Origin: Crocinitomix sp.
GTDB taxonomy: Bacteria > Bacteroidota > Bacteroidia > Flavobacteriales_D > Crocinitomicaceae
Direction: 5' to 3'
DNA length: 36,604 nt
Assembly: GCA_013138735.1 (NCBI GenBank)
Contig: WTCE01000077.1
Coordinates: 1 to 36,604 of the forward strand
Below, piece by piece: positions 1 through 36,604 of this stretch (positions within the stretch are counted from its first letter, which is position 1; every line of letters starts with the position of its first letter). The position numbers were made by a program, and so were the translations under genes. The notes under the pieces are model-generated. The model was given only the letters and a program-made list of their open reading frames with translations. It made no database searches and was not told where the DNA came from.

Positions 1-119
1 CCGTGAGCTTCCTTCAGATTCCTGCTCACGCAGGACACCCTTGCTATTGGCTAACACTTCCTGCTATAAAGGCGTGCTCGGGACTTGAACCCTATAATCA
101 TTGCCCATGCTGGGCACAC
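1..119 (-). mobile_element. Group II intron, 5' end (partial, runs off the window)
   Basis: Read on the minus strand, a sequence starting at 119 begins GTGTGCCCAGCATGGGCA, which fits the GUGYG 5' end of bacterial group II introns. Further in, at about 5-30, it carries GGAATCTGAAGGAAGC next to a short CCTGC/GCAGG hairpin. I recognise this from domain I of bacterial group II introns. The intron continues beyond the left edge, so the maturase gene and domains V/VI are not visible. Its first base lies about eight bases after an intrinsic terminator stem on the same strand, the kind of target used by class C introns. The intron identity is recognition of conserved sequence; the class is inferred from position. 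Confidence 0.72.
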
Positions 120-161
120 AACAAAAATATCCCCCGTCCGCCTAAGGCGCACGAGGGATAT
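120..161 (-). terminator. Intrinsic terminator of the T9SS cargo gene
   Basis: On the minus strand, 21 bases after the stop codon of the gene at 183-2747, bases 161-127 form a stem of about 15 pairs. The arms are ATATCCC/GGGATAT outside and GGCG/CGCC inside, with two mismatches and a 3-base loop. A T-rich stretch follows (TTTTTGTT, down to 120). It is a convincing rho-independent terminator, and the group II intron begins directly after its T-run. Confidence 0.8.
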
Positions 162-182
162 CAAACCAACATTTATTGCAAC

Positions 183-2747
183 CTATTTAAGGATGGTCAC
201 ATGTCCTGTTTGTTGAATTATTCTATCTGTATCCAATTCTTTAAATTCAATGCTCCAAGTATATGTTCCGGCTTGAACGATTCCTTCTGAACCATGTGTT
301 CCATCCCATCCGCCAGTTGCGTTATATGATTCGAATACCATTTCACCATATCTGTTATAAACCGCCATGTGGAATTTATAAGGATCAAATCCTGATGAGA
401 AAACTGGTTTAAACGTATCGTTTAATGCGTTTCCATCTGGTGTGAATGTGTTTGGAATATAGAACAGCACAATGTCTTTCACTTTTATGTGAGCAGTAAT
501 ACTATCCGCACATCCTAAATCATTCTCAGCATATAATGTGATGTCATAGATTCCTGCTACTGCTGGATAATCATGAACGGGATTTTCCAAGGTTGAAAAT
601 GGTGTTCCGTCGCCAAAGTTCCAAGTGTAAGACGTAGCTCCTGTAGATGTATTTGTAAATGTAACCTCTGTATCATCAGTAAACACGCTACCTGGAGAGA
701 ACGTGAAGTTTGCACTTGGGCCTGCTCCAACAATCACTGTAAAGGTTGCAATATCTGAATCACAAGGACCTGATACAGCCGACACATAATTATAAGTATA
801 AACTCCTACCTCTAAGTCTGATGCATCTAAGATTCCCGTAACTGGATTAAAATCGCCAGTTGCTGTAATTTCTACCCATACTCCTCCTGGATCATTTCCG
901 TCTAGTAACTCATTCAAGTCAACTGTTATGCCTGGTGCGCTACAAATTTCAGTCGTTCCATCTAAACCTGCATCATTTTGCTCCATAATTTTCACTTCAA
1001 TCATTGCCGTATCTTGCGGACAAGGATCTTCTCCTACAATATAATAGAACTCATAATCGCCAGCTGGAATATCTAATGGTGTAAAGATTCCTGTTTCGTT
1101 ATCCAAACCAGCTTCTGCTGCTAATGGATCAACTTCCCAAAATCCTCCTGGATTCGCTCCAGTTAAATAGTCTGTTAAATCAATTGTAGTTCCATCTAAG
1201 TTACACAATACTGGTGCCTCACCATTTGGTCCTGCAGTCAATTCGTTTAACTCTACTTTAATAGTATCAATGTCATAACAACCTGTTTCTGTATTTTCTA
1301 CCATTACATAAACAACATCTCCTTCAGTAATGTAATCTGATTCCCATAAACCGGTTATGTCATCAACACCGTCTGGATAGTCTTCATAATAAGTGGTAGT
1401 TGTTTCTTCAACACCAGCAGTGTCGATTACTTCGATATCTGCAAGTAAAACTGAATCTGCACAAATCACACCTGGATCTGGCACCCAAATTTCTGGTGAC
1501 TGAATGGTAATTACTACATACTCATTCGCCAATCCAATTCCTCCAAAACAATCACCTAGTAATAAATAACAAGTAATATGTGCTGTATCAGCATCTGTTC
1601 CTTCAATAATCGTAGTATAAGCGTCTATTCCTAAAAGCTCACCCTCATCCATGTCCATCCATTCTAAATTGAAATCAGTAATAACTTCTCCTGGCGCCTC
1701 AACCCACAATAAAGTTGGCTCAGTTGTACATCTACGGATCGTATCTACTACACCATCTGTTTCATAAATAACACCACCTGTTTCAATATATGCAGTTGTA
1801 TCTTGGCAAACTTCACCAACATCTGGTCCTTCTTCATATGTGAAGTGAAACATATCTAACATAGCTTCGTTCACTTGGCCAGCACTCATAACAACTACAA
1901 ATTGAAATGATGTTGACTCGCCAGCAGGAATTAATTCATCTTTATGACAAATTGAAATCGCTTGATCGCTAAACATGGTTGATCCCATTGTTCCTACATA
2001 AGGTCCAACAGCGTTATAGACATCTGAAGCGTCATCTACATAAAATCCACCATAGGCAACTCGCATATCTTCACCAATAGCGCCTAAGCCAATATAACTT
2101 TCCCAACCGTTATTATCAGTTGCAGTTACTAATGCTTTTGGACATTCAGGAGTTGGTTGCTCAACAATTGTATTAACTGTTGCAAAGCCCCATCCTATAT
2201 CCATATTATTGTCAGGATCAAGTGCTTTATAAAAGTAAACATCATCTTTATCTACACCTGTTGTATTAGTCAAGGTTACTTGAACGGTATAGAAATAATC
2301 TGTAGAATCCATTTTGTAAGTCATGTGAATATCAACTCCGTCTGCAGATCCATCCCAATCAATGAACTTACATTTATCGATTACTTGATAGTTTGAAAGG
2401 CCAGAACTTGTAATGGAAGAACCAACGGCTGAACTATTAAAATAAGTCGTTCCGCCTACTTCAATTCCAAATCTACATTCAGGAGCGCCCGGCATAAAAA
2501 AGTCGCCGTCATAATTGGTCCAATCGTCATTTTGAGGATTTGCTAAAAATCCAAGGCGCGTTGCTCCGCCTCGAAAGTGTGTTGGAAATGGTGGCAGATT
2601 TTGAGAGCCTTCATATCCATCTTGGTGGATTCCAACTTCAAGTCCTGGTGACATTAAAAAGCCGTCTGTGCCGACTATTTGCCCATAAAGGCTGCCTGAA
2701 AATAGGCATACCAATAGTGCTACAAAAGTTAATTTTGTCTGATTCAT
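183..2747 (-). CDS. Secreted PKD-domain protein with T9SS type B (gliding-type) C-terminal sorting domain
   Basis: The 854-residue protein starts with a signal peptide (residues 1-22, ending SLYGQ). It has a long N-terminal region of unrecognised fold, then two similar Ig-like modules around 516-585 and 599-665, each with a GG(F/V)W core and a PC.xD end. A PKD domain follows at about 672-757 with the typical WNFGDGT motif. The last 95 residues, from IPNTFTPDGNALNDTF to the C-terminal lysine, match the gliding motility-associated (CHU_C) sorting domain that directs cargo through T9SS to the cell surface. It is probably a surface adhesin-like or structural protein; no catalytic motif is visible. 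It follows the small secreted protein at 2788-3147 by 40 bases, probably in one transcript, and ends at the terminator at 120-161. Confidence 0.85.
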   Translation of the reverse strand: MNQTKLTFVALLVCLFSGSLYGQIVGTDGFLMSPGLEVGIHQDGYEGSQNLPPFPTHFRGGATRLGFLANPQNDDWTNYDGDFFMPGAPECRFGIEVGGTTYFNSSAVGSSITSSGLSNYQVIDKCKFIDWDGSADGVDIHMTYKMDSTDYFYTVQVTLTNTTGVDKDDVYFYKALDPDNNMDIGWGFATVNTIVEQPTPECPKALVTATDNNGWESYIGLGAIGEDMRVAYGGFYVDDASDVYNAVGPYVGTMGSTMFSDQAISICHKDELIPAGESTSFQFVVVMSAGQVNEAMLDMFHFTYEEGPDVGEVCQDTTAYIETGGVIYETDGVVDTIRRCTTEPTLLWVEAPGEVITDFNLEWMDMDEGELLGIDAYTTIIEGTDADTAHITCYLLLGDCFGGIGLANEYVVITIQSPEIWVPDPGVICADSVLLADIEVIDTAGVEETTTTYYEDYPDGVDDITGLWESDYITEGDVVYVMVENTETGCYDIDTIKVELNELTAGPNGEAPVLCNLDGTTIDLTDYLTGANPGGFWEVDPLAAEAGLDNETGIFTPLDIPAGDYEFYYIVGEDPCPQDTAMIEVKIMEQNDAGLDGTTEICSAPGITVDLNELLDGNDPGGVWVEITATGDFNPVTGILDASDLEVGVYTYNYVSAVSGPCDSDIATFTVIVGAGPSANFTFSPGSVFTDDTEVTFTNTSTGATSYTWNFGDGTPFSTLENPVHDYPAVAGIYDITLYAENDLGCADSITAHIKVKDIVLFYIPNTFTPDGNALNDTFKPVFSSGFDPYKFHMAVYNRYGEMVFESYNATGGWDGTHGSEGIVQAGTYTWSIEFKELDTDRIIQQTGHVTILK

Positions 2748-2787
2748 AATTGTATATATTAGGGATACTGTTAAACGAAGAACTCGC

Positions 2788-3147
2788 TTATAGTGGTTTA
2801 GTTAATTGATTTAAATAGGTTTGGATTTGCTCCAAAGAGGCATCATCTTCTAAAAATTCGGTATGGATTTGTACGACTAAATAATGGTCGCTATAATTTG
2901 CGACTGTCGTAATTAAATTGGCAGTTAAATAATAGCCGCATTGTTTGATTAAATCTGCTTCGTTCGCAAAATCAAGATGTGAAATATCCACATAGTAATA
3001 ATTTGAAACAGGTGACTCAGCATCTAAGGTTAAAAAGAAATCTGAATTTAATGTTGCTGTTGGAAGTTCTTCCAGTGGAACATCTTGTGCCATTAATCCG
3101 AAAGTGGAAAAGGCCATGGTTAGGAATAGGGATTTTAAAATTTTCAT
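2788..3147 (-). CDS. Small secreted protein of unknown function
   Basis: A 119-residue product with a clear signal peptide (MKILKSLFLTMAFSTFGLMAQ, cut after AQ). The mature part of about 98 residues is acidic and rich in aromatic residues, with a single cysteine (in KQCGYY). I do not recognise a family. It lies 40 bases upstream of the T9SS cargo gene on the same strand, with no terminator between them, so co-transcription is likely. A role as a partner of the larger protein is only a guess from position. The upstream region is very A/T-rich and has no exact TAnnTTTG box. Confidence 0.65.
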   Translation of the reverse strand: MKILKSLFLTMAFSTFGLMAQDVPLEELPTATLNSDFFLTLDAESPVSNYYYVDISHLDFANEADLIKQCGYYLTANLITTVANYSDHYLVVQIHTEFLEDDASLEQIQTYLNQLTKPL

Positions 3148-3418
3148 TTTATTTTTTTTAAATTTTTACTTTTTTACTTTGGTTAAAGCACATAATTTTA
3201 ACATATACACGAAGTGTATTACCTTGACTACCAGAAGTATATGTTGAAAATGTGTGGTCTGATTAATAGACGCTACTCTTTTTAATTAAGTTGCTTATTC
3301 GCTAGTAAATAATTGTGAGTGATTCGAAAATAAATAAAATCAAACGATATAAACTACTCATTTATAAAGCATTGCGATCGTACAAAAATTTTACTTTTTT
3401 TTATTAATTTAGAACTCG
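3148..3418. other. AT-rich intergenic region with an inverted repeat
   Basis: This 271-base gap precedes the minus-strand secreted-protein genes and follows the end of the DEAD-box-like gene. AACATATAC at 3200-3208 is mirrored by GTATATGTT at 3237-3245 (9-bp arms, 28-base spacing). Nested inside, ATACAC-GAA-GTGTAT at 3205-3219 can form a small hairpin. These could be regulatory or a remnant of a small element. I see no RNA gene or convincing short coding region here. Confidence 0.4.
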
Positions 3419-4027
3419 TTATTGAACGATTTGAGCATTTTTCATAAATAAATCACGTAAACGTTCCAGTTTTGAGTCAAATTTTTCGGCAAATACGATA
3501 TGCTGACATTTTGCAATACTTTCAGATATGCGATCAATATGGGTGTGAAAACTAGTACCAACAAGGAATTCAGCGTCTTCAACAAGAATCATTTGCAATT
3601 CCATTAAGTTGATTCCATTTAAAAAATAAAGCTTACTCAATCGTTTAGGGGTTGTAATTACCACATCTGCTCCCAGGTAAACCTCATCTTTTTGCTGACT
3701 AACTCTCTGTTCTTCAAAAACAGTTCGGATACGCAACTCAGAGAATTCGGTATACTTTTTAAAGCGTTCTGCTAATGCTAAAACTGCATCCTTGTCCTTG
3801 ACGTAAATTAATGCTACCGGATTGTCTCGTTCAGATTTCATTTGCAATTTTTGCAAGACAGATATTACCAAAGCCTCAGTTTTACCCGAACCTCTTGGTC
3901 CTACAGCAAATATGTTTGCTCCACTTTTAATTTTTGGAATCAATACTTTTTGCAAATCCGTAGGTTCTTCTAGACCCAGGGTGGCTATTTTTTCCAATAA
4001 AAGCTCATTTAATTTTTTGAACGGCAT
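3419..4027 (-). CDS. Stand-alone DEAD-box helicase N-terminal (RecA1) domain, degenerate
   Basis: With the ATG at 4027 (two codons inside an upstream TTG) the product is 202 residues, about half a normal DEAD-box helicase. It has the Q-motif region (F3, then GLEEPTDLQ at 18-26), a P-loop GPRGSGKT at 43-50 and TTPKRL at 125-130 in the TPGR position. The DEAD box itself reads EDAE (150-153), with acid residues swapped, and the SAT motif reads AEK. There is no second RecA domain (motifs IV-VI). It may therefore bind RNA or ATP without unwinding; this is inference. It is the last gene of a minus-strand run, 31 bases after the unknown gene at 4059-4538. Confidence 0.75.
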   Translation of the reverse strand: MPFKKLNELLLEKIATLGLEEPTDLQKVLIPKIKSGANIFAVGPRGSGKTEALVISVLQKLQMKSERDNPVALIYVKDKDAVLALAERFKKYTEFSELRIRTVFEEQRVSQQKDEVYLGADVVITTPKRLSKLYFLNGINLMELQMILVEDAEFLVGTSFHTHIDRISESIAKCQHIVFAEKFDSKLERLRDLFMKNAQIVQ

Positions 4028-4058
4028 AATCAAGGTAAATAATTTGTACAGGGCAAAG

Positions 4059-4538
4059 TTAACGGACTAATTTTGGATGTCCTTGATAAAATCCCTTAAT
4101 CTTCTTTTTGGCTCCTTTAAAACGGCTCAAAAGTGGTTTCCAACCCGCTTTGCCTTCTGTACTATTAATTAATATTCCACTCCCCCACCAAGTTGAATAA
4201 ATTTTAAATTGTTCCACGTCATCAATTGCGCAACACAGGCTTTCAGGAATTTCTTTTTGAACCTTTTTCCGCAGAAACTCTTCAAACTCAGCAGTGGTAA
4301 CACCACGGCGGTTAAGAAACTCTTGAATAAATTCACTGGTTGGTTTTCCTTTAAAAAAGAAAGTGGGGGCTACTGGTTTTCCTTTTCGTGTTTTCCGAAT
4401 ATCCTCTGTTGTATTCACTGGTACAAAGAAAAAATATTTTTTTGTTCCTATGAAAATTCCTTGAAGAGACTCTGACAATGACTTCTCTCCTAAAAGACGT
4501 GCATTTTCTGCGATTACATATTCTTGAAGTTCTTTCAT
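4059..4538 (-). CDS. Conserved-looking cytoplasmic protein of unknown function
   Basis: A 159-residue protein with no signal peptide or membrane segment. It is rich in lysine, especially at the C-terminus (KGAKKKIKGFYQGHPKLVR), which could suit nucleic-acid binding. A central WWGSG motif and a CC pair stand out. I do not recognise the family. It begins 8 bases after the apbE stop codon and lies 31 bases before the DEAD-box-like gene, so the three genes are probably one operon. Its coding nature is supported by the tight packing and by the absence of a good alternative reading on the other strand. Confidence 0.6.
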   Translation of the reverse strand: MKELQEYVIAENARLLGEKSLSESLQGIFIGTKKYFFFVPVNTTEDIRKTRKGKPVAPTFFFKGKPTSEFIQEFLNRRGVTTAEFEEFLRKKVQKEIPESLCCAIDDVEQFKIYSTWWGSGILINSTEGKAGWKPLLSRFKGAKKKIKGFYQGHPKLVR

Positions 4539-4546
4539 TGCGCCAG

Positions 4547-5635
4547 TTAAAGTTCAATCATTTTACCAAATCTCGGTGTATAATAGGTTTCATATTCGTC
4601 ATATTCATTGATAAATATGAGGTATACATCCAATCCAAGTTGCGAATTTTCTTCAATAAATGCGATCGCCTTTTCGGGGCCCATGACCATAAATGCTGTT
4701 GCCATTGCATCTGCCATTGCGCATGATTCAGTAACAACCGTTGCACTCAATAATGAATGGGTCACTGGATAACCTGTTAAGGGGTCTAGTGTATGCGAAT
4801 ATTTAATGCCATTTTTCTCATAAAACTTGCGGTAAGAACCAGAAGTGGCAATACTTTTATTTTCAACACTTACAATTTCTTGCAGTTCCCGTGTTTGCTC
4901 ATCTGAATTTTCGACAGGTTTGTCAATACCTATTCGCCAAGCAACACCATCAGCGTTATTTCCTTTGACTCTAATTTCTCCTCCAATTTCAACAAAATAG
5001 TTTTTAGCACCTCGTTTTTCTAAGGTCTCAGCCAAAACATCCACAGCCAAACCTTGCGCAATGGCATTAAAATCTAACTTGGCGCTTGGTGTGTTTTTAA
5101 CAATGGTAGAGGTCGCCAATGAATCTTGCGTAACCTCACCCGAAAAATTGAAATGATATCCGTTTTGAAAGCCCAATAATGCCCGCAAAGAATCTACCGT
5201 AGTTGAATCTGGAACCACATTTAAATCTTTCATAAATCCCCAACCATCAACCAATGGATAAACGGATGGATCAAAAGCACCCTCGGTTAATTCATGTACA
5301 GAAAGTGCCATTTCATAACAACGATTAAAATAATTATAAGTGTCTTGATAAACGAAGACGCCAGCACCTGCTTCATTTAATTTTGTTAGGATAGAATTTG
5401 GAATATAACTGCTCAGTGCATCATCAAAATTAGACAAGATTTGATTCACCTCATCCATTGTAATGGAAATAGAATCATTGCAAATTATGGCAAAAGTTGT
5501 GCCTTGAGTACTACCGTATAACTCCAATGGTTCGGCTACAATTGCACCGTTATTTTCAGTATCTGGCAAAGTGGAATCTCCACCGCAACTCAAAATTAAA
5601 AAGGGGATAAATAAAAGTAAATAGTAATGCTTCAT
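4547..5635 (-). CDS. apbE: FAD:protein FMN transferase (ApbE family lipoprotein)
   Basis: ApbE attaches FMN from FAD to threonine residues of partner proteins such as NqrB/C and RnfG, outside the cytoplasmic membrane. The 362-residue product has a lipoprotein signal ending LILSC (lipid-bearing Cys17). Family motifs follow: GSTQGTTF near 42-49, GAFDPSVYPLVDGWGF near 118-133, the FNAIAQGLAVD stretch near 190-200, a G-G-E-I-R-V-K-G strand and TLDPLTGYPV near 281-290, which includes the metal- and flavin-binding loop. Length is normal for the family. In many Bacteroidetes apbE sits near nqr genes; none are seen here. A TAACTTTG box 16 bases before the start suggests its own promoter. It heads a probable three-gene operon. 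Confidence 0.92.
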   Translation of the reverse strand: MKHYYLLLFIPFLILSCGGDSTLPDTENNGAIVAEPLELYGSTQGTTFAIICNDSISITMDEVNQILSNFDDALSSYIPNSILTKLNEAGAGVFVYQDTYNYFNRCYEMALSVHELTEGAFDPSVYPLVDGWGFMKDLNVVPDSTTVDSLRALLGFQNGYHFNFSGEVTQDSLATSTIVKNTPSAKLDFNAIAQGLAVDVLAETLEKRGAKNYFVEIGGEIRVKGNNADGVAWRIGIDKPVENSDEQTRELQEIVSVENKSIATSGSYRKFYEKNGIKYSHTLDPLTGYPVTHSLLSATVVTESCAMADAMATAFMVMGPEKAIAFIEENSQLGLDVYLIFINEYDEYETYYTPRFGKMIEL

Positions 5636-5651
5636 GCTAGAATTATTGCAG

Positions 5652-5659
5652 CAAAGTTA
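5652..5659 (-). promoter_or_regulatory. Bacteroidetes -7 promoter box of apbE
   Basis: On the minus strand TAACTTTG is an exact match to the Bacteroidetes -7 consensus TAnnTTTG, 16 bases before the apbE ATG. This would give a very short 5' leader. No clear TTG/TTTG -33 element is seen at the usual spacing, so the call rests on the -7 box and its position. Confidence 0.5.
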
Positions 5660-5716
5660 TTTCTTTTTTTGGGAAGGATGCCTTTAAACCTGTATCTATT
5701 ACTCCGAACGCAGGTT

Positions 5717-8700
5717 TTAATTACGAACTAAGTCAGCGTCTTCTGTTTGATCTTGCCAATCGTACTCTGAAATTCCGTGACCATTGCAGGTATATGAAAC
5801 AGTTCCGAACTTGGTTTGCACCATTTCGTATACATTTCCAGCGCCATTGCGAACAACAATTCTTCTAACAACATAAGAAACCATTAATCCGTCTTCATCA
5901 TTCAACGTATAAATTTCTTCTGTCATCCCTTCAGGAAACTGATCGCCCAAAGCATTTTTCATTTGTTCATCAATTTTCGTAACGTCAATATCTTTTAAAG
6001 ATTCAACAAAGTCTTCTGTATTATTTAATTTATCCTCATTTTCTGTTACTAAATCAGTTTGTCCCTCATTCATTTCATCCACTAAGTCAGAAGTATTGTC
6101 AATCACTTTATCTGCAGATTCGTCTAAGGCTTTATTCACGTCTTCTTGATCGTTTTTCTCTTCTTCCAAATAATCCACAGTTGAGTGACTTTTATCTTCA
6201 CTCTCGGCGGTTTTATTTTCCAGATACTCTTCTTTATCTTCTCTAATTTTATCAACTACAACTTCATAACCTTCTCGGTTTACATCATCCTCTGCCCGAT
6301 TTTCTTCCAATTCAATCTCCATTTTCTCCACATCATTTTCAGTTTCAAAAAGTGCGTTGTTTTGATCCACAGTCAACACCTCTACTTTTTCCGCATTTTC
6401 AATGCGCTGCACCTCAACAAAGTCTTCCATGTTTTCACGCGGAATGTCATTGTTCAAGTTCTCAATTTCAATTTCGTTGATGATGTTTTCGGTGTATTTC
6501 TTTTGATCTATCGTAACATCATATTGATCATCCTGCATTCCTGATTCAACTCCAACTCGTGCTATATTTGCTTCTTCAATTCTAACTTCGCCAATTTCTC
6601 TTGGAATGTCAGCTAGTAATTCAATCACTGCTATTTCATCAATCATTAACTCAGTATCATCCTTTACTTCCATCACAACATCTTCTTGATCCCATGAATT
6701 GGTGTTCGTTTCATTAATGAGGTCAATTTGGTGATCTTCTACATGAATCTCTGTATTTATTCTTGCATTATCTCTTATTGGATCGCTTTCAATTCGATTT
6801 TCTTCGAATGTTGTTACATACTCCCTCTGCTCATAGGTATCATTAGTTTGTGCAATATCCTCTAATTGATTCTCTAAAATTATTTCAGATCGGATTTGTT
6901 CAACATCCAATAAATACCCTTCTCTTGGCACATCACTTGTAAGCGTAACTTCTTCTAATTCAACATTAATATTATTGACAATTTGATTCTGCAATTGAAT
7001 GTCATTTTCATTCATTCTAACACGATCCCGATCTATAACTGCCTGATCATCTGCCATCACTTCAACAAATTCAGCAGCAATAACCTGGTCTTTAGTTGGC
7101 TCAATAGTTGCCTCTTCCAAGTCCTGAATCGTTTGGACTACATATTCGCGTGATTCAAAATTTTCTTCTCGCTGATTTCCAGCATCTTCTTTGGTGGCAT
7201 CTGCAGCATCCAACCCTTGTTGCTCGGCATTTACCAATTCATTAAACTTTCGTTGTGCCTCAGCATCCGCTAACATTTTAGCTACATCAACCGAATTGAC
7301 TCCGCGGTTTGGATTACCGTAATTGGTCATGTTCGTCTTGGTTTTCACCACGGCTTGCGGATTAAGAATTGCTTCAATTTCCGCAATTTTATCTTTTGGA
7401 TATTGATCTTGTGGTTTAAAACCTATCGCTCGGTTATAATATTCTTTTGCTTTATCGTAATCCGCTCCATTAAAATAGTCATCTGCCTTTTTAATGATCT
7501 TATCATAATTCTTATTTAGTTTTGAATCCGTCTCAGCCTGCATACTATCAGTACAAAGCTTAATTCTATCTTCAGGCCATTTTCTATTGAATAAGTTAAA
7601 CGCTTTTGTATAATTGTCTTTCGCATTTGACCACTCTCCTTTTTCAAACAGATTATCTGCGACTTGTATTAAGGCCTCATAATCTTTTTCTAATTGCTCC
7701 TCATTACCTGCTCTTAATTGAATTTGTTTGATTTCATCAATTCTTGTTTGCGGTAAAGGATCACCTGGCTTTGTTGACAAGGCGTTTTGATATAGGCCTA
7801 GTGCCGCATCATAATCCTTCAAATCGAATTTACTTTGTGCTTCAGCTAATAACTGCTGATAGGCGGCCTCATCCTTATCTGTTGCCAACTGCTTAAGCAT
7901 ATTCTCAGCACTTGCAATTTTATCTTTCGGATATTGCTCGCCTGATTTTATTATAAGTGCCTCGTTATAAGTGGAAATTGCGGATTGATAATCCTTATTG
8001 TTAAATTCCTCATCTCCTCGTGTAATTACCGCTAAATATTCAGCATCTTTTTGCTTTTCAAGATCCTTGGCATTCATTTTACCTTTAATCTCCGCAATTT
8101 TATTGGTCGGGTAAGATTCACCTGGTTTCAAGACCAACGCGGCATTAAATTTATCCATAGCAGATTGCCATTCGTCCACATCCATTGCAGCTTCCCCCCC
8201 TTTAACTAAGGCGTTATAATCGTCATTTAATTTTTTCTCATCCGAAAGGGCATTTTCTCTATCCTTTTTTATTTGCTCAATTTTATCTATTTGACCTTGC
8301 GCATATGTATCTGTTTTTTTTATGGTTAAGGCACGTTCATAATAGCTTTTCGACTCGTCTAAATCGTCTGCCTGTAAAAGTGCATCTGCCTTATCAATAA
8401 TCTTTTGATATTGTCTCTGAGCCTCATTTTCAGATTCCGCCTTCATCCTTTTTTCAATCTCTGCAATTCTTTCATCCGGGTAAGTTTCAGTCGGTTTAAT
8501 TCTTCCGGCGTCACTATACAAGGCTCTAGCACTGTCCCAGTTTTCATCATCAAAAGAGGCATCAGCTTCACCAATTTTTTTATCGTATTGGGCTTGGGTG
8601 TCCGCATTTTTATTTTCATCCTCCAATTTCTGACTGACGTCTTTAATTTTGTTTGATATTGTTACGTCAGGCTTCACTTTGATTGCATTCTTATAATTAT

Positions 8701-10945
8701 CCAAAGCCTTGGCATAATCCTTCGTTGCAAAAGCTGCATCCCCTTCTGCCACAAAATCAGCAAATTCTTTTGCCTTCGACTCAGCTGCTTGGTCCAACCT
8801 TAATTGCTCCTCTAATTTTACAATTTTACCCGCTGGATAATCGTCCGCTTTAATTGAATTTGCAGCTTTGTACCTATCAATAGCCGTTTGTAAATCTTTT
8901 GAACTTTCCGCAGCTTCTGCTTCTGCAATTGCCGCATCATATTTCTTTTTGGTTTCAGCGTCACTTTGATTTTTTGCAATTAGGCCATCAATCTCATTGA
9001 TCTTATCAAGAATAGCAGGATCGTTTTTAATACCCAATGCATTCGTATAATTTAATTTAGCGTCATCATAATCCCCGACATTAAATGATTTTTTAGCCTC
9101 AGCTACAAAATCGTCAAATTTTGCTTGATCTTCCGCTAGTTTCTTATCCGCATCCAAAGCTTTTTTCACTTCATCAATTTTCCCCTGCGCGTTTGAGTCG
9201 CCTGGTTTTGCAATCAATGCTTTTTCATACCGATCAATTGCTTGCAGATAATCCTTGCGATCATTTGCAGCATCACCTTCAGCCATCATATTATTATACT
9301 TCTCTTCTTGTTCCGCAGATTTAGCTTCATCAGCCAATAGCGCGTCAATTTTTGAAATCTCATCTTTTGGTGCTTGTTCCGTTGGCTTAATGCCAGAAGC
9401 TGCGTTATATTCTGACTTGGCTTCGATATATTTTTTCTGATCAAAAAGCGACTTGGCCTCCTTCATGTGCGCGTCATACTCGGCGTTCACTTTTGCTTCA
9501 CCCGCTTCTTTTTCTTTTTCCTTGCCAATCAAATCAATTTGAGCGAGTGCTTCAGAGTCACCCGGCTTCATTTTAAGCGCACTTTCATATTCAACTTTTG
9601 CTTCATCCCATGAACGTTGGTTAATTTTTTCTTTTCCTTGATCCATGAAGGTCTGATATACCAATTCATTTTTATCCTTCTCAGCTTGCTCGTCTGCTTT
9701 TTGCTTTAAAATATCAGCAATGGCCGCTAGTTGACTTGTTGGACGTGACTCACCCGGTTTTAATTTAAGAGCAGCCTCATAATTCTTTTTGGCCTCGTCA
9801 TATTTTTCAGTATCGAAGGCTGCATCCGCAGAAGCTACGAGTTGATTATACTTATCTTGATTTTCTTTATCTGCTGCTAACGCCGCTTCCTTCTCGGCCT
9901 TTTTCTTTTTAGCTTCAGCTAGTTTAGCACTAACACCTGCATCTTGTTTTAATTTTAAAGCTTCCTCATATTTCGAGATACCTTCGTCATAATTTTCACT
10001 TCCAACGGCAATATCACCTTCAGCAACCAATTTAGTAAAAGCCGCTTCGCTGTTCTTTTGATCTGCTATCTCTTTTTCTAACTCAGCAATATATGTTTTT
10101 GGTAATTTTTCTTCAGGTTTAATTGCAGATGCCTCTTTATATAATGTCAATGCTTTCTCAAGCTCTTTGGCCGTACGAGCAGTTTTCCCTTGATTCATTT
10201 TCTCAGAAAAATCCTTTTGATTTTGCTCTCCAGCACGCAATGCTTCTAATGCAATTTTGGCGTCTTGAATTTTAATTTCGGTTGGTTTATCCCCTGGCTT
10301 TATCGCCAATCCTAATTCATATTGACCAATGGCTTTTTCATATTCCTGGCGCTTCATGGCCTGATCACCAGCTTCGATATAAGCGTTAAAATCAGCTTCT
10401 TGTTTTTCTTTTTCGTGTGCTTCTTTCTCCAGTTCTTGCTTCTTCTTTTCCATCTTCTTTCGAAGTTCTTCAATCTTTTTCTTCATCACTTTGATCTTTT
10501 GTTGATCAAAGCCAATAAAACCAGTTGATTCAATTGCGAACTCAACCATGGGCTCACGTTCTAAAAAAGAAAAATCAATGTCTGGCACACTCTCAAAAAT
10601 TCCAACTTCAAACTTTTGTTCAACAACGCCCGGCGGCATTTCTTCAGGATAATCTGCATGACCATCCATAATGGCCATTTTTGTAACAAATCCCGCTTTT
10701 TTAATTAAAATTTTGTACTTACAATTCTCACAAACTGGAAGCTCAATTGACGGCACTTTACCGTTAGAACCGGAAGTCTCCGACGCCACAATGGAACCAT
10801 TTTTATAAACCTCAATAGTAGCACCATTCAATGGCTTCCCCGTGTCGTCATTTCTAACCACTGGCTTCAATTCTATCACAGTCTTTTGCCCATAGGAAAA
10901 CCCTGCTGTCAACATTATTAACGCTAAAATGATTATTCTCATCAT
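5717..10945 (-). CDS. Giant exported repeat protein with about 17 TPR-like repeats
   Basis: The 1742-residue protein has a signal peptide (1-20, ending FSYGQ). A carboxypeptidase-regulatory-like beta domain follows at about 21-90, then a Lys/Glu coiled coil at about 152-182. From about 183 to 1195 there are some 17 tandem units of about 60 residues. Each has a TPR-like helix pair (GDxAFxxKDYxxAxxxYxxAL), then xKPGExYPxxKIxEI and a charged linker. The region 1196-1660 is very acidic and carries a second degenerate repeat around DIPRE at about 1340, 1390, 1447, 1503 and 1558. The last 75 residues (VVRRIVVRNG, then GTVSYTCNGHGISEYDW) look like a separate folded domain. No T9SS sorting domain is evident. 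It probably acts as a periplasmic or envelope scaffold; function is unknown. Confidence 0.8.
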   Translation of the reverse strand: MMRIIILALIMLTAGFSYGQKTVIELKPVVRNDDTGKPLNGATIEVYKNGSIVASETSGSNGKVPSIELPVCENCKYKILIKKAGFVTKMAIMDGHADYPEEMPPGVVEQKFEVGIFESVPDIDFSFLEREPMVEFAIESTGFIGFDQQKIKVMKKKIEELRKKMEKKKQELEKEAHEKEKQEADFNAYIEAGDQAMKRQEYEKAIGQYELGLAIKPGDKPTEIKIQDAKIALEALRAGEQNQKDFSEKMNQGKTARTAKELEKALTLYKEASAIKPEEKLPKTYIAELEKEIADQKNSEAAFTKLVAEGDIAVGSENYDEGISKYEEALKLKQDAGVSAKLAEAKKKKAEKEAALAADKENQDKYNQLVASADAAFDTEKYDEAKKNYEAALKLKPGESRPTSQLAAIADILKQKADEQAEKDKNELVYQTFMDQGKEKINQRSWDEAKVEYESALKMKPGDSEALAQIDLIGKEKEKEAGEAKVNAEYDAHMKEAKSLFDQKKYIEAKSEYNAASGIKPTEQAPKDEISKIDALLADEAKSAEQEEKYNNMMAEGDAANDRKDYLQAIDRYEKALIAKPGDSNAQGKIDEVKKALDADKKLAEDQAKFDDFVAEAKKSFNVGDYDDAKLNYTNALGIKNDPAILDKINEIDGLIAKNQSDAETKKKYDAAIAEAEAAESSKDLQTAIDRYKAANSIKADDYPAGKIVKLEEQLRLDQAAESKAKEFADFVAEGDAAFATKDYAKALDNYKNAIKVKPDVTISNKIKDVSQKLEDENKNADTQAQYDKKIGEADASFDDENWDSARALYSDAGRIKPTETYPDERIAEIEKRMKAESENEAQRQYQKIIDKADALLQADDLDESKSYYERALTIKKTDTYAQGQIDKIEQIKKDRENALSDEKKLNDDYNALVKGGEAAMDVDEWQSAMDKFNAALVLKPGESYPTNKIAEIKGKMNAKDLEKQKDAEYLAVITRGDEEFNNKDYQSAISTYNEALIIKSGEQYPKDKIASAENMLKQLATDKDEAAYQQLLAEAQSKFDLKDYDAALGLYQNALSTKPGDPLPQTRIDEIKQIQLRAGNEEQLEKDYEALIQVADNLFEKGEWSNAKDNYTKAFNLFNRKWPEDRIKLCTDSMQAETDSKLNKNYDKIIKKADDYFNGADYDKAKEYYNRAIGFKPQDQYPKDKIAEIEAILNPQAVVKTKTNMTNYGNPNRGVNSVDVAKMLADAEAQRKFNELVNAEQQGLDAADATKEDAGNQREENFESREYVVQTIQDLEEATIEPTKDQVIAAEFVEVMADDQAVIDRDRVRMNENDIQLQNQIVNNINVELEEVTLTSDVPREGYLLDVEQIRSEIILENQLEDIAQTNDTYEQREYVTTFEENRIESDPIRDNARINTEIHVEDHQIDLINETNTNSWDQEDVVMEVKDDTELMIDEIAVIELLADIPREIGEVRIEEANIARVGVESGMQDDQYDVTIDQKKYTENIINEIEIENLNNDIPRENMEDFVEVQRIENAEKVEVLTVDQNNALFETENDVEKMEIELEENRAEDDVNREGYEVVVDKIREDKEEYLENKTAESEDKSHSTVDYLEEEKNDQEDVNKALDESADKVIDNTSDLVDEMNEGQTDLVTENEDKLNNTEDFVESLKDIDVTKIDEQMKNALGDQFPEGMTEEIYTLNDEDGLMVSYVVRRIVVRNGAGNVYEMVQTKFGTVSYTCNGHGISEYDWQDQTEDADLVRN

Positions 10946-11181
10946 TGCTTTATACCCTTATTCAGCAAAAAGGTTCATTTCCTCCTCACTGTTCAACTCT
11001 CAATGTATCAAACCTTAAAAGGTAACCCTTCCTAATCGTTCAACACACTGCTGTTTGCAACTTGCAAACAATTCAATTGAAACAATCCTCACTTTTTTTT
11101 AATTTTATGAGGTTGTGCAATTTAACAAATATCCGAAAAAAAAGCGACCTATGCTAGGTTTAAACCCATATTATTACCTCT
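10946..11181. promoter_or_regulatory. Divergent intergenic region with palindromic operator candidates
   Basis: This 236-base region separates the divergent repeat-protein gene (-) and FAD oxidoreductase gene (+). It contains a perfect 19-bp palindrome TGTTTGCAA-C-TTGCAAACA (11052-11070), followed one base later by TTCAATTGAA (11072-11081). Nearer the plus-strand start lies ACCTA-TGC-TAGGT (11147-11159). It overlaps TAGGTTTA (11155-11162), a one-mismatch -7 box 19 bases before the ATG. The palindromes are seen directly; binding by a regulator is inference. Confidence 0.45.
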
Positions 11182-12309
11182 ATGCTTGAAATTAACGCAC
11201 TCAGTTATTGGGAAAAAGAAACCTACATAAACCATACCGATTTTTTGGTCATTGGTTCAGGAATTGTTGGACTCTCGACCGCAATTCATATTAAAGAACG
11301 CAATCCATCCAAAAAAGTAACAGTTTTAGAGCGCGGATATTTGCCAACAGGCGCTAGCACAAAGAATGCAGGTTTTGCATGCATTGGAAGTCCATCAGAA
11401 TTATTGGCAGATCTTGAGAAACAATCGGAAGAAATAGTTTTTGATACTGTTCAAAAAAGATGGCAAGGTTTAAACTACTTGCGTGAATTATTAGGAGATG
11501 AAGCTATAGAATACAAGGAATTTGGATCATACGAACTGTTTACAACAGCGCAAGAGGCATCTTATCAAGCCTGTCTTAAACGCATTGATTATTTGAATAG
11601 CAAATTAAATCCAATCACAGGAATTCAAAAGGTATTTCTAGCGGCTTCAAAAATTTGTAAAAGCGCTGAATTCAACAATTTCAAATACGCCATCAAGCAT
11701 GCTGCCGAGGGACAAATAAATACGGGCAAGATGATGGCTGCATTGCTAAAATTGGCACAATCAAAAGGTATTCATATTTTAAACGGAATTGAAGCTAAAG
11801 AAATTCAGAACCAAAAACTATTAACGAACATTGGCAGTTTTAAGTTTAACAAATTGGCCGTTTGCACAAATGGGTTTGCGAAAACACTTTTACCAAAAGA
11901 AGATGTTTCCCCTGCTCGCGCTCAAGTTTTAGTTACTAGTCCTATTGAAAACTTGCCTTTTTTGGGAATCTATCATTTTGACGAAGGTTATTATTATTTT
12001 AGAAACATTGGAAACCGCGTACTTTTTGGTGGCGGAAGAAATTTAGACATTAAAGGAGAAACAACTACTAAACTGGAGACAACAGAACAGATTACCGATC
12101 ATCTCGAAAAAATTCTGCGCGAAAATATATTACCAAATTGTGAATTTACAATTGAGTATAAATGGGCCGGAACAATGGGGGTTGGTAAATCAAAATCTCC
12201 TATCATAAAAAAACTATCTGAACATGTTTATTGTGGTGTACGATTAGGCGGAATGGGCGTTGCGATTGGCACGTTGGTTGGGAAGGAATTGGCTTATCAA
12301 CTGCATTGA
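11182..12309 (+). CDS. FAD-dependent oxidoreductase (DAO/glycine oxidase-like family)
   Basis: The 375-residue protein has a Rossmann FAD-binding motif GSGIVG (25-30) followed by an acidic strand end (VTVLERG), as in D-amino-acid oxidase-type enzymes. An ATG near the ribosome-accessible leader and full-length agreement support the start. The conserved GASTKNAGFACIGSP segment after the FAD motif and the C-terminal VYCGVRLGGMGVAIG segment, which closes the FAD site, are typical of the family. Substrate cannot be told from sequence; an amino acid or amine is likely. It ends directly before murQ. Co-transcription is plausible, but a functional link to peptidoglycan recycling is not established. 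Confidence 0.85.
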   Translation: MLEINALSYWEKETYINHTDFLVIGSGIVGLSTAIHIKERNPSKKVTVLERGYLPTGASTKNAGFACIGSPSELLADLEKQSEEIVFDTVQKRWQGLNYLRELLGDEAIEYKEFGSYELFTTAQEASYQACLKRIDYLNSKLNPITGIQKVFLAASKICKSAEFNNFKYAIKHAAEGQINTGKMMAALLKLAQSKGIHILNGIEAKEIQNQKLLTNIGSFKFNKLAVCTNGFAKTLLPKEDVSPARAQVLVTSPIENLPFLGIYHFDEGYYYFRNIGNRVLFGGGRNLDIKGETTTKLETTEQITDHLEKILRENILPNCEFTIEYKWAGTMGVGKSKSPIIKKLSEHVYCGVRLGGMGVAIGTLVGKELAYQLH

Positions 12310-12369
12310 ATGGGCAATGTAAGTGAAAAAAAATTGATAATTGATAATTGCAATTTGAAAAATTTAAAA

Positions 12370-13182
12370 ATGGAAAACAGAATAACAGAAAGCAGTTCCA
12401 ATCACAACGATTTGGAAAAAATGAGCATTAATCAATTGCTTACCAACATCAATAAAGAGGATCAATCGGTTGCTTTTGCAGTTGAAAAAAGCATTCCGCA
12501 AATAGAAACCTTTGTAGCTGCTGCATTGCAAAGAATGAAAACTGGAGGGCGCTTATTTTATATTGGCGCAGGCACAAGTGGTAGACTGGGCATTGTTGAC
12601 GCCTCTGAATGCCCACCTACTTTTGGAGTTGCGCACGGCCTTGTAGTTGGTATCATAGCGGGTGGCGATTCAGCCATTCGAAAAGCGGTGGAATTTGCAG
12701 AAGATGATACAGAGCAAGGCTGGAAAGACCTCATGGAGTTCGAGATCAACGATAATGATAGCCTTGTAGGAATCGCCGCATCTGGTAGCACGCCCTATGT
12801 GATTGGCGCTTTGGAAAAAGCAAACGCAAATGGTGTTTTAACTGCCGGAATAACCTCAAATATGAACAGCCTATTGGCCGCAACAGCAGAATACCCAATC
12901 ACGCCAATTGTTGGACCTGAATTTGTAACTGGAAGTACACGTATGAAATCTGGTACGGCGCAGAAACTTGTCCTCAATATGATTTCAACTAGTCTAATGA
13001 TTGGACTTGGACGTGTAATTGGCAACAAAATGGTTGATATGCAATTAAGCAATGATAAATTGGTAGATCGCGGCACCAATATGGTGATGAACGAATTGGG
13101 AATTACTTATGAAGCGGCAAATGTTTTATTGACAACTCACGGCAGTGTTCGCAAGGCGGTGGAAGCCGGGAGAGCAGTTTAA
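12370..13182 (+). CDS. murQ: N-acetylmuramic acid 6-phosphate etherase
   Basis: MurQ cleaves the lactyl ether of MurNAc-6-phosphate to give GlcNAc-6-phosphate and D-lactate in cytoplasmic peptidoglycan recycling. The chosen ATG gives 270 residues beginning MENRITESSSNHNDLEKMS, which matches the family N-terminus. An in-frame ATG at 12310 would add 20 residues encoded by AT-rich spacer and is rejected. The SIS sugar-phosphate fold shows in GRLFYIGAGTSGRLGIVDASECPPTFG. Glu80 (ASECPP) and Glu111 (EFAEDD) align with the catalytic pair Glu83/Glu114 of the E. coli enzyme. GPEFVTGSTRMKSGTAQK is the C-terminal signature. A hairpin follows its stop codon. No MurNAc kinase or transporter gene is adjacent. 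Confidence 0.93.
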   Translation: MENRITESSSNHNDLEKMSINQLLTNINKEDQSVAFAVEKSIPQIETFVAAALQRMKTGGRLFYIGAGTSGRLGIVDASECPPTFGVAHGLVVGIIAGGDSAIRKAVEFAEDDTEQGWKDLMEFEINDNDSLVGIAASGSTPYVIGALEKANANGVLTAGITSNMNSLLAATAEYPITPIVGPEFVTGSTRMKSGTAQKLVLNMISTSLMIGLGRVIGNKMVDMQLSNDKLVDRGTNMVMNELGITYEAANVLLTTHGSVRKAVEAGRAV

Positions 13183-13210
13183 AATAACCTTCACTAAAGT
13201 TTAGGTTATT
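13183..13210 (+). terminator. Stem-loop after murQ
   Basis: AATAACCT (13183-13190) pairs with AGGTTATT (13203-13210), 8 bp with a 12-base loop, immediately after the murQ stop codon. The following sequence is only moderately T-rich, so termination may be weak. Confidence 0.45.
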
Positions 13211-13373
13211 AAACAGTTTGAGTTTTGACGATTTGACGGGTTTATTCAATGTACAATGGGCAATTATCAATACGAGTTGATGGGGTTTAATGTTGGAATG
13301 ATTTAATGGGTTTAATGCTGGAATGATTTACATCTTTCTTAATTCCTATTGACTAATGACTATTCCCTATTGA
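13211..13373. repeat. Short direct repeats between murQ and lanB
   Basis: The spacer holds two imperfect direct repeats. GGGTTTAATGTTGGAATGATTTA-like copies lie near 13280-13303 and 13303-13330. A CCTATTGACTAAT-like pair lies near 13345-13357 and 13366-13378, the second copy running into the lanB stop codon. A 13-base piece, ACTAATGACTATT (13352-13364), recurs at 18266-18278 on the other side of the lanthipeptide cluster. No gene is seen. Confidence 0.5.
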
Positions 13374-16300
13374 CTAATTCTTTCTTCCATAGTCGGTTGA
13401 ATATTTTTTTCTAAGGAAATCGTAAATCACTAACTCATGAAGACGTTGCTTGCTTCTGAAGATTCTATTAATGGACATGTGCATATAACTTGAAATCTGA
13501 TTTTCTAAAACAGCATTTTCAGCCTCATTAAACTCGGCTAAAATAGTGGTAATAAGTGGTTGAATATTGGTCATTTTGAGCTTCAGCAAATCAAAAAGAG
13601 GCGCGAATTCTTCGGCTAAATCACTATCGTCATTGAATAAATCGTGGATTTCATCCTTATGTGCCCTATACTTTTTATCAATTTGTTTATTGAGGTGCTT
13701 ATTCATATTGAATTCTTCACCAAACCCATTCCGAAGTCTTGTCATGAGATTCTTTTTACGAATTAAATCGAATTGAAAGGCATCCAAAAGAGCATCAATC
13801 AGCTTCAATGTATAGAGCCATTTAACTTTTTCTCCCTCCAAACCTTCATCCAATAATTCCAAAACGGAAATGATGTTAGCACTATCATAATAGAAAATTT
13901 GCTCTGCAATTTCAATTGTATTGCTCCCATACCTTTCCAACTCGCGTTGATAACCATCTGTTTCTAATTTCCAAATCAATTTCGATTCAATATAATTTGA
14001 GCAATGCTCATGAAAATCACTAATCACGATCCCTAAGTCCTGCTTATTACATAATTGAAATCGAATTCTTAAATGAAAGTCAGGGCTGCCATATCGAATA
14101 AAAAACCAATTTTTAATTAGACCTGCTTTTCGCCATTTTTCGGTCAATGGTTTCACTATTTTAGTAAGAATTTCGTCAGCTGTTTTGAGCCCACAAAAAA
14201 CTTTGTAATACAACCATTCTGACCCAATAGCAAAGTCACGCTGAACATTTAAATTGGACGACTCAGAAAATCTCTCAACTACCTCAACCCTCTCTTCAAC
14301 TTCTTCTTTTGCAACTTGATTTTTTGTTAGAATTGCAATACATTCATTCGCAAAAGTTTGGGTACTGTCTTGCTCACATTTAAAATCATTTTTACTCTGA
14401 AACAAAAATTCCTTAAGCACAATAAGTGGCTTGTTTTTAATTGATTTCAAAAAGATTTTTAGACTTAACTGATTTTTCAAATTCACGAGTAGTTCATTGT
14501 CGCCTTCTGTGAATGAGATTAGATCAGGCAATTTCCATTTCTCCTTCAATTGAGCAACTTCCTTAATTATATCAACACCTTTAGCCAATAAAGATTTGAC
14601 ATCATTTTTATTTAGCTTCCAAGTTGCGGGTGCAAGGATGACATTCTCAACTTGAACCCTTGGGAAAAATTTAAATTCTGTGCTCAAATTACCCCAATCA
14701 AAAAAGATTCCATTGGGTTGATTCCGGTTTTGCAAATCACATAAAAAATGATAAATAGGCAATGACTTAGAACTATAATTATGGGCATTTGCCAACCTTG
14801 GAATCACTTCTTTGTTCAAGCGTTTTGATCTGAGTTTGATTTGCTGATTGTTATCAATTGACAAATACAAGTCTTCCAATTGAATTTGATTGGTTCTTGG
14901 TAGGAAAGATTTAGCCAAATAAGGAATTTCATAATCCCGAAACTGCGGTCTGGCTAAAACATTCCCTGTTCTTGCCCTAGGCAGGTAGACAATTTCAGCA
15001 AGGATAGCATTTGGCTTCAAAGCTTTTTCGTGCTCCGAAATTTCGTCCATTATGTTTTTAATCTCTGAATGCCCCGCACCGAAACGACCTAATAAATTAA
15101 CGGCACTTGTTCCTCCTGTTGATTTGAGTAAAATTTTACCATTATCCACATGACTGAATATCGTGGAAATAGAATCTGACAAGCTTGACCAATCCTCCTC
15201 AAAAGAACCTAAGTCCTTTTCCTCCATGTGAATGATTTGCTCATTATTTTGATAGGCCGCTGTTAATTTTCCCATTAAAAAAGAATCAAACTTCTGCCAT
15301 TTTTGATCCCGGCTATCAGCCACTTCTCCTGGTATGGCAAGATCATGCACCAAGGGATTACTGTCTCCCGTTTTATTATTATTTCTTGCATAACCAATGC
15401 CAGTCTCATTATCGAGCGCTATTAATAAAGGAACCTCAGTATCCTGATAACGCTCATAAAATCGATTTTTAAATTCCATCAATTGCGGCTTACCCTCCGA
15501 ACGTGGTGTCATTTTATTTACAATCCGAAGCGCTCGTTTTAACGATTTTTGAACGTCATAACCAATTATATTTGCTTCATTTGTTGCTTCGAAAAGATCT
15601 GTTTGAAAGAGTTTCCCTAATTTATAGGAGATAGCTAATTGATCCAAACTCTTGGCTAATTTTTTATATTTCTCAACTGAATTAAAGAGATTACCATCAA
15701 TTAGCCCCAATTCCTTTTTGATGCTTTTCAAAAATTCAATGTAATTTTTTAGTTTTTCATTTTGCGTAGTATCCCAAATCCGTTCGAGTGTAATTAATAC
15801 ATCATTCAAGGTTTCTTCACCACTCACAGACGGCTCCATTTCACTGGTCAAAATTTGCGCTTCTATCAGTTGAAGGATGAACTGCTCTGCCTCTTCTGAC
15901 GTTACCTCCTCATCCATTAGTTTTAGGACATCAATCAAGTCATTAATTGCAGCACCAGATTCCGCAGCTTTCAACAAGGCTTGAATGTAATCGGAATTAT
16001 CTATAGAACTGATGCGATAGGCCCGCGTTTCATTCTTATAATAATATTCGGTATAGCGTATTTCATCTTGAATTTCGTATAAACTGTTATTCGGGAAAAA
16101 TAATAAATAGGGCTGAACAAGACTATCTTTGGAAAACAAATAGGCCAACTGACAAGAAAAATTCATGTCGAGTTTTGTACTTCGAAATAAGCGTTTATGA
16201 TCGATTTTTATTTCCGTTTTCGCCCCCCATTTCGCGATACTACATTTAGCAAACAGACCAAAAGGAGTTGGTCTTGTATGCAATCTGCTAGCATACTTGA

Positions 16301-16511
16301 GTAGTGACATTTTTACGCGATCATCTTCGTCCAAAACAATACCCTCAAGCCACTTTTGACATTCATTATGCAGGTCAGGCGAAGCTAAAAAAAGTGCTTC
16401 ACTAATCGATTCCTGTCCGTACAACTCCCTTAATTCCTCTTCAGAAAACTCAGTCTTAACCGGATTTAAAGGTGTTCTAAGAATAATTTTATTATAAAAC
16501 GAATAGTTCAT
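13374..16511 (-). CDS. lanB: Class I lanthipeptide dehydratase (LanB), full length
   Basis: LanB enzymes use glutamyl-tRNA to glutamylate Ser/Thr of the precursor and then eliminate glutamate, giving dehydroalanine and dehydrobutyrine. The 1045-residue protein has both parts fused, as in NisB. The N-terminal glutamylation domain begins with a YNKIILRTPL start and includes RPTPFGLFAKCS near 76-87, LGRFGAGHSEI and YLPRARTGNVLARPQFRDYEI. The C-terminal elimination domain (SpaB_C, thiopeptide-type bacteriocin biosynthesis) runs from about 762 (SEWLYYKVFCG) and includes WFFIRYGSPDFHLRIRF. Length is normal. It is the last gene of the lanA-lanC-lanB run, 30 bases after lanC, so probably translated from the same message. 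Confidence 0.93.
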   Translation of the reverse strand: MNYSFYNKIILRTPLNPVKTEFSEEELRELYGQESISEALFLASPDLHNECQKWLEGIVLDEDDRVKMSLLKYASRLHTRPTPFGLFAKCSIAKWGAKTEIKIDHKRLFRSTKLDMNFSCQLAYLFSKDSLVQPYLLFFPNNSLYEIQDEIRYTEYYYKNETRAYRISSIDNSDYIQALLKAAESGAAINDLIDVLKLMDEEVTSEEAEQFILQLIEAQILTSEMEPSVSGEETLNDVLITLERIWDTTQNEKLKNYIEFLKSIKKELGLIDGNLFNSVEKYKKLAKSLDQLAISYKLGKLFQTDLFEATNEANIIGYDVQKSLKRALRIVNKMTPRSEGKPQLMEFKNRFYERYQDTEVPLLIALDNETGIGYARNNNKTGDSNPLVHDLAIPGEVADSRDQKWQKFDSFLMGKLTAAYQNNEQIIHMEEKDLGSFEEDWSSLSDSISTIFSHVDNGKILLKSTGGTSAVNLLGRFGAGHSEIKNIMDEISEHEKALKPNAILAEIVYLPRARTGNVLARPQFRDYEIPYLAKSFLPRTNQIQLEDLYLSIDNNQQIKLRSKRLNKEVIPRLANAHNYSSKSLPIYHFLCDLQNRNQPNGIFFDWGNLSTEFKFFPRVQVENVILAPATWKLNKNDVKSLLAKGVDIIKEVAQLKEKWKLPDLISFTEGDNELLVNLKNQLSLKIFLKSIKNKPLIVLKEFLFQSKNDFKCEQDSTQTFANECIAILTKNQVAKEEVEERVEVVERFSESSNLNVQRDFAIGSEWLYYKVFCGLKTADEILTKIVKPLTEKWRKAGLIKNWFFIRYGSPDFHLRIRFQLCNKQDLGIVISDFHEHCSNYIESKLIWKLETDGYQRELERYGSNTIEIAEQIFYYDSANIISVLELLDEGLEGEKVKWLYTLKLIDALLDAFQFDLIRKKNLMTRLRNGFGEEFNMNKHLNKQIDKKYRAHKDEIHDLFNDDSDLAEEFAPLFDLLKLKMTNIQPLITTILAEFNEAENAVLENQISSYMHMSINRIFRSKQRLHELVIYDFLRKKYSTDYGRKN

Positions 16512-16541
16512 AATCGTGAAAGCAATTTTATATTTTCTTGA

Positions 16542-17723
16542 TTAACTGAGTAATAGAGCGGCATCCCATGCGGAAGGATTAGCGTCCTCAGAAATGTAAG
16601 CCAACAAGCCCAATCCGATCCCTGCTACACCAGATAACAAACCATGTTTATTCTCCCATTCCCCTTTCACACTATCCCAACTTTTGAATCCCGCAATTCC
16701 ATCTTCAAATACGGCTGAATCTAATGTCAACTGCATCCAATGATCCGAGGCTTTTTTAAATGCAGCAACTCCCGTATATTGATAATAGCGGTTGTACATA
16801 TGGGAAATCCCTATTTTACCATGACAAAAGGTAGCGTCTGATGGCATTTGACTTGAACTCAAGCTCCGTTCAATTGTATTTAATCCTATTTCAATTGCTT
16901 TTTCTGCTAATAAGTCATCCTTCAAAACCAATGCCGCCTGATACAATGCTAAACCAATTGCAATATTGCTTCTACACCAACCTAAGTGCGTCTTCAGTTC
17001 TTTCTTATCATCCACAAGTCGCGAAGGAATCAACCCTGATTCTTCATCTTCGTAGGACAATAGAAACCTAACAGTGTCATTTAGTAAGGGCTTCACTTCT
17101 TCGATTCCTTTTTCCACCATTTTTGTCAAGACTAAAATTTTACTTGCTTGACCGTGTGAAATATGAAAATTGATAACGGTGCAATCTTCCTCACCTTCTA
17201 AATAATCAGAATCCTCACGCCAGGTGATTCCCTTATCTGATTTAACGCCTGTTTTTTCAAGCAATTGTGCCAACTCAATTAACGTTTCTTTAAGTTCTAA
17301 TTTATGCGGATACCTTTGTATTAAATGGACAAAAGCTCCTAAGCCACCGTGCATAAAATCATGATTGTTCCCTTTCAATTCTCGTCTCGCCGAAGCAATG
17401 ATGTCGTCATCAAAATGCCCTAAAACTTCCTCATCTAAATCAATAAAACCGCAAACTTTTAAATGCTGTAGAAACCATGCAAATCCAGCTATGCCATTGG
17501 CAAAAGTTGGACGCGCGTCAATTGAGCCAAGCTGATTCGAAATGAACGCTATGAGATCGTTTTCAAGCTTAGGATTAGGAGTCTTTAAATAGACTTGATG
17601 ATACAATCTGAATAATAGAACACCCGATTGACCCGAATACAATGAATGATGGCCATTAGGATCAAAATTCCCATTATACAATTCGTGAAACTCCTTCAGT
17701 TTGGAGGTTATCTTTTCTTTCAT
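16542..17723 (-). CDS. lanC: Lanthionine synthetase C-like cyclase (LanC)
   Basis: LanC cyclases join cysteine thiols to dehydrated residues to form lanthionine rings at a zinc site. The 393-residue product shows the toroid repeats of the family (GxxGFAWFL, MHGGLGAFVHL, HGLLSGVAGIGLGLL). The zinc ligands are a Cys near 249 in HLGWCRSNIAIG and the Cys-His pair near 299-300 in CHGKIG. The His in HISHGQAS near 189 corresponds to the acid/base histidine region of NisC. The start ATG lies only 7 bases after the T-run of a hairpin that separates it from lanA, so its expression probably depends on read-through. It is followed 30 bases later by lanB. Confidence 0.92.
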   Translation of the reverse strand: MKEKITSKLKEFHELYNGNFDPNGHHSLYSGQSGVLLFRLYHQVYLKTPNPKLENDLIAFISNQLGSIDARPTFANGIAGFAWFLQHLKVCGFIDLDEEVLGHFDDDIIASARRELKGNNHDFMHGGLGAFVHLIQRYPHKLELKETLIELAQLLEKTGVKSDKGITWREDSDYLEGEEDCTVINFHISHGQASKILVLTKMVEKGIEEVKPLLNDTVRFLLSYEDEESGLIPSRLVDDKKELKTHLGWCRSNIAIGLALYQAALVLKDDLLAEKAIEIGLNTIERSLSSSQMPSDATFCHGKIGISHMYNRYYQYTGVAAFKKASDHWMQLTLDSAVFEDGIAGFKSWDSVKGEWENKHGLLSGVAGIGLGLLAYISEDANPSAWDAALLLS

Positions 17724-17730
17724 TTTTAAG

Positions 17731-17764
17731 AAAAAAGAATTGCTCCATAGATTGGAGCAATTCT
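17731..17764 (-). terminator. Attenuator-type terminator between lanA and lanC
   Basis: On the minus strand, 12 bases after the lanA stop, a perfect 12-bp stem (arms AGAATTGCTCCA and TGGAGCAATTCT, 17736-17747 and 17753-17764) with a 5-base loop is followed by six T. It has the form of an intrinsic terminator. Because lanC begins just downstream and has no visible promoter, it probably works as a partial terminator giving more lanA than lanC-lanB message. Comparable hairpins follow the structural gene in other lantibiotic operons. Confidence 0.82.
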
Positions 17765-17775
17765 AAATTAAATGT

Positions 17776-17991
17776 TTAGCAATGTTTCACTTTCGAGTCA
17801 CAATGGCATGTATATGTGTCCATCACAGTCATTTGCGAATCGCAATGACATGTCAACGTATCCATTACTGTCATTTGTGAATCTTTTGGAGCTTCTTTCC
17901 CTCCAACAACAAGATTTTGCTCATCTTCACTTAGACGTGAGATGGTTCGTTTGTTAAGGTCGAACTTACCTTTTAGATTAATCTTTTTCAT
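17776..17991 (-). CDS. lanA: Class I lanthipeptide precursor with two tandem nisin D/E-ring motifs
   Basis: The 71-residue peptide has a leader (1-31) starting MKKINLKGKFDLNKR, with FDLN at 10-13 resembling the FNLD box bound by LanB, and ending VVGG (28-31). The 40-residue core has 5 Cys (48, 50, 62, 64, 71) and 9 Ser/Thr. Residues 37-50 (DSQMTVMDTLTCHC) and 51-64 (DSQMTVMDTYTCHC) are tandem copies; a short tail DSKVKHC follows. Each copy ends in TxTCHC, the pattern giving interlocked rings D and E in nisin (TATCHC) and subtilin (TLTCNC). The nisin A/B ring region is absent. The GG end suggests a C39-type peptidase, but none is encoded nearby. It heads the lanA-lanC-lanB operon. Confidence 0.92.
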   Translation of the reverse strand: MKKINLKGKFDLNKRTISRLSEDEQNLVVGGKEAPKDSQMTVMDTLTCHCDSQMTVMDTYTCHCDSKVKHC

Positions 17992-18280
17992 AAATTTTGA
18001 TTAATTAATTTCAGTTTTGACTCCTGCTTTTTTAACGACTTAAGGAGTCCTTAAGTCATAATGTCTTTTTGTAAAAGGTTATTTTTTGATCGTATAGTAG
18101 AGCGAGTTAATGCTCCTCTAAGGTAATCATTTTTTCAATAAGCCGAATGAGGTGATAGAATTTATTTCGAAGTTGAATTAAAATTCATTTAGGACAATTA
18201 AAGTCTGTTCTAAATTTAGACTCACACCAAATTATCATAAAAAAACTAAGGACTAACGACTAGGAACTAATGACTATTTA
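17992..18280. promoter_or_regulatory. Upstream region of lanA with a 21-bp imperfect palindrome
   Basis: The 289-base gap contains GACTTAAGG-AGT-CCTTAAGTC (18037-18057), a 9-bp inverted repeat 46 bases before the lanA start codon. One arm can pair instead with GACTCC at 18019-18024 (GGAGTC at 18044-18049), so alternative leader structures are possible. No exact TAnnTTTG box is seen. Neither side of the palindrome has the T-run of a terminator, so an operator or leader switch is more likely. A degenerate GGACTAACGACTA-type repeat lies at about 18249-18278, just outside the nuclease gene. Confidence 0.5.
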
Positions 18281-21094
18281 TTATACATCACAATGCTCGC
18301 AATACAAGGCTTTGGAGTTATGCTCAAAAAAGAAATCTTCGTTATATAGCTCCTCAATAGTGTGGCGGAGCTCTTCTTCAAAGGCATCCAAAATATCATG
18401 TGATAAAATTTCAGAATCTCCTTTTTTAGGAATTACATTTTGCAGCCATTCGTCTACGTTGACCATTGAAATAATTCCTGCTGAGAAGTTGTGATATTCA
18501 GGATAAGTGGCGCGAAACATTAAGGCATACATCAATAATTGACGTCCATATCCTTTTTTATCATGCTGCATCAAAGTCTGCATACCTTCTTTTTCCAACA
18601 CTTTTGCACCAAGACTAATTTTGTCGAAATTACATTTTCCAGACTTATAATCAATGATGCGATAATGCGATCCAAATTGCTCAATACGATCTGCGTTACC
18701 CTCAATTTTAATGGTTTTCATTTCGCCATTAATTTCCCATTGATAAGTTGCCGAAAGTGTTTTTTCTAAATCAATAATAAATATTGGATCTTGGGTTTTC
18801 TTGATCTCAACAATTTGCTTTGCTAAAAAGCGATCTACAAATCCTAATGAAACATCAAAGGACAATTTATTTTGACCATACTTTATGTCATTTTCACTAA
18901 AATCTTGCAAATAAGCTGCCTTCAGGTATTTTTCAATATTTTTCCTTTCTCCCTCGAGCACTTGAGCATCTAATTTCGTTTTTTTATCCAAAAAATTTCT
19001 TCGGAAAATGTCCTCCAAAACATTATGGATTTTAGTACCAAACGTTGATGATTCAATATTCTCCTCCACCGTCACATTTTCCTTCATTCCCAATACGTAT
19101 CGGTAATAAAAGTCAAGCGGGCAAGCTACCAATTTATTAAGAGCAGATGGGGATAAACCATTTGCTAATCGATCATCCAATTTCAATTGTACGGCAAGGG
19201 TACTTGAATATCTTAAATCTGAAATTTCTGCTGCACGATCATCTGATGTATAGGTGAAAAAATCCATTTTATGCCCTAATTCAAGGTTCAATTCATTTTC
19301 CAACTGAGTTATAAAACGACTTTTCTCACTGGCCCCTACTCCATCCGTTGTTGAATTATAAGTGAAATAGATATTTTTAGAACGGTGCAATAAACGATAA
19401 AAATGGTGGGCAAAAATTGCTTGTCGATCCTCCTCTACTGGCAAGCCATGATTTAATTTCAAATCTCTAGGGATAAATGAATTAACCACATTTGTTTTAG
19501 GTAAATTCCCTTCATTCATTCCTAAAATGATCAAATTTTCAAAATCCAAGGTCCGCGTTTCCAGAATCCCCATCACTTGTAATCCCTCAATTGGATTCCC
19601 TAAAAACGAAAGCGATTCTGACTGCCAAAACTGATAGAACAATACTTTGAATGACTTTAAATTCAATTGATGTGGATATTGCAATGCAATCGCTTCAAAC
19701 TTTTTAAATCCTCTAGCAAAATGATAGACAATTTCAAGGTCAATTTGTCGATCAGATTCTGCATTTTTTAAAGCTTCGTAAAGTGCCCGTGTTAATTCAT
19801 TAAACGCAACAAACCCATTACGTAAAGGTGTTTTCCAAACCTCAAATAAATGACCAATAGCATTTAATTCAGGAAAAATCTGCATCAACTCTTCTCTATG
19901 AATAAAAATTTTATTCTTTTTTACAATTTCATTTTCAAAGTCAATTAAGCGACTTTGATCACCAATTAACTCAACCAAATAAGGATGATCTAAATAATTT
20001 AATAATGATTTGTGATAAATTCGAGTTGAATTAAATTTTTGAAAATTAAACTGCAAATCAAAAACAATGTCAATCAAGCCTTTTAAATGCGAAAACTTGA
20101 GGGGATAACCCATAGTAATATTGGCGCGTTCTATTGTTTCAGGCAAAGACCGTGTTAGTGGAATAAGTAATGATTCATCCGCCAAAACAATAGCCGTTTG
20201 ATCCATATTAGCGTTTTCAGCTACTAAATTTTCAATGATGCTTCCCGCAATTTTAGTTTGCGCAATTTGCTGAGCCGTTTCAATGACTTCAATGTGTTTT
20301 GGTTGGGCATTAAAATGATTTCCAAGTTCCTTTTTCAAACCCCAACGGTTTATTATTTTCCGATAAAAATGCCCTGCTTCGTGTTCTCTGTTCTCAAAAT
20401 AACTTTCATCAATATCAAAAAAGACATCCGCTAATTTTTCTCGCCGCAAATAATTCAAGATTTGCTCTTCACTATTTGATAAAGCATTAAAACCAATAAA
20501 ATAATAATGCGCCGCCAAGTTCGAATCAATATCGGGATTTATGAGTTGGTCATAAAAATTTTTATATGCTGCTCCTTGATAAAGAACCTGCCTTTTTTCT
20601 AATTCTTCATTTAATTTCTGATAGTATTCGGGCAACTTGTCCCAAAGAGATAAATACTTTTCTTGCCCACCTGAGAGTTCTTCTTCCAAAAAACTCCAGT
20701 TTTCAATGTCCTTTATATTTCTAAGATCTCGAAAAATTAATTTTGGAGGAATGAGGTAACGATCAATTTCATCAAAATCTGACAAGATTATTTTACCCCA
20801 CTTAATAAAACTATTAAAATCCTCTGCTTCATCCTTCTCAATAACACAATGAATCTCAAAGAGAATAAAAAGCAATTCAATTTGAGAGATGATTTTTTCG
20901 GAAGTATTTTGATCAACCCACTCATTAATGGTCAAAATTTCAGGCGAAAATTGTGCTGCTCCTTTTTGCTGTGCTAAATAATTTTGAATGTAAACTGATG
21001 CCCGTTTATTGGGTATAATTATGGAAACATCCTTTAGGTTATCAGGATGACTTTGATAAATTAGTTCAATTTTCTCCTTTAAAAAGGTTTCCAT
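18281..21094 (-). CDS. PD-(D/E)XK nuclease family protein, AddB-like
   Basis: The 937-residue protein resembles the AddB/RexB side of AddAB-type helicase-nucleases that process double-strand breaks. A helicase-like N-terminal half (VSIIIPNKRASVYIQNYL; LTINEWV) lacks a clear Walker A. A nuclease domain at the C-terminus carries GNADRIEQ and RIIDYKSGK (about 805-815), the D-x-K core of PD-(D/E)XK. Cys658 (VACPLDFYYRYVLG) and a C-terminal Cys932-x2-Cys935 fit the iron-sulfur staple of AddB. The fourth cysteine expected about six residues later is missing because the protein ends two residues after Cys935. The partner AddA-like helicase is not in this window. The gene stands alone between lanA and bcp. 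Confidence 0.8.
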   Translation of the reverse strand: METFLKEKIELIYQSHPDNLKDVSIIIPNKRASVYIQNYLAQQKGAAQFSPEILTINEWVDQNTSEKIISQIELLFILFEIHCVIEKDEAEDFNSFIKWGKIILSDFDEIDRYLIPPKLIFRDLRNIKDIENWSFLEEELSGGQEKYLSLWDKLPEYYQKLNEELEKRQVLYQGAAYKNFYDQLINPDIDSNLAAHYYFIGFNALSNSEEQILNYLRREKLADVFFDIDESYFENREHEAGHFYRKIINRWGLKKELGNHFNAQPKHIEVIETAQQIAQTKIAGSIIENLVAENANMDQTAIVLADESLLIPLTRSLPETIERANITMGYPLKFSHLKGLIDIVFDLQFNFQKFNSTRIYHKSLLNYLDHPYLVELIGDQSRLIDFENEIVKKNKIFIHREELMQIFPELNAIGHLFEVWKTPLRNGFVAFNELTRALYEALKNAESDRQIDLEIVYHFARGFKKFEAIALQYPHQLNLKSFKVLFYQFWQSESLSFLGNPIEGLQVMGILETRTLDFENLIILGMNEGNLPKTNVVNSFIPRDLKLNHGLPVEEDRQAIFAHHFYRLLHRSKNIYFTYNSTTDGVGASEKSRFITQLENELNLELGHKMDFFTYTSDDRAAEISDLRYSSTLAVQLKLDDRLANGLSPSALNKLVACPLDFYYRYVLGMKENVTVEENIESSTFGTKIHNVLEDIFRRNFLDKKTKLDAQVLEGERKNIEKYLKAAYLQDFSENDIKYGQNKLSFDVSLGFVDRFLAKQIVEIKKTQDPIFIIDLEKTLSATYQWEINGEMKTIKIEGNADRIEQFGSHYRIIDYKSGKCNFDKISLGAKVLEKEGMQTLMQHDKKGYGRQLLMYALMFRATYPEYHNFSAGIISMVNVDEWLQNVIPKKGDSEILSHDILDAFEEELRHTIEELYNEDFFFEHNSKALYCEHCDV

Positions 21095-21255
21095 ATAATA
21101 TTTTAGATTAAAAAATTATTATGTCAATTACGTAAAAAATATTTTACAGCTTAAAGCTAGTGATTTCGGATGAATTAGACGAAATAAATTTAATATCTAC
21201 CCAATTATTATTAAAATAAATCCGAAAAAATAAGCAACGATAAAACTATTTTGAT

Positions 21256-21263
21256 TAGTTTTG
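21256..21263 (+). promoter_or_regulatory. Bacteroidetes -7 promoter box of bcp
   Basis: TAGTTTTG is an exact TAnnTTTG match, 27 bases before the bcp ATG at 21291. It overlaps an in-frame TTG at 21261, so transcription should start downstream of that codon. This argues for the later start. No -33 element is obvious. Confidence 0.55.
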
Positions 21264-21290
21264 TGTCGAACAATGATTAATTATTCGTCC

Positions 21291-21767
21291 ATGACAAATT
21301 TAAAAATAGGAGATAAAGCCCCATCATTCAATGGTAGAGATGAGAACGGCAATCCGATTAGTTTAAATGATTATGCTGGAAAGCGGCTAATCATGTACTT
21401 CTACCCAAAAGACATGACGCCAGGTTGCACAACTGAATCGTGCAATTTACGAGACAATTATGACGCTTTACTAGAAAAAGGGTTTGAAATCATAGGTGTT
21501 AGCGCTGATGATGAAAAGCGACATTTAAAATTTATTGACAAGCATGATTTACCGTTTCATTTATTGGCAGATGTAAACAAAGAAGTTATTAACGCATATC
21601 AAGTATGGGGACCGAAAAAATTTATGGGTAAAGAATATGACGGAATTCACCGCACCACTTTCGTTATTGATGGAAATGGAATAATTGAAGCAGTTTTCAA
21701 GAAAGTGAAAACAAAAGCACACACAGAACAAATTTTGGAAGAATTAGAAAAAACAAGGAGAACGTAA
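21291..21767 (+). CDS. bcp: Thioredoxin-dependent thiol peroxidase (Bcp / peroxiredoxin Q)
   Basis: Bcp reduces hydroperoxides in the cytoplasm using a peroxidatic cysteine regenerated by thioredoxin. With the ATG at 21291 the protein has 158 residues and begins MTNLKIGDKAPSF, the usual family start. Earlier in-frame starts (TTG 21261, ATG 21273) are disfavoured by the promoter box and by alignment. The active-site segment is PKDMTPGCTTESCNLRD with peroxidatic Cys46 and resolving Cys51 five residues apart, typical of the alpha-helix-resolving PrxQ group. GPKKFMGKEYDGIHRTTFVID is also characteristic. recA follows 46 bases downstream, a pairing common in Bacteroidetes, with a stem-loop overlapping the bcp stop codon. 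Confidence 0.95.
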   Translation: MTNLKIGDKAPSFNGRDENGNPISLNDYAGKRLIMYFYPKDMTPGCTTESCNLRDNYDALLEKGFEIIGVSADDEKRHLKFIDKHDLPFHLLADVNKEVINAYQVWGPKKFMGKEYDGIHRTTFVIDGNGIIEAVFKKVKTKAHTEQILEELEKTRRT

Positions 21768-21781
21768 ATAGATTACGTTCT
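21759..21781 (+). promoter_or_regulatory. Stem-loop across the bcp stop codon, upstream of recA
   Basis: AGAACGTAA (21759-21767) and TTACGTTCT (21773-21781) form a perfect 9-bp stem with a 5-base loop. The bcp stop codon is the last three bases of the left arm. No T-run follows directly, though the next 20 bases are T-rich. It may terminate weakly, protect the bcp message or control recA read-through. Confidence 0.45.
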
Positions 21782-21813
21782 GGTAGGATTTCTTTGTATT
21801 AAAATTATTAATT

Positions 21814-22848
21814 ATGGCAGAAGTAAAAGCAGAAAAGTTAAAGGCGTTACAATTAACCCTTGACAAATTAGAAAAGACGTACGGAAAAGGTACGGTAATG
21901 AAATTAGGTGATAGCGCAATTGAAGATATTGAAGTCATATCATCTGGTTCATTAACATTAGATATCGCACTAGGCGTTAAAGGTTTCCCAAAAGGTAGAG
22001 TTGTGGAAATTTATGGCCCTGAATCATCTGGAAAAACGACATTAGCATTGCATGCGATTGCAGAATGTCAAAAAACTGGTGGAATTGCAGCCTTTATTGA
22101 TGCAGAGCACGCCTTTGACAGATATTATGCAGAATCTTTGGGGATTGACACTGAAAACCTACTGGTTTCTCAACCAGACAATGGTGAGCAAGCTTTAGAG
22201 ATCGCAGACAATTTGATTCGTTCTGGTGCTGTTGACATTATCGTTATAGATTCTGTTGCAGCCTTAACACCTCGTGCAGAAATTGAAGGCGAGATGGGTG
22301 ATTCACAAATGGGATTGCAAGCCCGTTTAATGTCGAAAGCATTAAGAAAATTAACTGGCTCTATTAACAAGGCGAACACTTGTTGTATTTTCATTAACCA
22401 ATTGAGAGAAAAAATTGGTGTAATGTTCGGAAATCCGGAAACAACAACTGGTGGTAATGCATTAAAATTCTATGCATCCATTCGAGTAGATATTCGACGT
22501 TCAAGTCAAATAAAAGACGGAGATGATGTAATTGGAAATAGAACACGTGTAAAAATTGTAAAAAATAAAGTGGCTCCACCATTTAAAAAGGCCGAGTTTG
22601 ACATCATGTACGGAAAAGGAATCTCAAAGGTAGGAGAGATTTTAGACCTAGGTGTTGATCACGGAATTGTAAAGAAAAGTGGCTCATGGTTTAGTTACGG
22701 CGACACTAAATTAGGACAAGGAAGAGACGCAGTAAAAGCTTTGATAAAGGACAACCCAGAGCTGATGGATGAGTTGGAAGCTAAGATAATTGAACAAATT
22801 CAAGGTCCTGCTATTGTTGAAGAAGCAGCAGTGGCAGTGGCTAAATAA
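21814..22848 (+). CDS. recA: Recombinase RecA
   Basis: RecA forms ATP-dependent filaments on single-stranded DNA for strand exchange and the damage response. The 344-residue protein is of normal length. Seen are the core start near residue 20 ([15 protein letters not shown]), Walker [10 protein letters not shown] (68-76), FIDAEHAFD, the Walker B strand ([11 protein letters not shown]), loop L1 ([23 protein letters not shown]), the [22 protein letters not shown] segment with loop L2 and the C-terminal domain ending in an acidic, alanine-rich tail. All key residues appear intact. No LexA-type box is recognisable upstream. It follows bcp and ends before a hairpin terminator. Confidence 0.97.
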
Positions 22849-22869
22849 CGCTTTACTTCTACCAAAGGC

Positions 22870-22910
22870 GAAAAGGGTCGTTCATCTGCAGATGGATGGC
22901 CCTTTTCAGT
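22870..22910 (+). terminator. Terminator after recA
   Basis: GAAAAGGG (22870-22877) pairs with CCCTTTTC (22900-22907). The loop contains a second self-complementary part, CATCTGCAGATG. A T-rich stretch (AGTTTTGGG) follows. The position, 21 bases after the recA stop codon, supports an intrinsic terminator. Confidence 0.6.
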
Positions 22911-22922
22911 TTTGGGTCTGTT

Positions 22923-22971
22923 TTGGATGTTGGATGTTGGATGTTGGATGTTGGATGTTGGATGTTGGATG
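22923..22971 (+). repeat. Heptanucleotide tandem repeat (TTGGATG)x7
   Basis: Seven perfect back-to-back copies of TTGGATG span 49 bases in the recA-lipoprotein spacer, directly after the recA terminator. Copy number could vary by slippage. The rest of the spacer (to 23145) is plain AT-rich sequence, with TATATTTA at 23119-23126 as a one-mismatch -7 box for the next gene. Confidence 0.9.
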
Positions 22972-23145
22972 TTGATTTTAGATATAAAAACTTCAACATT
23001 ACCCTGAAAACAAATTAGTCTTCGTTATTTGAGCTAAACGCTCCTAAGACTTTCGTTTTGGTGATTATTTCTAACTACTTCATCCAAAACAAAAAACACA
23101 AATGAATAAATAAAGCCGTATATTTAAATCCAAAATTATTCTAGT

Positions 23146-23883
23146 ATGCGCTCAAAAATTCTAACCCTAATTCTAATCTCCCTATCAATTGTTCTGGTTA
23201 ATTGTAAAGGAAGAAACGAAGGAGTACAAATATACAACCCAAGCAATGCTGATTTGAACGTCCAACTAAATGACTCCAGCTACACCATTGAAGCAAATAG
23301 CATGTTGGACTTAGATTTGGATGCAGGAGAATATGAAATCCAATCTTTTATAGGAACTGATAAAATCGTAGATACAGTAATTAACTTATCCAGTAAAGTG
23401 ATTCGAGAAGGGGTTCTGTTAAACGTATCTGGTGAAAAACTATACACCTTGTCTGAAATTTATGGCGCCCCAAGCTTCACAACACTTATGAATGACATTT
23501 TCTATCTCGAAGACTCTCTACTTGCTGACATGGACGACCAATTATTAATTGATGCATTTGTAGAAGAAGCTTTCACCTATTATGGTATCAGCAATATTAA
23601 TCGTTCCTCTTATAATTCAGTTTTGGTTAATAATTACATTCTTGTTGGCAATATTGACATATACGAGGCCAATCAAGTTGTTGTCCTTTTAGATTGGGAC
23701 TACGCACCAGGAACACCTTATCCAGATGAAATTGAAGTAGAAGATAATGCTACGAACAATGCTTTTGGGGTTCATAAGTCCAAATTATTTAATGCAAGTG
23801 ACTTAATTGAATACTATTTATTAACTTATTCATTCGACCCTGCGGATTATGACCAGTTTGACGAGGTTGACTCTTACGAATAA
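23146..23883 (+). CDS. Lipoprotein of unknown function
   Basis: A 245-residue product with a lipoprotein signal ending VLVNC (Cys20), followed by KGRNEG. The mature part begins with a small beta-rich region (VQIYNPSNADLNVQLNDSSYTIEANSMLDLDLDAGEYEI) that looks like a transthyretin- or PEGA-type sandwich for presenting a short chain. It continues with an acidic, tyrosine-rich segment ending DQFDEVDSYE. I recognise no catalytic motif. It is the first gene of a plus-strand run; the next gene starts 11 bases after its stop. Confidence 0.65.
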   Translation: MRSKILTLILISLSIVLVNCKGRNEGVQIYNPSNADLNVQLNDSSYTIEANSMLDLDLDAGEYEIQSFIGTDKIVDTVINLSSKVIREGVLLNVSGEKLYTLSEIYGAPSFTTLMNDIFYLEDSLLADMDDQLLIDAFVEEAFTYYGISNINRSSYNSVLVNNYILVGNIDIYEANQVVVLLDWDYAPGTPYPDEIEVEDNATNNAFGVHKSKLFNASDLIEYYLLTYSFDPADYDQFDEVDSYE

Positions 23884-23894
23884 TACATCAAAGT

Positions 23895-24278
23895 ATGAAG
23901 GAAACATTAGACAATAACAAGGCTAACGCCATTGCATTTTACAAAATGGCTTATGAAGGCCAAGCAGGTAAAGCTGTTGAATTATACGTTGGAGCTGATT
24001 ATATCCAGCATAACCCATTAGTTGGTGACGGAAAAGCGCCTTTTATTCTTTATTTCGAGCGAATGCAAAAAGAATATCCTGATAAAAGTATAGAATTTGT
24101 GAGAGCGATTGCCGAAGGCGATTTAGTCGCGTTGCATACGCATCAAACTTGGCCTGGAAATCAAGAATATGTAACTATGGATTTTTTTCGTTTTGATAGC
24201 AATGGGAAAATAGTTGAACATTGGGACGCCATGCAAGAAATCCCAAACGACACATTAAATGGAAACACCATGTACTAA
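23895..24278 (+). CDS. SnoaL-like / NTF2-fold protein
   Basis: A 127-residue cytoplasmic protein with the COG4922-type pattern: an N-terminal helix (NKANAIAFYKMAYEG), YIQHNPLVGDGKAPFILYFERM, VALHTHQTWPG and FFRFDSNGKIVEHWDAMQEIP. The His-Asn of QHNP, the HTHQ histidines and the HWD motif are the conserved polar residues of the pocket in this family. These proteins are usually annotated as nuclear transport factor 2 family or SnoaL-like; a real substrate is not known. A paralogue follows at 24389-24742. It is 11 bases from the upstream lipoprotein gene, suggesting one operon. Confidence 0.85.
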   Translation: MKETLDNNKANAIAFYKMAYEGQAGKAVELYVGADYIQHNPLVGDGKAPFILYFERMQKEYPDKSIEFVRAIAEGDLVALHTHQTWPGNQEYVTMDFFRFDSNGKIVEHWDAMQEIPNDTLNGNTMY

Positions 24279-24295
24279 TGTTTCTTCCAGAAACA
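24279..24295 (+). terminator. Small stem-loop directly after the SnoaL-like gene
   Basis: TGTTTCT (24279-24285) and AGAAACA (24289-24295) form a 7-bp stem with a 3-base loop immediately after the TAA. No T-run follows, so it may be only a message-end structure rather than a full terminator. Confidence 0.3.
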
Positions 24296-24388
24296 GTATT
24301 GAGTTTGGAGTTTCGAGTGAAGAGTTTTTCGATTTAAATACAACAACACAGCTTAACACATAAAACTGCACACGTAACACTAAAACAA

Positions 24389-24742
24389 ATGGCCCAGAAT
24401 CCAGAAAGTAATAAAACTATCGCATTGTATTTTTATATTATTGCATTCAATGGCGATCCCAGTGCTGCTTTAGAATATTTTGCAAGCGATACTTTTAAAA
24501 TCAACAATCCTTTAATAGGTAGCACAAAAACATCATTCATCAGCTATTTTGACGGATTGGAAACGAGCTATCCGGACCGCACACTAACAATCGATAGGAC
24601 CATAGCAAGTAATGACGTGGTTTCAATTCAAACAAGTCAAACTTGGTCGAGCGGTGCTAAATACAAGACTTTGAGTTTTTTCAAATTCAATGATAGCGGT
24701 GAAATAAAGGCCTATTGGGATAAAAGAAGTACAATCAACTAA
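24389..24742 (+). CDS. Degenerate paralogue of the SnoaL-like / NTF2-fold protein
   Basis: A 117-residue protein alignable along its whole length with its neighbour at 23895-24278. Compare ALYFYIIAFNGDPSAALEYFASDTFKINNPLIG with the neighbour's AIAFYKMAYEGQAGKAVELYVGADYIQHNPLVG, and VSIQTSQTWSSG with VALHTHQTWPG. The pocket histidines of the first copy are replaced (QHNP to INNP, HTHQ to QTSQ, EHWD to AYWD), so it has probably lost or changed any activity. It is best explained as a tandem duplicate. The thioredoxin-like gene starts 22 bases after it. Confidence 0.75.
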   Translation: MAQNPESNKTIALYFYIIAFNGDPSAALEYFASDTFKINNPLIGSTKTSFISYFDGLETSYPDRTLTIDRTIASNDVVSIQTSQTWSSGAKYKTLSFFKFNDSGEIKAYWDKRSTIN

Positions 24743-24764
24743 TAAAACCACTACAACATCAATT

Positions 24765-25319
24765 ATGGCCTTAGTAGAATCAAACTTATTTGGACTTGGA
24801 ATATTAGCTCCAGATTGTTCTTTATTAAACGTTAGCACAGGAAAACAAAACAACTTAAATGATTTGAGAGGTGATAATGGCACCGTTATCTTATTCATTT
24901 GCAATCATTGCCCATTTGTTCTTCATGTAAATGAAGGGATCGTAGAATTGGCGAATGATTATCAAAGAAAAGGAATTAATTTCATTGCAATTAGCAGTAA
25001 TGACGTTGACAATTATCCACAGGATGGTCCCGAACAAATGAAAGCTGTTGCGCAAAAACTGGCTTATCCATTCCCTTATTTATATGATGAAACCCAAGAG
25101 GTTGCCAAAGCTTATAATGCGGCTTGCACTCCTGACTTTTACGTATTTGATCCTGAATTAAGAGCTGTTTACCACGGGCAATTAGACGATTCGCGTCCAG
25201 GGAATGGTAAACCAGTAACTGGCGACGATATGCGTATTGCATTTGAGGCGCTTTTGTCTTTCACAGAAAACAAAGCATTGCAAAAACCAAGTATTGGCTG
25301 TAGCATAAAATGGAAATAA
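24765..25319 (+). CDS. Thioredoxin-family protein with CNHCPF active site
   Basis: A 184-residue thioredoxin-fold protein of the AhpC/TSA-related group. It has an N-terminal PDCSLLNVSTGK strand, the redox motif CNHCPF (Cys46, Cys49), ISSNDVDNYPQDGPEQMK and a C-terminal CTPDFYVFD with the cis-proline loop preceded by another cysteine. There is no signal peptide, so it should act in the cytoplasm. The CNHCPFV type is widespread among bacteria and usually annotated only as thioredoxin family. Neighbouring genes do not identify a partner. Confidence 0.88.
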   Translation: MALVESNLFGLGILAPDCSLLNVSTGKQNNLNDLRGDNGTVILFICNHCPFVLHVNEGIVELANDYQRKGINFIAISSNDVDNYPQDGPEQMKAVAQKLAYPFPYLYDETQEVAKAYNAACTPDFYVFDPELRAVYHGQLDDSRPGNGKPVTGDDMRIAFEALLSFTENKALQKPSIGCSIKWK

Positions 25320-25380
25320 CCACAATGCAACTATGTAATAATTGATTATTTTGGCTAAGTCAAATTAAAAATCTCAGCTT

Positions 25381-25752
25381 ATGAAATTAGGAGCCTTTTC
25401 GGTCAGTTTAAATGTTAAAGACATCAAAGCCTCGCAAGCCTTTTACGAAAAATTAGGATTCACAATATTTGGCGGAGACTTAAAAATGAACTACCTTATC
25501 ATGAAGAGTGAGGATTCATTAATTGGACTTTTCCAAGGGATGTTTGAAAACAATATTATCACATTTAATCCGGGATGGAGTCAAAACGCAACAAATCTTG
25601 AAGCTTTTGATGATGTCAGAGAAATTCAAGCCCAGTTAAAATCGAAGGGAATTAAATTAGATCGGGAGGCAGATACTGCAACAACTGGCCCGGCTAGTAT
25701 CACAGTTACTGATCCTGATGGAAATGTAATTTTAATTGATCAACACCGATAA
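25381..25752 (+). CDS. VOC (glyoxalase/bleomycin-resistance fold) family protein
   Basis: A 123-residue protein with the paired beta-alpha-beta-beta-beta modules of the vicinal oxygen chelate superfamily: FSVSLNVKDIKASQAFYEKLGFTIFGGD at the start and SITVTDPDGNVILIDQHR at the end. The metal-ligand positions are not all obvious (no histidine in the first strand), so it may bind rather than catalyse. It is the last gene of the plus-strand group, 61 bases after the thioredoxin-like gene; a 144-base spacer separates it from the peptidase gene. Confidence 0.85.
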   Translation: MKLGAFSVSLNVKDIKASQAFYEKLGFTIFGGDLKMNYLIMKSEDSLIGLFQGMFENNIITFNPGWSQNATNLEAFDDVREIQAQLKSKGIKLDREADTATTGPASITVTDPDGNVILIDQHR

Positions 25753-25863
25753 ATTCTGCGTAAATAAATGAAAAAATTCCCGCAAACATTTTCAATATCT
25801 CCTTATACAAAGCGAATATCAAACATTGCAAAATACAATTAACCAAAAACACTAACTTAACAG

Positions 25864-25879
25864 AAGCGTTTACACGCTT
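25864..25879. promoter_or_regulatory. Palindrome upstream of the secreted peptidase gene
   Basis: AAGCGT-TTAC-ACGCTT, 6-bp arms with a 4-base centre, lies 17 bases before the ATG of the gene at 25897. No exact TAnnTTTG box is present in the spacer. This could be an operator, with low certainty. Confidence 0.3.
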
Positions 25880-25896
25880 GACAAAGCCTTTACCCT

Positions 25897-27801
25897 ATGA
25901 AAAAATATTACTTTCATTTCTTTGCTTTGCTTTTACTGCTAGCAAATAATAGTTTCGCTCAAACGGATGCCAATGCACCAATCAACGGCATAACAATTTA
26001 CATTGATTATCCAGATGCAACAGCTGCAGTAACTGCTGACCAATTGGACAGCTTATTGAATGGCATTACTTATAGTGAAGATGGGGTAGAACGAACCTTT
26101 CGTGCTTATTGGCAACAACAAACAAGGCGGAACATTGATTTGACGCATGACGTTTTTTTTTACACGGCGCCCGAACCTGTTGCTTATTATGAAGCATTAC
26201 CTTGGTTTGAAGGCATTCTATTATGGCAAGATGCTTTGGAATATGTAATAGCGACTTATCCTGATTATAATTGGGATGGCTTGACCTTGCACGAAGACGG
26301 AGACCCAGGACCAACCGGCGCCTTGCGATCAGTTATGATAATTAGCAGTGCTTGGGGACCAGCAGGGGTTGGTGCAGCGCACGGGGCAAATTGGACTTTA
26401 TCAAATGGCGAATATGTTGGACGGATTTATGGCTCGGTGTTACAAGCACCTTGGGACATTGACAATAATATTTTTATGACATTGCATGAAGCGGGACATG
26501 CTGTTTTTGGTTTTCCAGACACTTACGATACAGAATATGATTCTGGAGGCAACTCGTTTTACACATTAATGTCGGGTGGGAAACCAGATGTTGAACCTAT
26601 TGGAGGACCATTTTTAGTTGAATACAATTGGGGACATATTTTAGAACCTGAGGCAGGTACAACAACCACATTTACGTTGCGCGCTGATAGCGATAGTGTT
26701 ATTGCGATTCGGAACCCGCATGATCCGCTTGAATATTTCACACTCGAAGCAAGGAATAATTCGCACATTGGAAATTCACTCTTCCCGGTTCCGCTTGGTT
26801 TGTTGATTTGGCATTCAGATTCCAAAGTAAACACTTCGAACAGGCAAGAGGATATGACGCCATTAATGCACTACAGACATTCGATTGAACAAGCAGATGG
26901 ATTATTCGAACTGGAAGGTGCATTAGAACCAGGTGGTAATGCCGGTGACATTTATTTAGCTGGCGACTCCTTTACTCCAACATCAACCCCAAGTACTAAT
27001 TGGTGGTCAGACGAGGTGTCTGGTATTGAAATTACAGCCATTGAATTAATTGGTGCTAATCACATTCAATTTACTGTTACAATTCCTGAAATTCACACCG
27101 ATCATTATCCAGAAATTTCTCCAGCGGATTGGACATTGATTTCTGCCACCCCACCTCAAGCAGGTTATGAAGGAGAAAAAGCTTTTGATGGAAATTTAGA
27201 GACTTATTATCATGTCCCATGGGGAAATACTGAACCCCGTTCCCATGATCTTATTATTGATTTGAACGAGGACTATACTCTCAATGAATTTTACTATACA
27301 GCTAATGATAATCGTTCTCCACCTTGGGAGGGAAGAATAGAAAATTATGAATTATACATAAGCGAAGATGGTATAGATTGGGGAGCACCAATTGCAGCCG
27401 GCACCTTTTTTAGAACTGGCATACGACAATATATACTCTTCCCCGAAGTAAGTGGCAGGTATCTAAAATTTGCGGCAGTTAATTCTTTTGATGATGATGT
27501 GCGCACATCTGTTGCTGAGATTAATTTGAGAGGATATCCAACAGCCGAGGCAACATTAGCCGAAGAAAGTCAACAAACATTCAACCTATATCCAAATCCA
27601 GCCAATGACATTTTATACATTCAGTCCAATTCCACAGAACCTTTTGCTTTTGAAGTTTACACTATGAGCGGAGAAATGGTCAGCAGCAATCAAAATTTAA
27701 GCAAGCTAACAATTGATGTTTCAAACCTTAACAGCGGTGTGTATTTCGTAAAAGTGAGCACGGCCAAAAAAACTGAAATTTTAAGATTCATTAAAAATTA
27801 A
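25897..27801 (+). CDS. Secreted M6-like zinc metallopeptidase with F5/8-type C domain and T9SS type A sorting domain
   Basis: The 634-residue protein has a signal peptide (1-22, ending NSFAQ). The peptidase domain holds the zinc motif HEAGH (His197, Glu198, His201) followed by FGFPDTYD, where the aspartate after the short FGFP stretch fits the third-ligand pattern of M6 (immune inhibitor A-like) peptidases; LMSGG is the expected Met-turn region. A discoidin-like F5/8 type C domain (about 400-545, EKAFDGNLETYYHVPWG onwards) probably binds carbohydrate. The last 75 residues (FNLYPNPANDILYIQ to LRFIKN) are a type A T9SS sorting domain. It is thus an extracellular or surface protease. A beta-helix lipoprotein gene follows 6 bases later. 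Confidence 0.9.
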   Translation: MKKYYFHFFALLLLLANNSFAQTDANAPINGITIYIDYPDATAAVTADQLDSLLNGITYSEDGVERTFRAYWQQQTRRNIDLTHDVFFYTAPEPVAYYEALPWFEGILLWQDALEYVIATYPDYNWDGLTLHEDGDPGPTGALRSVMIISSAWGPAGVGAAHGANWTLSNGEYVGRIYGSVLQAPWDIDNNIFMTLHEAGHAVFGFPDTYDTEYDSGGNSFYTLMSGGKPDVEPIGGPFLVEYNWGHILEPEAGTTTTFTLRADSDSVIAIRNPHDPLEYFTLEARNNSHIGNSLFPVPLGLLIWHSDSKVNTSNRQEDMTPLMHYRHSIEQADGLFELEGALEPGGNAGDIYLAGDSFTPTSTPSTNWWSDEVSGIEITAIELIGANHIQFTVTIPEIHTDHYPEISPADWTLISATPPQAGYEGEKAFDGNLETYYHVPWGNTEPRSHDLIIDLNEDYTLNEFYYTANDNRSPPWEGRIENYELYISEDGIDWGAPIAAGTFFRTGIRQYILFPEVSGRYLKFAAVNSFDDDVRTSVAEINLRGYPTAEATLAEESQQTFNLYPNPANDILYIQSNSTEPFAFEVYTMSGEMVSSNQNLSKLTIDVSNLNSGVYFVKVSTAKKTEILRFIKN

Positions 27802-27807
27802 TAAAAA

Positions 27808-28863
27808 ATGAAAAAACCGATTGCCATCTTATTGATCTTATTCGTTGTGATTACAAGTTGTAAAAAGAACAAAGTCATTGATAATTTAGAGCCAGGCCTA
27901 ATCGAAAATCAAACTTTTAATAGTACGGTCTTAATTGATGGACATGACTATGACGGAACGGTGATTCGAAACTGTGTTTTTGAGGATATAGAAGGAGATG
28001 GTTTACAAATTAGAGATGTGGATGATCTATGCATTGAAAATTGTACGTTTAAAAGCATCACTGAAAATGCGATAAGATTTAGAGATAGTGGTGGTTCAGA
28101 TGGCGTTAAGATTATGCGTAATACGATTTTTGACATTGATCATAATGGAATTTTAGCTGCCGAGAACCATATTAACGCCACTATTCGAGAGAATGAAATT
28201 TACAATGTGGGACTATCAAAAGCAAGCAGTCTGACTGGGCACCCGCACCATGGGATTTATTTCCAAGGTTTTAATGTCGTCATACTCGAAAATGTCATCC
28301 ATGATGTCATCAATAATGATGGGAACTGCATTAGCATTCGAACCTATGGAAGGGTTGCTAAAAATATACTTTACAATGCTACTGACCATGGAATCAGTTA
28401 TTACTCAGATCATCCAGGTGATAATGGATTGCTCTTGATTGAGAATAATTTCATTTATAATAATGGGAAAAGAGGCGTTAATTTGGCGAGTAATGGAACA
28501 ACATCAAACCATATAGGTGAAGCAGTCGTTCGCTTTAACACCATTGTAACAAGCGATAAATCGCCGCTTAGCGCCAATGATGGATTAACGGGTGTTGCGC
28601 TGAGCTTTATCGGCAATATTTTAATTCGTACGGATGGCGGCACCGAATTTATTTACAGTAGTTTGGCCTATACCGACTCTCACAATTTAACAGGTTCTGG
28701 AGATCTTGGATTTCAAGACTTCACCAATCGCAACTTACACATCAATGCTGGATCCGTTGCCAATACCTTCGGCACGGGTGCTACTAGTTCTCCGCCAGAT
28801 GACATAGATAATGAATTAAGAATTATAGGCGACATAGATGCAGGAGCTGATCAATTGAATTAA
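27808..28863 (+). CDS. Right-handed parallel beta-helix lipoprotein
   Basis: The 351-residue protein carries a lipoprotein signal ending VVITSC (Cys18) followed by KKNK. The rest consists of beta-helix coils recognised by repeating short strands with Asn/Cys ladders: VIRNCVFEDIEGDGLQIRD, LCIENCTFKSITENAIRF, VKIMRNTIFDIDHNGILA and later VILENVIHDV and LLIENNFIYNN. The fold is that of pectate lyase-like or alginate-modifying enzymes. A HPHHG motif in the middle could be part of an active site, but no family is certain. Its position directly behind a secreted peptidase suggests surface polymer handling; that is inference. Confidence 0.82.
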   Translation: MKKPIAILLILFVVITSCKKNKVIDNLEPGLIENQTFNSTVLIDGHDYDGTVIRNCVFEDIEGDGLQIRDVDDLCIENCTFKSITENAIRFRDSGGSDGVKIMRNTIFDIDHNGILAAENHINATIRENEIYNVGLSKASSLTGHPHHGIYFQGFNVVILENVIHDVINNDGNCISIRTYGRVAKNILYNATDHGISYYSDHPGDNGLLLIENNFIYNNGKRGVNLASNGTTSNHIGEAVVRFNTIVTSDKSPLSANDGLTGVALSFIGNILIRTDGGTEFIYSSLAYTDSHNLTGSGDLGFQDFTNRNLHINAGSVANTFGTGATSSPPDDIDNELRIIGDIDAGADQLN

Positions 28864-28876
28864 ACTTTAAATTAAA

Positions 28877-29539
28877 ATGAACGAAAAATCACTTTTCGAT
28901 AAGTTTCCAAATTTGGATGACGCAAGTGAATTAATAAATATTCTTGAGGAAGAAAATATTGAATTTAGCATTGTAGAAAATGCTTTTGATGTCGACATCA
29001 CCTTTACGGGAAATAAAATTTCGGGTGTTCAAATAATTTTAGATTCAGCAGATTTTGAACGAGTCGAGAAATTGAAGATAGCAAAAGCAGAGGCGCAAGT
29101 CGACTTGACAGACAAAACCCATTACTTGTTTAAATTTTCAACTAAAGAATTGTATGAGATTATTGAAAAAAGAGATGAATGGAGCAGCTATGATTATGCT
29201 TTTGCGAAAAAATTGCTAGAAGAAAGGGGTGAAAACATTTCAGATGAATTTTTAGAAACTTTGAGGGGAAAACGGAATGAGGACCTTGACAAGCCAGAAA
29301 AAAGCACATATCGAGAAATTAGAGCGGGATATATAAGCGCTTTCCTTGGTGGATTGTTAGGTATTATAATTGGCTGGTATCTTTGGAAATCGAAAAAAAC
29401 AAACACAAATGGCGAGAAAGTATTTGCCTACTCTGAAACGGATAGAAAGCACGGTTTAAACATCACGATTCTTGGAATTGTTATTCTTTCCTTCATCATC
29501 ATTTACCGCGTGGTTATATTCTTGAAGGGAGTATCGTAA
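28877..29539 (+). CDS. DUF2007-like membrane protein
   Basis: A 220-residue protein with a cytoplasmic N-terminal part resembling the DUF2007 'putative signal transducing protein' fold (ASELINILEEENIEFSIVENAF), a helical segment (YEIIEKRDEWSSYDYAFAKKLLEERG) and two C-terminal membrane spans: about 150-168 (YISAFLGGLLGIIIGWYLW) and 194-215 (ITILGIVILSFIIIYRVVIF). The function of the family is not known. It lies 13 bases after the beta-helix gene and its stop is 6 bases from the converging mazG-like gene, with no terminator visible between them. Confidence 0.7.
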   Translation: MNEKSLFDKFPNLDDASELINILEEENIEFSIVENAFDVDITFTGNKISGVQIILDSADFERVEKLKIAKAEAQVDLTDKTHYLFKFSTKELYEIIEKRDEWSSYDYAFAKKLLEERGENISDEFLETLRGKRNEDLDKPEKSTYREIRAGYISAFLGGLLGIIIGWYLWKSKKTNTNGEKVFAYSETDRKHGLNITILGIVILSFIIIYRVVIFLKGVS

Positions 29540-29545
29540 TTGCCC

Positions 29546-29872
29546 TTACTTCAACTTATCGTTTTCAAGATGGCGGGTATTGTCTCGCTTTGTTTTCTTA
29601 TCAAGATTCTTTTGCAAGGCCTCTGTCAAATCAATTCCGGTTTGATTCGCCAAACAAATTAACACCCAAAGCACATCTGCCATTTCATCTCCAAGGTCCT
29701 TGTTTTTATCCGATTCTTTTTCAGATTGTTCGCCATAGCGCCGTGCAATAATGCGCGCCACTTCCCCAACCTCTTCGGTTAATTGCGCCATATTGGTTAA
29801 TTCATTAAAATAACGAACGCCATAGGTTTTAATCCAATTGTCTACTAATTCTTGTGCTTCTTTAATCGTCAT
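29546..29872 (-). CDS. MazG-like nucleotide pyrophosphohydrolase
   Basis: A 108-residue all-alpha NTP pyrophosphatase. The magnesium-binding EEVGEVARIIAR and the EMADVLWVLICLANQTGIDL segment are the two halves of the MazG/iMazG active site (ExxE ... ExxD). It probably hydrolyses non-canonical or excess (d)NTPs to monophosphates. The start ATG overlaps the stop of the adenylyltransferase gene (ATGA), indicating translational coupling. It ends a four-gene minus-strand set. Confidence 0.87.
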   Translation of the reverse strand: MTIKEAQELVDNWIKTYGVRYFNELTNMAQLTEEVGEVARIIARRYGEQSEKESDKNKDLGDEMADVLWVLICLANQTGIDLTEALQKNLDKKTKRDNTRHLENDKLK

Positions 29873-30384
29873 TTCTTTAATTTATTTATCAAACCAGTTG
29901 TTGAAAAACCAGCCACCAAATCAATTGTTTTTACTTCACCATTATTTGCCAAAACAACATCTCTACCCACAATATATTTTTTGGAATTCACATCCGCTTC
30001 CGCTGGATCGTAATCGCCACCTTTGACTAATACATCTGGTTTAAGTGTTGCAATAATATCATAAGGTGTATCTGAATCAAATTGGATTACAAAATCTACA
30101 TATCCTAGTCCAGCAATGACGGTTGCACGCGCTCCAAAATCATTTACTGGGCGATCATCTCCTTTTCCTTGGCGACGAACAGATGCATCACTATTGAGCC
30201 CTAAAACAAGAACATCACCACAATCTGCAGCAGCTGCTAAATAGCTAACATGGCCTTTGTGCAGAATGTCGAAACAGCCGTTGGTAAACACAACTTTTTT
30301 ACCTGCAATTCTGCAAGCTTCTAATTCCCATAAAAGCTGTGATTCATTAAGAATTTTCTGATTCAGTTTCTGTAAGTGGCTCAT
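29869..30384 (-). CDS. D-glycero-beta-D-manno-heptose 1-phosphate adenylyltransferase (RfaE domain II / HldE C-domain)
   Basis: The enzyme transfers AMP from ATP to heptose 1-phosphate in ADP-heptose synthesis for lipopolysaccharide. The chosen ATG (30384) gives 171 residues. It has the nucleotidyltransferase signature TNGCFDILHKGH with the HxGH motif at 42-45, GLNSDASVRRQGK, RPVNDFGARATVIAGLGYVDFV and KGGDY. This is the stand-alone adenylyltransferase half; the kinase half is not here. An earlier in-frame ATG at 30411 would deepen the overlap with the upstream gene (38 bases with the chosen start). It is tightly packed with the flippase-like and mazG-like genes. Confidence 0.88.
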   Translation of the reverse strand: MSHLQKLNQKILNESQLLWELEACRIAGKKVVFTNGCFDILHKGHVSYLAAAADCGDVLVLGLNSDASVRRQGKGDDRPVNDFGARATVIAGLGYVDFVIQFDSDTPYDIIATLKPDVLVKGGDYDPAEADVNSKKYIVGRDVVLANNGEVKTIDLVAGFSTTGLINKLKK

Positions 30385-31405
30385 TCTTGTCAAATTTAAC
30401 ATTTTTGCCATTAAGTGCCAACGATATTAATCCAAGCACAATCATCAATACGGTTTGCGACGTCCAATTAATCCAACCAATAGCCAATGCATCAGGCAGA
30501 ATCCCACTATAATCTGGGTCTGCCATATAAATAGTTAAAATCAATCCAACAAATGCAGGATAAACACCAATTCCTCCTTGAACCATAATCATTCCGAGCG
30601 TGCCCGCCACGAATCCTGCAAGAATTGCGTCCCAACCTAAGTTTGCCGTAGAATCGAGGGCATATAAACAAACCGTAAAGTTAGCTACATACATGATCCA
30701 AACAAAAAACGTATGACCTATAAAAGGTAATTTTTGATCCGTTTTGAAAATAGAAAAAATTCCTTCAAATAATCCTTTTACAAATTTTAGAATTTTTGAC
30801 CGAAACGATTTTTTTAAAATCATTAACACAACCGCGCCAATTACTCCCGTAATGATCACGTATTTCACAACCATTCCTAAAACTGAAAAAACAGCTCCGT
30901 TTCCGCAAGCTGACATACCTTCGTTAAAGGTGGCGATTTTATGTTGAAACAATTCAATTTTATCATACTGCAATGCTAAAGCAATTAACGATATAATACC
31001 TAACATCACAACGTCAACCGCACGCTCCGCAACGATTGTTCCGAACCCTTTTTGAAAAGGAACATTCTCTGTTTTAGAAAGCACTCCAGCTCTACTCGCC
31101 TCGCCAGCACGCGGAAAAATAAGATTAACTATATAGCCAATCATCAAAGCATGATAAGCATTCCAAAATTTAATCTTATATCCCATTGGCTTGAGTAGAT
31201 ATCTCCAACGATAAGCTCGACTGACATGGCTTAAAAACGCAAAAATTAAGGCTATAAAAACCCATATGTAATTGGCTTTACCGAATGCGGCAAATAAATC
31301 TTTTTTCTGATCTTCACAAAGTGCATCATAGAACAACCAAATCAAGAATATGCCAAAACCAAGTGGCAGGATAATTTTAAGGGCTGAAATAATTTTCGAC
31401 TTCAT
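30347..31405 (-). CDS. Lysylphosphatidylglycerol synthase TM-region / flippase-like membrane protein
   Basis: A 352-residue protein with about eight membrane spans of the LPG_synthase_TM (UPF0104) family. Diagnostic parts are FLSHVSRAYRWRYLLKPMGY in the first loop, IGYIVNLIFPRAGEASRAGVL, TIVAERAVDVV and a late GGIGVYPAF loop. It lacks the cytoplasmic lysyltransferase domain of MprF, so it is likely only a lipid translocase or related protein in the inner membrane. It starts 50 bases after panD and its 3' end overlaps the start of the adenylyltransferase gene, so it is translated with it. This gene order is common in Bacteroidetes. Confidence 0.87.
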   Translation of the reverse strand: MKSKIISALKIILPLGFGIFLIWLFYDALCEDQKKDLFAAFGKANYIWVFIALIFAFLSHVSRAYRWRYLLKPMGYKIKFWNAYHALMIGYIVNLIFPRAGEASRAGVLSKTENVPFQKGFGTIVAERAVDVVMLGIISLIALALQYDKIELFQHKIATFNEGMSACGNGAVFSVLGMVVKYVIITGVIGAVVLMILKKSFRSKILKFVKGLFEGIFSIFKTDQKLPFIGHTFFVWIMYVANFTVCLYALDSTANLGWDAILAGFVAGTLGMIMVQGGIGVYPAFVGLILTIYMADPDYSGILPDALAIGWINWTSQTVLMIVLGLISLALNGKNVKFDKNEPLTETESENS

Positions 31406-31455
31406 TCAGTGGTTTTTGTAAGGAATTAAAACTGCGTTAACGAATAATAAATCAA

Positions 31456-31815
31456 CTAATTGTCTTGATCCAATTTATTGGTTTCAGTATTAGGAAAAAC
31501 TAACGAAGGCTTAAATGTTTTCGCTTCTTGAAAATCCATATATGCATAACCAATAATGATAATTACGTCTCCCACAGCTACGCGACGTGCTGCAGGCCCA
31601 TTCAAACAAACACCACCCTTACCACGCTCTCCAGCTATGATATAGGTTTCAATTCGCTCGCCATTATTAACATTGACAATTTGTACTTTTTCGCCTTCAA
31701 TCATATTGGCGGCTTCCAAAAGATCTGGATCAATTGTGATGCTTCCGATATAATTCAAATCCGCCTCGGTTACTTTTACCCGGTGAATTTTTGACTTTAA
31801 CGCTTGTATTAACAT
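31456..31815 (-). CDS. panD: Aspartate 1-decarboxylase
   Basis: PanD makes beta-alanine from aspartate for pantothenate and coenzyme A. It is synthesised as a proenzyme that cuts itself between Gly24 and Ser25, turning Ser25 into the pyruvoyl cofactor. The 119-residue protein shows the site in YIGSITID, the conserved Lys9 ([10 protein letters not shown]), the [14 protein letters not shown] segment, Tyr58-like [21 protein letters not shown] and [11 protein letters not shown]. All key residues appear present and length is normal. It is first in a minus-strand set with the flippase-like, adenylyltransferase and mazG-like genes. No exact -7 box is seen in the 142-base spacer upstream. Confidence 0.95.
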
Positions 31816-31957
31816 AACTTAAAAATGTGGTGCGAATTTAAGTATTTTAGATAAACAAATGTCAATTGTTAATTTTCTTCAAGAAACAATTGCCCATTTT
31901 CTAACTACACACGCCTTTCAGCAAGCAATAATTAGACCGAAATTAGAGGATATTTAA

Positions 31958-32395
31958 CTACTGCTTTAATACATAGCGAAAGCACCCCTCTTTATCTTTG
32001 TAAGATGCCCGAATTGTTCGATTAGAAATCACTGCACTTTCAAAAACTACTTGACTTAATTCACCACTTTCATCATCTGTAAATGAGGCGAAAATCATAT
32101 TGATACAATTATCATCATCACTATACGTTTGAGATAATTCCCACAAGCCTGACCCGCTTTCATTTGTAAAAGTATTTAAATAATTGGCTGAGAAATCCGA
32201 ATTAAAAGTCAATTGAATATCCTCATAATCCATGGATAAATCAGAAGTTGAGACGGACCATTCTCGCGTATATTTAACTTTGGTATAATCCCACTCTCCT
32301 ACGATTTGTCTTTCGGTATAATTAAGCCCATCTTTTTCACAGCTCACGAATAAAAATGCTGCCAATACAGCTAGAAATTGTAATCCTTTTTTCAT
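31958..32395 (-). CDS. Small lipoprotein, lipocalin-like
   Basis: A 145-residue product with a lipoprotein signal ending AFLFVSC (Cys19) followed by EKDG. The mature part starts with RQIVGEWDYTKVKYT, reminiscent of lipocalin-like domains common in Bacteroidetes lipoproteins. Alternating strands follow, and a Cys-containing end (KEGCFRYVLKQ) could pair with the Cys in DDNCINMIF. No substrate can be named. It is monocistronic by position: 142 bases from panD and 105 bases from the T9SS gene upstream. Confidence 0.68.
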   Translation of the reverse strand: MKKGLQFLAVLAAFLFVSCEKDGLNYTERQIVGEWDYTKVKYTREWSVSTSDLSMDYEDIQLTFNSDFSANYLNTFTNESGSGLWELSQTYSDDDNCINMIFASFTDDESGELSQVVFESAVISNRTIRASYKDKEGCFRYVLKQ

Positions 32396-32500
32396 AATTC
32401 TATTTTTTTGCGATTCGTCAGAAATAGCGCAAGAATCATGCCCTCAAACCTTTCACTTATTTAAAACGGTTGAGCAATTCAAGAATATGAAATGATGGAA

Positions 32501-33439
32501 TTAATTTAAGACAACTTTTCTTTTTACGGTTAAACCGTTTTGCAAACGGATATCAAAGAAATAAATGCCTCTTGACAAAGTTGAAACGTCAATTTGAGCT
32601 ACATATTCTGAAACATTAACAGTCATAACATATTCACCAACGGAAGAATAAACTTGCAATTGATCTATTGGATTAGCTGCAGAAATTTCTAGAATGTTAG
32701 TCGCTGGGTTTGGATAACATTTAACATCCACCAATTCGCTATTTTCTGGAACGCTTACAACTTTTGTACATGAACTACTTGTTGGGCTATAGAGCGAAAA
32801 GGAATCATCTTCAAAACAAAGAAAACCAGAGTAGCCAAATTCAAGTGCTCCACCATCTGGAATTCCATCACATTCAACTTCTTGTGGAAACAAATACCTA
32901 AACTGTTCTAAACCGGTACTCAATAATCCAAATCGCTCAACATATCTCCCTACAAAACCATAAGGAGAGTTTGATGTTGGTTCAAGATCCAAATAGCGAT
33001 AAGATTCTCCTGCTATATCCATTACTCCTGTCCCTGTCACTTGAATAACAGAAACTTCATCACAGTCTACATATTCTAAAGATGGCACATCAGAAATCAT
33101 CCATGTATCTCCAATCTCTGCCCCAAAATCAAACAGAACAAAAAATGCCCCATTACTACGGTAAAACACCGTGTCTCCTGATACATAAGTAATTTGAATT
33201 GGTCGGATTGTTGACCCGGCAAAGCCACCTCCATCAAAAAATTTATATTGAGTCGTTTCAATAACTTGACAAGAAATTCCGTCAATTGTCGTGTCCCTAT
33301 CATAATTCATTTCGACATAACCAGACATAAAGGGCTGCCAAAATTCGTAGTGCCATGTTGCACCGTTATCTACCCAAACTTGAGAATAGGTTGATTGAAA
33401 AGAAAAACTTAAAACAAAAAACAAAATGATCTTGTGCAT
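32501..33439 (-). CDS. Secreted protein with T9SS type A sorting domain
   Basis: With the ATG at 33439, where a proper signal peptide (MHKIILFFVLSFSFQSTYSQ) begins, the product is 312 residues. An earlier TTG-type start at 33472 would put hydrophobic residues before the signal and is rejected. The middle part is beta-rich with several cysteines and no recognised domain. The last 75 residues (VKCYPNPATNILEIS to VKRKVVLN) are a typical type A T9SS sorting domain, so it is exported to the surface or medium. Palindromes lie just upstream of the start. Confidence 0.8.
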   Translation of the reverse strand: MHKIILFFVLSFSFQSTYSQVWVDNGATWHYEFWQPFMSGYVEMNYDRDTTIDGISCQVIETTQYKFFDGGGFAGSTIRPIQITYVSGDTVFYRSNGAFFVLFDFGAEIGDTWMISDVPSLEYVDCDEVSVIQVTGTGVMDIAGESYRYLDLEPTSNSPYGFVGRYVERFGLLSTGLEQFRYLFPQEVECDGIPDGGALEFGYSGFLCFEDDSFSLYSPTSSSCTKVVSVPENSELVDVKCYPNPATNILEISAANPIDQLQVYSSVGEYVMTVNVSEYVAQIDVSTLSRGIYFFDIRLQNGLTVKRKVVLN

Positions 33440-33454
33440 AGTGATGGGTGTTAT

Positions 33455-33478
33455 TAGTGTCAACACTATCACGTGATA
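33455..33478. promoter_or_regulatory. Overlapping palindromes upstream of the T9SS protein gene
   Basis: TAGTGT-CA-ACACTA (33455-33468) overlaps a perfect 12-bp palindrome TATCACGTGATA (33467-33478). They lie 16-39 bases before the start at 33439 and 26 bases after the prfB stop codon. Two symmetric sites back to back are suggestive of an operator; binding is not shown. Confidence 0.35.
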
Positions 33479-33503
33479 TTTATAAAAACGGTTGGGTATT
33501 GTT

Positions 33504-34586
33504 TTAAGAATTACTCATTAAAAAAGCCTTCAAAAACTCATCAATCTCTCCATTCATCACGCCATCTACATTTGATGTTTCATAACCAGTTCGAACATCT
33601 TTCACCAATTTATAGGGTTGCATTACGTAATTACGAATTTGCGATCCCCATTCGATTTTCTTTTTCCCTGCTTCAATGGCATTTTGCTTTTCCATCCGTT
33701 TTCGCAACTCCAATTCGTATAATTGCGATTTTAGTAATTGCATGGCTTTTTCCTTATTTGCCAATTGAGAACGCGACTCTGAATTTTCAATAATAATTCC
33801 AGATGGTGCGTGTCTTAAACGTACTGCCGTCTCTACCTTATTCACGTTTTGCCCCCCTGCTCCACCAGCACGAAAAGTCTCGTAAGCGATATCGGCTGGG
33901 TTCACCTGAATGTCAATTGAATCATCTACCAATGGATAAACATAAACAGACGCGAATGAAGTATGCCGTTTAGCATTAGAATCGAAAGGTGAAATTCTTA
34001 CCAAACGGTGCACTCCGTTTTCTCCTTTTAAATAACCAAAAGCAAAATCTCCATCAAATTCAAGAGTTACGGTTTTAATTCCGGCCACATCACCCGACTG
34101 ATAATTTAATTCTTTTAGCTTCATCCCGTTGCGCTGACCCCACATCATATACATCCGCATTAACATTGCAGCCCAGTCGCAACTCTCTGTACCGCCTGCT
34201 CCTGCTGTAATCTGGAGCACTGCCTTAAAATTATCCTCCTCTGCCTTCAGCATATTCTTTAATTCTAATGCCTCTAAGCGATCGATTGAAGTTTGATAAT
34301 GTTTCATCACTTCGCTCTCCTCTACCTCATCCATTTCGTAGAATTCAATCAACACTTTCAAATCTTCCAATTCTGTTTTGACCTCTTGATGCGCGTCAAT
34401 CCAGAATTTTTTATTTCGCATTTTCTTTAAAATGAGCTCGGCAGCTTTTGGATCATCCCAAAAAGTTGGATCCTGTGAGTGCAATTCATCCTCACGCACA
34501 TCAATCAATTTATCGTCAATTTTGAGATATCCGTATAACTCATTTACACGTCTTTCGAAATCTTTAAGTTGATCTGATGTTACCAT
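33504..34586 (-). CDS. prfB: Peptide chain release factor 2
   Basis: RF2 ends translation at UAA and UGA. With the ATG at 34586 the protein has 360 residues and starts [17 protein letters not shown], close to the usual length of 365. The stop-codon-reading SPF motif is present in [16 protein letters not shown] and the catalytic GGQ in [12 protein letters not shown]. The reading frame passes YGYLKIDDK without a UGA, so the programmed +1 frameshift found early in many prfB genes is absent. A longer in-frame extension to 34718 has no family support. A TAATTTTTG stretch just before the ATG is a near -7 box but would leave almost no leader. Confidence 0.95.
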
Positions 34587-34735
34587 GGTACAAAAATTAG
34601 GTTTTTTTTTGTTTTGATCTGCACAATCATAGAAATAATTAATTAAATAGTGTCGATTTCTCAATGCTGCGACGCAAAACTCAGGTTTAATCATGCAAAG
34701 TTTGGGTATGCCCATCAAATATTACAATATTATTC

Positions 34736-34743
34736 TAAATTTG
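34736..34743 (+). promoter_or_regulatory. Bacteroidetes -7 promoter box of gcvH
   Basis: TAAATTTG is an exact TAnnTTTG match 28 bases before the gcvH ATG. A TTTG at 34701-34704 is too far upstream (31-base spacing) to be a standard -33 element, so the call rests on the -7 box. Confidence 0.5.
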
Positions 34744-34771
34744 TGATACACTTTTTAAAGAATTTAAGAAC

Positions 34772-35149
34772 ATGAATGTACCAGCGGATTTAAAATATAC
34801 AAAAGACCACGAATGGGTAAAAGTTGAAGGAGACACAGCTACTGTTGGAGTTACTGAGTTTGCCCAAAGTGAACTTGGAGATATTGTTTACGTTGAAGTT
34901 GAGACAGAAGGCGACACTTTAGATAAAGAAGAAGTTTTTGGATCAATTGAAGCAGTAAAAACAGTTTCTGACTTATTTATGCCAATTAGCGGCGAAATAT
35001 CTGCTTTTAATGAAGAATTAGAAGCGAATCCTGAAGTTGTTAATACTGATCCTTACGGTGAAGGTTGGATGATCAAAATTAAATTTTCTGATCAATCAGA
35101 AATTGATGCATTGATGTCTGCAAGCGATTACGAAGCATTAATTGGTTAA
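34772..35149 (+). CDS. gcvH: Glycine cleavage system H protein
   Basis: GcvH carries a lipoyl arm that shuttles the aminomethyl group between the P, T and L proteins of the glycine cleavage complex in the cytoplasm. The 125-residue protein begins [20 protein letters not shown]. It shows [18 protein letters not shown], the lipoylation lysine Lys63 in [10 protein letters not shown], the [28 protein letters not shown] motif and a normal C-terminus. All family hallmarks are intact. The vanZ-like gene overlaps its last codons, and a tonB gene follows, an arrangement common in Flavobacteriales. Confidence 0.96.
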
Positions 35150-35540
35150 GCGATTTCTTTACCATATCCCTTGGATCATTTGGCTGCTAATCATTCTAGT
35201 TTTAAGTTTACTCCCAGGAGATAAATTTCCAGACTTTAAAATTGATTGGATTTCGATAGATTCAGTGGTTCACTTCGGCATGTATTTTGTCTTGAGCGCT
35301 TTATTTTTACTCGGATTTTTAACTTTTGAAAAAAAAATCAGAAAAAAACTGAACCTTTCAAATTTACGGTTGTACGGAGTGGTGATATTGGTTGGCATTT
35401 TGATCGGATATGCCATAGAGCTAATACAGGGGAATTTTATCTTTCGGCGGTACTTTGATGTAGCGGATATTGTAATGAATAGTTTTGGTACAATTTTTGG
35501 TGTAATCATGTACAGTTTGACTGGTAGAAAATTAACATAA
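35142..35540 (+). CDS. VanZ-like membrane protein
   Basis: A 132-residue protein with four predicted membrane spans (about 9-25, 42-63, 76-94 and 107-126). It has the VanZ family pattern of a first span ending [49 protein letters not shown] and a final glycine-rich span. The only start compatible with the full first span is a TTG at 35142 that overlaps the gcvH stop by 8 bases, which suggests coupled translation. The molecular role of chromosomal VanZ-like proteins is not known; they are not by themselves resistance genes. Confidence 0.83.
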
Positions 35541-35597
35541 ATTTAAAACGCTCTTAAGACAGATTTTTGTAATTTAGCGTTGTTCAAAATTTTGAAA

Positions 35598-36269
35598 ATG
35601 GAACTAAAGAAATCAAAAGAAGCAAACTTAGAGAACAAGAAGAACGGTTTTCGACTTGTAGGTCTTGTAATGATCTGCGCTATAGTTGGAATGGCCTTTG
35701 AGTATACTGGGTTTACGGCATTGGAAGGCGACGGGCTTGCTGAAGACAATAAAATGGAGGAAGAGTTAATCTTCGAAGTGCAGGAAGAAGAAGAACCGCC
35801 ACCACCGGAAGAAGAGCCGCCACCACCGCCACCAGTAATTGAAGAAATTGAGGTTGTGGATGATGAGGAAGAAGTGGAAGACTTTGATATGTCTGTCGTG
35901 GATGATGTAGTTGATGATGTTCCAGACGAAGTAATAGAAGCACCGAAAAAGGAAAAAGTATTTGACTTTGTAGAGGTTGATCCAACTTTCCCTGGTGGAG
36001 CTGGAGCAATGGGTCAATGGATTAAAGACAATGTAGAATATCCTGAATTAGCTCGTGAAATGGGCGAACAAGGAATTGTATATGTTAAATTCGTTGTGAA
36101 CAGTAAAGGAGAAATTGAAAAGGTAGGAATTCGTAAAGGAGTTTCTGATGCCTTAGATGCTGAAGCAAAACGTGTAGTGAGAAAAATGCCTAGATGGATT
36201 CCTGGTGAGCAAGCCGGAAAACCAGTAAGCGTTAACTTCACACTTCCAATCCACTTTAGACTCGGTTAG
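35598..36269 (+). CDS. tonB: Energy transducer TonB
   Basis: TonB links the proton motive force of the inner-membrane ExbB-ExbD complex to outer-membrane receptors. The ATG at 35598 gives 223 residues. An upstream in-frame TTG at 35580 is less likely. It has an N-terminal membrane anchor (about 17-36, FRLVGLVMICAIVGMAFEYTGF), an acidic proline-rich linker (EEEEPPPPEEEPPPPPP, then an Asp/Glu/Val run) and a TonB C-terminal domain (FPGGAGAMGQWIKDNVEYPELAREMGEQG ... VNFTLPIHFRLG). The linker is dominated by Glu-Pro rather than the usual Lys-Pro/Glu-Pro mix, which is typical of Bacteroidetes transducers. exbB/exbD are not in the window. A strong terminator follows. Confidence 0.93.
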   Translation: MELKKSKEANLENKKNGFRLVGLVMICAIVGMAFEYTGFTALEGDGLAEDNKMEEELIFEVQEEEEPPPPEEEPPPPPPVIEEIEVVDDEEEVEDFDMSVVDDVVDDVPDEVIEAPKKEKVFDFVEVDPTFPGGAGAMGQWIKDNVEYPELAREMGEQGIVYVKFVVNSKGEIEKVGIRKGVSDALDAEAKRVVRKMPRWIPGEQAGKPVSVNFTLPIHFRLG

Positions 36270-36292
36270 AAAATAAAAAGACTTATATATTG

Positions 36293-36326
36293 ATCCGTCC
36301 TGATAGCTATTAGGACGGATTTTTTT
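36293..36326 (+). terminator. Intrinsic terminator of tonB
   Basis: ATCCGTCCT (36293-36301) and AGGACGGAT (36312-36320) form a perfect 9-bp GC-rich stem with a 10-base loop, followed by a run of seven T (36320-36326). It lies 23 bases after the tonB stop. Confidence 0.88.
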
Positions 36327-36477
36327 ATGGAATAATTATCGAAAATATCGCACTAGCCTAAAACGCATTAGTAAAAATTCGTATCCACTTAGCTCTGCTG
36401 GTCCCCTTAGACTTGAATACACCATCCTAACGCATTTAATAGAATCAGGGCAAAAACCCTACCTCTGAGACATACAT

Positions 36478-36530
36478 ATAGTTTTGGTACAATTGTTGTT
36501 ATTATTTATATCCAGAATGACTGGTAAATA
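36478..36530 (+). pseudogene. Degenerate copy of the vanZ-like gene 3' end
   Basis: ATAGTTTTGGTACAATT at 36478-36494 is identical to 35479-35495 inside the vanZ-like gene, and the similarity continues to GACTGGTA near the gene end with one inserted base. Translated, the fragment reads SFGTIVVIIYI, then MTGK after the shift, against [17 protein letters not shown] in the intact protein. The rest of 36330-36604 shows no gene, RNA or further similarity that I can see. Confidence 0.55.
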
Positions 36531-36604
36531 GTGTCTGGTCGAAAATAGACGAACTTTTACAAATTAATAAATTTTGAGAGATAGTTTTCTTTTTTTCTTT
36601 AGGA

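What the first reader, a model, noticed from the sequence alone, without database searches (positions are those of the whole stretch)
17776..17991. Lanthipeptide precursor with a tandem duplication of the nisin/subtilin D-E ring motif
Core residues 37-50 and 51-64 are 14-residue copies ending TLTCHC and TYTCHC. In nisin (TATCHC) and subtilin (TLTCNC) this T-x-T-C-x-C pattern gives two interlocked methyllanthionine rings with Thr to Cys i/i+3 spacing. Here that module occurs twice, without the N-terminal lipid II-binding A/B rings, and ends in DSKVKHC with a fifth Cys. A peptide built of repeated D/E double rings would be an unusual scaffold. Ring pattern and activity are inferred.
Basis: partly seen in the sequence, partly recalled or inferred. 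Interest (0 to 1): 0.87.

Follow-up and report, generated by a model that had tools for sequence, protein, structure and literature searches.

The report
Lanthipeptide precursor with duplicated ring module
A bacterial genome, probably of the phylum Bacteroidota, carries a small gene cluster for a ring-containing peptide whose ring-forming segment occurs twice in a row and appears to have been kept that way by selection; the chemistry and the function still need laboratory proof.

Summary
The minus strand at 17776-17991 encodes a 71-residue class I lanthipeptide precursor (leader NF038153, E 1.3e-9, ending VVGG). Its core holds two adjacent 14-residue units, DSQMTVMDTLTCHC and DSQMTVMDTYTCHC, 13 of 14 identical, then DSKVKHC. 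The units differ at 9 of 42 bases, yet one codon only changes the residue; 0 of 200,000 random-substitution trials were as conservative. So this is an old duplication held by purifying selection. LanC and LanB genes follow. The 5.1-kb block lies between murQ and addB, whose protein matches stand 11-98 bases apart in four of eight sister genomes. Among 104 leader-bearing precursors that I held, only this one scored as a Cys-bearing tandem core; [ST]-x-[ST]-C-x-C occurs in 2 of 104. My searches found no relative of the core. Two tandem nisin D/E-like double rings are plausible but unproven: the core is slightly acidic, lacks a lipid II motif, and its LanC reads C-RSN where relatives mostly read C-YGD. 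Verdict: a real new variant of a known kind, less certain than first claimed.

The parts
17776..17991 (-). lanA: 71-aa precursor; leader residues 1-31 (17899-17991), core residues 32-71
   Evidence: NF038153 lant_leader_L1a E 1.3e-9, 38.1 bits against cut-off 22, residues 1-31
17842..17883 (-). first 14-residue unit DSQMTVMDTLTCHC (residues 37-50)
17800..17841 (-). second 14-residue unit DSQMTVMDTYTCHC (residues 51-64)
   Evidence: 13/14 aa and 33/42 nt identical to the first
17779..17799 (-). tail DSKVKHC (residues 65-71), possibly a shortened third unit
   Evidence: third-unit reading is inference
17736..17764 (-). 12-bp hairpin followed by TTTTTC between lanA and lanC; possible partial terminator
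   Evidence: (-17.4 kcal/mol, z -6.07); the number of terminator-like sites in the region is no more than in shuffles
16542..17723 (-). lanC, 393 aa, LanC-like cyclase with atypical C-RSN motif
   Evidence: PF05147 E 1.4e-36; alignments
13374..16511 (-). lanB, 1045 aa, full-length dehydratase (N- and C-terminal Lant_dehydr domains)
   Evidence: PF04738 E 3.9e-137, PF14028 E 2.7e-66
18037..18057 (.). perfect 21-bp palindrome upstream of lanA; candidate operator
   Evidence: only palindrome with 10-bp arms and a loop of 0-1 in the window; only match in the genome at up to 3 mismatches, but the reversed control pattern also matched once on each strand
13183..18280 (.). block between murQ and addB in this genome; four sister genomes have 11-98 bases between the matches of these two genes

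Best explanation
It is a small class I lanthipeptide cluster (lanA-lanC-lanB) of the Bacteroidota type. LanB would dehydrate Thr/Ser of the core, LanC would add the Cys thiols, and each 14-residue unit would close into a nisin D/E-like interlocked pair (Thr45-Cys48 with Thr47-Cys50; Thr59-Cys62 with Thr61-Cys64), with a separate ring Ser66-Cys71. An unclustered C39 peptidase-transporter (one lies on contig C126) would cut after Gly-Gly and export a 40-residue peptide. Shown by sequence: leader, LanB, LanC, tandem units, selection on them, a C39-ABC protein elsewhere in the genome. Inferred: dehydration, ring pattern, trans processing, role. The most likely role is a secreted antagonistic or signalling peptide that does not work as nisin does.
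For: Leader match; LanC and LanB domains on the same strand directly downstream; 90 of 95 columns identical in ten other LanBs are kept; T-x-T-C-x-C twice; seven of eight differing codons silent, 0 of 200,000 random-substitution trials as conservative; a 12-bp hairpin between lanA and lanC, as in lantibiotic operons that make more precursor than enzyme (the parallel is recalled); Gly-Gly with a full C39-ABC protein on contig C126. Walker et al. 2020 describe Bacteroidetes class I precursors with LxLxK leaders, many ending Gly-Gly, and C39 proteases (PMC7268733, passages).
Against: No ring was measured. LanC has Arg251 where NisC has Tyr285, and S252/N253 where all eleven aligned relatives have G/D, so its activity or selectivity may differ. 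Asp precedes Ser38, Thr45, Ser52, Thr59 and Ser66; as I recall, acidic neighbours disfavour dehydration by NisB. The block holds no transporter, protease or immunity gene (no frame over 76 aa beside the three genes). No second species with this core was found, so co-variation cannot be tested.
Confidence: 0.55

Rival explanations
1. A class I lanthipeptide with a different ring pattern: for example Thr41 or Ser38 to Cys48 and Thr47 to Cys50 in each unit, with Thr45 left unmodified beside Asp44.
For: The whole unit, not only T-x-T-C-x-C, is held constant, including Ser38/52 and Thr41/55. A paper on class I lanthipeptides of Pedobacter lusitanus names an unusual ring pattern in its title (seen only as a reference; not held). 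The LanC motif is altered.
Against: T-x-T-C-x-C is the known short-ring arrangement of nisin and subtilin, and short rings usually form readily (recalled).
Confidence: 0.28
2. The cluster makes a dehydrated but mostly uncyclised or otherwise linked peptide because LanC has changed function; free Cys-His-Cys could bind metal.
For: C-RSN in LanC is unlike the C-[YH]-G-[DE] of most motif-matching frames; CHC units.
Against: Zinc ligands Cys250, Cys300, His301, plus Asp122 and His190 that match NisC Asp141 and His212, are kept. The residue at Tyr285 varies among LanC-type enzymes (Tyr, His, Lys, Asn; PMC9934072, passages). Other frames in the set also vary: L027, L032 and L113 depart from the motif, and eight lack Arg at the Arg280 position (read by eye).
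Confidence: 0.1
3. A multi-core precursor: the repeats are cut apart into separate short lanthipeptides.
For: Near-identical adjacent units, as in multi-core RiPPs such as microviridins (PMC5934393, start of the abstract in the listing).
Against: No protease gene in the block and no spacer between units; the last unit is different and short.
Confidence: 0.07

Closest known systems
Bacteroidota class I lanthipeptides with L1a / Gly-Gly leaders (NF038153)
   Same: Leader, Gly-Gly end, LanB and LanC neighbours; precedents in print are the pinensins and Pedobacter lusitanus peptides and a Runella cluster that gave 4-6 dehydrations when refactored (PMC9576775, passages). Whether those have this same leader model was not tested
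   Different: None of the other 103 leader-bearing precursors that I held scored as a Cys-bearing tandem core; LanC motif differs
Nisin / subtilin C-terminal rings D and E
   Same: T-x-T-C-x-C; nisin even shares M-x-T-x-T-C-H-C (nisin sequence recalled)
   Different: No lipid II motif; module repeated; slightly acidic core; different leader type. Nisin-like clusters have been reported in Bacteroidota (PMC12506125, passages), but that paper's most conserved core region is the CTPGC lipid II motif, which is absent here
Plesiocin-type graspetides
   Same: One peptide carrying repeated bicyclic units (PMC9576775, passages and a reference title)
   Different: Ester and amide rings made by ATP-grasp ligases (recalled), not thioethers

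Membership tests
Class I lanthipeptide | Precursor leader of a class I type | tested here: met
   NF038153 38.1 bits against cut-off 22
Class I lanthipeptide | Full-length LanB with both domains nearby | tested here: met
   PF04738 and PF14028 over residues 35-686 and 766-1037; 90 of 95 columns identical in ten others are kept
Class I lanthipeptide | LanC with zinc ligands and catalytic His | tested here: met
   C250, C300, H301, H190, D122 kept
Class I lanthipeptide | LanC residues matching NisC Arg280 and Tyr285 | tested here: not met
   His246 and Arg251 in their place. Both positions vary in other enzymes: Tyr285 per PMC9934072; the Arg280 position is not Arg in eight other frames, His in one, L057 (read by eye). 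So this does not exclude membership
Class I lanthipeptide | Thioether rings in the product | not testable with these tools
   Needs mass spectrometry
Nisin / subtilin family | Lipid II motif SxxxCTP(G/S)C | tested here: not met
   Absent from the core; motif as given in PMC7268733
Nisin / subtilin family | T-x-T-C-x-C C-terminal motif | tested here: met
   Twice
Nisin / subtilin family | FNLD-box leader without Gly-Gly (feature recalled) | tested here: not met
   L1a leader ending VVGG; the stretch FDLN at residues 10-13 is similar
Nisin / subtilin family | Transport, protease, immunity and two-component genes in the cluster (feature recalled) | tested here: not met
   No frame over 76 aa beside the three lan genes in 13183-18280; flanks are murQ and an AddB-like gene; 12 window frames were scanned in all, the rest of the window was not

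The most novel reading that the evidence does not exclude
A lanthipeptide scaffold built from repeated interlocked methyllanthionine double rings, the thioether counterpart of plesiocin-type graspetides, made by a LanC whose active site carries Arg-Ser-Asn after the first zinc Cys in place of Tyr-Gly-Asp.
Probability: 0.32. Interest if true: 0.65.

Novelty: new variant of a known kind. Interest (0 to 1): 0.48.

Why it matters
If the two units each close into a D/E-type double ring, this would show that nature builds lanthipeptides by repeating one bicyclic module, a ready template for designed repeat peptides. The altered LanC gives a natural test of which residues around the zinc are needed for cyclisation. 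The strict protein-level conservation of both units says that the repeat itself matters to the producer.

Tried and rejected
Chance similarity of the two units: rejected (0 of 20,000 shuffles). Recent slippage: rejected, since 7 of 8 differing codons are silent. Nisin-type lipid II binder: rejected for lack of the motif.

Relatives: whole-precursor searches gave self alone among 9 genus genomes, own included; none in plasmids or viral contigs (20 pattern stretches, none confirmed). Of 395 phylum-level genomes, own included, 67 had some match at E 1 or lower; the best foreign one was E 8.5e-4 inside a 585-aa frame, the others were judged from the table rows, not from alignments, and none covered the core with high identity. 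Of 132 pattern stretches in genome contigs one was confirmed (L002); it lies antisense inside a 1028-aa frame and was set aside as spurious. Leader-family searches, own genome included: 6 of 240 (family), 6 of 399 (order), 21 of 395 (class) genomes.

One search read minus-strand loci in the wrong orientation and was redone. The repeat finder did not report the 42-nt repeat (exact seed of 9); the comparison was done by script. A sigma-70 promoter scan gave 14 sites against a shuffle mean of 20.0 and is not used; its terminator count (4 against 3.8) is also no more than chance, so the lanA-lanC hairpin rests on its own length and fold energy. A Bacteroidota-type promoter pattern upstream of lanA was not found.

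Not in print: the searches listed no title or abstract start on a tandem T-x-T-C-x-C lanthipeptide core. These were listings and passages, in an open-licence library; the Pedobacter ring-pattern paper is not held. No structure was predicted.

Full report
What is there. One genome of the same family (G060) has a contig of 4,633,577 bases, the published length of the Fluviicola taffensis chromosome (PMC3236050, passages). So the host is probably a Crocinitomicaceae member of the Flavobacteriales (taxonomy of Fluviicola; the step to this host is inference). On the minus strand three genes follow each other: lanA (17991-17776), lanC (17723-16542) and lanB (16511-13374).

Precursor. LanA has 71 residues. 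Its first 31 match the class I lanthipeptide leader NF038153 at E 1.3e-9 and end in VVGG. Pfam has no match. The core is KEAPK, two 14-residue units and DSKVKHC. Nine Ser/Thr and five Cys lie in the 40 residues after Gly-Gly, with Lys 4, Asp 5, Glu 1, His 3, so it is slightly acidic, unlike the cationic lantibiotics (recalled).

The repeat is old and constrained. The two units share 13 of 14 residues but only 33 of 42 bases. Eight codons differ, seven silently. There are about 8.2 silent sites and 33.8 replacement sites, so silent sites are near saturation, while the one replaced codon (Leu46/Tyr60) holds two base changes. Random placement of nine substitutions (transitions half of all) never left one or fewer residue changes in 200,000 trials; the minimum was 2, in 121 trials. 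The test starts from one unit and ignores codon bias, but the margin is wide. The whole unit is constrained, not only T-x-T-C-x-C. The one variable position is the x between the two Thr, which in nisin lies inside ring D (recalled).

How special is it? From all loci that I held I took open frames of 36-160 residues (from the first Met; frames cut by a locus end included) and kept those matched by a home-made leader model of 12 seeds, dropping matches that ended before residue 20 or left under 8 core residues: 104 precursors with distinct cores, the window's included. A few may be cut copies of others. 101 of 104 have Cys, 22 have C-x-C, and 2 have [ST]-x-[ST]-C-x-C (the window, and one from G605, L043). 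Three passed my tandem score (adjacent units of 6-25 residues, matches minus 1.5 per mismatch at least 6): the window, DGNFLTA repeats without Cys in G024 (L147), and a His-Gly run in G753 (L053). The window is the only one with Cys. The sample is not random: it holds the best-scoring loci of the leader and LanB searches and chosen regions.

Enzymes. LanB is full length (PF04738 and PF14028) and matches solved dehydratases (9g04 at E 3.1e-51, 5ehk at 2.7e-21). Of 95 columns identical in ten other LanBs it keeps 90; the five departures are V331, Y509, F772, S809 and T1039. Its nearest relative in the genomes searched is in G052 of the same family, 46% identical; that cluster's precursors have unrelated cores. 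LanC matches PF05147 at E 1.4e-36 and, through an alignment, NisC (2g02, E 3.2e-30). It keeps the zinc ligands (C250, C300, H301) and the residues that match NisC Asp141 and His212 (D122, H190). But it reads THLGWCRSNIAIG where many relatives read like SRLAWCYGDLGIS: His246 for Arg280, Arg251 for Tyr285, and S252/N253 for Gly/Asp. Of 19 columns identical in eleven other LanCs it departs at three, two of them here. Among 33 motif-matching LanC-like frames in the held loci (some duplicates; the window's own counted twice) no other had C-RSN; L027, L032 and L113 depart from C-[YH]-G-[DE] in their own ways. The Arg280 position is less telling: it is not Arg in eight other frames (L027, L057, L067 with its copy L011, L113, L117, L123, L128, L133), and L057 has the same His (read by eye). 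The change aligns without a gap and the frame is open, so no frameshift is suggested. The Tyr285 position is thought to stabilise the enolate and is Tyr, His, Lys or Asn in different enzymes (PMC9934072, passages); Arg there would be new to that list. Arg280 is shown as functionally important in PMC7296275 (a figure legend) and proposed as essential in PMC9889658 (passages). The second LanC of the same genome, on C23, reads WCHGD with Pro at the Arg280 position.

Control and context. Between lanA and lanC is a perfect 12-bp hairpin followed by TTTTTC (-17.4 kcal/mol, z -6.07), which could act as the partial terminator known from lantibiotic operons (recalled). A perfect 21-bp palindrome lies 45 bases before the lanA start codon, the only one with 10-bp arms and a loop of 0-1 in the window. 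It is the only match in the genome at up to 3 mismatches, but the reversed control pattern also gave one match on each strand, so only its perfection sets it apart. In the 5.1-kb block no frame other than the three genes exceeds 76 aa. The genome has four C39 peptidase places; that on C126 is a full C39-ABC protein of 737 aa with a neighbour that matches HlyD weakly (E 1e-4, under the cut-off). Five of the 12 other LanB regions that I fetched (L131-L142) have next to LanB a frame that begins like that C39 protein (read by eye).

A gene island. murQ ends at 13182 and addB ends at 18281, facing each other. Of eight other genus genomes, four have 11, 14, 78 and 98 bases between the protein matches of these genes (G005, G001, G007, G008), G006 has 1,744 bases with what looks like remains of another gene, G002 has them on different contigs, and G003 and G004 could not be judged. 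No LanB was found in any of the eight at E 1e-20. So the block was gained in this lineage or lost in several. A 12-base direct repeat CTAATGACTATT stands at 13353 and 18267, just inside its two ends, and nowhere else on the + strand of the window. Sister junctions also hold short repeat-like filler, so it may not mark an insertion.

How it most likely works. LanB and LanC would turn each unit into a pair of interlocked short rings as in nisin D/E, and a C39 transporter elsewhere would cut after Gly-Gly and export the product. The leader, enzymes, repeat and selection are shown by sequence; dehydration, rings, export and role are inferred. Nisin uses rings D and E for membrane insertion after lipid II capture by rings A and B (PMC10257480, passages). 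This peptide has no lipid II motif and is slightly acidic, so nisin-like pore formation is unlikely. A secreted antagonist or signal is my best guess, with no direct evidence.

Verdict. It is a class I lanthipeptide of the Bacteroidota kind, new as a tandem Cys-bearing module among those I could examine, with an unusual LanC. The repeated D/E scaffold is a fair hypothesis at about even odds.

Noticed in passing
L132:2773-3663 and L131:7263-8171 (relatives G453, G769): Proteins of 296 and 302 residues near LanC/LanB carry a long N-terminal part, then a weak internal lanthipeptide-leader match (E 0.0084 and 0.0089, under the cut-off) and a Cys-rich tail: possible lanthipeptide precursors with a very long leader.
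   Followed up: partly
L147:2222-2458 (G024): A leader-bearing precursor (NF038153 E 1.9e-7) with five DGNFLTA repeats, no Cys, beside a frame that begins like a C39 transporter; perhaps another peptide class using the same leader.
   Followed up: partly
G000:C23:20364-20679 and 25481-28510: A second lan locus in the same genome: two similar precursors with GWSNFRTG cores, its own LanC (WCHGD) and a LanB 27% identical to the window's.
   Followed up: partly
window 18037-18057: Perfect 21-bp palindrome GACTTAAGGAGTCCTTAAGTC upstream of lanA, found once in the genome.
   Followed up: partly
window 13353-13364 and 18267-18278: Identical 12-base direct repeats just inside the two ends of the block between murQ and addB.
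   Followed up: no
L053 (G753:C2:75500-77500): A leader-bearing peptide ending in a long His-Gly run, next to a His-rich one: possible metal-binding peptides with a lanthipeptide-type leader.
   Followed up: no
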